From the NCBI GenBank assembly GCA_016870215.1, contig VGCD01000013.1, positions 1 through 54,125 of the forward strand: a DNA stretch of 54,125 bases, given 5' to 3'. Position 1 is the stretch's first letter. The number at the start of each line of letters is the position of its first letter. The notes below the pieces were generated by a model. It was given only the letters and a program-made list of their open reading frames with translations, searched no databases and was not told the DNA's origin. Of this stretch, positions 1 through 54,125 are shown piece after piece. This DNA is from Actinomycetota bacterium. GTDB lineage: Bacteria > Actinomycetota > Acidimicrobiia > Acidimicrobiales > Ilumatobacteraceae. A program made the position numbers and the translations under genes.

Positions 1-2
1 TC

Positions 3-119
3 ACGATGGACCAAGACACCAACCCGTCGTCCGATCTCAGTATTGAATTCGTATCGGACACCGATGCCTGGAAGCGGAGTTTCAAAGATTTCCACGTCAA
101 CATTATTACCGAGGAATGA
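3..119 (+). CDS. C-terminal end of an unidentified gene, or a small ORF
   Basis: An open frame enters at the left edge and stops with TGA at 117-119. An ATG at position 6 would give 37 residues ending in NIITEE, but with only one codon before it I cannot tell a start from an internal Met. The peptide is acidic with no motif I recognise. It is more likely the tail of a longer gene cut by the window edge. The decayed tRNA follows within a few bases. Confidence 0.3.
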   Translation, partial: TMDQDTNPSSDLSIEFVSDTDAWKRSFKDFHVNIITEE

Positions 120-122
120 TGG

Positions 123-193
123 GGATTTGTAGTTCAATTGCAGAACATCAGCTTCCCAAGCTGAGAATGCGGGTTCGGTTCCCGTCACCCGCT
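123..193 (+). pseudogene. degenerate tRNA-Gly(CCC)
   Basis: The D stem (GTTC/GAAC), the anticodon arm TCAGC-TTCCCAA-GCTGA with anticodon CCC, the T arm and the 3' acceptor strand CACCCGC plus discriminator T are all in tRNA spacing. The 3' half looks like a glycine tRNA, whose 5' strand should read near GCGGGTG. The 5' strand is GGATTTG, so only three of seven acceptor pairs form. The D loop is AATTGCA and lacks the G18-G19 pair. The T loop is TTCGGTT, so the almost universal A58 is G. Three independent defects argue for a decaying gene. GGG codons could still be read by a UCC tRNA elsewhere, which is inference. Confidence 0.65.
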
Positions 194-233
194 CTAGTTG
201 CCCGACCAAAATTCCCAACAAGTTGTCTGTACG

Positions 234-478
234 GTGTCGCCGGTGAGTTCGCAGTTCGATGGTGAATTACTCGATGCCATGCGTCGAGGTAGTGATTCTG
301 CCTGGGTTGACGCATACGACATGCTTGCCGGTGACTTGCGGTCGTACATCGCTCGTCTTGGTGCTCTCTCACCAGACAATGTGCTTGGTGAAACCTTGTG
401 CATCTCGTTCGCGACATCAAGAAATTTTGAGGAGCGCCTGCTGAATTCTGTCCATGGGCATTCACAGTGGCCCACACC
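234..478 (+). pseudogene. ECF sigma factor remnant (region 2 only, frameshifted and truncated)
   Basis: From a GTG at 234 the frame encodes a typical ECF N-terminus, with LLDAMRRGSDSAW, then LRSYIARLGA and VLGET, which resembles sigma region 2. After ACC at 393-395 similarity jumps to another frame, starting with GTG at 398. That frame reads VHLVRDIKKF, then a TGA at 428-430 where Arg is usual, then GAPAEF, a Cys codon where Arg is usual, and PWAFTVAH. This needs one lost base near 397, a nonsense change and a missense change. Region 4 is absent and the remnant runs into the convergent dcd gene. I infer an old pseudogene, not a sequencing slip. Confidence 0.7.
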
Positions 479-492
479 ACTGAACCTCGGAA

Positions 493-1059
493 TTACTGGT
501 TGAAGTTCTCGAAGTAGCGACTCGCCGTCGGGCCACGCTGACCTTGATACTTCGAGCCACGCGCACCTTGGCCGTACGGGTTCTCCGCTGGTGACGTCAT
601 TTTCATGTATGAGATCTGGCCAATCTTCATACCTGGGTACAGCGTGATCGGAAGGTTGGCGACATTCGCCAGCTCGAGGGTCACATGACCGTCAAAGCCA
701 GCGTCAATAAACCCGGCAGTTGAGTGAATGAGTAGACCCAACCGACCGAGCGAGCTCTTGCCTTCAATGCGTGCCACGAGGTCGTGAGGCACCGCAACAC
801 GTTCAAGCGTCGAGCCCAACACGAATTCCCCGGGATGCAACATGAACACGCCGTCCATCGGAATCTCGACCATCTCAGTGAGATCGGTCATGTCCTTCTT
901 CACGTCGATGATGCCTGCCGTGTGATTGCGGAACACACGGAACAAGTTCGACACCTTCACATCGATGGAGGAAGGCTGCACGCACTTTTCATCGAATGGC
1001 TCGATGATGATGCGACCAGCCGACAACTCGGCTCGTAGGTCTCTGTCCGACAAGATCAC
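493..1059 (-). CDS. dcd: dCTP deaminase (probably bifunctional with dUTPase)
   Basis: The 188-residue protein starts at a GTG ([12 protein letters not shown]), which matches the family N-terminus; a longer frame upstream is not homologous. Key segments are QPSSIDV (28-34), [10 protein letters not shown] (75-84), GKSSLGR (100-106), HSTAGFID (112-119), the catalytic Glu in TLEL (129), and the C-terminal [14 protein letters not shown] lid that closes over the nucleotide. Dcd converts dCTP to dUTP, or directly to dUMP in the bifunctional actinobacterial form, supplying thymidylate synthesis. The close match to the mycobacterial enzyme favours the bifunctional type, which is inferred. In other actinobacteria dcd often lies beside a tRNA-Gly, consistent with the decayed tRNA here. 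Confidence 0.95.
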
Positions 1060-1070
1060 GAGTGCGAACC

Positions 1071-1280
1071 CTAGCCCGCGACCAAACTGACGAACGCCCA
1101 GATGGCGGCGATGGCGCCGATCGTGGCCATCGCAACTGTGCGCGCAACCGGGGCTTTGGTGAGGTTCTCGGTGTCTTGTTGCTCGATTGGTGGCTTCACC
1201 AAAGCGAGAATATTTCCGACGGCCAATGCCCCACCGAGGGCCAGCACCAACCACGTGATGAGGTTTTCGCCGAGGAACAT
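1071..1280 (-). CDS. small two-helix membrane protein
   Basis: This 69-residue ORF begins [10 protein letters not shown] and has two hydrophobic stretches, roughly residues 7-27 and 47-68, with a short polar hairpin [16 protein letters not shown] between them. No enzymatic motif is visible. It sits 11 bases upstream of dcd and 38 bases downstream of the glycosyltransferase on the same strand, so it is probably cotranscribed. The second helix ends at the C-terminus. I do not recognise a named family. A small accessory to the polyprenyl glycosyltransferase is possible but speculative. Confidence 0.65.
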
Positions 1281-1318
1281 CCCTCCATTGTGGCTGTTCT
1301 CTGGTTGCTCGAACGAGT

Positions 1319-2293
1319 TCAGTCGTCGTTGGTGAGGGTTTCACGCACGATGTACGCGGGACGCTGCTGAGTCTCCCGCAGGGTGAACGTGGCGTGAGAT
1401 GCAATGAAAATGGAGAACAGCAGATGCACTGCCTGCAGACCGACCAACACCACAAGCAGCAACATCGGCCCGGATAAATCACCGGACACCAGCATGAACA
1501 CAGCAGCTACCACTGCGATGATGAACGAGGCAACCATCAACACCGCAGACCACGTGACAAGACGCGAAAGGAGACCGGTTCCCTGGGAAGCAAGAGCTGT
1601 GATGGCAGATGAGATGAGTTTGTAGAGAGGCCACCGAGTGCCGTTGCCACCGCGGCGTGGCTCAACTTCAAAGTGCACAAACGTTGCCGGATGGCCCAGG
1701 TACGAGAATATGCCACGAGTGAAGCGCGCTCGCTCACGTAGTTGCAGAAATTCAAGAGCTATGCGACGCGAGAACACCCGGAAGTCACCAACGCCCTGCG
1801 GCTCGGTCGCCCCGTCACTTGCAACCTCACGCAGAGTGTGCAGCAATTTCTTGGATGCTGAATACCACGGCTTCTGTTTCGGAAACGTCATCACACCAAC
1901 AACGTGATCTTCCCCGCTGATGGCAACTTTTGCCATTCGAGCCATGACATGCATCGGGTGTTGTAGGTCAGCATCCATCACACCAATATGCGCCGCCAAC
2001 TCAACAGCGCGTTGCACACCCGCATACACCGCTGCGTCTTTACCAAAGTTGCGAGTGAAGCGAACAAGTTCAATGCGGAAAGTGTCGCTGTGATGCTTCG
2101 CAGCCAAGTCCTTCACCACATCAGCAGTTGAGTCGGTGGACCCATCGTCTACGACGACAAGTGTGAGCCGCGTAAGCCCACCAATGTGGAGAAGTTGTGC
2201 TTCAGCTTCACGAATGAATTCGGCGATCGCCGATTCTTCATTGAGAGCAGGTACGACGACTGCCAGCGTGCCGAGCTCGGGCGTGTGCGTCAC
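1319..2293 (-). CDS. GT2 family glycosyltransferase, polyprenyl-phosphate glycosyltransferase type
   Basis: Starting from GTG at 2293 ([20 protein letters not shown]) the protein has 324 residues. It has the GT-A signatures [20 protein letters not shown] and the metal-binding DADLQHP. Two strong transmembrane segments follow near the C-terminus ([20 protein letters not shown] and the [19 protein letters not shown] region). This architecture fits GtrB/dolichol-phosphate-mannose-synthase-like enzymes that transfer a sugar from a nucleotide donor to a lipid phosphate at the inner membrane face. The sugar is not predictable. The start avoids a 44-codon extension that would run back into dnaB; the gene begins about 23 bases after the dnaB stop. 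Confidence 0.85.
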
Positions 2294-2316
2294 GAGAGCC
2301 GAGCCTAACGGCGTGA

Positions 2317-3705
2317 CTACATCTCGCGGGCGGCGTTGTCGAACTTGGTGTACGGCCCTTGGAAAACGAGTTTTCTTGTACCGATGGGTCCAGAGCGGTG
2401 CTTCTGGACAATGATGTCGGCCCAACCACGTGCGTTGAGGTTCTCAGGGTGGTGCACTTCTTCGCGGTAGATGAATATGACAACGTCGGCGTCTTGTTCG
2501 AGTGCACCAGATTCACGCAAGTCAGCCAACTGAGGACGTTTGTCCTGGCGCGTTTCCAACTGACGTGACAACTGACTAAGTGCCATGACAGGAATGCCGA
2601 ACTCACGGGCCAACAACTTCAAGTTTCGGCTGATCTCACTAACTTCCAACTGACGTGTCTCAAAATTGCTGCTACTACCCATGAGTTGCAAATAGTCGAT
2701 GACGACGAGCACAGGAAGTCCTTCACGCTGAGTGACACGACGAATTTTCTGACGAATCTGCATAACGGTGACCTGTGAGTTGTCGTCGATGTACAACGGA
2801 ATGTCGAGGCGGTTGACGGCATTCGACAATTTCGTCCAGTCACTGTCTTGTAGTCGACCGGTACGCAAACGATCAGATTCCACCATTGCTTCGGCAGACA
2901 AAATTCTTTGGGTTAGTTCGGTTGCCGACATTTCAAGTGAGAAGAACAACACAGGACGGTTTGTTTTCTTCGCAGCATTGACTGCTGCACCAAGAGCGAA
3001 TGCCGACTTACCCATTGCAGGTCGAGCGCCGACAATGTTCAAAGTTCCGGGTTGCAGACCCGACAGCAATTCGTCGAGGTCGTGATAGCCGGTTGGCAGA
3101 CCAGTGATGGGGTTCTTGTTGTCGTAGCGCGCTTCGAGAATTTCAGTGACGTCATCGGTGAGTTCGCTCACGCGCTTGATGGTGTCGGCCACTTTGTCTT
3201 CAGCAATGGCAAACACTCTCGACTCGGCTGCATCGAGCGCAGACGGAATGTCGGAGGGTTCGCTATATGCAATATCAGCAATTTCGCTCGCAGTACGAAT
3301 GAGCTTGCGCAAGGTGGCAGTGTCTTGAACGATCTTCACGTACCGCTCGGCACTGCTGACCGAGGGTGTGGCGTTCTGCAACTCAACCAAATAGTCAAGA
3401 CCGCCGATTTCATCGAGCAAACCTGCACGACGCAGTTCGTCGCCAACAGTGACAGGGTCGACTGCTTCAGACGACGACACCAAAGCGCGCACGGCATCAA
3501 AGATGTGTTGATGTGCCGGCTTGTAAAAGTCGTCTGCCAGCAGGTTGCGTTCAACAGCGACACCAATGGCCTCGTCGGACAAGAACATTGCACCAATGAG
3601 GGACTTCTCGGCGTCGACGTTGTGCGGAGGCACACGCAAGTCATTGCGGGCCGGTGCTCCGTTCGTGGATGAACGCGCGCGTCGAGGAGATTCAGTGGTG
3701 GACAT
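2317..3705 (-). CDS. dnaB: replicative DNA helicase DnaB
   Basis: The 462-residue protein has the DnaB N-terminal helical domain (about 25-130), a linker, and a RecA-type C-terminal motor. Walker A is GARPAMGKS (226-234), Walker B lies in VLVVIDYLQLM (about 329-339), and LSQLSRQLETR and ADLRESGALEQDAD are the later helicase motifs. The length is normal and there is no intein, although DnaB is a frequent intein host. The hexamer unwinds DNA at the fork; the probable loader DciA is encoded at 27075. It is the distal replication gene of the rpsF-ssb-rpsR-rplI-dnaB cluster, separated from rplI by 126 bases. Confidence 0.97.
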   Translation of the reverse strand: MSTTESPRRARSSTNGAPARNDLRVPPHNVDAEKSLIGAMFLSDEAIGVAVERNLLADDFYKPAHQHIFDAVRALVSSSEAVDPVTVGDELRRAGLLDEIGGLDYLVELQNATPSVSSAERYVKIVQDTATLRKLIRTASEIADIAYSEPSDIPSALDAAESRVFAIAEDKVADTIKRVSELTDDVTEILEARYDNKNPITGLPTGYHDLDELLSGLQPGTLNIVGARPAMGKSAFALGAAVNAAKKTNRPVLFFSLEMSATELTQRILSAEAMVESDRLRTGRLQDSDWTKLSNAVNRLDIPLYIDDNSQVTVMQIRQKIRRVTQREGLPVLVVIDYLQLMGSSSNFETRQLEVSEISRNLKLLAREFGIPVMALSQLSRQLETRQDKRPQLADLRESGALEQDADVVIFIYREEVHHPENLNARGWADIIVQKHRSGPIGTRKLVFQGPYTKFDNAAREM

Positions 3706-3831
3706 GGGCTGTCTTACCCTGCCTGTTTTTGCCTGTGGACCGCTAGGGGTGTAACCCTGGGAATTCCTTGTGAATAGGGCTGTGTATAGCCCTTACAGCC
3801 TGTGGATGGCCTGTGGAGAAAGCTGTTCACC
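3706..3831. other. rplI-dnaB intergenic spacer
   Basis: This 126-base gap within the cluster contains repeated CTGTGGA words (for example in the stretch around 3800-3820) that resemble half DnaA boxes, and the inverted word GGGCTGTGTATAGCCC near 3777-3792, which could form a small hairpin. There is no clear T-run, so a terminator is not certain. dnaB may have its own promoter here. Confidence 0.35.
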
Positions 3832-4275
3832 TCAGCCAGCAACGACATTGAGAGCGATGTTGCACTCAACGTCGGCATGGAGACGCAAGATGGCATTGTG
3901 TGCTCCGACCGCACGAATCGGCTGAGACACCACCTTCTTGCGGTCGACCTCGATACCAGCCTGGCTCGACAGTGCGTCGGCAATATCGGCAGCGGTGACC
4001 GAACCAAAGAGTCGACCCTCAGCCCCAGCCTTGGCGGTGATGGTGATGGTGCGATCCTTCAACTGACCAGCAATTGTCTGCGCGGCCTCTCGGTCGGCCG
4101 TCTCACGAAGGTCGCGAGCCTTGCGCATGGCATTGGCCTGGTTGACCGCGCCCGAAGTGGCGGCAAAGGCCATGCCACGGGGCAACAAGTAGTTGCGTGC
4201 GTGACCATCGGCCACATCGACGATGTCGCCACGGCGACCAACGCCGGCGATGTCTGAACGAAGAACGACTTTCAT
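3832..4275 (-). CDS. rplI: 50S ribosomal protein bL9
   Basis: This 147-residue protein has the L9 signature at its N-terminus (MKVVLRSDIAGVGRRGDIVDV followed by DGHARNYLLPRG), a central charged helix (ANAMRKARDLRETADREAAQ), and the C-terminal RNA-binding domain with GRLFGSVTAADIADAL. Length is as expected. It binds 23S rRNA domain V and extends from the L1 stalk base. It lies two bases downstream of rpsR, so the two genes are almost certainly cotranscribed and probably translationally coupled. Confidence 0.96.
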   Translation of the reverse strand: MKVVLRSDIAGVGRRGDIVDVADGHARNYLLPRGMAFAATSGAVNQANAMRKARDLRETADREAAQTIAGQLKDRTITITAKAGAEGRLFGSVTAADIADALSSQAGIEVDRKKVVSQPIRAVGAHNAILRLHADVECNIALNVVAG

Positions 4276-4277
4276 GA

Positions 4278-4691
4278 TCAGGCCTCCACTGTCTCTGCGG
4301 TCTCAACCTCTGGGCTCATGCCCTCGTCGAGAGTTGACTCTGCCATCTCGGCATACTTCGCCTCGATGCTCTGCTCGTTGGTCTCGCCGGCGTCATCGTC
4401 GCGACGCTCACCGCGTGGCGCACGCGTGCTGGTGACGCGCTTGGTGTACGGCAACAAAGCCATCTCACGTGCGTTCTTGATGGCATTGGTGATCTCGCGC
4501 TGCTGTTGCTGGTCGGCACCGCTGAGGCGGCGACCGCGGATCTTTGACCGGTCGGTCATGAACCGCTGCAGCAGGTTGATGTCTTTGTAGTCGATGAAGT
4601 CGGGCTTGCCACCTGAGAAAGGGTTGGACTTCTTCTTGATTCGACGGTTCGATTCTTTCGCGAGCCGCGCTTTGTTTTTCTTGCTTGTCAT
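4278..4691 (-). CDS. rpsR: 30S ribosomal protein bS18 with a long acidic tail
   Basis: Residues 1-83 are a complete S18, including [35 protein letters not shown] and a core ending at ALLPYT. Residues 84-137 form an extra tail of about 53 residues: first basic ([14 protein letters not shown]), then strongly acidic ([21 protein letters not shown]). Ordinary S18 is 75-90 residues, so the tail is unusual. It is in frame with no sign of readthrough or a downstream start, and codon use does not change. S18 pairs with S6 (rpsF, same cluster) on the 30S platform. The role of the tail is unknown. Confidence 0.93.
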
Positions 4692-4739
4692 GACTGTGTG
4701 CCTCTAAATGAAATGGTTATCGATACTGATGTTCGAGCC

Positions 4740-5183
4740 TCAGAAGGGCTCTTCGTCGCCTGCGTAGAACGGCTCGGGCTGGCTTCCGCCACCACCAGAG
4801 CGTCCGCCACCGCCGTTGCCACCACCATCGCGTGGTGTGCGCTCAACTTGCGCGGTTGCCCAACGCAAGCTCGGTCCGAGTTCGTCGGCAACGATTTCTA
4901 TTGCGGTGCGCTTGTCGCCGTCACGGTTGGTGTACTCACGCTGTTCGAGACGACCAGTGACGATGACGCGTGAACCCTTGGTGAGAGTTGCGGCGGCGTT
5001 TTCGCCAAGTGTTCCCCAAGCAGTGATGTTGAAGTACGAAGTTTGCTCTTGCCATTCGCCGTTCACCTGATAGCGGCGACCGACAGCAATGCCGAATGAG
5101 GCCACGCCGCGTCCACCAGTGGTGAAGCGAAGTTCTGGATCGCGAGTTAGGTTCCCGACGACTGTGATGGTGTTATCTGCCAT
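4740..5183 (-). CDS. ssb: single-stranded DNA-binding protein
   Basis: The 147-residue protein has an OB fold from residue 1 to about 110 (MADNTITVVGNLTRDPELRF at the start, then FNITAWGTLGENAA and GSRVIVTGRLEQREY). A Gly-rich flexible linker follows, ending in the acidic tip YAGDEEPF. The terminal Pro-Phe on an acidic patch is the partner-recruiting motif of bacterial SSB. A good ribosome site (TAGGAGTATC) precedes the ATG. It lies in the usual place between rpsF and rpsR. Confidence 0.97.
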   Translation of the reverse strand: MADNTITVVGNLTRDPELRFTTGGRGVASFGIAVGRRYQVNGEWQEQTSYFNITAWGTLGENAAATLTKGSRVIVTGRLEQREYTNRDGDKRTAIEIVADELGPSLRWATAQVERTPRDGGGNGGGGRSGGGGSQPEPFYAGDEEPF

Positions 5184-5232
5184 GTGATACTCCTAAATAT
5201 TAGTTCTGCGGGCTAGTTGCCGATGCAACCGT

Positions 5233-5559
5233 TCAGGCTGCCGACACCAAGCCGCGACGTGCAGCTTCGGAATCGGGAAGACGGAGCAGTTTGTGACGCA
5301 ACACGTCGTCGGAGATGCGGAAGCCACGCTCGACTTCGTCGAGTGCACCAGCAGGAGCGACGATGTTGAAGATGGCGTAGTAGCCATCGTCTTGCTTCTT
5401 GATGGGATACGCAAGACGGCGCTTGCCCCACCAGTCGGGATTGCCATGCACTTTTCCGCCGACAGCGGAGACATTGGTGGTGATGGACTTCAACCAACCA
5501 TGCGCATTGTTCTCATCGAGCTTGCCGCTGAGAATGACCATTAGTTCGTAAGCACGCAT
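5233..5559 (-). CDS. rpsF: 30S ribosomal protein bS6
   Basis: The start MRAYELMVIL at 5559 is preceded by GGGAGGT at good spacing. A longer frame to 5661 is not homologous to S6 and is rejected. The 108 residues include the conserved WWGKRRLAYPIKKQDDGYYAIFN segment (split here only for description) and RISDDVLRHKLLR near the end. S6 dimerises with S18 on the 30S platform. The long upstream gap to the divergent 5749 gene should hold the promoter of the whole S6-SSB-S18-L9-DnaB cluster. Confidence 0.95.
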   Translation of the reverse strand: MRAYELMVILSGKLDENNAHGWLKSITTNVSAVGGKVHGNPDWWGKRRLAYPIKKQDDGYYAIFNIVAPAGALDEVERGFRISDDVLRHKLLRLPDSEAARRGLVSAA

Positions 5560-5735
5560 TGCGTGTGACCTCCCTTCGGACCCGAGTGTGTGCCCGGGGC
5601 CCCCGTAGGGGCAGGGTGAATATGACGGGCGAAGCGTATCGGCACGTCGCCAAGGTGCCACAGGGATGTATCAAGGCATCTCAGATGGGGCGTTTCAGCA
5701 CCGTCGGGGTTGAAACCCGCGCAGCACACGCGCCG

Positions 5736-5748
5736 TAGATTGAGCCAC
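5736..5748 (+). promoter_or_regulatory. leaderless-type -10 element (TAGATT, 7 bases, ATG)
   Basis: TAGATT at 5736-5741 lies seven bases before the ATG at 5749. In actinobacteria this spacing puts the transcription start on or next to the start codon. No Shine-Dalgarno motif is present, which fits leaderless expression. Confidence 0.45.
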
Positions 5749-5943
5749 ATGACCGACGTGACCGATGCCGACACAGGCTCCTGTCACAGTTGCGGCGCTA
5801 CCGACGAGCATGTCACGGCGGTGCACCGCATGTATGTGGTGCCAGAGGATTGGGAAACTAAGCCGTCACAGACGGTGGAAGACGACATCGGATTGTGGTG
5901 TTTCTCATGTCGCACGCACTACCCACACGTGCTCGTCGACTGA
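5749..5943 (+). CDS. small zinc-ribbon-like protein
   Basis: The 64-residue product starts MTDVTDADTG and contains two CxxC pairs, CHSCG (about 12-16) and CFSC (about 50-53), with HRMYVVPEDW between them and THYPHV after the second. Four cysteines in this spacing suggest one structural zinc. I know similar short Cys-pair proteins from actinobacteria but no function. An upstream in-frame ATG (5710) is less likely, because the leaderless promoter lies downstream of it. It is convergent with the DUF5318 gene 23 bases away. Confidence 0.65.
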   Translation: MTDVTDADTGSCHSCGATDEHVTAVHRMYVVPEDWETKPSQTVEDDIGLWCFSCRTHYPHVLVD

Positions 5944-5966
5944 TTACAGCCACCTACATTCGCGAA

Positions 5967-6383
5967 TCAGGAAGATGTAGCGCCGCGTCGTTGCGCCGGA
6001 CGACGACCAGTAACAGGAAGCACACGTAACAAGTGGTGCCACGAACACGACGGGCACGCTTCCACCACATATGCGGCGTAATCGTGCGGTGACTTCTGAA
6101 GCGATGTGATTTCGCTGCGCTTCGTAATGCAGCGACCGTGTTTTGGTAACCCATGACCGAACACGTAGGTGAGCAGCACCACATTCACTTCTTCACAGAT
6201 CGGACATGGTGTCGAAGTTTCCTCGCCGAGGTTCCGAGCAGCGCGAATCAATTCCGGATGCGCATCACACACAGAATCTTTCGAAATGCGACCGCGCTTG
6301 ACTTCGTTGATCAGTGCCCGGCGCGCGAGACGGTGGTCAACGACACCGTTGGCTCCGCGCAACATGCTGGCACTGAACGTCAT
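5967..6383 (-). CDS. DUF5318 family protein
   Basis: This 138-residue protein matches the actinobacterial DUF5318 family, of which M. tuberculosis Rv0049 is a member. Shared features are the N-terminal VVDHRLARRALINEV, VCDAHPELIRAARN, CPICEEVNVVLLTYVFG, and YVVEACPSCSWHHLL. The two Cys pairs (CPIC and CPSC) probably hold a zinc ion. In mycobacteria the family also lies near rpsF, matching the location here. Translation could start at 6383 or at the second Met (6365). TATTCT lies eight bases before the 6383 ATG, so a leaderless start there is plausible. Function is unknown. Confidence 0.8.
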   Translation of the reverse strand: MTFSASMLRGANGVVDHRLARRALINEVKRGRISKDSVCDAHPELIRAARNLGEETSTPCPICEEVNVVLLTYVFGHGLPKHGRCITKRSEITSLQKSPHDYAAYVVEACPSCSWHHLLRVLPVTGRRPAQRRGATSS

Positions 6384-6419
6384 GTACGCGAAGAATAACC
6401 GTTGGGTCGAGATTCGTCA

Positions 6420-6431
6420 TACAGTAGAGAC
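6420..6431 (+). promoter_or_regulatory. leaderless-type -10 element (TACAGT, 6 bases, ATG)
   Basis: TACAGT at 6420-6425 is followed by AGAGAC and ATG at 6432. This supports the 6432 start of the methyltransferase over the upstream in-frame start at 6402. Confidence 0.5.
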
Positions 6432-7064
6432 ATGTCAGATCCCACGGGCGGTCTGTTACGCGCGGTCATGCCCGGACCCGAAGTGTCGTACGGAACCGAT
6501 GTCAGCTCCGACGGCGAACTTCGGTTGTGCGGTGATGTACGTGGCAAACGCGTCATGGAGCTCGGCGTGTATGGCCCAACACCAAATAGTGTGGCGCTCG
6601 CCCTGCGGGGTGCTCGCACGATTGCTGTTGACCCGTCTGACACGAACATCGCCAAAGTTCGCCTGGCCGCAGAAAAGTCCGAGGTGAAAGTTGAGTGTCA
6701 CCGCACCGAACTTGCAGACCTTGGGTTTGCCACCAGCTCACTATTTGATTTGGTGATCTGCGTGCATCAAGTGTCGCGCACTCACGACATCGCGCGATTG
6801 TTTCGCCAGGTCCACCGTTTGCTGAAGACCGAAGCGTCCTTCGTGTTGGCACTCACACATCCGGCTGCAGACATTTTCGAGGGTTCTGATCCCACTGCCA
6901 AACACAAGTACGGGTCGAAGTCACCCGGCATTGGTGACCTGGTTATGTCGCTACAACGAGCAAACTTTGCCATCAACGCGATGCATGAGTTGTCGTCAGT
7001 TCGTGAGCCCCGTGCCGTAGTTCCAAGCACGCTCGTGTTGCGCGCCCACAAACTCGGTTCATAA
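6432..7064 (+). CDS. class I SAM-dependent methyltransferase-like protein
   Basis: The 210-residue protein has a Rossmann-like methyltransferase fold. Motif I is VMELGVYGPTPNSVALAL, which is looser than the usual DxGxGxG. An acidic end of strand 2 follows (TIAVDPSD), then LFDLVICVHQVSRTHDIARL at motif IV and LLKTEASFVLALTHP at motif V. These suit a small-molecule or lipid/quinone-type methyltransferase, but the substrate cannot be told. The altered glycine loop leaves some doubt about catalysis. The ATG at 6432 is chosen because of the -10 element six bases upstream. It is convergent with cca. Confidence 0.7.
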   Translation: MSDPTGGLLRAVMPGPEVSYGTDVSSDGELRLCGDVRGKRVMELGVYGPTPNSVALALRGARTIAVDPSDTNIAKVRLAAEKSEVKVECHRTELADLGFATSSLFDLVICVHQVSRTHDIARLFRQVHRLLKTEASFVLALTHPAADIFEGSDPTAKHKYGSKSPGIGDLVMSLQRANFAINAMHELSSVREPRAVVPSTLVLRAHKLGS

Positions 7065-7073
7065 CAAACGCGG

Positions 7074-8540
7074 TCAGTTCAGGCGACGGCGCGGAGTGCG
7101 GCGCAAGTCAGAGACGCGTTCTTTGTTCTCTGCCCACCATTTGTGCAATCGACGTCGAATTTCGGCATCACCGACAAGACCTTCTTCGAGGCGAATGTCC
7201 ATCAAGAACTCAAGTGCCGCACCAACAGCAGGGCCTGGGGTGAGCTCGAGAATCTCCATGACCGTCGCGCCATCCAATTCCGGACGCAATGATGCAAGTT
7301 CCTCGCGCTCGGCTAATTCGGCGATGCGTGTCTCCAACTCATCCATTCGGCGCGACAAAGCCACAGCCTTCTTTTCGTTACGCGTCGTGCAGTCGCAGCG
7401 AGTGAGCACGTTCAACTCAGACAACAACGGACCGGCATCGCGCACGTAACGTCGCACGGCGCTATCGGTCCAACCCATTTGATAGGTGTGAAAGCGCAAG
7501 TGCAACGCAACCAACTCGGTGATTGCTTCAACGTCTTCATTCGGATATTTCAGCGCTCGCAAACGGTCACGTGTCATGCGTGCACCAACTACTTCATGAT
7601 GATGAAACGTGACACCCTTGCCATCTTTAATGGACTTGGTGCGCGGCTTACCAATGTCATGGAACAGTGCCGCAAGTCGTGTTTGGCGAAAATCAAAATC
7701 GGGGGCTGCACCCCTGCGCACGTTCTCGATGACAGCAATGGTATGTGTGAGTACGTCCTTGTGACGGTGAATCGGATCTTGTTCCACGCGCATCAGGCGC
7801 AACTCTGGAAGGAACACGTCTGCAAGACCCGTGTCGACCAAAAACCACAAGCCAGCACTCGGGCTATCAGTGATCATCAATCGATCGAGCTCGTTGCGAA
7901 TTCGTTCCATTGACACAATCTCGAGGCGCTTGTGCATCGCGCGTACCGCTTTCACCAGCGCGTCGTCTGGTGTGACTTGCAGTTGTGAAATGAACCGAGC
8001 CGCTCGCATCATGCGCAGCGGATCATCATTGAAACTTTCTTCGGGCGACAGTGGCGTGCGCAACACGCGCGACACCAAATCGACCATGCCGCCAAACGGG
8101 TCAACTAGCTCTGGTTGATCGCTCGTGACTTCAAGCGCCATTGCATTGATGGTGAAGTCCCGACGCGACAAGTCAGTTTCTATGGCATCAGCAAAAGCCA
8201 CTTCGGGTTTCCGTGAGTCGGGGGAATAGGCCTCAGCGCGATGTGTCGTGATTTCGTAGTTGCGACCACGCACATCGAGACCAATGGTGCCGAAGCGCTC
8301 GCCTTGGGTCCACAGTGCATCTGCGATATCGCCAACAATGCGCTTGATCTCATCTGGCCGAGCGGTGGTAGTGGCGTCGAAGTCGATGTTGGCCGGGTCC
8401 ACTGCGTCGGTTGAGTCACCTGACATGAGCAGATCTCGCACCGTTCCGCCCACGAGAAACAGGCGATGACCCGCGTCGCGGAAACGACGAGCCAATGGTT
8501 CCATCTCATCGAGGATTGGTGTGAAGCGGGCGGGAATCAT
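7074..8540 (-). CDS. cca: CCA tRNA nucleotidyltransferase with HD domain
   Basis: The 488-residue protein has the class II nucleotidyltransferase head (LFLVGGTVRDLL, 28-38; metal-binding DFD at 53-55; RRDFTINAMA, 126-135). A neck and body with ERIRNELDRL follow, then an HD phosphohydrolase domain (ALFHDIGKPRTKS, His-Asp at 294-295). It adds or repairs the CCA end of tRNAs. This matters here because the tRNA-Ile at 32735 does not encode CCA, while the tRNA-Ala at 40475 does. Its start ATG overlaps the start ATG of the divergent acetyltransferase in a shared CATG. In mycobacteria the equivalent pcnA gene is likewise next to the Rv3909-MviN region. Confidence 0.93.
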   Translation of the reverse strand: MIPARFTPILDEMEPLARRFRDAGHRLFLVGGTVRDLLMSGDSTDAVDPANIDFDATTTARPDEIKRIVGDIADALWTQGERFGTIGLDVRGRNYEITTHRAEAYSPDSRKPEVAFADAIETDLSRRDFTINAMALEVTSDQPELVDPFGGMVDLVSRVLRTPLSPEESFNDDPLRMMRAARFISQLQVTPDDALVKAVRAMHKRLEIVSMERIRNELDRLMITDSPSAGLWFLVDTGLADVFLPELRLMRVEQDPIHRHKDVLTHTIAVIENVRRGAAPDFDFRQTRLAALFHDIGKPRTKSIKDGKGVTFHHHEVVGARMTRDRLRALKYPNEDVEAITELVALHLRFHTYQMGWTDSAVRRYVRDAGPLLSELNVLTRCDCTTRNEKKAVALSRRMDELETRIAELAEREELASLRPELDGATVMEILELTPGPAVGAALEFLMDIRLEEGLVGDAEIRRRLHKWWAENKERVSDLRRTPRRRLN

Positions 8541-9375
8541 GCGAAAAATAGATCGGGACGAGACTTCAATCGTGGTGGACCATCAACGACGCTACCGTTC
8601 GCCCGTGGCTTCGACCGTTCTTTTGCGTCGCTCAGGAGTGCTGTGGACCGGACCCGTGACGGTGCGCGTGCGACCGTGGCCGCATCGAAACGACATGGCA
8701 TACCTTATTCTCTCTGGCGCACACGACGAGGGCTCTGCACTTCCGCACCCTGATGTCATCGCAGACTGGATGCGCGAACTTGCAACTGTCGGTTACCAGT
8801 CAGTTCGCACCACCGCAGTCGCACCAGCCAACGCGGCGCGCTTGGCACAGGCAGGGTTTGCTGCCTGCCAAGAACTCGACTTGCTGAGCGTGGTCATCGA
8901 TGACGCAGTTGTCGAACAGCCGCCGAATGACCTTGGCATTCGCTCCGCAATCACAATCGGGCGACGACTCTTCCCGAGCACTGCAAAACGACTGGAGGAC
9001 ATCGACCGGCGTTCATTCGGTGATGAGTGGTCACTTGATGCAGTGTCTCTTCGTGAAGCGTTACGTGCCACGCATGTGTCTGCTGTGTTCACGGTTGGGA
9101 ACAGCCGACCGCATGGGTTCGTGATTGTCGGCCACACTCGTGGCATCGGATATGTACAACGGCTTGCCGTCGCACCAGATCATCAACGACGTGGAAGTGG
9201 AACCGCACTGATGGCGGTGGCGTACCGCTGGCTTCGTCGCCATCGATGCTCTCAGATAGTCGTGAACACCGAGACCGATAATCATGCAGCCCTTGGTCTG
9301 TATGCCAAATTTGGCTTTCGTCGTCTGCCAAACGGGTTGTCAGTGATGCAACGAGACGTACAGGCTGGGTACTGA
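8539..9375 (+). CDS. GNAT family N-acetyltransferase
   Basis: The C-terminal half is a GNAT domain. FVIVGHTRGIGYVQRLAVAP is the beta4-beta5 region, DHQRRGSGTALM is the acetyl-CoA pyrophosphate loop (R/QxxGxG), and NHAALGLYAKFGFRR is the final helix and strand. The first 120 or so residues are less conserved and may be a degenerate second GNAT lobe. The 8539 ATG gives 278 residues and overlaps the cca start codon; a GTG at 8575 is an alternative. Substrate is unknown. The stop overlaps the next start (TGATG), so the genes are coupled. Confidence 0.8.
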   Translation: MRKIDRDETSIVVDHQRRYRSPVASTVLLRRSGVLWTGPVTVRVRPWPHRNDMAYLILSGAHDEGSALPHPDVIADWMRELATVGYQSVRTTAVAPANAARLAQAGFAACQELDLLSVVIDDAVVEQPPNDLGIRSAITIGRRLFPSTAKRLEDIDRRSFGDEWSLDAVSLREALRATHVSAVFTVGNSRPHGFVIVGHTRGIGYVQRLAVAPDHQRRGSGTALMAVAYRWLRRHRCSQIVVNTETDNHAALGLYAKFGFRRLPNGLSVMQRDVQAGY

Positions 9376-11375
9376 TGTTGTCCATGCGAGGCCCTCGACT
9401 CACGCGAGCTCTGACATTGATGGCATGCGCGACTCTTGCCCTCATCACATCGCCGTTCACTGGCAGCACACGCGTGCACGCAAAAACCACTGGCACATTG
9501 CGCGTGGCGGAACAGCCATTCTCCATCACAACTGCGCGCGCCACATTCGTTTTTCAGACAAGTGCTCTTGCAAACATTCCCTTTGATGCACAATTGAAAG
9601 TTCAGTTGCACAACCCGGTTGCATCACGTGAGTCGTTGCAGTTGGTTGCCGATGAGAGCGTCGCCGTACGCATCACCGACGAAGTCACCTTCGACTACTT
9701 CTTGTTGCCACGTGATTCATTGAATCGACTTGTCGTTGTTGTGCCCATTCAAACCACGAAACCGGCGGCGAATGCGCTTGACCTCATCCAACCTGGGGTC
9801 TACCCCATCACCTTCACCATCGTGTCCGACGACCGTGACCTCGGCAGCACAATGACATTTGTTCATCGCCCGAACGCTGACGATGCGCTGAACAAAGTGA
9901 AGGCGTCATATCTCATCAACTATCTGCCAGATGCTGCCCACGGACCAGACGGCGCCCCCGTCATCACTGATGCGCAACGCACTGCCATGGAGCGTCTCAC
10001 CCAGATAGTGGTTCGAAACAAAGTGCCATTGTCACTCACACTTCCCGCCGAACTGATTGAAGGAATGGCTGAGTCGGCGAACGCGAGTGATTTATTGACT
10101 CTTAGCGACCTCAGCAGTGCTCTTGCCCAACGGTCGATTCTCTCAACAACATATATGCGGCTGTCGCCAAGCACAGCAGTCGTCGAAGGCTTGGACAGCG
10201 AGTTCACGAGACAGTGGCGACTTGCCGAAGACGTCATCGGCGCCAATATTCCAGCAGCGAAACTGCAGCGCTCTGTGTACCCCGAGGCCAACATTCTTGA
10301 TGATCGCGGGGCTGTGCTCCTGCCTGACCTTGGAGTGCGCAGTGTGTTGTTGTATCCCCAATTGTCGGCAGGGCTTGCGCGCACCACACCAAACGGCGTG
10401 ATTGCTCGCATTGCTTTGCCAAACGGGTCGAACCTTGGTGTGTACACCGCACTCGCCAAGGTCGAGGCGTTGTTCGATGACAATGTCTCCGACCCGACAC
10501 GAAGAGGTATTCGTCTGGCGGCCGAACTGGTGATGGAACGAGCTGACTTGTTGCGGGCTGGTTACTCACCGACCGACATTCATCTGGTCATTGCACCACC
10601 TACTGGTTTGGTGCCGCGACCACTCGTCACGTCCAGTTTCCTCGACGCCATTAAAGGAACGTCCGCACTTCAACTTGTCGACTTGTCGAATGTGCCGAGC
10701 GTTGATGCGAATGCGCCGACAATGTCACTTGCGCCGCGATCGGTGGTATCTGTCACCGGTATCGGTGCAGCCATCTATTCACTCAACGTTGAGCGCACCA
10801 CCGTTGGCTCAATGTTGCCAGTTAACGACGCGCGCCTGATCTCGTGGGATCGTCAGTTGGCGATTGTTGCCTCGCGCGGAGCATTGGCGCCGGGCGGTGC
10901 TGACGAGAACATCAACGGACTGAAGCAACAGTTCAACGCCATTCGCCAAGCAGTGTCACTGCCCGAACTCGACTCAGTCACACTCACCGATCGCCGCGGC
11001 ACCATTCGCATCATCTTGCGAAACTCGGCGGACGTGCCTCTGACCGTGCGGCTCACTGTTGCGAGTGCCAAGTTGATACTTCCGCAAGCGTCACAAATCG
11101 TCGAACTTCCGGCATCATCCAGCACCGACGTCACCATTCCGGTTGAAGCCCGATCAAGCGGCACATTCCCGGTCACCATTCGAGTCACCACCCCCACAGG
11201 TCGTGCGCGAGTCGTGTCACCGGTGACCATTACCGCAAACGTGAATGCCATCGCTGGTATCGGACAGTTGGTCGGCTTGTCCGCTTTATTGCTGGTGGGT
11301 GCGTGGTGGTTCGCCCATTGGCGCCGCCAACGACGCGAACAAGCAATTGAAGAGAGTACGGTTGGCGCACCATGA
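9375..11375 (+). CDS. secreted, membrane-anchored DUF6049-like protein
   Basis: The 666-residue protein has a Sec signal peptide (LTRALTLMACATLALITS, cleaved near VHA-KTT) and a long beta-rich exoplasmic region. It ends with one transmembrane helix (IGQLVGLSALLLVGAWWFAHW) and a short basic cytoplasmic tail. By size, topology and place between cca and the MviN/sigma locus it corresponds to M. tuberculosis Rv3909 (DUF6049). I assign the family from this pattern, not a verified alignment. The context suggests a role in envelope biogenesis. It overlaps its neighbours on both sides by one to four bases, which indicates strict cotranslation. Confidence 0.65.
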   Translation: MLSMRGPRLTRALTLMACATLALITSPFTGSTRVHAKTTGTLRVAEQPFSITTARATFVFQTSALANIPFDAQLKVQLHNPVASRESLQLVADESVAVRITDEVTFDYFLLPRDSLNRLVVVVPIQTTKPAANALDLIQPGVYPITFTIVSDDRDLGSTMTFVHRPNADDALNKVKASYLINYLPDAAHGPDGAPVITDAQRTAMERLTQIVVRNKVPLSLTLPAELIEGMAESANASDLLTLSDLSSALAQRSILSTTYMRLSPSTAVVEGLDSEFTRQWRLAEDVIGANIPAAKLQRSVYPEANILDDRGAVLLPDLGVRSVLLYPQLSAGLARTTPNGVIARIALPNGSNLGVYTALAKVEALFDDNVSDPTRRGIRLAAELVMERADLLRAGYSPTDIHLVIAPPTGLVPRPLVTSSFLDAIKGTSALQLVDLSNVPSVDANAPTMSLAPRSVVSVTGIGAAIYSLNVERTTVGSMLPVNDARLISWDRQLAIVASRGALAPGGADENINGLKQQFNAIRQAVSLPELDSVTLTDRRGTIRIILRNSADVPLTVRLTVASAKLILPQASQIVELPASSSTDVTIPVEARSSGTFPVTIRVTTPTGRARVVSPVTITANVNAIAGIGQLVGLSALLLVGAWWFAHWRRQRREQAIEESTVGAP

Positions 11376-12208
11376 CAATTCGAATAGTTACCGACAGCGC
11401 CTGCGACCTTCCCCAAGACGTATGCGACCGCCTGGGCATCGTTGTGGTGCCCCTCTCCATTCGTTTCGGCAACGAAGAATTCACCGACCGAACCGGCATC
11501 ACTGTCGACGAGTTCTGGTCGCGCTGCCATTCGTCGAGCGTGCTTCCCGAAACAGCAGCTCCGGCACCTGGTCAGTTCGAGGCTGCCTATCGCCAGCTGA
11601 AGGCCGACGGAGCAGGCGGCATCTGTGTCATCAACTTGTCTGGTGACCTCTCGGCCACCATGCAAAGTGCCGAATTGGCCGCTAAGTCCGTGGCCGCAGA
11701 CATTCCGATCACGGTGGTTGATAGCCGCACCGTCAGTATGGGTCAGGGTCTCGTGGTGCTCGACTGCGCCGAACGGGCCAAAGCAGGCGCTTCCCTCGAC
11801 GAGGTCGCATCACTTGCTCGCGGTTACGCAGACAAAGTGCACGTGTGGGGTGCTCTCGACACCCTCGAGAACCTGAAGAAGGGTGGCCGTATCGGTGGTG
11901 CCAAAGCCCTGATGGCCACTGCACTTGCCATCAAGCCCATCATCGAAATCCGCAACGGCAAAGTGGAAGAAGGTGGACGTCAGCGCACACGAAGCAAGGC
12001 GCTTGCCTTTCTCATCGACCAAGTTCGCTCCACTCCGAACATCGTGCAGTTGGGTGTCCTTCACGCCAAGTGCCCAGACATCGATCAATTCGTGTCGATG
12101 TTGAAAGAGGTGTATTCCGGTGACATCGTCGTCGGAGACATCGGTGCTGTGGTCGGATCACACGCTGGTGTCGGCACCATCGGAGTTGCATTCCGCGTCG
12201 CGAACTGA
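11372..12208 (+). CDS. DegV family fatty-acid-binding protein
   Basis: This 278-residue protein starts TIRIVTDSACDLPQD, the DegV signature. It has VVPLSIRFGNEEF, the lid segment TAAPAPGQFEAAY, and the second-domain features GLVVLDCAERA and LENLKKGGRIGGAKALM. DegV proteins bind long-chain fatty acids and act with fatty acid kinase (FakB-type) in other bacteria. No kinase partner is in this window. The ATGA overlap with the upstream exoprotein gene suggests coupling. Mycobacteria have no DegV at this position, so it is an insertion relative to that order. Confidence 0.9.
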   Translation: MTIRIVTDSACDLPQDVCDRLGIVVVPLSIRFGNEEFTDRTGITVDEFWSRCHSSSVLPETAAPAPGQFEAAYRQLKADGAGGICVINLSGDLSATMQSAELAAKSVAADIPITVVDSRTVSMGQGLVVLDCAERAKAGASLDEVASLARGYADKVHVWGALDTLENLKKGGRIGGAKALMATALAIKPIIEIRNGKVEEGGRQRTRSKALAFLIDQVRSTPNIVQLGVLHAKCPDIDQFVSMLKEVYSGDIVVGDIGAVVGSHAGVGTIGVAFRVAN

Positions 12209-12225
12209 CCGTACAACTAGCGTTA

Positions 12226-12243
12226 TGCGACGAAATGGTCGCA
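12226..12243. promoter_or_regulatory. small inverted repeat across the kinase start codon
   Basis: TGCGAC at 12226-12231 and GTCGCA at 12238-12243 flank the ATG at 12235. The hairpin could lower translation of the kinase or mark a protein-binding site. It is short and may be chance. Confidence 0.3.
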
Positions 12244-13941
12244 TCGCTGAAGCCCGAAGCATTGATAGGTGGGCGCTATCGCCTCGACCGTTCAATTGCT
12301 GCCGGCGGCATGGCCGAAGTGTGGCTTGCAACCGACATTCAACTCGGTCGTCAAGTGGCAGTGAAGTACTTAAAGGACCACATTGCTGACGACGAAACAG
12401 TTGTCGAGCGATTCCGTCGTGAAGCACAAGCACTTGCGAAGTTGCATCACGAAAACATCGTTCCGATCTATGACATCGTCGAAGAAGGTGCCCGAACATT
12501 TGTCGTCATGAAGTTCGTGGATGGCAAGAGTCTGCGCGAAGTACTCGATGAAGCGCGACGCAAAGACCCTGAACGCAGACCTGCCCGACTTGGTTCATCA
12601 CTCACCGTGCACATCGGTCGCTCCATTGCACTTGCGCTGCAACACGCCCATGACCAAGGAATCGTGCATCGCGACATCAAGCCCGGAAACATTCTTATTT
12701 CCAGTAATGGAAAAGTTCTTCTCTCCGACTTCGGTATCGCAAAAGCAATGCACGGCGGCGAGACCGAGACCGACCTCACCAACCAGAACATCATGATGGG
12801 TACGGCCAAGTACTTGTCGCCTGAGCAAGTGAAAGGTCGACCCCTTGATGGTCGCGCTGATATTTATTCACTTGGGCTTGTGCTGTACGAGTGTCTCGCA
12901 GGAAATGTGCCATTCAAGGGCCAGAACGACCAGGCCATCGCAATTCAACGTTTGCAACGTGACCCCACACCACTTGCACCGCTGTGCCCTGGTGTACCAA
13001 TCAACTTGACCGACGTTGTACACAAGATGTTGCGACGAAAGCCCGAGAGTCGTTACTCAAATGGTCGTGAAGTGTCGACAGCACTTCAGGCTGCACTTGC
13101 AGGCGATCCCAATGCACCAACTCCCGACATGGGTGGCAGTGATCGCAACGCTGTCACGCTTGGTCAAGATCCGCTTATCACGCGCGAACATCCACTGCCG
13201 CCGCAGCGTGACCTCACGCCCGCACCGCCGACAATCGCAACTCAGCCGCGCACGCAGCATGACGATTCGTCTGACATTGAGCGCAGTTCGACCCCGCGCA
13301 CAAATCGTCGACCCGAACGTGCGCTTCCTCGTTCACAACAAACCAATCGGTCCCGTGGCATGTTGGCAGTCGGTGCACTTCTTGTTGCCGTTCTCGTCAC
13401 TAGTTGGCTGTTATGGACCGGCCTGCGTTCTTCACCGTCGACTGCTCCTGCACCAACTGACCCAGCAGCTGCGGCCCCGGTGGACAATTCGCCAGTCACA
13501 GTGGTGGGTTTGAGGAGCTACGACCCCAATGGTGACGATTCAACAGAGAACGAAGCAATGGTGACCGCGTTGTCTGATGGCAACCCAGCTACGTCGTGGG
13601 CGACGTTGTGTTATCAGAACGAATTCTTCGGCAGCAAGCGTGGTGTGGGAATTGTGATGCAGTTGTCACGACCCGCAACCGGACAAGTCAAAGCTGAAGT
13701 GCGCACCTCACCGTGGCGCATCGAAGTATTCGGTGCGCCAACTCTTCCCGACACGCTCGAAGGTTGGGGTGAACCAATGAAGGTGAATAACGGCACCAAC
13801 AGCGGACCTGCCAGCTTCGATGTCACCACTCCTTCATCACACGTGCTCGTGCTCTTCACTCAAATCGGACCTAGCAGCCAATGCAGTAGTGCGAATCCGT
13901 TCAAGGGAGTGTTGAGCGAACTCTCCTTCACGGCCGGGTGA
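12235..13941 (+). CDS. transmembrane Ser/Thr protein kinase with an MviN-type extracellular domain
   Basis: The 568 residues form an N-terminal PknB-like kinase (about 13-290), a Pro/Arg-rich juxtamembrane linker (290-375), one helix (376-396), and an exoplasmic domain (about 420-568). The catalytic set is complete: glycine loop AAGGMAEVW, Lys44 in VAVKYLK, Glu63, HRDIKPGN with Asp147, DFG at 165-167, and GTAKYLSPEQ. The ectodomain starts VTVVGLRSYDP and has ALSDGNPATSWAT and GVGIVMQLSRPA. It resembles the C-terminal extracellular domain of mycobacterial MviN, where it follows a degenerate kinase. Here the kinase looks active and no flippase is attached. Position next to the sigma factor matches mviN-sigM synteny. 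A role in controlling lipid II export or synthesis is inferred. Confidence 0.85.
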   Translation: MVASLKPEALIGGRYRLDRSIAAGGMAEVWLATDIQLGRQVAVKYLKDHIADDETVVERFRREAQALAKLHHENIVPIYDIVEEGARTFVVMKFVDGKSLREVLDEARRKDPERRPARLGSSLTVHIGRSIALALQHAHDQGIVHRDIKPGNILISSNGKVLLSDFGIAKAMHGGETETDLTNQNIMMGTAKYLSPEQVKGRPLDGRADIYSLGLVLYECLAGNVPFKGQNDQAIAIQRLQRDPTPLAPLCPGVPINLTDVVHKMLRRKPESRYSNGREVSTALQAALAGDPNAPTPDMGGSDRNAVTLGQDPLITREHPLPPQRDLTPAPPTIATQPRTQHDDSSDIERSSTPRTNRRPERALPRSQQTNRSRGMLAVGALLVAVLVTSWLLWTGLRSSPSTAPAPTDPAAAAPVDNSPVTVVGLRSYDPNGDDSTENEAMVTALSDGNPATSWATLCYQNEFFGSKRGVGIVMQLSRPATGQVKAEVRTSPWRIEVFGAPTLPDTLEGWGEPMKVNNGTNSGPASFDVTTPSSHVLVLFTQIGPSSQCSSANPFKGVLSELSFTAG

Positions 13942-14546
13942 CGCACATGCATGCGCGCGACGAAGAACTTGTGCGTCGCGCACAAGGCGGAGACCGCAAT
14001 GCCGTCGACTCATTGCTTCGTCGCCACTACGACAAGATTCGTGCTGTCGTGCACCGCATCGTCATTAACACTCACGATGCAGAAGATGCAACGCAGACGG
14101 CGCTCATTGCGATTGCACGAGGTATTGCATCGTTCGATGGGCGATCATCGTTGTCGACGTGGATGTATCGCATTGCGACGAATGCGGCAATTGACGAAGT
14201 GCGTCGCATACGCCGCCGACCACTTCCAACTGATGATGATGTGCAACTCAATCAAATGACTACTGACTCGAATGAAGCAACCGTCACGCAGATGACCGTG
14301 GTACAGGCATTACGCGAGTTGCCCGAGGAGTTTCGCACAGCACTCGTGCTGCGTCATGTCGCCGACCTTGAATATGAAGACATCGCAGCCATCCAGAATG
14401 TGCCAGTCGGCACCGTGCGCTCACGTTTGTCCCGCGCACGCGAACAAATGGCCCGATTGATAGCCGATTCCGAAGGTTTGGGACAGAACGGGAACGAATC
14501 ACACCGCGGACATCGTCAGACTGAAGACCCAGAGGATTCACAGTGA
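13938..14546 (+). CDS. sigM: ECF RNA polymerase sigma factor, SigM-like
   Basis: The 202 residues include sigma region 2 (LLRRHYDKIRAVVHRIV, DAEDATQTALIAIARGI, SLSTWMYRIATNAAIDEVRR) and region 4 (LRELPEEFRTALVLRHVADL, YEDIAAIQNVPVGTVRSRLS). A GTG at 13938 overlaps the kinase stop; an ATG at 13947 is the alternative. The symbol rests on position: in mycobacteria sigM lies between mviN and trxB2 with its anti-sigma gene next. The last 25 residues are a polar tail. Coupling to the kinase upstream and the membrane protein downstream suggests an envelope-signal module. Confidence 0.88.
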   Translation: MTHMHARDEELVRRAQGGDRNAVDSLLRRHYDKIRAVVHRIVINTHDAEDATQTALIAIARGIASFDGRSSLSTWMYRIATNAAIDEVRRIRRRPLPTDDDVQLNQMTTDSNEATVTQMTVVQALRELPEEFRTALVLRHVADLEYEDIAAIQNVPVGTVRSRLSRAREQMARLIADSEGLGQNGNESHRGHRQTEDPEDSQ

Positions 14547-15064
14547 ATACGACACCTCCACCTCCCCAGCCGCCGACATCAGACGGACCGACCGACCTCG
14601 CAATACAGCGAGCGATAAGTGCTGCGCTTGGAAATATGATTGCGGCTGACGACACCACCAAAAATGCTCATATTGCAGCTGCTTTGCAAGCTTTTGATGA
14701 CATGCCAGTCGTCGATCGTGTGGCTGTCGGGTCGGGTCGAAACAGTCGGAACTGGCTCGCCTCTGCTGCAGCTGCTGTAGTTCTTGCCGCCACTGCAGGC
14801 ATTGCTGGGTACCTCGTCAATGGAAGCGGAAAGAGCGACACCACCGTTGCCGCCGAGAAAGATGAAGTGACAACTCGAAACACTGCGACCAATCCCTGTG
14901 GTCAAGCGGTATCAGGTGCTCAGTTTCTGAACACCACAACTGTGGACGGCAAACAAGTGCATCTCTACCTACGAACAGATGCAGGCAAAGTTGAAGTGGT
15001 GCTGCTGAACGCTGAGACATGTGCGCAAGAAAACGCGTATGTTCTCGCCCTCTCGGGTGGATGA
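14543..15064 (+). CDS. putative membrane anti-sigma factor (RsmA-like position)
   Basis: The 173-residue protein starts at a GTG that overlaps the sigma stop (GTGA). It has a Pro-rich N-terminus, a cytoplasmic segment of about 70 residues (LAIQRAISAALGNMI onward), one helix near 74-93 (LASAAAAVVLAATAGIAGYL), and an exoplasmic part with two cysteines (NPCGQAVSG and ETCAQEN) that could form a disulfide. No zinc-type HxxxCxxC anti-sigma motif is visible. The anti-sigma call rests on topology, coupling to the sigma gene, and the equivalent location of Rv3912 next to sigM. Confidence 0.65.
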   Translation: MNTTPPPPQPPTSDGPTDLAIQRAISAALGNMIAADDTTKNAHIAAALQAFDDMPVVDRVAVGSGRNSRNWLASAAAAVVLAATAGIAGYLVNGSGKSDTTVAAEKDEVTTRNTATNPCGQAVSGAQFLNTTTVDGKQVHLYLRTDAGKVEVVLLNAETCAQENAYVLALSGG

Positions 15065-15116
15065 TTCCGCTTCGTCGCAATCCGAACACACTTCAAAGTG
15101 CAGGCCAAGTCGCCGT

Positions 15117-15128
15117 TAGGCTGACACG
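15117..15128 (+). promoter_or_regulatory. leaderless-type -10 element (TAGGCT, 6 bases, GTG)
   Basis: TAGGCT at 15117-15122 plus GACACG leads directly to GTG at 15129. It suggests that transcription of the 15129-trxB-trxA-cwlM group can start here, independent of the sigma operon. Confidence 0.5.
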
Positions 15129-15449
15129 GTGGCCGGTAATCCGCTGAATGATCCTGACTTGGCGACAAAAGTCGTCAACGTGATTGACGGAGTTGTCTCG
15201 TACATCCGCGATCACACCACTCGCCCACTGGTGAAGTCGGCACGTGGTTTGGTGTTTGGTCTTCTTGCAACATTCGGTGTATTCGCCATCATCATTCTGT
15301 TCGCCATCGTCGTGTCGCGCGCATTGCAGTCGTTGCTCAATGTGTTTATGTCGCGTGACGCCGCAGTATGGCTGTCATATTTCATCGCAAGTGCCGTGTT
15401 CTTGCTCGTGGGAACCATCCTCATGCGCCGCCGTCACGTCAAGGAGTGA
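15129..15449 (+). CDS. small membrane protein with two helices
   Basis: The 106-residue protein starts at GTG (VAGNPLNDPDLATKVVNVI). It has an amphipathic N-terminal region of 35-40 residues, then two transmembrane segments (LVFGLLATFGVFAIIILFAI and LSYFIASAVFLLVGTIL), and ends in a basic cluster RRRHVKE. The layout recalls putative actinobacterial holin-superfamily/phage-holin-like membrane proteins, but I do not assign it. It lies three bases before trxB and shares its transcription. Confidence 0.7.
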   Translation: MAGNPLNDPDLATKVVNVIDGVVSYIRDHTTRPLVKSARGLVFGLLATFGVFAIIILFAIVVSRALQSLLNVFMSRDAAVWLSYFIASAVFLLVGTILMRRRHVKE

Positions 15450-15452
15450 TCA

Positions 15453-16394
15453 ATGTCTGAAATTCGCAAAGTCATCATCATCGGCTCTGGCCCTGCAGGT
15501 CTCACCTCGGCCATCTACACAGCGCGTGCTTCGCTCGCACCACTTGTCATCGAGGGCGAACTATCGTCTACATCTGACCAACCAGGTGGGCAGTTGATGC
15601 TCACCACCGAAGTTGAGAACTTCCCCGGCTTTCCCGAAGGCATCATGGGACCAGAGCTCATGAGTCGTTTTCGTGAACAGGCTTCACGCTTCGGCGCTGA
15701 ATTCATCACCGAGAAAGTCACGAAGGTCGATTTCTCTTCGCGTCCTTTCCGTGTGTGGATTCGCGACACCGAATACAAGGCACAATCCATCATCGTCAGC
15801 ACCGGCGCACAGAGTCTCATGCTCGGACTTCCACGCGAAACCGAACTCATCGGACATGGTGTATCGACATGTGCCACATGCGACGGTTTCTTTTTCCGCG
15901 GTCATGAAATCGCAGTTGTTGGTGGTGGCGACTCTGCCATCGAAGAAGCTTCGTTTCTCACCAAGTTCGCGTCGAAGGTCAACCTCATTGTGCGTCGTGA
16001 CGTGTTTCGTGCGTCGAAAATCATGCAAGAGCGCGCGATGTCAAACCCAAAGATCAACGTCATATGGAATTCTCAAGTCACCGAACTACGTGGCACCGAC
16101 ACGCTCAGCGGCGTGACGTTGTCGAATTCGGTCACGGGGGAAACCACACAACTGCCTGTCACGGGTCTCTTCATTGCCATCGGACACCGCCCGAACACCG
16201 ATCTCTTCACCGGAATTCTCGCCATGGAAGACACTGGGTACTTGGTCACAGTTCCTGGTTCCAGTCGCACGAACATTGAGGGTGTGTTCGCCTGCGGTGA
16301 CGTGCAAGACCACACCTATCGACAGGCAATCACTGCCGCGGGCTCGGGCTGTATGGCAGCCATCGACTGCGAGCGTTGGCTCGAAGCGGAATAG
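15453..16394 (+). CDS. trxB: thioredoxin reductase
   Basis: The 313-residue flavoenzyme has the FAD motif IIIGSGPAGLTSAIYTARA (8-26), the redox-active CATC (140-143) followed by DG, the NADPH-binding VVGGGDSAIEEASFL, and the C-terminal FAD signature GVFACGDVQDHTYRQAITAAG. It transfers electrons from NADPH to thioredoxin. It starts three bases after the upstream membrane-protein gene and precedes trxA by 57 bases, the same pairing as trxB2-trxC near the mycobacterial origin. Confidence 0.97.
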   Translation: MSEIRKVIIIGSGPAGLTSAIYTARASLAPLVIEGELSSTSDQPGGQLMLTTEVENFPGFPEGIMGPELMSRFREQASRFGAEFITEKVTKVDFSSRPFRVWIRDTEYKAQSIIVSTGAQSLMLGLPRETELIGHGVSTCATCDGFFFRGHEIAVVGGGDSAIEEASFLTKFASKVNLIVRRDVFRASKIMQERAMSNPKINVIWNSQVTELRGTDTLSGVTLSNSVTGETTQLPVTGLFIAIGHRPNTDLFTGILAMEDTGYLVTVPGSSRTNIEGVFACGDVQDHTYRQAITAAGSGCMAAIDCERWLEAE

Positions 16395-16451
16395 TTCGCA
16401 CGCCTTCGGCGTTGCACCAACTAGATTTCATTCGCAACGGAAGGAACCACC

Positions 16452-16790
16452 ATGGGTGCAAATATCGTCACGCTCACCAGCTCGACATTTGATGAGACCG
16501 TCAACGCTTCAACAAAGCCGATTCTCGTCGACTTTTGGGCTGAGTGGTGCGGTCCCTGCAAAACGATCGCGCCCATTCTTGAGCAAATCGCAAGTGAGAA
16601 CGGCGACGACATCACCATCGCCAAGCTCAACGTCGACGACCACGGCGACATCGCCGGTCGCTTCAGCGTCATGAGCATTCCCACCATGATCGTGTTCGAC
16701 AAAGGTGAACCCGCCAAGCGCATGGTCGGTGCAGTTCCGAAGAGCCGTTTGCTCGAGGAGTTGTCAGAATTTCTTCCCTCTTCCCGCTAG
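16452..16790 (+). CDS. trxA: thioredoxin
   Basis: The 112-residue thioredoxin has the active site WCGPCK (Cys33 and Cys36) in LVDFWAEWCGPCKTIAP, the structural cis-Pro region MSIPTMIVFDKG, and a normal C-terminal helix. Its ribosome site AAGGA precedes the ATG. Its last 22 coding bases appear to overlap the start of cwlM in another frame: GAGGAG at 16755-16760 both encodes Glu-Glu here and sits eight bases before an ATT at 16769. Confidence 0.97.
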   Translation: MGANIVTLTSSTFDETVNASTKPILVDFWAEWCGPCKTIAPILEQIASENGDDITIAKLNVDDHGDIAGRFSVMSIPTMIVFDKGEPAKRMVGAVPKSRLLEELSEFLPSSR

Positions 16791-17740
16791 TACCGGGCCA
16801 ACGCGGCGACGCTGTCCGCAAACTTCAGCGTCGACTATCGGCTGCAGGTTTCTTGGCTCCGCATGCAGCGGACGACGCAGTATTCTGTGGTCGCACGCAC
16901 GCGGCCTTGCTCGCATTTCAAGATGCGTACGGATTGCGCGCTGATGGTGAATGTGACGAAGTGACATGGTCGATGCTCGTTGAAGCATCGTGGTCACTTG
17001 GCGATCGACTTCTGTATCTGCGCTCACCGAACCTTCGTGGTGACGATGTCGCCGAACTGCAAACACAGCTGTCGCGCCTCGGATTCGACTGCGGTCGGGT
17101 GGATGGCATCTACGGCCCCTTCACAGTGCGGGCAGTCACTGAGTTTCAGCAGAACTGTGGGATGGCCGGGGATGGCATCTGCGGCCCCACCGTGGTTGAC
17201 ACCTTGGGCCGCATCGGAGGCCAAAGCGGCACGGGGCCCGGCATTGCCGCTGTGCGCGAGTCCGAATCTCTCGGTCCCAACAGCGATCTGCACCGCATCG
17301 CCGTCGGGCAATATGGCACCACCAGCAACATTGCCCACGCTGTCAGTCGCCGTCTGAAGGCTGCTTTTCCTCAAACGATCGCGGTGGAAGGTGAACCGGT
17401 GGACCAAGCCCTCACTGCCAATCGATTCGGGGCCGATGTGTATGTGGCAATTGAGCCGTCGCCGGATGCCGGTTGCACCTTCTGTTACTACGAAGTGCCC
17501 ACGTTCTTCAGTGTCGGTGGAAAGTCGCTCGCCCTCAGGCTGTCCGACACGATGTCGAGGAAAATGCCCGACATGCCCTGTCGTATCCAGGGCTTACGCA
17601 TGCCAATCCTGCGGGAAACCAAAATGCCAGCAGTGGTGTGCGCGGTTGGACCAGTCGATGTGGTGTTGCAGCGAGCCACAAAAATGGTTGATGTCATGGT
17701 GTTGGCCGTGGCGGAATGGCTCGCGGAGCCCCTCGGCTAG
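16769..17740 (+). CDS. cwlM: CwlM-like peptidoglycan-binding pseudo-amidase, probable ATT start
   Basis: The protein has two PG_binding_1 repeats (RGDAVRKLQRRLSAAGF near the N-terminus; GDDVAELQTQLSRLGFDCG later) and a degraded Amidase_3 domain. The first repeat is coded upstream of the first ordinary start (TTG 16853), and the frame has no ATG, GTG or TTG before it. The best candidate is ATT at 16769, eight bases after GAGGAG, giving 323 residues. The amidase part lacks the zinc-site GHGG, the Glu, and the His of SIHAN (here AIEPSPD), so it is probably not a hydrolase. Mycobacterial CwlM is likewise non-catalytic. It is a PknB substrate that activates MurA, a role I infer here. It lies between trxA and parB as in mycobacteria. 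Confidence 0.85.
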   Translation: MSSLFPLVPGQRGDAVRKLQRRLSAAGFLAPHAADDAVFCGRTHAALLAFQDAYGLRADGECDEVTWSMLVEASWSLGDRLLYLRSPNLRGDDVAELQTQLSRLGFDCGRVDGIYGPFTVRAVTEFQQNCGMAGDGICGPTVVDTLGRIGGQSGTGPGIAAVRESESLGPNSDLHRIAVGQYGTTSNIAHAVSRRLKAAFPQTIAVEGEPVDQALTANRFGADVYVAIEPSPDAGCTFCYYEVPTFFSVGGKSLALRLSDTMSRKMPDMPCRIQGLRMPILRETKMPAVVCAVGPVDVVLQRATKMVDVMVLAVAEWLAEPLG

Positions 17741-17862
17741 TTATCCACAGGATGCTCACAGGTGTGGGCATCGTTCATCCCTCATCCTCAACGTTTTCAA
17801 GAACCTCAGGGTTGTGTGAGACAACTCTCAACTTCTGTGGACAGAGTGTGGATAACTCGGTT
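17741..17862. promoter_or_regulatory. convergent spacer with two perfect DnaA boxes
   Basis: This 122-base region between the cwlM stop and the parB stop contains TTATCCACA at 17741-17749 (plus) and TGTGGATAA at 17847-17855 (the same box on the minus strand). TGTGGACAG at 17836-17844 is a third, actinobacterial-type box. The two perfect boxes are in opposite orientation about 100 bases apart. I saw no other exact match to TTATCCACA in the window. It may titrate DnaA or be part of an extended origin. No promoter is expected because both genes end here. Confidence 0.65.
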
Positions 17863-18801
17863 CTAGTCCTGACCTTCGGTCATCTTGCGATAAATCCGCT
17901 CGAGATCTTCCAAGTCAGCAAAGTCAATAGCCACACGTCCACGCTTACCGCTCATGTTGACCGCCACTTTGGTCGACAAGTACTCAGACAACAGATTCTC
18001 AAGCTCCAGAAGTCCCGGGGGGCGAAGCGCGGTACGACCGCCACCGCCGGTTCCGGGTTTCGGGTCTGGTTTGCGACCTTGGGCATCACGCACTGCATCT
18101 TCTGTGGCGCGAACCGACCAACCTTCGTTGACTGCCAACTTCGCGAGTCGTTCCTGGGCAGATCGATCGGGAGTGCCGAGCAATGCCTTGGCGTGACCCG
18201 CGGTGAGCCGGCCATCAGCCAAATACCCCTGGACGACAGCAGGCAAAATGAGCAACCGCAAGGCGTTGGTGACCGCGGCGCGGCTCTTACCCACTCGCTT
18301 GGCCACGGCTTCATGAGTGAGCGAGAAGTCTTCCGCCAACTGTTGATACGCCGATGCCTCTTCAAGTGGAGTCAGGTCTTGTCGGTGCAGGTTCTCGACA
18401 AGGGCCTGCTCGACGCTAGATAATTCATTCACTTCGCGTACAACAACTGGTACGACTGTGAGCTTTGCCCGCTGCGCCGCACGCCACCGGCGCTCGCCGG
18501 CGATCAGCTGGTAGGTGCCATCGCCCTTCTCCCGCACCAACAATGGCTGCAAGACACCAATTTCGCGAATGGAGTCGGCAAGTTCTGCAAGCGACTGCTC
18601 ATCAAAGTGAGCACGGGGCTGATTTGGGTTGGGTTCGATGCTTCCCACCGGCACATCCCGCAACGCCGAGTTCGGCACCGCCGGGGTGGTCGATGAAGTG
18701 TCAGGTTCAGAAGTAGCAAGACGATCTGTGCCAGTCGCCCGCTTGTTGTCGTGCGGGATGAGAGTCCCGAGACCTCTACCGAGTCCGCGGCGTTGCGCCA
18801 T
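17863..18801 (-). CDS. parB: chromosome partitioning protein ParB
   Basis: The 312-residue protein begins AQRRGLGRGLGTLIP, the ParA-stimulating N-terminal motif. It has the N-terminal CTP-binding domain (IEPNPNQPRAHFDEQSLAEL; GERRWRAAQ), a helix-turn-helix (LTHEAVAKRVGKSRAAVTNAL) that reads parS, and a C-terminal dimerisation domain. It loads on the two parS sites 1.8 kb upstream and spreads as a CTP-dependent clamp. Its start overlaps the parA end by 26 bases, so translation is coupled. Confidence 0.97.
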   Translation of the reverse strand: MAQRRGLGRGLGTLIPHDNKRATGTDRLATSEPDTSSTTPAVPNSALRDVPVGSIEPNPNQPRAHFDEQSLAELADSIREIGVLQPLLVREKGDGTYQLIAGERRWRAAQRAKLTVVPVVVREVNELSSVEQALVENLHRQDLTPLEEASAYQQLAEDFSLTHEAVAKRVGKSRAAVTNALRLLILPAVVQGYLADGRLTAGHAKALLGTPDRSAQERLAKLAVNEGWSVRATEDAVRDAQGRKPDPKPGTGGGGRTALRPPGLLELENLLSEYLSTKVAVNMSGKRGRVAIDFADLEDLERIYRKMTEGQD

Positions 18802-19606
18802 TGCTCATCTCCTTTGCGACGGCCCGGTAGGCCTTGGCACCGGGCGATGAGGGGTCAAACTTCAGAATTGACTTGCCCTGTGAGGGGGCTTCGGCCAGGC
18901 GCACATTGCGTGGAATGACCGTCTTGAACACGAGGTCACCGTAGTTGGCGCGCACGTCGGCCTCCACTTCGTTGGCCAAGGTGGTGTGAGTGAACATCGT
19001 GAGCAGAAAGTGACCCACCCGCAGCTTGGGGTTCAGGTTTTCCTTCACTTCATTGACAATCCAGCTCAGGTCCCGCAAGCCTTCGAGGGCGTAATACTCA
19101 CATTGCACCGGTGCCACGATCATTGAAGCGGCCGTGAACGCGTTGATCGTGAGCATGTCGAGCGACGGGGGGCAGTCGATGAAGATGTAGTCCCAATCGT
19201 TGGCAACTGTCTCGATGGCGCGACGCAAGCGGGTATTGGGGCTCACGCGGTCCTTGGTCATCACCTCGGCGGCGGCATCAGCGAGAGTCTTGTCCGATGG
19301 GGCGATGAACAGGTTCTTCTCGGCCGTGGCCTCGATGGCGTTCTCCAACGATTCGGTACCGAGCAGCACCTCAGACATGGTGGCATCCAAGCGACGAGCG
19401 TCAATGTCAAGACCTGATGAGGCATTGCCCTGGGGGTCAAAGTCGATGATGAGGGTGCGAAAGCCCAGTTCTGCGAGGGCCGCACTCAAGTTGACGGTGG
19501 TAGTGGTCTTGCCCACGCCACCCTTCTGGTTGGCAACGGCAATGACGACCGGGAAGGTCGACGGGGTTGAGGGGGTCGCAGATGACGAACCAGCGGTATC
19601 GGTCAT
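18776..19606 (-). CDS. parA: chromosome partitioning ATPase ParA
   Basis: The 276-residue Walker ATPase has a deviant Walker A QKGGVGKTTTTVNL (27-40), FDPQGNASSGL after strand 2, and IFIDCPPSLDMLTINA as the A'/B region. It ends in a basic tail. A poorly conserved Ser/Thr/Pro-rich N-terminus of about 19 residues precedes the fold. AGGAGA precedes the ATG. It binds DNA non-specifically and pulls ParB-parS complexes apart. The 158-base upstream gap holds parS1. Confidence 0.97.
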   Translation of the reverse strand: MTDTAGSSSATPSTPSTFPVVIAVANQKGGVGKTTTTVNLSAALAELGFRTLIIDFDPQGNASSGLDIDARRLDATMSEVLLGTESLENAIEATAEKNLFIAPSDKTLADAAAEVMTKDRVSPNTRLRRAIETVANDWDYIFIDCPPSLDMLTINAFTAASMIVAPVQCEYYALEGLRDLSWIVNEVKENLNPKLRVGHFLLTMFTHTTLANEVEADVRANYGDLVFKTVIPRNVRLAEAPSQGKSILKFDPSSPGAKAYRAVAKEMSNGATPRTR

Positions 19607-19737
19607 GGCGTTGATTCTCCTACTCAGCTGGTTGGGCGGAGACTGAGCGTGGCCATTGTAGACCTGTGGAGAACTTCGGGAGGTGGATACTGCAAGACTT
19701 TCTTGGGGTTTCCGGGGTTGTCTGGGGGCCTTGAGAA

Positions 19738-19753
19738 TGTTCCACGTGGAACA
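19738..19753. other. parS site 1
   Basis: TGTTCCACGTGGAACA is a perfect 16-base palindrome that fits the bacterial parS form TGTTNCACGTGNAACA. It lies between parA and rsmG, about 3.5 kb from dnaA. ParB is the expected ligand. Confidence 0.92.
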
Positions 19754-19764
19754 TCTGGACCTTT

Positions 19765-20322
19765 CTAGGACGCCGATTGTTCCACGTGGAACATTACGAT
19801 TCCCTTGAAATACATGGGTTTGCTGAATCCGAGGACCTCAAGGTCCGCCCCAGGCCAGCGATTCGAATCGGGCTCTGGGGGCTCTGACACGACTAGCCGG
19901 CCCCCTATCTCGAGGAAGGGTCGGGCGGCTTCGAGAGTCTCCGTCGGAGGCCCAAAGCCTCGGCTCACTGCGGCCGAACACCGACCCGCCCACCTTTCGT
20001 CGCGGGCCACCGTGGTGGTGTCCCCAGCAATCACCGTCACTCGATCGGCAAGACCGCAGGCCACTACCCCTCGACTAAGGGCATCTGTTCGAGCCTCCCG
20101 TCGGTCGACCAACACAAAGGTGAGGTCGGGTCGAGCCTCCGCCAAAACTAAACCTGGCACGCCCGCGCCAGTGCCGATATCGACTACCGTGCCGGAGACA
20201 CCCTCAAGACCGGCGAGAAACAACCGGGCGTGCTCGATGACTTCTTCAATGGGGCGTTCGCCCAAGGTTCCGAGCCGTTGAGCGTCGGCCAGCACATCTG
20301 CCACGCTGCGTCGACCGGTCAT
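19765..20322 (-). CDS. rsmG: 16S rRNA m7G527 methyltransferase
   Basis: This 185-residue RsmG/GidB has the SAM motif VVDIGTGAGVPGLVLA, the acidic strand-2 end FVLVDRREARTDALS, and the later AAVSRGFGPP segment. The start MTGRRSVADVLADA at 20322 is preferred over an ATG at 20331, because TAGGTT (minus strand, 20330-20335) stands seven bases upstream. The enzyme methylates G527 in the 530 loop of 16S rRNA; loss in other bacteria gives low-level streptomycin resistance. It is somewhat short compared with the usual 205-240 residues. The C-terminal MFHVEQ is encoded by parS2. Confidence 0.93.
   Translation of the reverse strand: MTGRRSVADVLADAQRLGTLGERPIEEVIEHARLFLAGLEGVSGTVVDIGTGAGVPGLVLAEARPDLTFVLVDRREARTDALSRGVVACGLADRVTVIAGDTTTVARDERWAGRCSAAVSRGFGPPTETLEAARPFLEIGGRLVVSEPPEPDSNRWPGADLEVLGFSKPMYFKGIVMFHVEQSAS
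19778..19793. other. parS site 2, inside the rsmG coding end
   Basis: A second identical palindrome lies 40 bases from the first. It is translated as part of MFHVEQ near the rsmG C-terminus, so one sequence serves as both codons and a segregation site. Confidence 0.92.
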
Positions 20323-20335
20323 GGGCCACAACCTA
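20323..20335 (-). promoter_or_regulatory. leaderless-type -10 element for rsmG (TAGGTT, 7 bases, ATG)
   Basis: On the minus strand TAGGTT occupies 20335-20330 and GTGGCCC separates it from the ATG at 20322. With the hairpin just upstream, rsmG appears to be a separate transcription unit from jag. Confidence 0.5.
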
Positions 20336-20360
20336 GTGAGCCACCTGGCCCAACATGCAG

Positions 20361-20387
20361 ACAGGGCGCCCCACTGGGGCGCCCTGT
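20361..20387. terminator. strong GC-rich hairpin between jag and rsmG
   Basis: ACAGGGCGCCCC (20361-20372), a three-base loop, and GGGGCGCCCTGT (20376-20387) form a perfect 12-pair stem 22 bases after the jag stop. There is no T-run on either side, so it is a hairpin-only terminator candidate of the kind common in actinobacteria. Confidence 0.75.
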
Positions 20388-20408
20388 GCTGTCGATATGT
20401 GAGGTTGG

Positions 20409-21257
20409 TCAGTCGCCAGAGGCGATATCAACGACCACGCGACGGCGTGGCTCTTCACCAGTTGAGCGGGTGACAATGCCTTCGACCTCAAGCAACGCAT
20501 CGTGCACAATCTTGCGATCGGCCGATGCCATCGGCTCAAGTACTCGAGCCGAGCCCGATTCCTTCACTTCCTCTGCCACCTTCAAGGCAAATCGGCCAAG
20601 GGCTTCCTTACGACGCTCGCGGTAACCGGCAACATCCACGCGAAGGCGGGTGTCTTGGTCGCCGAGGCGACGCTGGCTAGCGACGCGAGTGAGATCTTGG
20701 ATGGCGAGCAGGGTGGTGCCGCGTGGGCCCACCAACAAACCGAGCTCATCGCCGTTCACCTGAACGTCCAACTCGGTGTCCTCGCGGTTCACCACCACGT
20801 CGGCCTTCAAACCGAACGCGGTGACGAGGCCACTCAGGAAGTTGACTGCAGAGTCGGCCACTGCTGCCGGGTCGACATCGACCTTCTCGCGTGGTGGACG
20901 ATCTTCGCGTGGCTCACGAGCGGGGCGCTCACGCTTTTGAGAACGATTCTCATTACGGCCCCCATTGCGGTCGCCGTCACGGCCGCCTTCGCGACGACCG
21001 TTGCCGGACTCGCCGCCACGACCCTTGTTGTTGCGACCACGTGAGTTGCGCTCACGACGTTCGCCCCCTTTGCCGCGAGAGCTGGTCGGACGCACCCGAG
21101 CACGCACGCGTGCCTCGCCGCGAGTACGACCGAAAAGGCCGGGCTTTGGTTCTTCAACAACTTCGAAGTCGGCGTCGTCTTCAGCGACTCCCAACTGATC
21201 GAGTGCGAAGTTCTTGGCCTCTTCGATGGTGCGGCCTGTTGTCTCTACCCATTCCAT
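20409..21257 (-). CDS. jag: RNA-binding protein Jag/KhpB with long Arg-Gly-rich linker
   Basis: The 282 residues form an N-terminal Jag_N domain (MEWVETTGRTIEEAKNFAL), a low-complexity linker from about 55 to 125 rich in Arg, Gly, Asn and Glu, a KH domain (GDELGLLVGPRGTTLLAIQ, with the GxxG loop in LLVGPRGTT), and an R3H domain (SADRKIVHDAL). It binds RNA and, in firmicutes, works with KhpA in cell elongation. The charged linker is typical of actinobacterial members. It lies downstream of yidC as usual. Confidence 0.93.
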   Translation of the reverse strand: MEWVETTGRTIEEAKNFALDQLGVAEDDADFEVVEEPKPGLFGRTRGEARVRARVRPTSSRGKGGERRERNSRGRNNKGRGGESGNGRREGGRDGDRNGGRNENRSQKRERPAREPREDRPPREKVDVDPAAVADSAVNFLSGLVTAFGLKADVVVNREDTELDVQVNGDELGLLVGPRGTTLLAIQDLTRVASQRRLGDQDTRLRVDVAGYRERRKEALGRFALKVAEEVKESGSARVLEPMASADRKIVHDALLEVEGIVTRSTGEEPRRRVVVDIASGD

Positions 21258-21293
21258 GGTGTTGTCCCTATTTCCTTGTGTCGTGTCGAGTTG

Positions 21294-22244
21294 TTACTTC
21301 CCGGGCTTGCGATGACGATTACCGCTACGTCCGGGAGGTGTTGGGCGATTCACACGCCCACTCGGTGAAGGCTTGTTCTTTGACGGAGTCACTCGCTTGC
21401 TCACGATGGGAGCTGCGGGCGAGTCGTCAGCCTTCTTCTTGGAGGACGACTTGTCCTCTTCGACTTTAATGTCGCGAGCTTTTGTGCTCGCTTGTTGCGC
21501 TTGGCGTCCAAGTGCACCTTCGTCTCCGTAGAAACGACGCGTGATGTACCACTGCTGCAGAATGCGAATGACTGCTTGCACTGCGTAGTACACGACAAGG
21601 CCAGTTGGAAGAAACACTTGGAAAAACGCAAATGCAACCGGCAGATATTGCATGATTTTTGCTTGCGTCGCCGACATGGTGGGGTTCACCGTGCGGCTTG
21701 CAATCATGCGCTGCTGAATAAGAAACAGCGCAGCCATTGCGATGACAAGAAGCGCGTACCACAAGCCGTAAGCAAAATTGTCTTGCAGCGCTTCTACTGG
21801 AGTAACCGCAAGATCAAGACCAAAAGAAACCATCTTTGATTTCTCGTTGAGCGACACGAACAACTCGGACGCCTTGTCGATGTACTGCGGATCGAATTTG
21901 CCATCAGCACCAATTTGCGTGAGGCCATGCAACACGCGGAACATGATGAAGAACACCGGCAGCTGTGCGAGCAACGGAAGACATGACGCCAACGGGTTCA
22001 CCTTGTGCTCTTGGTAGAGCTTCATCATTTCTTCGTTCAGTTTCTGACGATCGCCCTTGTACTGCTGTTGCAGTCGACGCATCTCAGGTTGCAGGCGTTG
22101 CATCTCGAGCATGCCCTTCGTGCTCTTCAACGTGAGCGGGGTGATGAGCAACATGATCGCGACAGACACCAACGCGATGGCGATGGCGTAGTTGTGGGTC
22201 CACGCGTAGAACGTGGCGACCAACCAGGCGGCTGCTTGAAACAT
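21294..22244 (-). CDS. yidC: membrane protein insertase YidC
   Basis: The 316-residue protein has the short actinobacterial YidC topology. A first helix (AIAIALVSVAIMLLITPLTL) is followed by the conserved cytoplasmic hairpin EMQRLQPEMRRLQQQYKGDR, then CLPLLAQLPVFFIMFRVLHG, a helix near MAALFLIQQRM, and MQYLPVAFAFFQVFLPTGL. The C-terminal 70 residues are a basic, disordered tail (many Lys, Pro and Arg) that may contact ribosomes. It inserts small membrane proteins alone or with SecYEG. The order rnpA-yidD-yidC-jag is the standard one. Confidence 0.96.
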   Translation of the reverse strand: MFQAAAWLVATFYAWTHNYAIAIALVSVAIMLLITPLTLKSTKGMLEMQRLQPEMRRLQQQYKGDRQKLNEEMMKLYQEHKVNPLASCLPLLAQLPVFFIMFRVLHGLTQIGADGKFDPQYIDKASELFVSLNEKSKMVSFGLDLAVTPVEALQDNFAYGLWYALLVIAMAALFLIQQRMIASRTVNPTMSATQAKIMQYLPVAFAFFQVFLPTGLVVYYAVQAVIRILQQWYITRRFYGDEGALGRQAQQASTKARDIKVEEDKSSSKKKADDSPAAPIVSKRVTPSKNKPSPSGRVNRPTPPGRSGNRHRKPGK

Positions 22245-22292
22245 GTCGGCGATCCTTCTTTGTGTCTTCTGTGTCTTCGTGAGAAACGGCGG

Positions 22293-22538
22293 TTAACGAA
22301 CGTGGGAGCTTGCGGGCTGACGGGTGGTCGGCTCGGGAACGGGGTCAAAGCCAGAAGGCCCAAACGGGCGGCAACGGGCCAAGCGGCGGGTGGCGAGCCA
22401 CAGCCCGCGACCGGTGCCATGGGTCTCGACCGCCTCAATGGCATACGAGGAACAGCTGGGGTAGAAGCGGCACGGGCTCGGGCGACCCTCGCGGGACACC
22501 TGGTACCAATGCATCAAGCGCAACACCCTGACCTTCAT
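22293..22538 (-). CDS. yidD: membrane protein insertion efficiency factor YidD
   Basis: The start [13 protein letters not shown] at 22538 overlaps the rnpA stop (ATGA) and is preferred to a longer frame from 22559. The 81 residues include the family core [20 protein letters not shown] (three cysteines) and [18 protein letters not shown]. YidD is a small amphipathic peripheral membrane protein that assists YidC. It is coupled to rnpA upstream, with yidC 48 bases downstream. Confidence 0.95.
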
Positions 22539-22870
22539 GCCCGGGCTCCTGCGGAACACTTCTCGACCAACTGGGTAAGAGAATCAGCGAGAGCCGAACT
22601 TGACTGCCCGGCAGCCTTCGGGCCGGCCGAGATGACGTAGTACCCAGGGCTGAGGCGAGACTCGTGAGATTTCACAAGTTCACGAAGTTGACGGCGTAGC
22701 CGGTTGCGTGCGACTGCCGAGCCGACGTGGCGGCCCAGGGCGTAACCCACGAGGGGTCCGGGAAGGGTGGCGTCAAGAACCATGGTGCAGGACAGGGGTC
22801 CAGAGCGGTGACGTTGACCCTCGAGCGCAACGCGCCGAAAGGCCGACCGGCTCTGAATGCGGCCGATCAA
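22535..22870 (-). CDS. rnpA: ribonuclease P protein component, TTG start
   Basis: The family fold begins at [18 protein letters not shown] at 22870 overlaps the rpmH stop (TTGA) and starts a 111-residue protein; the longer frame upstream overlaps rpmH and is not homologous. The RNR signature is present as [16 protein letters not shown]. The protein assists the RNase P RNA in 5' tRNA maturation. Overlap at both ends (rpmH and yidD) makes a three-gene translational chain. Confidence 0.93.
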
Positions 22871-23001
22871 GCGCTGAGGCGGTAACGGCCCTTGGCGCGA
22901 CGTGACTTCAACACGGCGCGACCGGCGCGTGTGCTCATGCGTGCGCGGAAACCGTGCTTGCGTGCCTTGCGGCGATTGTTTGGCTGGAATGTGCGCTTCA
23001 T
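22867..23001 (-). CDS. rpmH: 50S ribosomal protein bL34
   Basis: The 44-residue L34 reads [18 protein letters not shown] at the start, then [20 protein letters not shown], and ends RYRLSA. This is the full family pattern. A longer frame upstream is not part of it. The gene diverges from dnaA and shares the 258-base control region. Its TGA overlaps the TTG start of rnpA. Confidence 0.97.
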
Positions 23002-23259
23002 TGGGGCTCCTCGCGCAGGTGACCCGGGGTTCGGGACACGAGTGTCGATAGTTGATGCCAGCTGGTGCCATGAGCGAGCCAACGGGCAGTCGTCACAGGC
23101 TAGGTGGCGGGTCTGCCAGCCCACAACCCGGCGCGCCCCCTTTCAGTCGCCCAATTTTGGCTCTGTCCACAGCCTGATACTCTCGCCGGTTCCAACGAAA
23201 CGAGTTGGGGGTCCGTCCACACCCTGTGGATGTGGCTGTGGACGGAGGGGACAAGGGTA
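23002..23259. promoter_or_regulatory. rpmH-dnaA divergent control region with DnaA-box-like inverted repeat
   Basis: The 258 bases contain CTGTCCACA (23163-23171), an actinobacterial-type DnaA box, and an inverted pair CCGTCCACA (23213-23221) with TGTGGACGG (23237-23245). The loop holds a further half box (TGTGGATGT, 23225-23233). The downstream arm abuts the dnaA ribosome site GGAGGGG. The arrangement suits DnaA autoregulation or a leader hairpin. A long open frame through this DNA (from 23104) is not homologous to DnaA and is taken as non-coding. Confidence 0.65.
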
Positions 23260-24636
23260 GTGAACAACCACGAAGCGGTCTGGAACGCAACGTCGCAACT
23301 GCTGAAGGCACAAGTGTCTGAAGGAGTTTGGTATTCGACATTCAACGATGTCGTTGCGCTCGCCAGTGATGAAGATTCTCTCCGGTTGCAAGTGCCGAAC
23401 ACATATGTACGTGATCGGATTATCTCGCGTTACCGCCCATTGGTGCTCGACGCACTCGAAGAGATCGGTGAAAGCGATCGCGTGCTCGTCGTCGAAGTGA
23501 ACGAAACACAAACAACCGATGACGCCGCTGACTCGGTCGCCATGCCAACTGCTGATGACTATGTCGCCCCCGCAACCGACGAAAAAGTCAATGCCAACAA
23601 GGGTTCTGCGGTCGGTCTCAACCCCCGTTACACCTTCGAAAACTTCGTCAAGGGTGCTTCAAACCAGTTCGCACTCGCAGCTGCGTTGCGTGTGGCCGAG
23701 ACTCCAGCTCGCTCATACAACCCGCTGTTCATCTACGGCTCGGCCGGTTTGGGCAAGACCCATTTGTTGCAAGCCATCGGTTGGTACGTGCACGCGCATT
23801 ACGCCCACTACGTGGTGCGGTACGTGTCTACTGAAACATTTTTGAACGAATACGTCGATGCCATTCGTACGAACACCACTGCTGCGTTCAAGCGCAGGTA
23901 TCGCGAAGTTGATGTTCTTCTCATTGACGACATCCAATTCATGGAAGGCAAAGAGGGTCTGCAGGAGGAGTTTTTCCACACCTTCAACAGCCTCCACGGA
24001 GCCAACAAGCAGATCGTCATTTCATCCGACCGGGTGCCCGATGCCATCCCGACCCTGGAAGATCGCCTCCGCGGCCGATTCCGTTGGGGCCTCATCACCG
24101 ACATTCAGCCCCCGGACATGGAGACCCGCCTCGCAATTCTTCGGAACAAGGCCGAGCGGGACAACACCCACCTTGCACCGGACGTGCTCGAGTTCATCGC
24201 TTCGAATGTCACCTCGAACATCCGTGAGTTGGAAGGTGCTCTCATTCGCGTGACCGCCTACGCCAACCTCACCCGCGAGACCCCGACCATAGAGATGGCA
24301 CAGCAACAGCTGGCTGACCTCTTGTCAGACACCGCGCCGAAGCATCGCACCGACGAAGAGTTGCTAACCGAGTGTGCCTCGTACCTCGGGTTCACCGTAG
24401 AGGCCTTGAAGGGCAAGAGCCGTCAGCGCCCGCTGGTGTCGGCCCGTCAGATAGCCATGTACATCTTCCGCGACATGACTGAGCTCAGCTACCCAGCCAT
24501 CGCTCGTTTGTTCGGGGGACGTGACCACACCACGGTCATTCACGCCGTCGACAAGACCCAGCGCCTTATGCGCGAGCGCAAGCAAGTGTTCGATCAGGTC
24601 ACCGACCTCATCGCCAAGTTGAAGAAGGCCAACTGA
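23260..24636 (+). CDS. dnaA: chromosomal replication initiator DnaA
   Basis: From GTG 23260, preceded by GGAGGGG, the 458 residues have domain I (AVWNATSQLLKAQVSEGVWY), a short acidic domain II, and the AAA+ domain III (FVKGASNQFALAAALRVAE; Walker A GSAGLGKTHLLQAIG; Walker B VLLIDDIQFM; sensor LEDRLRGRFRWGL). Domain IV has the DnaA-box-binding signature FGGRDHTTVIHAVDK. It melts the origin and loads DnaB. Codon choice changes sharply near 23953. By my hand count the 5' part uses CAA/CAG 6:1 and GAA/GAG 13:2, the 3' part about 2:9 and 3:14. Confidence 0.97.
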   Translation: MNNHEAVWNATSQLLKAQVSEGVWYSTFNDVVALASDEDSLRLQVPNTYVRDRIISRYRPLVLDALEEIGESDRVLVVEVNETQTTDDAADSVAMPTADDYVAPATDEKVNANKGSAVGLNPRYTFENFVKGASNQFALAAALRVAETPARSYNPLFIYGSAGLGKTHLLQAIGWYVHAHYAHYVVRYVSTETFLNEYVDAIRTNTTAAFKRRYREVDVLLIDDIQFMEGKEGLQEEFFHTFNSLHGANKQIVISSDRVPDAIPTLEDRLRGRFRWGLITDIQPPDMETRLAILRNKAERDNTHLAPDVLEFIASNVTSNIRELEGALIRVTAYANLTRETPTIEMAQQQLADLLSDTAPKHRTDEELLTECASYLGFTVEALKGKSRQRPLVSARQIAMYIFRDMTELSYPAIARLFGGRDHTTVIHAVDKTQRLMRERKQVFDQVTDLIAKLKKAN

Positions 24637-24904
24637 TTTACATGTTCACTCGTGCTTTTACTGGTGTGGATGACCTTGCGGATTCCGTGTGTGTTCCGTG
24701 TGGACACATGTCGAAAAACCACGTGTCATACACAAGCAAGGAAATTGCACGCGTGCAACATGTGCATGGTGCTACTCCGGTCCACACACCCTCATTTGTT
24801 GTGACACAAGGGTTTGGTACACCTTCTCCACAATCCACAGCACCTATTACAACCATTAGTTATTAATCAGCCACTGCTAGTGGTAATCGCACGAAAGAAA
24901 AACC
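24637..24904. other. dnaA-dnaN intergenic region, candidate oriC
   Basis: This 268-base gap is where most actinobacteria keep oriC. It holds imperfect DnaA boxes: TGTGGATGA at 24665-24673 (one mismatch), TGTGGACAC at 24699-24707, TTCTCCACA at 24824-24832 (one mismatch) and CAATCCACA at 24831-24839. An AT-rich stretch at about 24844-24869 (TATTACAACCATTAGTTATT and onward) could be the unwinding element. Box quality is modest and no perfect TTATCCACA is present. The dnaN promoter must also be here. Confidence 0.6.
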
Positions 24905-25999
24905 ATGAAGTTTCGAAGTGAACAAGGAATGTTGGCCGAGGCACTTGGTGCCCTGTCACGCATTGCCACGTCTCGTAACTCGTCTTCACCTGCGCTTGCT
25001 GGCGTGAAGCTGCACCTGAATGACGACACGTTGGTGGCCTCAAGTACCGACAACGACATCTCGTTGCAGTTCACACTTTCGGTCGGTGGTGAACGAAACG
25101 GCCAAACTCTCATCAGTGCTCGTCTGTTGAACGACATCGTGCGTGCCCTTCCAAACGGAAAACTCACTGTTGATGTTGGTGCTGACTCCGCGACACTCAG
25201 CGCCGGTCGTTCGCAATTCACTGTTCCCACGCTGAACGCTGTTGAATTTCCTCGCACCACACCTGCGCCGGCAAACCCGGTCACGATGTCAGCGAAAGAT
25301 TTGTCGTTTGCTCTCAATCAAGTTGTTCGTGCAGCCAGCCGTGATCTCGGCAAGCAACATCTCACCGCCGTGTTGTTACGTGCCGAAGACACAGGTCTTC
25401 GCCTTGTTGCTACCGACAGCTATCGCCTCGCAGTGCGCGACATCGTGGGCACTTCAGTGCTTGGGTTCGGCCAGGAATTCCTGCTTCCGAGTCGTGCGCT
25501 TGGTGAATTGCAACGACTTCTCGACGCAAACGAAGAAATCAGTATTCGTTTCGGTGATATCGAAGCAACTTTCGAAACACCGACAATGCAATTGACCACT
25601 CGCATCATCAACGCCACCTTCCCGCAGTTCAAGCAATTGATCTTGCCGAAGTACGACAACAAATTGATTGTTGCTCGCGAAGCACTTGTCGACGCACTTC
25701 GCCGTAGCAAAGTGTTGGCCCACGACAACACCACGCCGGTGCGTCTCACCATGGGTGAAAACGGATTGCGCATCACGGTGCAAACAACCGATCAAGGTGC
25801 GTCAACAGAAGACGTCGATGCAACATTCAAAGGCAACGAAATCACCGCAGCGTTCAATGCCGATTATTTGCTCGACGGTGTCGACGCAACAGTTGGAGAC
25901 GAAGTCAGCATCGAGTCGACTGAACCGAACAAACCCGCAGTCATTCGCGGCGTTGGCGATGACTCGTACTTGTACTTGCTCATGCCGCAACGGGTCTGA
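24905..25999 (+). CDS. dnaN: DNA polymerase III beta sliding clamp
   Basis: The 364-residue clamp has three repeated domains. It starts MKFRSEQGMLAEALGALSRI and includes LRLVATDSYRLAVRD in domain II and FNADYLLDGVDA plus the C-terminal YLYLLMPQRV in domain III. Length is typical. It encircles DNA and tethers polymerases. Codon use is the GAA/CAA-rich type throughout. Its TGA overlaps the recF ATG (TGATG). Confidence 0.97.
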   Translation: MKFRSEQGMLAEALGALSRIATSRNSSSPALAGVKLHLNDDTLVASSTDNDISLQFTLSVGGERNGQTLISARLLNDIVRALPNGKLTVDVGADSATLSAGRSQFTVPTLNAVEFPRTTPAPANPVTMSAKDLSFALNQVVRAASRDLGKQHLTAVLLRAEDTGLRLVATDSYRLAVRDIVGTSVLGFGQEFLLPSRALGELQRLLDANEEISIRFGDIEATFETPTMQLTTRIINATFPQFKQLILPKYDNKLIVAREALVDALRRSKVLAHDNTTPVRLTMGENGLRITVQTTDQGASTEDVDATFKGNEITAAFNADYLLDGVDATVGDEVSIESTEPNKPAVIRGVGDDSYLYLLMPQRV

Positions 26000-27078
26000 T
26001 GCACATTTACCGGGTCGAGCTCATCGACTTCCGTATCTACAAGAACGCGGTCTTCGATCTACACCCAGGTGTCACTGCTGTCGTCGGCAAGAACGCACAA
26101 GGTAAAACTTCACTTGCCGAAGCGATGAGTTACATCGCGACACTGTCCAGTTTCCGCGGAGTGCAAAATGATGCGCTCGTTCGTGAAGGCGCAGACTCTG
26201 CCTATGTGCGCGCAAACCTGCGACAAGTCGACGGTCGTGAAGTAGTCATCGAGTGCGAGATCAATCGCGCGGGTCGCAACCGGGTGCTCGTGAACAAACA
26301 ACGCTTGCAACGCATTCGCGACCTTCTTGGCGTGGCGCGCACAACAGTGTTTGCTCCCAGCGATTTGCAACTGGTGTACGAAGGGCCCGGCTTGCGCCGC
26401 ACATTGCTCGACGACGCACTGGTGTCGCTGGCACCACGCAACGACTCATTGCGTCTTGAAGTTGATCGCATCGTGCGTCAACGCAACGTGTTGTTGAAAC
26501 AAGCGGGCGGGCGCCTCACCGACGACATTGCATCGACACTCGAAGTATGGGACGAAAAGTTCGCGCAGTCCGGCGGCGCCTTGGGCGAGGCTCGCGCCAA
26601 CTTGGTGGCCAGGCTCACCCCACATGTGCAGCGGGCCTACGAGCAGTTGGCGGGCGAGCCGACCGCGGTCGAGATGATGTACGAGCCGCCCTGGCGCCGC
26701 ATCGGGCTGGCTCAGGCCCTCGCCGAATCCCGCGGGGAGGACCTTCGCCGTCAAATCTCGACGGTCGGCCCCCATCGCGACGACGTGGTGCTGCAGATAA
26801 AAGGTATGCCGGCCAGGTCCCATGCGTCCCAAGGGGAGTGCCGCACCCTGGCCCTTGCCCTGCGCCTGGGGGTACACACCCTGGTCACCGAGGACACCGG
26901 CTCGGCCCCACTTCTGGTGCTGGACGATGTGTTGTCCGAGCTCGACCCCTCCCGATGCACCGCCCTGCTTACCCATATGCCCCCTGGCCAGGTCATCATC
27001 ACCACGGCGGGGGCGCTGCCGTCTGAGGCACACCCCGATGCCATCATCACCATCTCAAACGGAGCGGTGGTGTCATGA
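25999..27078 (+). CDS. recF: DNA replication and repair protein RecF
   Basis: The 359-residue SMC-like ATPase has Walker A GKNAQGKTSL, the signature SQGECRTLALALRLG, and Walker B LLVLDDVLSELD. It acts at gaps to help RecO/RecR load RecA. The gene is coupled to dnaN and to dciA (ATGA). Its codon choice flips near 26566. My count before that point is CAA/CAG 8:0 and GAA/GAG 7:3; after it 2:6 and 1:10, with many CTG, CCC, ACC and GGG codons. The neighbours dnaN and dciA are of the first type. Confidence 0.96.
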   Translation: MHIYRVELIDFRIYKNAVFDLHPGVTAVVGKNAQGKTSLAEAMSYIATLSSFRGVQNDALVREGADSAYVRANLRQVDGREVVIECEINRAGRNRVLVNKQRLQRIRDLLGVARTTVFAPSDLQLVYEGPGLRRTLLDDALVSLAPRNDSLRLEVDRIVRQRNVLLKQAGGRLTDDIASTLEVWDEKFAQSGGALGEARANLVARLTPHVQRAYEQLAGEPTAVEMMYEPPWRRIGLAQALAESRGEDLRRQISTVGPHRDDVVLQIKGMPARSHASQGECRTLALALRLGVHTLVTEDTGSAPLLVLDDVLSELDPSRCTALLTHMPPGQVIITTAGALPSEAHPDAIITISNGAVVS

Positions 27079-27386
27079 CACAAAACGAACGACGCGAACC
27101 TCGTCGACTCAACGTCACCGTCGATGCTGCATTGCGTCGACTCAATGGTGGCGACACATCTGCCATCGGTGGCATCTTCGGAAACTGGAGGACAATTGTT
27201 GGTGACGCAATTGCTGATCACGCACAACCAGTACGACTTGAAAAAAGAGTTCTCGTCGTCAATGTTGATGACCCTGCGTGGGCAACACAATTGCGCTTCC
27301 TTCACGATGAGGTTGTGCACACATTGCGCACATATGCAGGTGACAATGTGGACAGAATCGACATCCGTGTTCGACGTACCCGATAA
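27075..27386 (+). CDS. dciA: DciA-like DUF721 protein, probable DnaB loader
   Basis: The 103-residue protein has the DUF721 core: LNVTVDAALRRLNGG, FGNWRTIVGDAIADHAQPVR, VLVVNVDDPAWATQLRFL and a short C-terminal basic strand. DciA is the ancestral helicase operator that loads DnaB in bacteria lacking DnaC/DnaI. It is located between recF and gyrB, as in other actinobacteria (Rv0004). The start ATG overlaps the recF stop. Confidence 0.9.
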   Translation: MTQNERREPRRLNVTVDAALRRLNGGDTSAIGGIFGNWRTIVGDAIADHAQPVRLEKRVLVVNVDDPAWATQLRFLHDEVVHTLRTYAGDNVDRIDIRVRRTR

Positions 27387-27417
27387 AAACACCCTTTTCT
27401 GCTAGTCTTTTCACGCC

Positions 27418-29388
27418 ATGGCTGCATCAAAGAAGGCACCGGCGAAGAACCCGTCCGCTGATTACGGCGCAAAGGACATTCAGGTTCTCGAAGGTCTCGA
27501 CCCCGTTCGTAAACGTCCCGGTATGTACATCGGGTCCACTGGTCTCGCTGGTCTCCATCACCTCATCTGGGAAGTTGTCGACAACTCCATCGATGAAGCG
27601 ATGGCAGGTTTCTGCACCAAGATCATCGTCACGCTCACACCCGATGGTGCGTGCAAAGTGGAAGACAATGGTCGCGGCATTCCGGTCGACCCGTATCCGT
27701 CAGGTCCGCACAAAGGAAAAAGCGCTGCCGAAGTGGTGCTCACCGTGCTGCACGCCGGTGGCAAGTTCGGCGGCGAGGGCTACAAGGTGTCCGGCGGCCT
27801 CCACGGCGTGGGCGTCTCAGTGGTCAACGCTCTCTCCACCCGAGTGGTTCTGGAAATCGACCGCGACGGCAACCGCTACGGCATGGAATTCCAGGACGGT
27901 GGCAAGCCAAAGGGCAAGCTCTCGAAGACCGGGTCCACCCCTGGCCGCGGTCGCAAGACCGGAACCACGGTCACGTTCTGGCCCGATCCCACCATCTTTG
28001 CTGCGGAAGGCATCGAGTTTGTCGCCCGCACCGTTATGGAGCGTCTGCAGACCATGGCGTTTCTCAACAAGGGTCTCGAAGTGGTGTTCGTCGACGAACG
28101 CAAAGGTCGCGAACAAGAAGTCACCTTCCAATACAAAGGTGGCATCGTCGACTTCGTCAAGCACCTCAACCAGTCGAAAGAGTCGCTCTTCAACAAAGTC
28201 GCGCACTACGAAGACGAAGATGAAGACGAAGGCCAGCAACTCGACGTCGCCATTCAGTGGAACACCGGTTACTACGAAGGCATTCACGGTTACGCCAACG
28301 GCATCAGCACCGCAGAAGGTGGCATGCACGTTGAAGGTTTCAAAACAGCGCTCACCAGCGTGGTCAACAAGTACGCCCGCGACAAAGGACTTCTCAAAGA
28401 GAAGGACGACAACCTGCTCGGCGAAGACATTCGCGAAGGCATTACTGCCATCGTCGCGGTGAAATTGCGCGAGCCGCAGTTCGAAGGTCAAACCAAGGCA
28501 AAGCTCGGCAACGTTCCTATGCGTTCATTCGTGCAGAAGAGCACCAACCGATTCCTTGCCGAGTGGATGGACGAGAACCCCACTGAAGCAAACCGCGTTG
28601 TCAAGAAAGCTGTCGCAGCTGCGCAAGCACGACTAGCTGCAAAGAATGCACGAAATGCAGTGCGACGCAAGACCGCATTGTCTGGTGCGGGCATGCCCGA
28701 CAAGTTGAAGGACTGCTCAAGTTCTGTTGCCGAAGAGAGCGAATTGTTCATCGTTGAAGGTGACTCTGCAGGGGGCACTGCTGTCGACGCGCGTGATCCG
28801 CGCACGCAAGCAATTCTTCCTATTCGCGGAAAAATTCTGAATGTCGAGCGCGCACGCCTCGACAAGATGTTGAAGAACAACGAAGTGCAGGCACTCATCA
28901 CCGCAATCGGTGGTGGCGTTGGCGATGAATTTGATGTGTCGAAGGCGCGCTATCACAAGATCATCGCGTTGGCCGACGCCGATGTCGACGGCAGCCACAT
29001 TCGCACGTTGTTGCTCACGTTCTTCTACAGGCAGATGAAGCCGATGGTCGAAAATGGTTACGTGTACATCGCACAGCCACCGTTGTATTCAACCGAAATC
29101 GGCAAAGAAAAGATCTATCTCAAAGATGACGGCACAAAAGCGAAGTTCCTGAAGGACAACCCCAACCACAAGAAAGAATTCCAACGCCTCAAAGGTCTTG
29201 GTGAAATGGACTGGGAAGAGTTGCGCAGCACCACTATGGATGCATCAACGCGCACGTTGTTGCAGGTCACCGTCGAAGAAGCCGCGCTGGCCGACGACAT
29301 CATGAGCGTGCTCATGGGCGACGATGTCGAGAGTCGCAAGAAATTCATCACCACCAATGCGCGCGACGTGCGCAACTTGGACTTCTAG
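27418..29388 (+). CDS. gyrB: DNA gyrase subunit B
   Basis: The 656 residues have the GHKL ATPase domain (LIWEVVDNSIDEAMAG; DNGRGIPVD; SGGLHGVGVSVVNALS), the transducer domain, the TOPRIM domain (EGDSAGG; DADVDGSHIRTLLLTF), and the tail ending near RNLDF. A Lys/Ala-rich extension of about 15 residues precedes the fold. No intein is present. TAGTCT at 27403-27408 is a likely -10 element nine bases before the ATG. It lies 12 bases before gyrA. Confidence 0.97.
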   Translation: MAASKKAPAKNPSADYGAKDIQVLEGLDPVRKRPGMYIGSTGLAGLHHLIWEVVDNSIDEAMAGFCTKIIVTLTPDGACKVEDNGRGIPVDPYPSGPHKGKSAAEVVLTVLHAGGKFGGEGYKVSGGLHGVGVSVVNALSTRVVLEIDRDGNRYGMEFQDGGKPKGKLSKTGSTPGRGRKTGTTVTFWPDPTIFAAEGIEFVARTVMERLQTMAFLNKGLEVVFVDERKGREQEVTFQYKGGIVDFVKHLNQSKESLFNKVAHYEDEDEDEGQQLDVAIQWNTGYYEGIHGYANGISTAEGGMHVEGFKTALTSVVNKYARDKGLLKEKDDNLLGEDIREGITAIVAVKLREPQFEGQTKAKLGNVPMRSFVQKSTNRFLAEWMDENPTEANRVVKKAVAAAQARLAAKNARNAVRRKTALSGAGMPDKLKDCSSSVAEESELFIVEGDSAGGTAVDARDPRTQAILPIRGKILNVERARLDKMLKNNEVQALITAIGGGVGDEFDVSKARYHKIIALADADVDGSHIRTLLLTFFYRQMKPMVENGYVYIAQPPLYSTEIGKEKIYLKDDGTKAKFLKDNPNHKKEFQRLKGLGEMDWEELRSTTMDASTRTLLQVTVEEAALADDIMSVLMGDDVESRKKFITTNARDVRNLDF

Positions 29389-29400
29389 GCAGGCAGTCAC

Positions 29401-31866
29401 ATGGCCGGAAAACGCAAAGCCCCAGAACCACCGCCGCAGGAACCAGGCGAAGCAGTTCAGCCCGTTCCCTTGCAAGACGAGATGGAGCGGTCGTTCCTCG
29501 ACTACGCCATGTCGGTCATCATGTCGCGCGCGTTGCCCGACGTGCGCGACGGATTGAAGCCGGTGCACCGCCGCATCATCTGGGACATGGAACAACAAGG
29601 GTTCCGTCCCGATCGACCGTTCGTGAAGTGCGCCCGCGTCACCGGTGACACCATGGCGCGCTATCACCCACACGGTGACAGCGCCATCTACGACGCGTTG
29701 GTGCGAATGGCTCAGCCGTTCTCCTTGCGCCACCCACTCATCGACTTCCACGGCAACTACGGCAGCCCCGACTTTGGTCCGGCCGCTGCTCGCTACACCG
29801 AGTCGCGTTTGCACCAGTTGGCCATGTTGTTGTTGCAAGACATCGACGAGAACACCGTCAACATGATTCCGAACTACGACGGCACCACCGAAGAACCTCA
29901 GGTGTTGCCGGCGCGGTTCCCGAACTTGTTGGTGAACGGCAGCCAGGGCATTGCTGTGGGCATGGCTACATCCATTCCGCCACACAACTTGGGCGAAATC
30001 ATCGATGCCACCATGCACATCATCGACAATCCGAAGGCCACACCAGACGATCTCATGAAGTTCGTCAACGGTCCTGACTTTCCAACGGGTGGTCTCATTC
30101 TCGGCAAGGCCGGCATCATCGACGCGTACCGCACAGGTCGCGGAAGCGTGAAGATGCGCGCTGCCGTGACCATCGAAGAGGGTCGTCGCGGACGTATGGA
30201 AATTCGTGTCACCGAATTGCCGTACCAAGCCAGCTGCTCGGCCATTGCTGCACGCATTCAAGAGCTGGTCGACGGTGGTGATCTTGACGGCATCGCCGAT
30301 GTCAACGATGCATCATCGGGTGGCGCCACCAACCTCATTATCGAACTGAAGCGTGATGCAAACGCAAACGTGGTGCTCAATAACTTGTTCAAGCTCACAC
30401 AGTTGCAGTCCAGTTTCCCGGTCAACATGGTGGCGCTCGTCGACGGTGTGCCGCGTACGCTCAACTTGGCTGATGCCATCACCGGTTATGTCAACCATCA
30501 GCTCGAAGTAGTCACGCGTCGTACGCAATACCGTCTTGACAAGGCGCGCGATCGTGGACACATCCTCGAAGGCCGCCTCAAGGCCCTGAATGTCATTGAT
30601 CGCATCATTGCGCTCATTCGTAAGAGTGAAGATGCAGGTGCAGCCAAAGACTTGCTCATGAAGAAGCCGTATTCATTCAGCGAGCGTCAAGCAATCGACA
30701 TTCTCGATATGCAGTTGCGCCAACTCACTCGTCTGTCGCGCATCGACATTGAGAAGGAGTTGGCCGACGTGCAGGCGCGCATCAAAGAGTACGAGTCCAT
30801 TTTGAAGAGTGATGCCAAGTTGCGTGGCGTCATCAAGAAAGAACTCGAAGACGTGCGCACCAAGTTCGCTACGCCGCGTGTGTGTCGCATCACGCACGAC
30901 ACGGGTGAGATGAGCCTCGAAGACTTGGTCGACGACAAAGAACTGGTCGTCGTCATGACCCAGGCTCAGTATGTAAAGGCCGTGTCAGCATCGTCGTTCC
31001 GTACGCAAAGCCGTGGTGGCCGCGGCGTCAAGGGTGCGACACTCAAGGAAGACGACATCGTGCGCCGAGTGCTGTTCACCACAGCGCATGCACACTTGTT
31101 GTTCTTCTCGAACCGTGGACGTGTCTACAAAATTCGTGCAGCCGATATTCCCGAGCGCGAACGTACCGCAAAGGGCATTCCCATTGTCAACCTGTTGCCG
31201 TTGCAGGCCGGTGAAACCATTCAGGCCATCATCGACACTCGTGAGTTCCCTGGCGAGCGCTACTTGTTCTTCGCAACCAAGCAAGGCACTGTCAAAAAGA
31301 CCGCCTTCGATGCATACAACAGCAGCCGCCGCGATGGTCTCATTGCGCTCAACTTGAAAGATGGCGACGAGTTGGTGCGTGTTATCGAGACACTCGGTGC
31401 TGACGACATCTTCTTGGTGTCGCGTAGCGGACAAGTCATGCGCTTTGCTGAGGGTGAGGTGCGGCCGATGGGGCGCACGGCAGCTGGTGTGCGCGGCATT
31501 CGATTGAAGGCAAATGACGAAGTCATCAGTGTCGACGCCGGCCGTGGAGACGATTCTCTGCTCATCGTCAGCGATGCGGGTTACGCCAAGCGCACAGTTA
31601 TCGGTCAATTCCCTCGCAAGGGTCGTGGTGGTCAAGGCGTCATCGGCGTGAAGATCACTGAAAAGAAGGGCCGAGTTGTTGCAGCATTCATGGTTGGCGA
31701 AGAGGACGAAATCGTCGCTGTTGCGTCGAACGGAGTCACCATTCGCACAGCGGTGAAAGAGATCTCATCGCAGGGTCGTGCCGCCACCGGTGTTCGCCTC
31801 ATGAATGTCGATAAGGGCCATTCGGTCGCATCTGTCGCACCAATTCTCAGTACCGACGAAGACTGA
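29401..31866 (+). CDS. gyrA: DNA gyrase subunit A
   Basis: The 821 residues have the winged-helix/tower domain with catalytic Tyr132 in AARYTESRL, and the quinolone-determining stretch RYHPHGDSAIYDALVRMAQP with Ser94 and Asp98, the wild-type (susceptible-type) residues. The C-terminal beta-pinwheel begins with a GyrA box in QSRGGRGVKG. The loop before the tyrosine is GNYGSPDFGPAAARYTE, one residue shorter than the mycobacterial type. No intein. It introduces negative supercoils with GyrB. Confidence 0.97.
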   Translation: MAGKRKAPEPPPQEPGEAVQPVPLQDEMERSFLDYAMSVIMSRALPDVRDGLKPVHRRIIWDMEQQGFRPDRPFVKCARVTGDTMARYHPHGDSAIYDALVRMAQPFSLRHPLIDFHGNYGSPDFGPAAARYTESRLHQLAMLLLQDIDENTVNMIPNYDGTTEEPQVLPARFPNLLVNGSQGIAVGMATSIPPHNLGEIIDATMHIIDNPKATPDDLMKFVNGPDFPTGGLILGKAGIIDAYRTGRGSVKMRAAVTIEEGRRGRMEIRVTELPYQASCSAIAARIQELVDGGDLDGIADVNDASSGGATNLIIELKRDANANVVLNNLFKLTQLQSSFPVNMVALVDGVPRTLNLADAITGYVNHQLEVVTRRTQYRLDKARDRGHILEGRLKALNVIDRIIALIRKSEDAGAAKDLLMKKPYSFSERQAIDILDMQLRQLTRLSRIDIEKELADVQARIKEYESILKSDAKLRGVIKKELEDVRTKFATPRVCRITHDTGEMSLEDLVDDKELVVVMTQAQYVKAVSASSFRTQSRGGRGVKGATLKEDDIVRRVLFTTAHAHLLFFSNRGRVYKIRAADIPERERTAKGIPIVNLLPLQAGETIQAIIDTREFPGERYLFFATKQGTVKKTAFDAYNSSRRDGLIALNLKDGDELVRVIETLGADDIFLVSRSGQVMRFAEGEVRPMGRTAAGVRGIRLKANDEVISVDAGRGDDSLLIVSDAGYAKRTVIGQFPRKGRGGQGVIGVKITEKKGRVVAAFMVGEEDEIVAVASNGVTIRTAVKEISSQGRAATGVRLMNVDKGHSVASVAPILSTDED

Positions 31867-31868
31867 GG

Positions 31869-32186
31869 TTGTTCGCCTTGTCGGTGTTCGGCGCTGTCTT
31901 CATGTGCATCGCTGCAATATGCGCAGTCGGGGTGTCACGAGTTGGCGCTGCACTTGTGCAACAAGCAACTGTGCAGAACATCGCGGACAGTGCCGCACTG
32001 GCTGGCGCCACCGCATTCGATGAAAGCACCGTGGCCACGTTGGTTACCATGCAGCACGCCGAGCTCGACTGTTTCGCTATTGATGACCTCGTCGTGCGGG
32101 TATGTGTCAGCAAAGGTGCACACGCCGCCACCGCTACTGCGGCTGCTGGGCTGGTGACCGTGCCAACAGCGTCATTGAATGACTGA
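31869..32186 (+). CDS. small TadE/TadG-like membrane protein
   Basis: The 105-residue ORF starts at a TTG two bases after the gyrA stop. It has an N-terminal helix (LSVFGAVFMCIAAICAVGVS) followed by VGAALVQQATVQNIADSAAL and AGATAFD. That A-rich pattern after a single helix is seen in TadG/Flp-type pilus-assembly and Rv3660-neighbourhood proteins, where it reads AQNAADAAALAGA. The rest has three cysteines and no motif. It may be a stand-alone pseudopilin-like protein. No other tad gene is in the window. Confidence 0.6.
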   Translation: MFALSVFGAVFMCIAAICAVGVSRVGAALVQQATVQNIADSAALAGATAFDESTVATLVTMQHAELDCFAIDDLVVRVCVSKGAHAATATAAAGLVTVPTASLND

Positions 32187-32210
32187 CCACGCATCACCTG
32201 TTGTCGTCAA

Positions 32211-32222
32211 TACACTTGCCTC
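32211..32222 (+). promoter_or_regulatory. leaderless-type -10 element (TACACT, 6 bases, GTG)
   Basis: TACACT at 32211-32216 plus TGCCTC precedes GTG at 32223. The same hexamer and spacing precede crgA. Confidence 0.5.
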
Positions 32223-32645
32223 GTGGCCGACCGTAATGATGTAAGCGATTTGTCACGCGCATTGGTGCGTCGCCGTGTTCGGCGAGTGGTGCGCGTGATT
32301 CGCGACATCGACGTGTGGAGCGTGCTGAAAGTCGGTGCGGTGTTCCACCTCGCGTTGTATGTGGTGCTGCTTGTGACATCGGTGTTGCTGTGGAATGTGG
32401 CGAGTGCCACCGGAACTGTCGACAACGTGGAGTCCTTCATGGAGTCGTTCGGGTGGGACACCTTCACCTTCGACGGTGGAGCACTCTTTCGAAACGTCGG
32501 AGTGCTGGGATTCTTTTTGGCGGTGCTCGGCACCGGCTTATGGGTAATTGGTGCCGTGGTGTTCAACCTAATCGCCGAGTTAGTGGGTGGCGTGCGTGTG
32601 ACTGTGCTTGAGGAAGAAGTGGTCGAGCGGTCCGAGTCTGCCTGA
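32223..32645 (+). CDS. DUF3566 membrane protein
   Basis: The 140 residues carry a basic N-terminus (ALVRRRVRRVVRVIRDIDVW), two transmembrane helices (FHLALYVVLLVTSVLLWNVA and GVLGFFLAVLGTGLWVIGAV) and a middle segment with SFMESFGWDTF, the DUF3566 pattern. M. tuberculosis Rv0007, directly after gyrA and before tRNA-Ile, belongs to this family, so the location matches. Function is unknown. It starts with GTG at 32223, supported by the leaderless -10 element. Confidence 0.85.
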   Translation: MADRNDVSDLSRALVRRRVRRVVRVIRDIDVWSVLKVGAVFHLALYVVLLVTSVLLWNVASATGTVDNVESFMESFGWDTFTFDGGALFRNVGVLGFFLAVLGTGLWVIGAVVFNLIAELVGGVRVTVLEEEVVERSESA

Positions 32646-32734
32646 CGCCCCAGCCATAGCCGGATAACTGGCCCGGTTGGGCGTGGCGTGGTCACCTATA
32701 GGCTTTCTCACTCTGTAGGACAGATGTTCCCTAC

Positions 32735-32808
32735 GGGGCTATAGCTCAGTCGGTTAGAGCGCATCCCTGATAAGGATGAGGTCACAAGTTCGATTCTTGT
32801 TAGCCCCA
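32735..32808 (+). tRNA. tRNA-Ile(GAT)
   Basis: Acceptor GGGGCTA (32735-32741) pairs with TAGCCCC (32801-32807), followed by discriminator A at 32808. The D arm is GCTC/GAGC, the anticodon loop is CTGATAA with anticodon GAT, and the T arm has TTCGATT. CCA is not encoded (next bases CGA). It lies downstream of DUF3566 as in mycobacteria. Confidence 0.95.
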
Positions 32809-32863
32809 CGACACGTTGGCTTCGCTTTCAGCTCATCACAGTCGTAGTGAGAGGGACACAATC

Positions 32864-34735
32864 ATGAAGATCAAGCACCTGGTTTTATTGGTCACATCTG
32901 GTTTGTTGGTTGCTGCTTGTGGTGGCAACGACAGCGATAGCAGAACGCGAAACGCTGTAATCGAGCGAGACGTCGCGTGCTTTGCCACGGAACAAGACAA
33001 GACCGACACGATGAACGCGATGAGTGAGCGCAAAGCTTCTTTCGCCTCCTTCGAGAAGGACTTCTACAACTTTTACAACGAGGTTGCCGCAGTCAATCGT
33101 CGGGTGTCCCAAGCATGGAACAACCAAGTCGCTCACCCCGAATGGAGTATTCGAAACACACCTCAATTGTCCGACAAAGGAAGACAGGAACTCAACGAAC
33201 TTAGTTTGGAGTACAACGCAGTCTTGAGGGAGTACAACCTCTTCGGTGAATTCCAGAGAGGCACGCAAACAGTGGTGGAGGGTATGGCGTATTACGACAC
33301 CAAGTATGAAAAAGCCAAGGCCGCCAGTGTGTGTGACACTCCGACAACGGTTGACACTCCGACAACGGTTGACACTCCGACAACGGTTGACACTCCGACA
33401 ACGGTTGACACTCCGACAACGGTTGACACTCCGACAACGGTTGATACCAATCCAGTGAATGTCTTCGAAATCATTTACGACTGCTCTGCACCGAGCATCG
33501 TTGTGGTCGGACCAAGGCTCGTGTCTGTAAACGTTGATGAGAGGACACGATTCGAATTCTCGAGTTGCGAGGGAGCAGAACTTCAATTCAGAGTGGTGAC
33601 GCCGGCCGAGGTTTCCGTACCGCCAACTGTCACTGTCACGGACGGAGTTGGCATTAACTTCCCTGAGCCGGGCCTGTACACAGTCAGTGTTCGCTTTATC
33701 AAGAAGGACATCCCAGTCTCTCCCTGGGGGTCAGCTTCAGTGATTATCGATGCGCCGACGACCGAAGTGCCCTGTCAAGGCAAGGCGCCGATCATCAAAG
33801 TGTCACCTGACTCCAACGAAGTGACCTTCACGTCGACATGTGAAGGAACCAGCACGATCGCATTCGACCTGTTCAAGAAAGATGATGTCGTGGCTCGTAT
33901 CGGAGTGCACTCTGGTTACGCTGAGTCCGGTCAACCAGTCGATATTCGCGTGCCAGAAGCGTTCGGTGAGGGAACATACGACCTTAACGCCTACCACATT
34001 GTCAAAGTTTTTGAAGGCAGCTACGTGTACTACGGAGACCTTGCAACAGAGCAATTTGATGTTACTAAGGGTGGATCGACATCGTTCGGCGACACCGATC
34101 AAACGGTGACGAACTTGCCCGTTCCCTCGCTTCAACCATCTGACTCGAAGCCATCAGATTCAATGTCGTCGCCTTCGTCAACGACAGACGGAAGCACCAC
34201 GACGGCAACCACCGACTCCTCATCGCCGACCTCCGGGTCACCACTTATCGAAGCGGTTGCTGTCTCGGAGTCTGTTGAATCAGTGAAATGCGATGCGAAG
34301 TGCATCGCAGCCGTCATGGAAAAGTCGGGAATCGCTGAGTCCGAGGTGAAGTCCCTCGAGGTCTCGGTGTTTGAAGGTCTATGGGTTCCGTTGCAGGCGA
34401 ACAGTGACATTCCCTTGACCGGTCAAGTGACCGACTTGGCTGTTCGAGTGACGCCCAAGTCGGGTGACGCTGTCGTTCTCCGCACAACGATCCACAAGGG
34501 ATCTATTACACAGACACCGTTGCAGAAAACCGAAGTGACGTCATTGTCACAGGTGGTGTATGTCGACTCTTCGAACTCTGAGGGCGCCTACACGCTGAGT
34601 GAGGCAGAGTCGACGTCCTTCCTCGGGTCAATGTGGTGGATTCTCCTTCTCATCTTGGTGCTGCTCATAGCGGTGTGGATTCTGTGGCGTCGTCAACGCC
34701 CGAGCATCAACAACACATCTCGGGAGTTAAAGTGA
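32864..34735 (+). CDS. lipoprotein with tandem repeat and C-terminal transmembrane anchor
   Basis: The start MKIKHLVLLVTSGLLVAAC gives a lipobox (LVAAC), so the mature N-terminus is probably lipid-modified at Cys19. Next is a helical, Glu-rich domain (about 30-150), then six exact DTPTTV repeats, and two beta-rich regions with cysteine pairs. A Ser/Thr/Pro stretch follows, then another domain with KCDAKCIAAVMEKSGI, and a final transmembrane helix (MWWILLLILVLLIAVWILW) with a basic tail. Anchoring at both ends is unusual. Arg codons AGA/AGG are more frequent than in the neighbouring genes, which hints at transfer. I know no family. The stop overlaps the next small gene. Confidence 0.7.
   Translation: MKIKHLVLLVTSGLLVAACGGNDSDSRTRNAVIERDVACFATEQDKTDTMNAMSERKASFASFEKDFYNFYNEVAAVNRRVSQAWNNQVAHPEWSIRNTPQLSDKGRQELNELSLEYNAVLREYNLFGEFQRGTQTVVEGMAYYDTKYEKAKAASVCDTPTTVDTPTTVDTPTTVDTPTTVDTPTTVDTPTTVDTNPVNVFEIIYDCSAPSIVVVGPRLVSVNVDERTRFEFSSCEGAELQFRVVTPAEVSVPPTVTVTDGVGINFPEPGLYTVSVRFIKKDIPVSPWGSASVIIDAPTTEVPCQGKAPIIKVSPDSNEVTFTSTCEGTSTIAFDLFKKDDVVARIGVHSGYAESGQPVDIRVPEAFGEGTYDLNAYHIVKVFEGSYVYYGDLATEQFDVTKGGSTSFGDTDQTVTNLPVPSLQPSDSKPSDSMSSPSSTTDGSTTTATTDSSSPTSGSPLIEAVAVSESVESVKCDAKCIAAVMEKSGIAESEVKSLEVSVFEGLWVPLQANSDIPLTGQVTDLAVRVTPKSGDAVVLRTTIHKGSITQTPLQKTEVTSLSQVVYVDSSNSEGAYTLSEAESTSFLGSMWWILLLILVLLIAVWILWRRQRPSINNTSRELK
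33335..33442 (+). repeat. six perfect 18-base direct repeats in coding DNA
   Basis: The unit GACACTCCGACAACGGTT repeats six times without a single change and encodes DTPTTV each time. A degenerate seventh copy starts at 33443. Perfect identity at third positions points to recent slippage or unequal exchange, so copy number probably varies between strains. Confidence 0.97.
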
Positions 34736-34863
34736 AGTTCATCAATCGAGTTGTTTTCGCTCTGTCCATCGCTGGTCTTGTGAGCATGGTCCTTCGCCTG
34801 ATGGGCAAGGACAATCCACCGCAGCAGCAGGGCGGCTGGCGCGAAGTCACGCCAAATCGTTGA
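34732..34863 (+). CDS. 43-residue single-helix membrane peptide
   Basis: A GTG at 34732 overlaps the lipoprotein stop (GTGA). The product has one helix (VVFALSIAGLVSMVLRLMG) and a polar tail with DNPPQQQGGWREVTPNR. Tight overlap suggests translational coupling. It could be a small membrane partner of the lipoprotein, which is only inferred. No family recognised. Confidence 0.55.
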   Translation: MKFINRVVFALSIAGLVSMVLRLMGKDNPPQQQGGWREVTPNR

Positions 34864-34888
34864 CCATCGGAAAGTCGCGGAACAACTG

Positions 34889-35806
34889 ATGGGGAACATC
34901 GGAATCATTGGTTCTGGCCTTGTCGGATCACGGGTCATTCAGCACCTCACGTCGTATTCACACCCACTTGTCACCACAAATCACTTCAATGTCAATCACG
35001 TGAATGGTTGCGACGTGGTCGTTCTTGCACACGGTGCGCCACATGCGGCATTGGCAGCGGTGCTGCTTGGGCAGGGGTGTCACGTTGTCAGTTGTTGCGA
35101 TGATCTTGAAGACACCATGACAATGCTGGATTTGGCACCACGTGCACAATCGATGGGTCGCTCTCTTGTTGTCGGTGCTGCGTGTTCACCGGGCATGACC
35201 GGATTGTTGGTGAACCATGTGTCGCGTGCGTTCGATGCCATGGATGAAGTGCACGTTGCAGTGCACGGCACGGGCGGCCCACGGTGTGCGCATCAGCACC
35301 ACAAGAACCTTGCTGGAACGTCCGTTGGTTGGCATGACGGGGAATGGTTGCAAAGCCCCGCAGGAAGTGGTCGCGAGTTGTGTTGGTTCCCCGACCCTGT
35401 CAATGCGCGTGACTGTTATCGACACGCATCGGCCGAGCCGATTTTGTTGCAGCGCGTCGCACCGCAATTGCAACGCATCACCGCGCGCGTGTCAGCCACA
35501 CGTCGCGATCGCTTGACAGCGCGTTTGCCAATGTTGTCTCCACCACACAAAGAAGGTGGCGTCGGTGCGCTACGTGTTGAAGCACGTGGTACGCGCAACG
35601 GTGTCCGTCATGTGGAAATTGTCGGCATGTCTGAGCGCATCGCTTCGGTTGCGGCCGCAGTTGCAGCAAATGTTGCACATGTGCTTGCAACACAGCCTGT
35701 TACGCCAGGGGTACACGCAGTTGGTGCACCTGAGTTGCCAAACGGGGAGATTCTCGATGGTGTTCTTGCGACGGGACTGACATTGCATCAGTTCGTCGGT
35801 ACCTGA
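34889..35806 (+). CDS. NAD(P)-binding Rossmann-fold protein, saccharopine-dehydrogenase-like
   Basis: The 305-residue protein begins with a Rossmann motif, GNIGIIGSGLVGSRVIQHL (GxGxxG at 8-13), then VVVLAHGAPHAALAAVLLGQ and VVSCCDDLEDTMTML. This layout is like the N-terminal half of saccharopine dehydrogenase-like reductases. The middle carries VVGAACSPGMTGLLVNHV, which resembles the dimer-interface part of that group. His- and Cys-rich segments (GPRCAHQHHKN) may bind metal. The substrate is unknown. It starts 25 bases after the small membrane-peptide gene. Confidence 0.6.
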   Translation: MGNIGIIGSGLVGSRVIQHLTSYSHPLVTTNHFNVNHVNGCDVVVLAHGAPHAALAAVLLGQGCHVVSCCDDLEDTMTMLDLAPRAQSMGRSLVVGAACSPGMTGLLVNHVSRAFDAMDEVHVAVHGTGGPRCAHQHHKNLAGTSVGWHDGEWLQSPAGSGRELCWFPDPVNARDCYRHASAEPILLQRVAPQLQRITARVSATRRDRLTARLPMLSPPHKEGGVGALRVEARGTRNGVRHVEIVGMSERIASVAAAVAANVAHVLATQPVTPGVHAVGAPELPNGEILDGVLATGLTLHQFVGT

Positions 35807-35851
35807 TCTCATTCCACCAATTGGCACCGACATTTCTCACTGATTCTCAGA

Positions 35852-35864
35852 TAGCATTCCGACT
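35852..35864 (+). promoter_or_regulatory. leaderless-type -10 element (TAGCAT, 7 bases, ATG)
   Basis: TAGCAT at 35852-35857 plus TCCGACT precedes ATG 35865. The promoter of the Fur-family regulator is thus probably immediately at its start codon, so an autoregulatory operator would overlap it. Confidence 0.45.
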
Positions 35865-36335
35865 ATGTCCACCGGCCACCGTCACGGCTCAGACGTACCC
35901 GACGTGGCGGCCTTGCACACCGAAGCCGCATCACGCTTGGCCGATGTGGGGCAACGGTTCACCGATAACCGCAGACAACTCGTCGATGCACTCGCGCATG
36001 CAGATCACCCGTTGTCGATTCCCGAGTTGTTGCAGGCCACTGGCGATGTGGCGCAAAGTTCGGCATATCGCAATTTGTCAGTGCTTGAACGCGCGGGCGT
36101 CGTGGCAAAAGTGGTTACGAACGATGAATGGGCACGTTACGAACTGACGGAAGATCTCACTGGTCATCATCACCACTTGGTGTGTGGTTCATGTGGCGCC
36201 GTGCGCGATGTGGTGGTGCCAGGTGACGTGGAAGAACATCTAGACCGTGCCTTGTCAGTGCTTGCTAAGCGCGAGGGTTTCGTGTTGCAGCACCACCGAC
36301 TCGACTTGGTCGGTGTGTGCAAGAAATGTTCATGA
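35865..36335 (+). CDS. Fur-family transcriptional regulator (Zur/FurB-like)
   Basis: The 156 residues have the winged helix (FTDNRRQLVDALAHADHPLS, then IPELLQATGDVAQSSAYRNL as recognition helix region) and a metal domain with HHHHLVCGSCGAVRDV and the C-terminal CKKC. The paired CxxC sites hold the structural zinc, and the His cluster is the sensing site. The type resembles actinobacterial FurB/Zur more than iron Fur, but this is a judgement. It lies six bases before an alpha/beta hydrolase gene, not a transporter gene. Confidence 0.88.
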   Translation: MSTGHRHGSDVPDVAALHTEAASRLADVGQRFTDNRRQLVDALAHADHPLSIPELLQATGDVAQSSAYRNLSVLERAGVVAKVVTNDEWARYELTEDLTGHHHHLVCGSCGAVRDVVVPGDVEEHLDRALSVLAKREGFVLQHHRLDLVGVCKKCS

Positions 36336-36340
36336 GGTAA

Positions 36341-37198
36341 ATGGTGGATATTCCGTTTCTATTACCAGGAAAAGTTGTTGCATTGCCAGGTCGCGGCGAG
36401 ATGATCGTGCGTCATCACCAACACCCTGATATCTCTGTGCCCACCATCTTGTTGTTGCACGGCTGGACGACGTCGTCTGACACCAACTTTTTTGCGGCAT
36501 ATGAAGAGCTCGCAGCGAGATACTCGGTCATTGGTGTTGACCACCGTGGTCACGGACGTGGACTACGGCCAAACGAAACGTTCTCGCTTGAGGCATGTGC
36601 CGACGACGCAGCCGATGTGGTGCGTGCTCTTGGCGTCAACAAAGTCATCACGGTTGGCTATTCGATGGGTGGGCCCATCTCTACACACTTTTGGAGTCGC
36701 CACAAAGAACTCGTGGAAGCGATGGTGTTTCAAGCCACTGCGATGGAATGGAACGCGACTCGCAAGGAACGCACGTTGTGGAAATTTGGTCGGGCGTTCT
36801 CACCGCTCGTGCGCGTGTTCATCACTCCGCGTGTCATCACGTGGGGCGTGAAGCGAAGCGTGTCACGAGGTCATGAGTTCCGCACCTACATTCCGTGGCT
36901 CGTTGGTGAAGCACGACGCAATGACCCGTGGTTCGTATCGCAAGTTGGGCGTGCATTGTCTACTTACGACGGCGAGCCGTTGGTGGGCAGCGTTACGGTT
37001 CCGGTGTCAGTTGTTGTCACTACGAAAGACACGTTGGTTCCACCCGACAAGCAACGCGCATTGGCCAAAGCAGCGGCAGCAGCAGTGTTCGAACTACCAG
37101 CTGATCACTTCGTGACCTTCCAGGGACCACGTGAATACGTGGACATTACGCTGAAGGCCGTTGACGCTGTTGTGAGCCGTTGTCGAGCTGCTCGCTGA
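36341..37198 (+). CDS. alpha/beta hydrolase
   Basis: The 285-residue hydrolase has the oxyanion-loop segment LLLHGWTTSSDTNF, VDHRGHGRG, the nucleophile elbow VGYSMGGPI with Ser, the acid in VVTTKDTLVPPDKQ, and the catalytic His in ADHFVTFQGP. The cap domain spans roughly 140-210. The substrate cannot be predicted. It follows the Fur-family gene by six bases, so they are cotranscribed. Its last 53 bases overlap the convergent DUF1003 gene. Confidence 0.88.
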   Translation: MVDIPFLLPGKVVALPGRGEMIVRHHQHPDISVPTILLLHGWTTSSDTNFFAAYEELAARYSVIGVDHRGHGRGLRPNETFSLEACADDAADVVRALGVNKVITVGYSMGGPISTHFWSRHKELVEAMVFQATAMEWNATRKERTLWKFGRAFSPLVRVFITPRVITWGVKRSVSRGHEFRTYIPWLVGEARRNDPWFVSQVGRALSTYDGEPLVGSVTVPVSVVVTTKDTLVPPDKQRALAKAAAAAVFELPADHFVTFQGPREYVDITLKAVDAVVSRCRAAR

Positions 37199-37652
37199 GA
37201 CGCGTGATTGCGTCGGTCAGCTCTTCGAGGTGATTCTTCAAGTCTTCGGTTGTCACAACGTCGTTCAACGCCAAGCGAACACCCGCCAATTCGCGCGCAA
37301 GGTATTCGGTCTCAGCCTGCGTACGCGCAGCAACGGCGCGGTCAACCTCTAACTGTTCGCGGTCACGATCTGCCTGGCGGTTCTGGGCGAGCAAGATGAG
37401 TGGTGCCGCATATGCAGCCTGCAACGACAAAGCAAGTGTGAGCAGGATGAATGGGTATTTGTCGAATCGCCAACTGTCGACGAACACGTTCAACAGAATC
37501 CACACGCACACGATGACGCTCTGCAGCACCAGGAATCGTGCAGTACCCAGCCAGCGAGCGATTGCTTCGCTGAACTGGCCGAATTGATCTTGGTCGTAGT
37601 GAATACCAACGCGTCGACGCTGACGCGGAGTTGATAGGTCGCGAACTCTCAT
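37146..37652 (-). CDS. DUF1003 membrane protein
   Basis: The 168 residues contain two helices (FLVLQSVIVCVWILLNVFVD and YPFILLTLALSLQAAYAAPL), the DUF1003 motif FDKYPFILLTLALSLQAAYA and LLAQNRQADRDREQ, and a C-terminal coiled coil (ELAGVRLALNDVVTTEDLKN onward). It is translationally coupled (ATGA) to the MgtE-N/CBS gene upstream, the same pairing as Rv1231c-Rv1232c in mycobacteria. A role with the MgtE-like protein in magnesium or membrane homeostasis is inferred. The C-terminal coding end overlaps the opposite-strand hydrolase. Confidence 0.88.
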   Translation of the reverse strand: MRVRDLSTPRQRRRVGIHYDQDQFGQFSEAIARWLGTARFLVLQSVIVCVWILLNVFVDSWRFDKYPFILLTLALSLQAAYAAPLILLAQNRQADRDREQLEVDRAVAARTQAETEYLARELAGVRLALNDVVTTEDLKNHLEELTDAITRLSEQLDNGSQQRQRPSA

Positions 37653-38872
37653 GACGCCACCTGCTTCTGGTGACGTCGCCAGCCACGCGGCAACATGCGG
37701 TCGAGAACGTCGTCAACTGTGATGGCACCGAGGAGACGACCTTGGTCGTCACACACGCCAACTGACAACAAGTTGTACGAGGCCAGACGTTCTGCCACTT
37801 CACGCTCGGAAATATCGGGTGAGATGGTGGGCTCTTTCACCAGACAACGTAACAACTCACTGCTCGGTGGTTCGCGCAGAAGACGCTGCAGGTGAACGAC
37901 ACCCAAGTACGTGCCAGTTGGCGCTTTGAACGGTGGCTGCACCACGAACACTTGTGCAGCAATCGAAACCAACCACTCTGGGTCGCGCACTTGCGCAAGA
38001 GCTTCGGCAACAGTGTTGGTGGGACCCATGATGATGATTTCAGGCGTCATCAACGAGCCGGCTGTTCCTTCGGCATAAGACAACAGTTGGCGCACAACCG
38101 CGGCATCGTCTTCGTCCATTGCTTCGATAACTCGCGAGCGTTGTTCGCCCGGCATTTCAGCAAGAAGGTCGACGAGGTCGTCGTATTCCATTTCGTCGAG
38201 AACGTCGACGAGACGGTCGAGGTCGAGCGATGCGATGAGGTTCAACTGTTCGTCTTCTGGCATTTCCTCCAGCAGGTCGGCGAGTCGATCATCATCCATT
38301 TCGCGGGCGAGCAATTGACGCTGAGCAAGTGGAAGGGCACGCACAACCGCAGCAACGTCGCTTGGGTGCATGTCGCGAAGGCGTGCAGCTTCGGCAGCCA
38401 TTTCAGTGGTGCCGGCGAACATTGCGCCGACGTCGTGCCAGTCAACGAGGCGATAGCTAGCGCGACGACCAAGTACTGCACGTCGTGCAAGGCGCACCTT
38501 CGACACTTCCCAACCGTTTTCTCGGTTATTGGTGGTTGGGCGTAGTGCGACATCGCTGATGGTTTCGTCACCAAAGCGCTTGTCGATGATGTCGGCGGCC
38601 AACAAGTGCTCGCCAGCACGCGGCTTGAAAGGGTTGAGGTCCACGTCCCAGCTACGCAGGCGCACACCGTTCGGGTCGAGACCACTGAGGCGCGCGGCGT
38701 TCACGAAGATGCGTCGACGCTGGCTGGTAGCCACAAAGCCGGTCACCCGCGGGGCGGCGCCTGGTCGGCCGGGCACGATGACAATGTCGTCGATACGGCC
38801 GATGGGCGAGCCACCCGCGTCAAGGAGCGGCAGGCGCATGATTCGGAATGCATAAATCAGGTCGCCTGCCAT
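37649..38872 (-). CDS. cytosolic MgtE N-terminal/CBS domain protein with PRC-like barrel
   Basis: The 407 residues have an N-terminal PRC-barrel-like region (LPLLDAGGSPIGRIDDIVIV), a second beta region, MgtE-N superhelical repeats (VAAVVRALPLAQRQLLAREM; LADLLEEMPEDEQLNLIASL; LVDVLDEMEYDDLVDLLAEM), then two CBS domains (SLMTPEIIIMGPTNTVAEAL; LLGAITVDDVLDRMLP). The membrane channel of true MgtE is absent, so this is a sensor or adaptor rather than a transporter. It is coupled to DUF1003. A truncated paralog of MgtE is known in actinobacteria. Confidence 0.88.
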   Translation of the reverse strand: MAGDLIYAFRIMRLPLLDAGGSPIGRIDDIVIVPGRPGAAPRVTGFVATSQRRRIFVNAARLSGLDPNGVRLRSWDVDLNPFKPRAGEHLLAADIIDKRFGDETISDVALRPTTNNRENGWEVSKVRLARRAVLGRRASYRLVDWHDVGAMFAGTTEMAAEAARLRDMHPSDVAAVVRALPLAQRQLLAREMDDDRLADLLEEMPEDEQLNLIASLDLDRLVDVLDEMEYDDLVDLLAEMPGEQRSRVIEAMDEDDAAVVRQLLSYAEGTAGSLMTPEIIIMGPTNTVAEALAQVRDPEWLVSIAAQVFVVQPPFKAPTGTYLGVVHLQRLLREPPSSELLRCLVKEPTISPDISEREVAERLASYNLLSVGVCDDQGRLLGAITVDDVLDRMLPRGWRRHQKQVAS

Positions 38873-38914
38873 ACGGGCAAGGGTGCCTGTGACTTCTCCG
38901 GCCGTGGCGACGCT

Positions 38915-40432
38915 TTATGCGCTGTTCATCACGGTGGCGACTGCTTCGCGTACGCGGTCCTTCTGGATCTTGCCCATGGGGTTGCGCTCAATGGTGTCGA
39001 TGACCACGATCTGCTCGGGGCACTTATACTTGGCGAGACCAAGCGAGATGCAATGGCTTGCCAAGTCGGCGACAGAGAGCGACTCGGCATTGTCCAGCAC
39101 CACGGCCGCGACCACCCGTTCACCGGTGGCTGAGTCGGGAAGCCCGATGACAGCCACATCGCGCACATTGGGGTGGAAGAGCACGGCCTCTTCAACTTCA
39201 GTTGCCGAGATGTTCTCCGCATTGCGAATGACAACGTCTTTCAGGCGTCCAGTCACTTGAATGTGACCGCGGGCATCAATGGTGGCGAGATCACCGGTAC
39301 GAAACCATCCATCAGAAGTGAATGCCTCGGCATTCAACGTGTCATCGACGTAACCGAGAAAGCCCTGCACTCCGCGCAGTTGTAATTCTCCGTTCTCCAC
39401 TCGTGCTTCACACCCAGGTCCGATTGGTCCCACATCAAGACCCAATTTCTCTTCTCGCCACCATTCGCCAGTCACATTCGGAAATTCTGTAAGGCCATAC
39501 AGACCAGCCGCCCCGCGAACTCCAAGTACGTCGATGAGTTCTTCATTCACTTCTTGTGGTGTGGGCGCACCACCTGCAACCACGAGTCGAACGTGAGGAA
39601 ACAGTCGCTGTTCTCCGGCTGCACGTTGAGCAGCGATGTACGCGCGGAAAAACGGAATGGCAGAGCCGAGAAGAGTTGGCTTGTGTTCGGCCATTCGAAG
39701 CGGGGTTGTTGCAGGGTCGAATGAATCGAACAACACCAACTTCATGCGAGTACGTAATGCGGTAGTGAGCATGGCGATGCCGCCGATGTGAGTAAACGGC
39801 CAAGCAATGGGGTACAGATCGTTCTCGTTCAACTCACACCGTTCAATCAATGCGAGTGATGCAGACATGGCCGACGTATCAGTGTGTCGAACACCTTTGG
39901 GCGTCGAGGTGGTTCCGGATGAGTAATACACCCAGCGACATTCATCTGCTCGTGTTGGTTCTGGCGGCAATGACACATCAGCGGCGCGGGGAAGTCGCAG
40001 CTTTGTTGATGTTGTGACTGGTGATTCGTAGTCCAGTGCAACGTGTGGAAGACCAAGCTCAACCGCCATCTGTTCGTGGTCAAAACCACGCCATGTTGTC
40101 GGAACCACAAGAAGTGTTGTGCCCAACTGTTTGCAGATATGTCCAACTTCTTTGTGCCGCAGCACGGGGATGATGGGGTTTTGAACGACGCCGAGTCGGG
40201 CACCTGCAGCCAACATGACCGCGGCTTCCAAAGTGGTGGGTAACTGCCACGACACCACGTCACCCGGTGAGACTCCGAACGACGTCAGACCACCAGCAAC
40301 GAGCAGTGCCTCCTCACGTAACTGTGCCGCCGTCAACGACCGGCCATGGTCATCAGTGAGCAACACCGCGTCAGGGGACAAGCGGGCCACGTCATCGATC
40401 AACCTCCAGAACGTGTTCCCCACGGGCGCCAC
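38915..40432 (-). CDS. AMP-dependent acyl-CoA synthetase/ligase
   Basis: The 505-residue enzyme has the P-loop-like YYSSGTTSTPKGVRH, ALGLYGLTEFP-type A5 motif (here AAGLYGLTEFPNVTG), A7 FRTGDLATID, A8 GRLKDVVIRNAENISATEVE, and A10 NPMGKIQKDRV with catalytic Lys. It activates a carboxylate to acyl-AMP and then to a CoA thioester. The substrate (fatty, aromatic or cyclohexanecarboxylate type) is open. The GTG at 40432 is preferred over an ATG at 40489, because the latter would lie inside the opposite-strand tRNA-Ala. Confidence 0.88.
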   Translation of the reverse strand: MAPVGNTFWRLIDDVARLSPDAVLLTDDHGRSLTAAQLREEALLVAGGLTSFGVSPGDVVSWQLPTTLEAAVMLAAGARLGVVQNPIIPVLRHKEVGHICKQLGTTLLVVPTTWRGFDHEQMAVELGLPHVALDYESPVTTSTKLRLPRAADVSLPPEPTRADECRWVYYSSGTTSTPKGVRHTDTSAMSASLALIERCELNENDLYPIAWPFTHIGGIAMLTTALRTRMKLVLFDSFDPATTPLRMAEHKPTLLGSAIPFFRAYIAAQRAAGEQRLFPHVRLVVAGGAPTPQEVNEELIDVLGVRGAAGLYGLTEFPNVTGEWWREEKLGLDVGPIGPGCEARVENGELQLRGVQGFLGYVDDTLNAEAFTSDGWFRTGDLATIDARGHIQVTGRLKDVVIRNAENISATEVEEAVLFHPNVRDVAVIGLPDSATGERVVAAVVLDNAESLSVADLASHCISLGLAKYKCPEQIVVIDTIERNPMGKIQKDRVREAVATVMNSA

Positions 40433-40474
40433 TATGGCACGAGAGACCCATCCCGCTAGCCTGTGCTTTCCCTC

Positions 40475-40550
40475 GGGGACGTAGCTCAATTGGTAGAGCG
40501 CCTGCTTTGCAAGCAGGAGGTCGTGGGTTCGATTCCCATCGTCTCCACCA
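40475..40550 (+). tRNA. tRNA-Ala(TGC), CCA encoded
   Basis: Acceptor GGGGACG pairs with CGTCTCC and includes the G3:U70 wobble that identifies alanine tRNA. The anticodon loop TTTGCAA carries TGC, and the T loop is TTCGATT. The discriminator A at 40547 is followed by encoded CCA at 40548-40550. A TAGCCT at 40457-40462 is a likely -10 element. purU starts three bases downstream. Confidence 0.96.
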
Positions 40551-40552
40551 CT

Positions 40553-41425
40553 GTGAGTACGCCCAGCTCCACGGTGTCACACACCGCAGTTCTCCTTATC
40601 TCATGCCCCGACCGCGCGGGCATCGTTGCCGACGTCGCCGGCTGGATCACTGCTGTGGGCGGCAACATCGAAGATGCCGAGCAACACCGCGACGACCAAG
40701 ACGCCATGTTCTTTCAACGAGTGGTGTTCACTCACGACTCTGGCCAGACCGTGGCAGACCTCAGATCAGCATTCGCGTTGGTTGCAGCCAAGTACGACAT
40801 GACGTATGAGTTGAATGCGTTGCCGTGGCGTCCGCGCACCGCAATTCTCGTGTCGAAGACTGTGCACTGCTTGTCAGATCTGTTGACGCGTTCCCGCTAC
40901 GGCGACCTCGGTCTTGATGTGCGTGGTGTCGTGTCGAACCACAACGACAGTCGTCAATTGGTCGAAGCATTTGGCTACGACTACCACCACGTTCCAGTGA
41001 TTGACGGAGCGCGCGAGGCACAAGAGAAATCACTGAGCTCTTTGCTCGACTCGATGGATCTCGACTTAGTCATTCTTGCGCGCTACATGTTGGTGTTACC
41101 GGGGTCCATCGCGGAGCGTTGGCATGGACGCATGATCAACATCCATCACTCGTTCTTACCGGCGTTCATTGGTGCGAACCCATATCGGCAAGCACACGAT
41201 CGCGGTGTGAAGATCATCGGTGCCACAGCGCACTACGTGACTGCCGACTTGGATGAAGGCCCCATCATTGAACAAGACGTGTCGCGCGTGACGCATCGTG
41301 ATGATGTTGCTGAGCTCACCCGGCGTGGTCGCGACCTTGAAACGGTCGTGCTGGCGCGAGCAGTCCGCGCTCATGTTGAGCGACGAGTGTTGGTGTTCAA
41401 TAACCGCACGGTCGTGTTCGGCTGA
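40553..41425 (+). CDS. purU: formyltetrahydrofolate deformylase
   Basis: From GTG 40553 the 290 residues have an N-terminal ACT domain (AVLLISCPDRAGIVADVAGW) and a formyltransferase fold (TAILVSKTVHCLSDLL; VSNHNDS). The catalytic set is INIHHSFLPAFIGANPY and ATAHYVTADLDEGPIIEQDV, with the His and Asp of the PurU/PurN family. It hydrolyses 10-formyl-THF to THF and formate, balancing one-carbon units. A longer frame upstream lies in the tRNA and is rejected. The start is three bases after the tRNA-Ala CCA end, so expression may depend on processing of a shared transcript. Confidence 0.95.
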   Translation: MSTPSSTVSHTAVLLISCPDRAGIVADVAGWITAVGGNIEDAEQHRDDQDAMFFQRVVFTHDSGQTVADLRSAFALVAAKYDMTYELNALPWRPRTAILVSKTVHCLSDLLTRSRYGDLGLDVRGVVSNHNDSRQLVEAFGYDYHHVPVIDGAREAQEKSLSSLLDSMDLDLVILARYMLVLPGSIAERWHGRMINIHHSFLPAFIGANPYRQAHDRGVKIIGATAHYVTADLDEGPIIEQDVSRVTHRDDVAELTRRGRDLETVVLARAVRAHVERRVLVFNNRTVVFG

Positions 41426-41437
41426 TTTGGCAATGAC

Positions 41438-41779
41438 GTGACCTACGTCGGTATCTACAACGCAGACGGGTCGCTACTTGGCGAGATCTCGTACGTACTC
41501 GCCAAGTACACCGGCCGTGGCCATTGCGAATTGTGCGACATCACTCACGGCACATTCAGGCGCAAGCGTTCGTGGGACAAGGCATGCGAGCAAGCTGACA
41601 TCAACATTGAACTTCTTCATCGTGATGAAGCAACGACCGATCAGTTGAATGCAGCAGGCGACCTTCCCGCCATCATCAAGGTTGACGGCAACATCTGGCG
41701 TCTCGTCGCCGGACCAGCAGAGCTGGCCGCGTGCGACGGAGACCCAGAGCGTCTGATGACGTTGTTGACTACTTCGTAA
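41438..41779 (+). CDS. conserved hypothetical protein with one Cys pair
   Basis: This 113-residue ORF starts at GTG (VTYVGIYNADGSLLGEISYV). It has an early CELCDITHG motif, a Trp-containing helix (RKRSWDKACEQADINIELL), and a beta-rich end (LPAIIKVDGNIWRLVAGPAE). No signal or membrane segment. The CxxC with nearby His may bind metal or be redox-active. I do not know the function. It follows purU by 12 bases and its end overlaps the convergent exoprotein by 11. Confidence 0.6.
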   Translation: MTYVGIYNADGSLLGEISYVLAKYTGRGHCELCDITHGTFRRKRSWDKACEQADINIELLHRDEATTDQLNAAGDLPAIIKVDGNIWRLVAGPAELAACDGDPERLMTLLTTS

Positions 41780-43562
41780 CTGTGAGGTCGAGCGATGCGC
41801 GGTTCATGCCGCCAGTCAGCATCTGACCCGACGCATTCAACTGCATCGTCCACTTTGTGCCAGCAGCTGCTGCGTCATACGTAGCGGCTCCGACACATGC
41901 GCGCAGATCGATAGTGAATGAAAGCTTTGTCGCAGTTGGTGATGTGTCACTGTCGGTTGCCTGCTTGTCGGTGAGGGGCGCGAGACGGTTACCCATGTCG
42001 CTCGCATCAGCGCCAGTCGCTGCGGTGAATGCGTCGTATGCGCTGTAGCTGGTGATGTCGCACGGCGTGTCCATCGTTCCAACGCTGGTCATGATGACGC
42101 CATATCGCAAGCCGCCCATGTCTTTGAATGTTCCGGTTTCACCTGCAGTGGCGAGGCGTTGCGGACGGAAGAAGGTGAGCGCCAACTTGCCGCTGGCGTC
42201 AGGTGTCAAGTTGCCACCGGTGTATGCGACGCCGTTGACCGTGGTGAGGTCAGGAACAGTGACTGCATGCGGGTTCAACATCATTGTCACTGACTTCTCA
42301 CCAGCATCAGTTCCGAAGCGCAATGTGTAGACGTCGCCAGGCTTCACGTTGGTGAGGGTGTTCGCACCCTGATTGGGGAACACGCTTGCTTGCCAGTTCA
42401 CACCGCCACTCGGGTCGTTACCTGTGTTGCGGTTGCCGAGATACAGCGCATTTCCGTTGTTCCCGGGGTTGGTACCAAGTGTTGTATCAAGACCGGAAGT
42501 TGGTGGCGCACCAGCAGTTTCAACTTTGAAGCCACCGTTGTAGGTACTCCACGCCACACCGGTGTTGCTGTTCTGCAAGTGAGTGTTGGTGTTTGTTGCC
42601 GTCGGAGCTGAACCGCCGCAGTACACGAGGTTGCCGCAGTCAACCCACACCCATTTCACCCCGTTCAACGACGCTTGACCGAGAAGATCACGGTTGCCAA
42701 CGAAGAACTGAATGGAGTAATTGCCAGATGTTCCGAGAACGGCATTGACGTTCTCGGGGGTCAAACCTGTGCTGACTGAGGCGTTGAACAATGGGTTGGT
42801 GCTTCGCACTGCAATCCAGGGGTTCATCGCGGCTGATTGAGTAGTGGTTTTGTCAACGGCGTCAACTTCTTGGTCGCCGTCGTCGTCGGCATCGAGTGCA
42901 TTTGGAAGACCGTCATTGTCAAGGTCACCACCTATGGCGATGTTTGCATCTTGCGACGACGCAATCGATGTGCCCTTCACTGCTTTGCCGCATGCATTCA
43001 TCTGTGCAGTGGTGACCTTCACGATTCCTGCGGTGCCAGCACTCAAGGGTTGACCCGACGCACCTTTGGCCAGCACAGCGGAGCGAGTGTGCACGGTTGA
43101 CACCGGTGCTTTTGCAGGAATCGCAAAACCCTGTGCCGTATTCAACTTCAAGGTGCCGAGCTTCACTGACTTACCGGCAAGTTGATGATGCGAGCAGGTG
43201 CTCTTGCCGACTTTCTCTTTACCAATCACGATGGGGCCGACGTAACGATTCGATGAGTCGACCAATTGCAACGTTGCTCGCTTCGATGCTGTTGCCGACG
43301 TACGCAGGCTGAATGATCCACCAGCATCAACAGCCGATACGAGCGACTGTCCACCAGCTCCGACCATGACGACTTTCCAACCCGATGCAGCAGCACCGAG
43401 TTTTCCGGACACTGTCACAACGCCCGCTCCTTGTGCTGGCGACACTGTCGCTAGCGACAGACCAAGAGACGCACTGACCGTGACGGCAACTGCACTCAGA
43501 CGACGCTTCAGGCCACCACCAGACGATGGAACAACACGAGCAAGAAACACGACAACCCCCAC
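41769..43562 (-). CDS. large secreted protein with a calcium-binding-like repeat
   Basis: The 597 residues start at GTG with a signal peptide (LKRRLSAVAVTVSASLGLSL, cleaved near AQGA). An N-terminal beta domain of about 150 residues resembles carboxypeptidase-like surface domains (VSGKLGAAASGWKVVMVGAG). Then comes GGDLDNDGLPNALDADDDGD, a thrombospondin type-3-like calcium loop, and a long Asn/Thr/Gly-rich beta region with several cysteines to the end. No sortase signal or final helix is seen, so it is probably released or loosely attached. Function unknown. Confidence 0.7.
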   Translation of the reverse strand: MGVVVFLARVVPSSGGGLKRRLSAVAVTVSASLGLSLATVSPAQGAGVVTVSGKLGAAASGWKVVMVGAGGQSLVSAVDAGGSFSLRTSATASKRATLQLVDSSNRYVGPIVIGKEKVGKSTCSHHQLAGKSVKLGTLKLNTAQGFAIPAKAPVSTVHTRSAVLAKGASGQPLSAGTAGIVKVTTAQMNACGKAVKGTSIASSQDANIAIGGDLDNDGLPNALDADDDGDQEVDAVDKTTTQSAAMNPWIAVRSTNPLFNASVSTGLTPENVNAVLGTSGNYSIQFFVGNRDLLGQASLNGVKWVWVDCGNLVYCGGSAPTATNTNTHLQNSNTGVAWSTYNGGFKVETAGAPPTSGLDTTLGTNPGNNGNALYLGNRNTGNDPSGGVNWQASVFPNQGANTLTNVKPGDVYTLRFGTDAGEKSVTMMLNPHAVTVPDLTTVNGVAYTGGNLTPDASGKLALTFFRPQRLATAGETGTFKDMGGLRYGVIMTSVGTMDTPCDITSYSAYDAFTAATGADASDMGNRLAPLTDKQATDSDTSPTATKLSFTIDLRACVGAATYDAAAAGTKWTMQLNASGQMLTGGMNRASLDLTVTK

Positions 43563-43634
43563 ATGAAAAGTTTTCAGTAAGGAAATGACGACTCATCCCA
43601 CTGAGTGTCAAGGGTTCCTGGGCTGTGACTGGGC

Positions 43635-44270
43635 CTAGGCGTCGGGGGCGAAGGAGAAGATCACCCGAGCGGCCAAGTCGCGCCAGGCCTCAGGGCTGGG
43701 GCGATTCTCGGGGTTCAGGTCAGCGAGCACCAAGCCGAGTGGAATAGCTTCAACGATGAGCGCAATTGCCTTCGCGTCGAGGTTCGAGTTAACCAAGCCC
43801 ATCTCTTGACCAAGTTCAATGGTCGACACAAGTGCGCTGCTCAACTTGGCTTGTTCTTCGGCTATGCGGTTCCACAAATCGGGATTGTGTCGTGCAGCTC
43901 ACAGCACAGCAAGACGGTTCCACCGACTCACAACGCGTTGTGGTTCTTCGACACCACCGAAGATGGCGATTGTGTCGTTACCAAGATCATCAGATGTGGT
44001 GTTGGCAGTGACGGCATTCATGAAGTTCTCGATGTCACGCGCTGCGATTTCAATGAATTGTTGTGCGCGTACATGAGCGATGATGTCGTTGCGATCTTTG
44101 AAGTAGTGGTACAGAAGTCCGACCGCTACTTCACATCGCTCTGCCAATTCGGTGACACGCTACGCTGCCTCACCGCGTTGTTCAATAATCGCGCGCGCTT
44201 CAGAAAGAATGTGCTGCGCGACCTCTGGCAGATCAGAAGAGTCTGGTAGGACCAGTGCCATATGACTCAT
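43635..44270 (-). pseudogene. TetR-family regulator with two in-frame stop codons
   Basis: One frame runs through the whole gene: MALVLPDSSDLPEVAQ at the start, ARAIIEQRGEAA, a TAG at 44160-44162, then RVTELAERCEVAVGLLYHYF (the TetR helix-turn-helix), a long ligand domain, a TGA at about 43896-43898 after RLAVL, and AARHNPDLWNRIAEEQ to a normal end. There is no frameshift. TAG is one step from CAG, and TGA from CGA, both C-to-T changes on the coding strand. The DNA-binding helix would be lost unless there is readthrough or internal initiation. Its start is nine bases from the divergent flavin reductase, its likely former target. Confidence 0.85.
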
Positions 44271-44278
44271 CGTAAGGT

Positions 44279-45520
44279 ATGTGCGTGACATTGGAAAGAG
44301 CAGTGGTGGTCGGTGCGTCTCTCGCTGGCGTGCGGGCGTGCGAAACATTGCGTCACGAAGGTTTTGAAGGCGAGATCATCTGCATTGGTGACGAAAACCA
44401 TGTGCCCTATGACAGACCGCCACTATCGAAGAAGTTTCTTTCTGGTGAATGGGACGCCGACCGCATTTCTTTGAGACGACCTGAAGCCATTGCAGAACTT
44501 GGTGTGCGGTGGAAGAGAGGCACAAAAGCTGTCCAACTGAATACCGATTCAAGAATGATTTCTCTTGAAAACGGTGATGATGTTTCATATGACGGACTCA
44601 TCATCGCCACAGGTGGAACCGTGCGTCGTCTACCGAATCAGCCGGACATCGCTGGCGTCCATGTGTTGCGAACTCTCGACCAGGCGACAGCGCTGCGCGA
44701 TGACCTGCGTGAAGGGTCAAATCTCGTCGTGATCGGCGCCGGTTTCATTGGTCTTGAAGCAGCAGCAACAGCGGCCCAACGTGGCGTGAATGTGACCGTG
44801 CTCGAAGGCCTTGATGCGCCACTTGTTCGCGCATTGGGGCCCGACATGGGGTCTGCCGTTGCGGCGGTACACGGGCGCAACGGAGTAGTTATTCGCTGCT
44901 CAGTCAAAGTGGCGCTCATTGTGGGTGAAGAAAAAGTCACTGGTGTCGAATTGTCTGACGGTGAAGTCGTTCCAGCAGATGCAGTGCTTGTGGGTATAGG
45001 TGTGTCGCCTTCAACCGACTGGCTTGAGGGAAGTGGTCTCACGCTGTCAGACGGGGTGGTGTGTGATGAGTCGCTGTGTGCAGGCCCTGCAAATGTGTTC
45101 GCAGCTGGTGATGTTGTGCGCTGGCCAAACACCTTGTTCACCGACATCGAGCCACTCATGCGTGTTGAGCACTGGACCAACGCTGCAGAACAAGGCGCGA
45201 TGGCTGCACGCAATCTGTTGGCTGTCAGCAAAGGTGAGCCCACCACACCGTATGCGGCTGTTCCCTTTTTCTGGAGCGACCAGTTCGATGCGCGAATTCA
45301 ATTTCTCGGTCGCACAACCACCGACTCGCATGCCGAAGTAGTTGCAGGCGACGTTGCGTCGGGAAAGTTTTGTGCGATGTACGTGACGAACAATCGGCTC
45401 ACAGGAGTTCTTGGTGTGTCGATGCCGAAGTTGGTGATGCCATCACGCGCGCTGTTGTCTGTTCACACGTCGCCCGATGATGCGCGAGCATGGTTCGCTG
45501 ACAAGGTAGCCAGCGCGTAA
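44279..45520 (+). CDS. FAD-dependent pyridine nucleotide-disulfide oxidoreductase (ferredoxin/rubredoxin reductase type)
   Basis: The 413 residues have an N-terminal FAD motif (RAVVVGASLAGVRACETL), PYDRPPLSKKFLSGEW, the NAD(P)H motif LVVIGAGFIGLEAAATAA, and the FAD end motif NVFAAGDVVRWPN. A C-terminal dimer domain has AAVPFFWSDQFDARIQFLG. This layout matches ferredoxin reductases serving cytochrome P450 or dioxygenase systems, and rhodocoxin reductase. No ferredoxin or P450 gene is in the window. The MarR gene is six bases downstream, and the decayed TetR gene is divergent. Substrate partner unknown. Confidence 0.9.
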   Translation: MCVTLERAVVVGASLAGVRACETLRHEGFEGEIICIGDENHVPYDRPPLSKKFLSGEWDADRISLRRPEAIAELGVRWKRGTKAVQLNTDSRMISLENGDDVSYDGLIIATGGTVRRLPNQPDIAGVHVLRTLDQATALRDDLREGSNLVVIGAGFIGLEAAATAAQRGVNVTVLEGLDAPLVRALGPDMGSAVAAVHGRNGVVIRCSVKVALIVGEEKVTGVELSDGEVVPADAVLVGIGVSPSTDWLEGSGLTLSDGVVCDESLCAGPANVFAAGDVVRWPNTLFTDIEPLMRVEHWTNAAEQGAMAARNLLAVSKGEPTTPYAAVPFFWSDQFDARIQFLGRTTTDSHAEVVAGDVASGKFCAMYVTNNRLTGVLGVSMPKLVMPSRALLSVHTSPDDARAWFADKVASA

Positions 45521-45526
45521 GTCACC

Positions 45527-45970
45527 ATGGCCGCACCCGACCCCGAACGACTGCGTGTATGGCGCGAGTTCCTTACGTCACATGCGGCGATGTACAAGAT
45601 GCTCTCGCGTGCACTTGAGGCCGACCACGGATTGCTACTCACGTGGTACGAAATTCTCGATGCACTTCACAACACAGAAGATGGCTCGTTGCGTTTCAAT
45701 GAACTTGCAGAGAAAGTGATGGCACACCCAAGCAGCCTCTCGCGACAAGTCGACAAACTGGAAGAGCTTCGATATGTGGCACGCGAGCGAGCCACTCTCG
45801 ACGATGGTCGTGGTTTGTTGGTGGTGCTCACTCGCGAGGGTCGCGACGTGTGGAAGCGTGCCAGCACCACCTATTACCGAATCGTGCGTCGGGTCTTCAC
45901 CAACAGCCTCACCGAGACAGATGTGGTGGCCTTGAACCGCATCTTCGGCAAGGTGCTTGAGGCCGACTGA
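45527..45970 (+). CDS. MarR-family transcriptional regulator
   Basis: The 147-residue protein has a winged helix: LLLTWYEILDALHNTEDGSL, then FNELAEKVMAHPSSLSRQVD as recognition helix, KLEELRYVARERATLDDGRG as wing, and helices for dimerisation at both ends. MarR proteins usually repress neighbouring genes in response to small aromatic ligands. It is six bases after the reductase and could regulate it and the thiolase that follows. That link is inferred. Confidence 0.9.
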   Translation: MAAPDPERLRVWREFLTSHAAMYKMLSRALEADHGLLLTWYEILDALHNTEDGSLRFNELAEKVMAHPSSLSRQVDKLEELRYVARERATLDDGRGLLVVLTREGRDVWKRASTTYYRIVRRVFTNSLTETDVVALNRIFGKVLEAD

Positions 45971-46032
45971 TTCACTCTGCGCGTGACGCCTTCGACTAGG
46001 CCAATTCCGCACAAAGGGGGCAGACTTTGCCC

Positions 46033-47202
46033 ATGGCAACAGCAGTAATCGTCGACGCAGTGCGCACCCCCCTTGGAAAGCGCAACGGAAAATTGAAGGA
46101 CTGGCACCCAGTTGACCTGGCAGCCGAAACACTGAAGGCACTTGTGCAACGCAACGGCCTTGACCCTGTGCTCATCGAAGACGTCATCATGGGTTGTGTC
46201 ATGCAGGTGGGCGAGCAGTCCCTGAACGTGGCGCGCAATGCGGTGCTCGCAGCTGGTCTGCCTGAGACCATTCCTGGTACCACGGTTGATCGTCAGTGTG
46301 GTTCCAGCCAGCAGGCCGCTCACTTCGCAGCGCAAGGTGTCATCGCGGGTGCATACGACGTGGTGATTGCATCTGGTGTTGAAATCATGACTCGCGTTCC
46401 GATGGGTTCCGCCGTCGCCGATGGCAAGTACGGATTTCCATTCGGACCACAGTTGAGTGCCCGTTACGCACCCGTTGGTGGTCTTGTTCCCCAAGGTGTG
46501 TCGGCGGAAATGATTGCCGACAAGTGGAACATCAGTCGCGAGGACATGGATCGCTTCGGTCTTCGCTCTCAGACGCTTGCTCAGCAAGCAACGAAGGAAG
46601 GTCGCTTCGAGCGCGAGATTTTGCCGGTGAACGACTTCGAAGGCAAGCCGATGACAACTGATGAAGGTTTGCGCGAGACCACCATGGAGACACTCGGGAA
46701 CTTGAAGCCGTCATTCCGTAGCGTGGAAGAAGGTGGTCGCGTGACTGCGGGCAACAGCAGCCAAATCACCGACGGCGCTGCGTCGTTGCTCATCATGAGT
46801 GAAGAGAAAGCCAAGCAGTTGGGTTTGAAGCCACGTGCGCGTTTCGTGAACTTCTCACTCGCAGGTGATGATCCGCGCTACATGCTGACGGCACCAATTC
46901 CTGCAACACACAAAGTGCTCGAGCGCGCAGGCCTCAGCATTGGCGACATGGACGTGATTGAAATCAATGAAGCATTCGCATCAGTTGTGCTCGCGTGGGA
47001 AAAGGAACTTCACCCGAACATGGACATCGTGAACCCGAACGGTGGCGCCATTGCTCTTGGTCACCCACTTGGTTGCAGTGGTGCTCGTCTCATGACCACG
47101 TTGTTGCACGAGCTCGAGCGCACCGGTGGTCGCTACGGTCTGCAGACCATGTGCGAAGGTGGTGGCATGGCAAACGCCACCATCATCGAACGCCTCGGCT
47201 GA
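46033..47202 (+). CDS. acetyl-CoA acetyltransferase / thiolase
   Basis: From ATG 46033 (preceded by AAAGGGGGC) the 389 residues have the thiolase signatures: the N-terminal TAVIVDAVRTPLGKRNGKL, nucleophile Cys89 in TVDRQCGSSQQA, the NPNGGAIALGHPLGCSGARL His motif, and the C-terminal CEGGGMANATII with the second Cys. It may make acetoacetyl-CoA or cleave 3-ketoacyl-CoA in fatty-acid oxidation. The SSQQA form after Cys fits degradative FadA-type or steroid thiolases. It follows the MarR gene by 62 bases. Confidence 0.93.
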   Translation: MATAVIVDAVRTPLGKRNGKLKDWHPVDLAAETLKALVQRNGLDPVLIEDVIMGCVMQVGEQSLNVARNAVLAAGLPETIPGTTVDRQCGSSQQAAHFAAQGVIAGAYDVVIASGVEIMTRVPMGSAVADGKYGFPFGPQLSARYAPVGGLVPQGVSAEMIADKWNISREDMDRFGLRSQTLAQQATKEGRFEREILPVNDFEGKPMTTDEGLRETTMETLGNLKPSFRSVEEGGRVTAGNSSQITDGAASLLIMSEEKAKQLGLKPRARFVNFSLAGDDPRYMLTAPIPATHKVLERAGLSIGDMDVIEINEAFASVVLAWEKELHPNMDIVNPNGGAIALGHPLGCSGARLMTTLLHELERTGGRYGLQTMCEGGGMANATIIERLG

Positions 47203-47211
47203 GAGACACCT

Positions 47212-47475
47212 ATGCCAAGTCTTGGCTCTGTCCTGTGGTTTTTGGGCGGAGTCGTCATGTTGGTTGTCATCTGGCGAGCAGGTATTGGCATGTTGCGTTC
47301 AATGACAACTCCGTTACCTCCACCGCCACCAGCGGGCGAGATGCGACGCATCAAGTTGAACTATCGCTGCGGTGTGTGTGGGGTTGAGTTACGCATGACG
47401 ATGGCACCAGATGAAGATCCGCCGCCTCCGAGGCATTGTCTTGAAGACATGGACTTGGTCGCGCCGATCGAGTGA
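47212..47475 (+). CDS. membrane-anchored zinc-ribbon protein
   Basis: The 87 residues have one N-terminal helix (VLWFLGGVVMLVVIWRAGIG), a Pro-rich linker (TTPLPPPPPAGEM), and a ribbon-like part with CGVCGVELRMTMAP and a later RHC, so up to three Cys and one His could bind zinc. I do not know the family. It is nine bases after the thiolase gene and convergent with crgA. Confidence 0.6.
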   Translation: MPSLGSVLWFLGGVVMLVVIWRAGIGMLRSMTTPLPPPPPAGEMRRIKLNYRCGVCGVELRMTMAPDEDPPPPRHCLEDMDLVAPIE

Positions 47476-47487
47476 TCGAACCACAAA

Positions 47488-47535
47488 TTTCCACAGATTG
47501 TGGAAAACCACGGGGATAATGACACCCGTGTCATT
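47488..47535. terminator. two adjacent perfect inverted repeats in a convergent gap
   Basis: TTTCCACAGATTGTGGAAA (47488-47506) has 8-base arms and a 3-base centre. AATGACACCCGTGTCATT (47518-47535) has 8-base arms and a 2-base centre. They lie between two convergent genes, so a two-way terminator is the simplest reading. There is no long T-run. The tight centres also suit protein-binding operators, and the first has DnaA-box-like halves. Confidence 0.5.
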
Positions 47536-47565
47536 TCCTTTAGTGCCTATGTGGCCCTTATCTGG

Positions 47566-47898
47566 CTAGTGATATTTCGTGGCGGTGTATAGACCGCCGA
47601 GCACCATGGCCAAACCTGTGAACAAGTAGATGTTTGACCGGCCGCCGGGCACGAAGCCCAAGTAATAGAACAAAATCACCAGGGCGCCAAGGCCAAGCAA
47701 GATGAACATGAGATACGGCACCCACGGTGCGCTGTGTTTCTTGAACTCGGGTGTGGGCGGTGTGTAGCGGCTGGATGGTGCCACGTCGTGGGTGGAGTGC
47801 ACGTGCGTGGGGTCGTGATGGGCCTTTGCACCCTTCTGACCTGGTTTGGTTCCCTTGGGTGTCACGCGTCCGCCGCGCTTGTTCATGCGTTGAGCCAC
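47566..47898 (-). CDS. crgA: cell division protein CrgA
   Basis: The 110 residues have a basic N-terminal tail ([19 protein letters not shown]), a linker, and two transmembrane helices: [20 protein letters not shown], with YYLGF following, and [20 protein letters not shown]. This is the CrgA pattern. CrgA coordinates FtsZ, FtsQ and PBPs at the septum in actinobacteria and sits beside the pknB-rodA-pbpA block. A GTG at 47898 is preferred, because TACACT with six-base spacing precedes it; ATG 47886 is an alternative. Confidence 0.93.
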
Positions 47899-47910
47899 GG
47901 GGCAAGTGTA
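47899..47910 (-). promoter_or_regulatory. leaderless-type -10 element for crgA (TACACT, 6 bases, GTG)
   Basis: On the minus strand TACACT (47910-47905) and TGCCCC lead to GTG at 47898. It is identical in hexamer and spacing to the element before the DUF3566 gene. Confidence 0.5.
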
Positions 47911-47946
47911 ATTGGTTGCCTCGTTTCCTCACCCAGCAGGCAGGCT

Positions 47947-48528
47947 GTGCAGGTGGCACGGATACTCGTCATCGACAGTTATGACAGTTTCGTCTACAAC
48001 CTCGTGCAGTACCTGGGTGAGCTTGGTGCCGATCCGGTGGTGGTGCGCAACGACCAAATCACTGTGAGCGAAGCCCACGCCATGGCACCAGACGGAGTGT
48101 TGTTATCACCGGGGCCAGGGCGACCAGAAGAGGCCGGCATTATCTGCGATGCCATCACCGCATTTGCTGGCGTGAAGCCAGTGTTTGGTGTGTGTCTGGG
48201 TCATCAGGCCATCGGACATGTGTATGGCGGCAACGTGGTGCGCGCACCCGAGTTGTTGCACGGCAAGACATCGCACATCACACACGATGGAACGGGAGTG
48301 TTCGAAGGTTTGCCGAACCCGCTTGAAGCGACGCGTTACCACTCACTCGTCATCGACGCAGATTCCATGCCCGATGTGTTGCACGTGACCGCGCGCACGA
48401 GCGACGGAATGGTGATGGGTGTTCGCCATAAGACTGTCGACGTGGAAGGTGTGCAGTTTCACCCAGAGAGCATTCTCACTGCCGCAGGCCATGAGTTGTT
48501 GGCGAACTTCGTTCGCCGTTGCCACTAG
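47947..48528 (+). CDS. pabA: glutamine amidotransferase component of aminodeoxychorismate/anthranilate synthase
   Basis: The 193 residues have the class I amidotransferase triad: [15 protein letters not shown], nucleophile Cys in [16 protein letters not shown], and His-Glu in [14 protein letters not shown]. It releases ammonia from glutamine for the chorismate-binding partner, giving 4-amino-4-deoxychorismate or anthranilate. The partner is not here. It corresponds to Rv0013 (trpG/pabA) between crgA and pknB. GTG 47947 or 47953 is the start. The long upstream frame overlaps crgA and is rejected. Its end overlaps pknB by four bases. Confidence 0.92.
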
Positions 48529-50552
48529 CCAGTTGTTGTTGTAGTCGCACCTGTTGTTGGTGGTGCCGTTGTTGCGGCAGCAGCACGTCCGACTGTGAGC
48601 ACCACAGTTGACTGCGGGTTAGCGAGGCTGTTTGCCGCTGTTCCTTGCGTGATCACCTTGCCGTCGCTGGAACTTCCTGCGGGTACTTCGATATAGCGCA
48701 CATCTGCAGACAAGTTCACCTGCGCCAACTTGTTGCGCGCGTCGCCTTCGGTGAGGCCTTCAACTGCGGGCACGGTCACCTGTTGTGGGCCAGAGCTGAC
48801 AAACAACGTGACTGCACGGCCAGCGTCGGCCGGTGTTCCGAATGCAGGGTCGGTGCGAATGACCAATCCCTTTGCAACGGCTCCACTTGCCTCTTCAGTG
48901 ACAGTGACGACGAACTTGTACGGCGCTGCCTGCAGTGTCTCTTGCGCAGCAGTGCTGGTGAAGCCACCGACACTTGGCACCACAACTTGGCCAGCGCCGC
49001 CCGACACAATGACTTTCACTGCTTCGCCTGGTCGTAGCTCTCCACCAGCTTGCGGATCTTGCAGGATCACTTGGCCGAGAGCCAATGTCGGGTCGTTGCG
49101 CACTTCGCTGACAGTGAGCTCAAGGCCAAGTGGCGCCAACTTGGCAGTTGCGTCCTTCACCGAAAGGCCTTGAATTGCGGGCACTTTCACAGGCGCTTTG
49201 GCGGGGTTGTAGGTGAGCGTCACCGACTCACCGGTCTTCAACTCTGTTCCGGGTGCAGGGTCTTGTGCGTACACGATGTTGTCGTCGACACCGTTTTTTG
49301 CCGTGGCTTTCGGCACGGCAACCAAACCAAGATCAACCAATTGTTGCGACGCAGTCGACAACTGAATGTCGGTGAGGTTCGGAACAGAAATTGCTGATGA
49401 CCCGCTGTTCAAGAACGATGCAATGAGCACCCCCATACCAACAACTGCCAACACCACAGCAACGATGGCGCCAATGATGTAGCCACTCATACGCCGCGTC
49501 TCGTTCTCATACATTGCATCGTCATCGCGCACGCCGCCAGAGCTCGGTCCGCCGACTGCTGGCATCATCTGTGTTGCTGCGTTTGGGTTCGTGGCATCAG
49601 CACCAATGCGAGGTAACACGCCGGTGGCACCAGGGTCAGAGGGCAACGCACTCATGGCCGTGGTGACGGCTTCAGCAGATGCGCCACCGCGTGCTTCGAT
49701 CAGCGCGCCAACATCGGCACCTTCCCGGAATCGACGAAGATCGTCACGCACTGCCTCGGCAGTTTGATAACGAACATCGGGAAACTTCGCCAGACACTTC
49801 GCCACAATCGCTTCGAATGAACGCGGAATGCCGTCGACCAGTTGATTGAGAGGCGTGGGCATGTCGTGCACTTGTTTGTATGCAGTAGCGACAGCGTTTT
49901 CGCCCACGAACGGCGGACGACCAGCAACCATTTCGTACAACACAATGCCAAGTGAGTACAGGTCGCTGCGCGGGTCGGGTTGTGCACCTTGTGCTTGCTC
50001 AGGTGAGAAGTAGGTGGCAGTACCCATGACGGCACCGTCTTGGGTGAGATTGTTGTCGTGTGCTGCGTCGATGGCACGTGCAATGCCGAAGTCGGCAACC
50101 TTCACGTCTCCGTTCGACCCAATGAGAATGTTCGCGGGCTTCACGTCGCGATGCACCACACCGTTGCGGTGGGCAAAGGCCAGTGCGGCAGCTACTTCAA
50201 CGGCAACGTCGCTTGCTTGGTTGGGGGTCAACTTGCCCTGCATGCGCAGAATGTCGGCCAAGGTGCGACCCTGCACGAATTCCATCGCCATGAAATAGGT
50301 GTTGCCGCTGCGTCCCCAGTCGTACACCCCGACGATGTTGGGGTGGTTCAAGTTGGCGGCCGACTGGGCCTCGCGGCGGAAACGTTCAACGAAGGCAGGG
50401 TCGGTGGCGAACTCGGGGAACAGCACCTTGATGGCGACGGGTCGGTCGAGCAGCAAGTCGCGCGCCAAGAAAACGTCGGCCATGCCACCTCTGCCGACGC
50501 GGCGTTCGATCTCGTAGCGGTCGTTCACCACCATGCGGTTCTGGTCACTCAT
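48525..50552 (-). CDS. pknB: Ser/Thr protein kinase PknB with four PASTA domains
   Basis: The 675 residues have a kinase domain (about 13-275) with glycine loop [10 protein letters not shown], Lys42 in VAIKVL, Glu61, [10 protein letters not shown] with Asp136, DFG at 154-156 and [11 protein letters not shown] juxtamembrane region and one helix (about 353-379) follow, then four PASTA repeats (starting [30 protein letters not shown] and [10 protein letters not shown]) that bind muropeptides or lipid II. It ends in a Thr-rich tail. It senses cell-wall precursors and phosphorylates proteins such as CwlM, MviN and FhaA in mycobacteria. A pknA gene, normally between pknB and pbpA, is absent here. 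Confidence 0.97.
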
Positions 50553-50585
50553 ACGTGCTCGACACAGGCTAGCGACTGTGATGCG

Positions 50586-52079
50586 TCAGGGAATAAGAGG
50601 TAGCGCGGCATCGAGCAGTCGTTTTGCGACTGGCCCAGCAAGTTTTCCGCCAGTTCCTGCGCTGATTTCCTCATTCACGCCCTTCAACATCACCGCAACA
50701 GCAACGCGCGGTTGTTCAGCTGGCGCAAAACCCATGATCCAGGCGTGTGAGCGTTGTTTCCTCGGATCATCGAACAACTGCGCAGTGCCTGTTTTCGCTG
50801 CTGCTCGCACACCGTTCTTCAGTTGCATGCAACATGCCGCAGTACCTTCTCGCACCACACCTTCCATGAGAGTCGTCATGGTGCGCGCTGTTGCAGCAGT
50901 CATCGGAGTTTTCCAAGGCTGTGGCTGAGTGTCGCTGATGACGGTGTTGTCGTGGGCAACACGACGTTGCACCACATACGGCTTCATCATCACACCGCCA
51001 TTTGCAACTGACGACGCGATCATCGCCATGTGCAATGGAGTGAGCTGAACTCCGCCTTGACCAAAACCATGAATGGCGAGAAGTGCGAGGGAGTTCTTGA
51101 AATAGTCAGCGTCGCCACCAAAAGTGCTGGTCGCCGCACCAGGAAGATCAATCGGCACGGCTTCTTCCAGACCGAACCCTTTGACCCCGTTCACCATGGT
51201 GTCGGGGCCGAGTGCAACTGCAGTTTGTGCAAACGGAATGTTGCACGAACGAAGAAAGACTTCAGCTAGGTCACCACCACATGTTTTCTTTCGGTAGTTC
51301 TGAATGGGATTGTCGGTGTTTGGTGGAACCCACTTGTTTGTCACGGGAAAGTTCGACAAGTTGTTCAACGTGCCGGTCTCAAGACCAATGGAAGTTGTCA
51401 ACACCTTGAACGTCGAGCCCGGCATGTAACGCTCTTGATATGCATTGGCGAGAAGAGGCTTTTCCTTGTCGGCTTGCAATGCCATCAACACATCGTTTGC
51501 TGCACCGGTGTCATGACTGGCCACCTGGTTTGGGTCAAACGTGGGGTTCGAATACATCGCCAGAACTGCGCCGGTGCGAGGGTCCATCACAACTGCACTG
51601 CCCACGCGGCCCTTGAGTGCTTGTTTGGCCACCTTTTGCAGGTCGGAACGAACTGTGAGCTCTACCGTTCCGGTGAGATCACGTGTGAAGAGGTCGTCGA
51701 CACCTTGTACTTGTTGTTGGCCTGTCTTGCCAGTGAGCACGTCGTTCTCGGTGCGTTCAAGTTGCGTGGCTCCGAATGCGACGGTGTAGTAGCCGGTGAT
51801 GTTGGCGAACAGGTCACCTTCGGGGTACTCGCGTTGATATTGAAAGCGTGCGTTTGGACGTGTCTTTGGGTCAATCTTCACTGTGCGCGCAACAACGTCG
51901 CCGTCTGAAGTGACGATGCGCCCGCGTGGAGAGTTGAACTGTCGTACCGTCACACGGTTATTGCGCGCATCTTCCACCAACGAGTCGCGTTGCAAGAACT
52001 GCCAACGATTCACCTGCAGGAATAACACCGCATACAACACGATGAATGCCATGGCAAGGTGACGAATGCGAATGTTCAC
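50586..52079 (-). CDS. pbpA: class B penicillin-binding protein (PbpA)
   Basis: The 497 residues have an N-terminal helix (LAMAFIVLYAVLFLQVNRWQ), the pedestal domain (RQFNSPRGRIVTSDG), and a transpeptidase domain with nucleophile Ser222 in STFK, SCN at 278-280, and KTG at 429-431. It crosslinks peptidoglycan and pairs with the RodA/FtsW glycosyltransferase coded immediately upstream. Its start overlaps the rodA stop (ATGA). The domain order matches mycobacterial PbpA in the pstP-rodA-pbpA-pknA-pknB operon. Confidence 0.96.
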   Translation of the reverse strand: MNIRIRHLAMAFIVLYAVLFLQVNRWQFLQRDSLVEDARNNRVTVRQFNSPRGRIVTSDGDVVARTVKIDPKTRPNARFQYQREYPEGDLFANITGYYTVAFGATQLERTENDVLTGKTGQQQVQGVDDLFTRDLTGTVELTVRSDLQKVAKQALKGRVGSAVVMDPRTGAVLAMYSNPTFDPNQVASHDTGAANDVLMALQADKEKPLLANAYQERYMPGSTFKVLTTSIGLETGTLNNLSNFPVTNKWVPPNTDNPIQNYRKKTCGGDLAEVFLRSCNIPFAQTAVALGPDTMVNGVKGFGLEEAVPIDLPGAATSTFGGDADYFKNSLALLAIHGFGQGGVQLTPLHMAMIASSVANGGVMMKPYVVQRRVAHDNTVISDTQPQPWKTPMTAATARTMTTLMEGVVREGTAACCMQLKNGVRAAAKTGTAQLFDDPRKQRSHAWIMGFAPAEQPRVAVAVMLKGVNEEISAGTGGKLAGPVAKRLLDAALPLIP

Positions 52080-53479
52080 TTGGCCGCTGCCTTCGTTGCA
52101 ATACGGCGCGCACGCCAGGCTTCAATACGTTCCGACACCGATGCAGTATCAGTTGTTTCGTGGAGGCGACGCGAGGTGGTATCGCTGATGCGAAGTAGTA
52201 GTGCAAGCAACACATAGTTGGCCACCAACGACGAACCGCCGTAACTAACGAACGGCAGCGTGACACCAGTGAGGGGAACGACGCGCACGACACCACCAAT
52301 GATGATGAAGGCCTGTACACCAATGATGGTGGTGAGACCAGTGGCGAGCAACTTGTCGAATGCACGGTCGGCACGAAGTGCAGTACGCAATCCACCACCG
52401 ATGAGCAACACATAGGCCGACAACACTGCAACCGAACCAAGCAGACCAAGTTCTTCACCAATCGCCGCAAAGATGAAGTCGTTGTGTGCGGCTGGTACGG
52501 CGGCTGGGTCACCTAGGCCAAGGCCCGTTCCTGTGAGGCCACCTTCGGCCAATGAAAACAGCGCTTGTATTGGTTGGTAACCCCGTGACTCATATTGGCT
52601 CCACGGGTCGAGCCAAATGCTCACGCGAGTTTGCACGTGGCTGAAGGCGTTGTAGGCGACAACAGCACCGACAGCGAAGAGCCCAAAGCCCATGAGCAAG
52701 TAGCTGGTGCGTTCAGTAGCAATCCACAACAGCACCAAGAACAATGTGAAGAACAGAAGTGATGAGCCGAGGTCTTTTTCGAACACCATCACCACTACCG
52801 ATGCTCCCCACGCAAGCATCACCGGAACGAAGTGCTGAGCTTCCGGAAGCACCAACTTGCCAATGCGCCAGGGCTCGGCGCCGATGAGAGTTCCTTCTTC
52901 TTTGGTCTTGGTGGTGAAGTACTCAGCAAGGTACGCCGCGAAGAACACGGCAAGCGAGATTTTTGCGAATTCGCCCGGCTGGAAATTGATCGGCCCAAGA
53001 TTCACCCAAATGCGTGCGCCTCCGCTGGTGAAGCCCAGCGAGGGAACAAGTGGCAACAACAACAAGCCGACACCAACAGCAAGAGTGGTGTAGCGATATC
53101 GACGAAGATCCCCAACGCGTTCAACTACGAGCAGCGTCACTACGAAGGCTGCAATTGCAACGAGTGTCCACGTGGCTTGCAGTCGGGCGAGGCGGTCTGA
53201 GAGCCGCGAGATCATCACAAAACCGATGCCATGCAACAGGGCAGCGAGCGGAAGAAGCAGCGAGTCTGCACCACGTGCAAGGAAACGTACGGCTACATGT
53301 GCAACGACGAGTAGTGCGACAACAAAGCCCAGAAATGGTCCGAGCCCAGCGGGTATCGACGCGTTCTTGCCAAGTGATGCAAGCACGTAAGCCGCCACCG
53401 TGATGGCACCAGCAAGCAGAACGAGGAGCAATTCGCTGCGTCGTCGCGCACTGGCAATGGGGGACGATGCGTGTGGCAA
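52076..53479 (-). CDS. rodA: SEDS-family peptidoglycan polymerase RodA/FtsW
   Basis: The 467 residues show about ten or more helices, and the SEDS signatures: the polar GGARIWVNLGPINFQPGEFAK segment (split reading), VVMVFEKDLGSSLLFFTLFL, the SWIDPW-type WLDPWSQYESRGYQPIQALF, GGLTGTGLGLG, DFIFAAIGEELGLLGSVAV, and GVTLPFVSYGGSSLVANYV near the end. It polymerises glycan strands from lipid II with PbpA. The name rodA rests on its place beside pbpA; the sequence alone would allow FtsW. Confidence 0.94.
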   Translation of the reverse strand: MPHASSPIASARRRSELLLVLLAGAITVAAYVLASLGKNASIPAGLGPFLGFVVALLVVAHVAVRFLARGADSLLLPLAALLHGIGFVMISRLSDRLARLQATWTLVAIAAFVVTLLVVERVGDLRRYRYTTLAVGVGLLLLPLVPSLGFTSGGARIWVNLGPINFQPGEFAKISLAVFFAAYLAEYFTTKTKEEGTLIGAEPWRIGKLVLPEAQHFVPVMLAWGASVVVMVFEKDLGSSLLFFTLFLVLLWIATERTSYLLMGFGLFAVGAVVAYNAFSHVQTRVSIWLDPWSQYESRGYQPIQALFSLAEGGLTGTGLGLGDPAAVPAAHNDFIFAAIGEELGLLGSVAVLSAYVLLIGGGLRTALRADRAFDKLLATGLTTIIGVQAFIIIGGVVRVVPLTGVTLPFVSYGGSSLVANYVLLALLLRISDTTSRRLHETTDTASVSERIEAWRARRIATKAAAK

Positions 53480-53481
53480 GG

Positions 53482-54125
53482 TCAGGGAACCGTGGTCGAT
53501 GTGCTGCTCGTCGTTGTGGAGGTAGAGGTGGTCGTTGTGCTGGTTGTGGTGGTGGTCGTCGCGCTCTCCACGAACTGCAAGAACTTCTGCGCTGTGAGCG
53601 AGGAGGAGAACGTGCGCTCGCTTTCCACATCGCTCACCACACTGGGCGGAAGGTCTTCGACCTTCACATCACTGACTGCACTGATGGTGGGCTTGAACCA
53701 CAGCACGCCACCTGGACGGCCGCGATACACCACCACGACTCCGTCTTTCTCGCCAATGAAGTAGCCGCTTCGCGCGTACATGCCGAGCACGCTTAGGCCG
53801 ATTGCCACAATCGCCACCACCACAATCACCGACAGCGTGACGAGCACTCGTGAGCGCTTCTTCTTCATCTCGGGTGCCGGCATCGCATCTGGAGTTGCGT
53901 CGTCTTGTAACGGTGTCACGAAAGGCCGGGTGCTGTCACCTGAGATGTCGATGTCGTCACCCATCACGTCGATCACTACGACAGTGGTGTTGTCGCGACC
54001 ACCAGCGGCATTCGCAGCATTGACCAACGTTTGTGCTGCTTCACCAGGCACGGGGTGCATGCGGAGAATGTCGGCAATGTCGGCGTCGGTGACTTCATCG
54101 ACAAGACCGTCGCTGCACAACATGA
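53482..54125 (-). CDS. pstP: PP2C-type protein phosphatase PstP, C-terminal part
   Basis: The frame runs off the right edge. What is visible begins in LCSDGLVDEVTDADI, one of the last PP2C motifs, then GRDNTTVVVIDV with the conserved metal-binding Asp. A linker, one helix (VLVTLSVIVVVAIVAIGLSV) and an exoplasmic domain of about 80 residues follow, and then a Thr/Ser tail. PstP removes the phosphates placed by PknB. The stop is two bases before the rodA start, so they are coupled. The N-terminal catalytic motifs lie outside the window. Confidence 0.93.
   Translation of the reverse strand, partial: MLCSDGLVDEVTDADIADILRMHPVPGEAAQTLVNAANAAGGRDNTTVVVIDVMGDDIDISGDSTRPFVTPLQDDATPDAMPAPEMKKKRSRVLVTLSVIVVVAIVAIGLSVLGMYARSGYFIGEKDGVVVVYRGRPGGVLWFKPTISAVSDVKVEDLPPSVVSDVESERTFSSSLTAQKFLQFVESATTTTTTSTTTTSTSTTTSSTSTTVP

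Follow-up and report, generated by a model that had tools for sequence, protein, structure and literature searches.

An unfused receptor kinase with an MviN-type ectodomain and intact catalytic residues at the mviN locus of an Ilumatobacteraceae genome

The window analyzed here is the whole stretch of 54,125 nucleotides that makes up positions 1 to 54,125 of contig VGCD01000013.1 (assembly GCA_016870215.1), from a member of the Ilumatobacteraceae within the order Acidimicrobiales of the Actinomycetota. It carries, in this order, pcnA, a GNAT gene, a DUF6049 gene (9375..11375, forward strand), a DegV-family gene (11372..12208, forward), a receptor Ser/Thr kinase gene (12235..13941, forward), an ECF sigma factor gene at the sigM position (13938..14546, forward), a small-protein gene (14543..15064, forward), a holin-like gene, trxB, trxA, a peptidoglycan-binding-domain gene (16853..17740, forward), parB and parA. 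The GTG start of the sigma gene overlaps the kinase stop codon, the two being joined in a GTGA sequence. The small protein shows one hydrophobic stretch by eye and no Pfam family over its cut-off, and its position suggests a probable anti-sigma factor; the peptidoglycan-binding gene occupies what we take, from mycobacterial gene order, to be the cwlM position. Compared with the gene order of Mycobacterium tuberculosis, the kinase gene is flanked by DUF6049 on one side and by sigM-trxB-trxA on the other, as is MviN, with degV intervening after DUF6049 in this case. The same gene frame surrounds fused MviN in family f89, which bears out the placement of the gene at the mviN locus in an earlier note on this DNA, and it recurs at many loci beyond the order, where DUF6049 is often followed by murJ, with no degV present. 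In some relatives murJ lies between DUF6049 and degV, and degV also separates murJ from the kinase gene in L147 and L166 (family f72, outside the window's order). Further along, a pknB-like kinase gene with PASTA-like repeats (48525..50552, reverse strand) lies beside a pbpA-like gene (50586-52079), with no pknA between the two, as the earlier note had also observed.

The product of 12235..13941 (568 aa, ATG start) consists of a kinase domain (aa 10-290; 12262..13104), a variable Thr/Pro-rich juxtamembrane linker (aa 291-374; 13105..13356), a single transmembrane helix assigned by hydropathy (about aa 375-397; 13357..13425) and an ectodomain (about aa 420-568; 13492..13938), all on the forward strand. 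PF00069 matches aa 15-275 with 172.4 bits (cut-off 31.7), and the limits of the kinase domain also take into account the residue alignment and the alignments with PknB and PknA. In the residue alignment, Lys44, Glu63, Asp147 (VHRDIKPGN), Asn152 and Asp165 (DFG) are all kept, including the four (Lys44, Glu63, Asp147 and Asp165) read earlier from the sequence by itself; a PF00069 score above cut-off together with the catalytic Lys, Glu, Asp, Asn and Asp identifies a Hanks-type Ser/Thr kinase, which, judged by these residues, is probably catalytically competent. Basic residues precede the transmembrane helix on its N-terminal side, so the kinase should be inside and the C-terminal domain outside. 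Measured against its relative L007, dN/dS is 0.034 for the kinase and 0.029 for the ectodomain, and the gene is thus under strong purifying selection in both parts alike, with the highest dN among the three regions measured falling in the linker (0.19 for aa 291-374).

The ectodomain was compared by sequence profile with the C-terminal domain of MviN, yielding a match of 99.8% (E 1.9e-28), so that the MviN-type assignment first proposed for it by eye now has profile homology behind it. Searched against Pfam, the same region gave no match at E up to 10 and did not reach the F5/8 type C / CBM32 cut-off, and its likeness to CBM32 and F5-8 type C (discoidin) domains is one of fold in the predicted model. 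That model, of moderate confidence and covering aa 421-568, has a CBM32 / F5-8 type C-like, galactose-binding-like jelly-roll fold, with pLDDT below 50 at residues 29-47 of the ectodomain model; it predicts a fold of carbohydrate-binding type. The ectodomain of one relative, L148, does pass the F5_F8_type_C_2 cut-off. Two cysteines, Cys459 and Cys550, are common to family f1 and the named relatives that were read whole, and may possibly form a disulfide.

Mycobacterial MviN (Rv3910; PDB 3OUN, 3UQC, 3OTV) resembles the window protein in its ectodomain profile, in its kinase-TM-ectodomain order and in its locus, and differs from it in holding a MurJ domain in the same protein, which the window kinase lacks. 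The MviN kinase reads VALT and has neither HRD nor DFG in Table 1 of PMC12599244, whereas the window kinase motifs are intact. We therefore consider it likely that the gene product corresponds to the C-terminal half of mycobacterial MviN in an unfused form whose kinase is probably competent, that is, a single-pass receptor kinase. The portion of PMC12599244 consulted classes MviN under the ActPs3 pseudokinases, whose catalytic motifs, unlike those of the window kinase, are degraded, and describes the other ActPs3 kinases as being without MviN's carbohydrate-binding domain; the unfused pseudokinases of families f84, f93, f96 and f116 carry the MviN-type ectodomain, and are set beside ActPs3 here without a class assignment. 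According to a figure legend of PMC10166564 (S6 Fig), unextended mviN is often followed downstream by a 'protein kinase family protein' gene; there too the kinase has a gene of its own at the mviN locus, but one that stands beside mviN, whereas the window kinase has no adjacent murJ, and the consulted text of the legend mentions neither catalytic residues nor an ectodomain. The same paper, as far as its consulted sections go, limits the extended pseudokinase domain to organisms that have an arabinogalactan layer. The consulted sections of PMC3601408, PMC11898655 and PMC12419801 describe no intact MviN-type kinase, and a literature search confined to papers outside subscription, and to parts of them, returned none on an intact kinase with an MviN-type ectodomain.

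The flippase itself was searched for with PF03023 across the whole assembly. A single strong MurJ was found on contig C15 (E 1.5e-82), together with a weak second match below cut-off on contig C1; there was no match on the window's contig, and no second MurJ at E 1e-20 in the genome. The flippase is hence missing from the locus and contig, as the earlier note had it, and loss from the genome is ruled out by the match on C15. Among the 59 rows of a MurJ tree, the MurJ of the window genome falls in a 14-row clade (99, starred) with those of L078 and L060, in both of which murJ is still inside the locus, and murJ has therefore probably moved out of the locus in the window's lineage. Since several other families keep murJ beside the kinase gene, the window's own layout is probably the derived one. 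The in-locus murJ genes of L049 (6235-8028) and L076 (11030-13234) come from another MurJ clade than those of L078, L060 and the window genome, and the flippase thus seems to have been swapped in some lineages.

The ectodomain profile matched in 170 of 396 genomes of the phylum and in 90 of 148 genomes of the order; the 60 regions read from the phylum search were better-scoring or deliberately picked matches, and hence a non-random set. A first sample of the order showed intact residues in 43 of 43 loci, the window and named loci included. This sample had been picked by similarity to the window kinase, and 52 further loci picked by ectodomain comprised 39 intact kinases, 12 degenerate ones and one cut off, so the early all-intact picture was biased. 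Kinase ORFs could be counted in 87 of the 90 ectodomain-positive genomes of the order, the window's own among them (75 intact, 12 degenerate), the three left out being G001, with a 44-aa frame, and G047 and G131, where a contig end truncates the ORF. When two or more marker genes are required of each locus (which leaves out L156, with only one), 122 loci remain, with 88 intact kinases and 34 degenerate ones. A kinase is called degenerate here if any of the five aligned residues is missing; L263, for instance, keeps Lys, both Asp and Asn. Duplicates (L188, L186, L197, L198), cut loci (L129, L144, L062, L010) and L134, without flanks, are not in the counts. These loci fall under 54 family labels, of which 52 are codes and two stand for named records; 36 labels hold intact kinases only, 15 hold degenerate ones only, and 3 (f102, f90, f30) hold both. 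In family f30, L263:5863-7443 and L246:2547-4118 differ in that one keeps the five residues, whereas in the other HGD replaces HRD and the Glu is lost, a difference that is a young step of kinase decay. The contig of L010 is titled Acidobacteria and its kinase is nearly identical to that of the Actinomycetota locus L008, so this contig is probably mislabelled or mis-binned.

Each locus was also scored for MurJ. Among the 88 intact loci, murJ is absent in 60 and adjacent in 28, and among the 34 degenerate loci it is absent in 10, adjacent in 18 and fused in 6; when 3 kb or more of upstream sequence is required, the values are 55 and 25 for intact kinases and 10, 17 and 5 for degenerate ones. 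The degenerate loci without adjacent murJ are L157, L158, L152 and seven loci of the order. In independent-pair tests, murJ adjacency had no significant link with loss of the catalytic residues. The long open frames of L055, L119 and L120 were considered as MurJ fusions and ruled out, since these frames hold no MurJ. In a tree of 123 rows built from the ectodomain only, 13 changes of state are needed, of which just 3 are forced by starred branches.

The MviN fusions form one clade beside the unfused pseudokinases of f84, f93, f96 and f116 (96, starred, in the combined tree; 99/93, starred, in the kinase tree), and in the MurJ tree their MurJs adjoin those of f84, f93 and f96 (99, starred), all these trees being rooted at midpoint and subject to attraction of long branches. 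The simplest reading is that silencing came first and fusion to murJ later. The sequence of events put forward in the earlier note, fused and then silenced, is probably wrong, because the f89 fusions cluster with unfused pseudokinases of other families. Its proposal of an ancestral active form fared better: kinases that are unfused, have intact residues and carry the ectodomain turn up commonly among the Actinomycetota loci read, as would fit an ancestral state with an active kinase, even though silencing probably preceded fusion and the flippase is encoded elsewhere in the genome. The window gene probably represents the MviN regulator in its earlier condition, not yet fused and with the kinase still active. 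In L117:7521-9653 (genome G290, of the fusion family f89), a separate kinase with the five residues and the same ectodomain is found away from the mviN locus.

MviN has been puzzling in that it joins a flippase to a dead kinase and to an outer domain for which we know of no ligand; an unfused relative that looks live and occupies the same locus would be a tractable protein for finding ligands and substrates. With the kinase inside, a domain of carbohydrate-binding type outside and a single membrane pass between them, the ectodomain may bind a glycan of the wall or a ligand linked to lipid II, binding would change dimerisation and autophosphorylation, and the phosphorylated sites could affect wall synthesis by way of FHA proteins and wall enzymes, with a possible further action on the overlapping ECF sigma gene. 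Several lineages have lost catalytic residues, the kinase presumably staying on as a scaffold, and in f89, which includes mycobacterial MviN, an already silent kinase was probably fused to the neighbouring murJ. This repeated loss across families opens the path from signalling enzyme to scaffold to comparison. Parts of two papers (PMC12599244, PMC10166564) report that a Thr of MviN phosphorylated by PknB recruits FhaA. It is conceivable, and we propose it tentatively, that a receptor-kinase module paired with MurJ across the Actinomycetota reads the state of the wall or of lipid II through its CBM32-like ectodomain and acts on wall synthesis and the ECF sigma factor, that its catalysis was lost several times to leave scaffolds, one of them fused as MviN, and that the active kinase of the window controls the flippase pathway from a distance.

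Alternatively, the gene could serve mainly to control the overlapping ECF sigma factor and have only a slight connection with MurJ, the murJ gene having left the locus in this lineage. The GTGA overlap, the presence of the sigma gene as the next gene among profiled families in 67 of 72 loci and the location of murJ elsewhere in the genome all speak for this, but linkage alone is weak evidence and the sigma gene also follows fused MviN, for which the published role, in the portion of PMC12599244 consulted, is in wall synthesis; we regard sigma control as the main function as unlikely.

The reading of the gene as a counterpart of the MviN C-terminal half was further weighed against descent from PknB, in which a PknB-type kinase would have swapped its PASTA repeats for an MviN-type ectodomain, making the likeness to MviN a domain shuffle rather than descent of the whole half. 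PknB / Stk1 PASTA kinases share with the window kinase an intact Hanks kinase, a single TM and an extracellular part. Among solved-structure chains the best match is PknB, tied with PknA (PknA E 2.1e-56), and the best NCBIfam match is PknB_PASTA_kin (NF033483); its 351.5 bits, however, fall below the cut-off of 450, no PASTA family is listed at E 0.1 and the locus is another one. In a quick tree of 103 kinases without degenerate rows, the window kinase falls among the ectodomain kinases and 12 rows that include the PknB of the window genome form their own clade (96, starred), with the PASTA-like L120, L125, L146 and L162 lying outside this main PknB clade beside three ectodomain kinases. In a careful tree of 56 kinases, 6 PknB rows likewise form their own clade (100/95, starred), and one branch splits 43 ectodomain kinases, MviN fusions included, from 13 others (92/63; 94% of bootstrap trees), a joining branch that is not strong and involves long pseudokinase branches. 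AU tests do not reject the grouping with PknB of either the order's kinases (p 0.087) or the pseudokinases of f89 and related MviN-type ones (p 0.13). The tree check asked for in the earlier note is thus passed only in part: the best trees set the window kinase apart from the PknB clade, while the AU test leaves the PknB grouping standing. Given that the joining branch is not strong and that these groupings are unrejected, the case for common descent with MviN draws less on the kinase tree than on what the proteins share in ectodomain, domain order and locus. With the MviN-half locus and the kinase-TM-ectodomain order recurring in 122 loci and 54 family labels, a domain shuffle from PknB appears quite improbable.

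Grouping with the true PknA row, L176 (E 3.4e-181 against PknA chains), is rejected by the AU test (p 0.019), which rules out descent with true PknA despite the similar kinase domains; grouping with L172 is not rejected (p 0.084), but L172, a PknA by position, was ruled out as one since its best match is PknB, and the joint test of L176 and L172 (p 0.011) joins a true PknA with a PknB-like row. That the kinase might be a functional substitute for PknA, as the earlier note had suggested from the missing pknA of the pbpA-pknB pair, and as the mere two intact-looking kinases of the assembly would also allow, seems very improbable for a gene that sits at the mviN locus, outside the pknB operon, and for which replacement by descent is disfavoured.

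The assembly is 91.8% complete. One FHA protein, with a zinc-ribbon-like start, is present in it; FhaA_N was not found in this assembly (G000) or in G064, and is present in G006, G102 and G134, of the same family as the window genome. Because the window's contig breaks off within pstP, fhaA may fall in a gap. PF00069 at E 0.001 gives three matches in the assembly, of which only two look intact. The third kinase-like protein, L005:1228-3390 on contig C11 of G000, has VGMR for VAIK, HGD for HRD and GFG for DFG, with PASTA-like repeats by eye, and is a probable PASTA pseudokinase.
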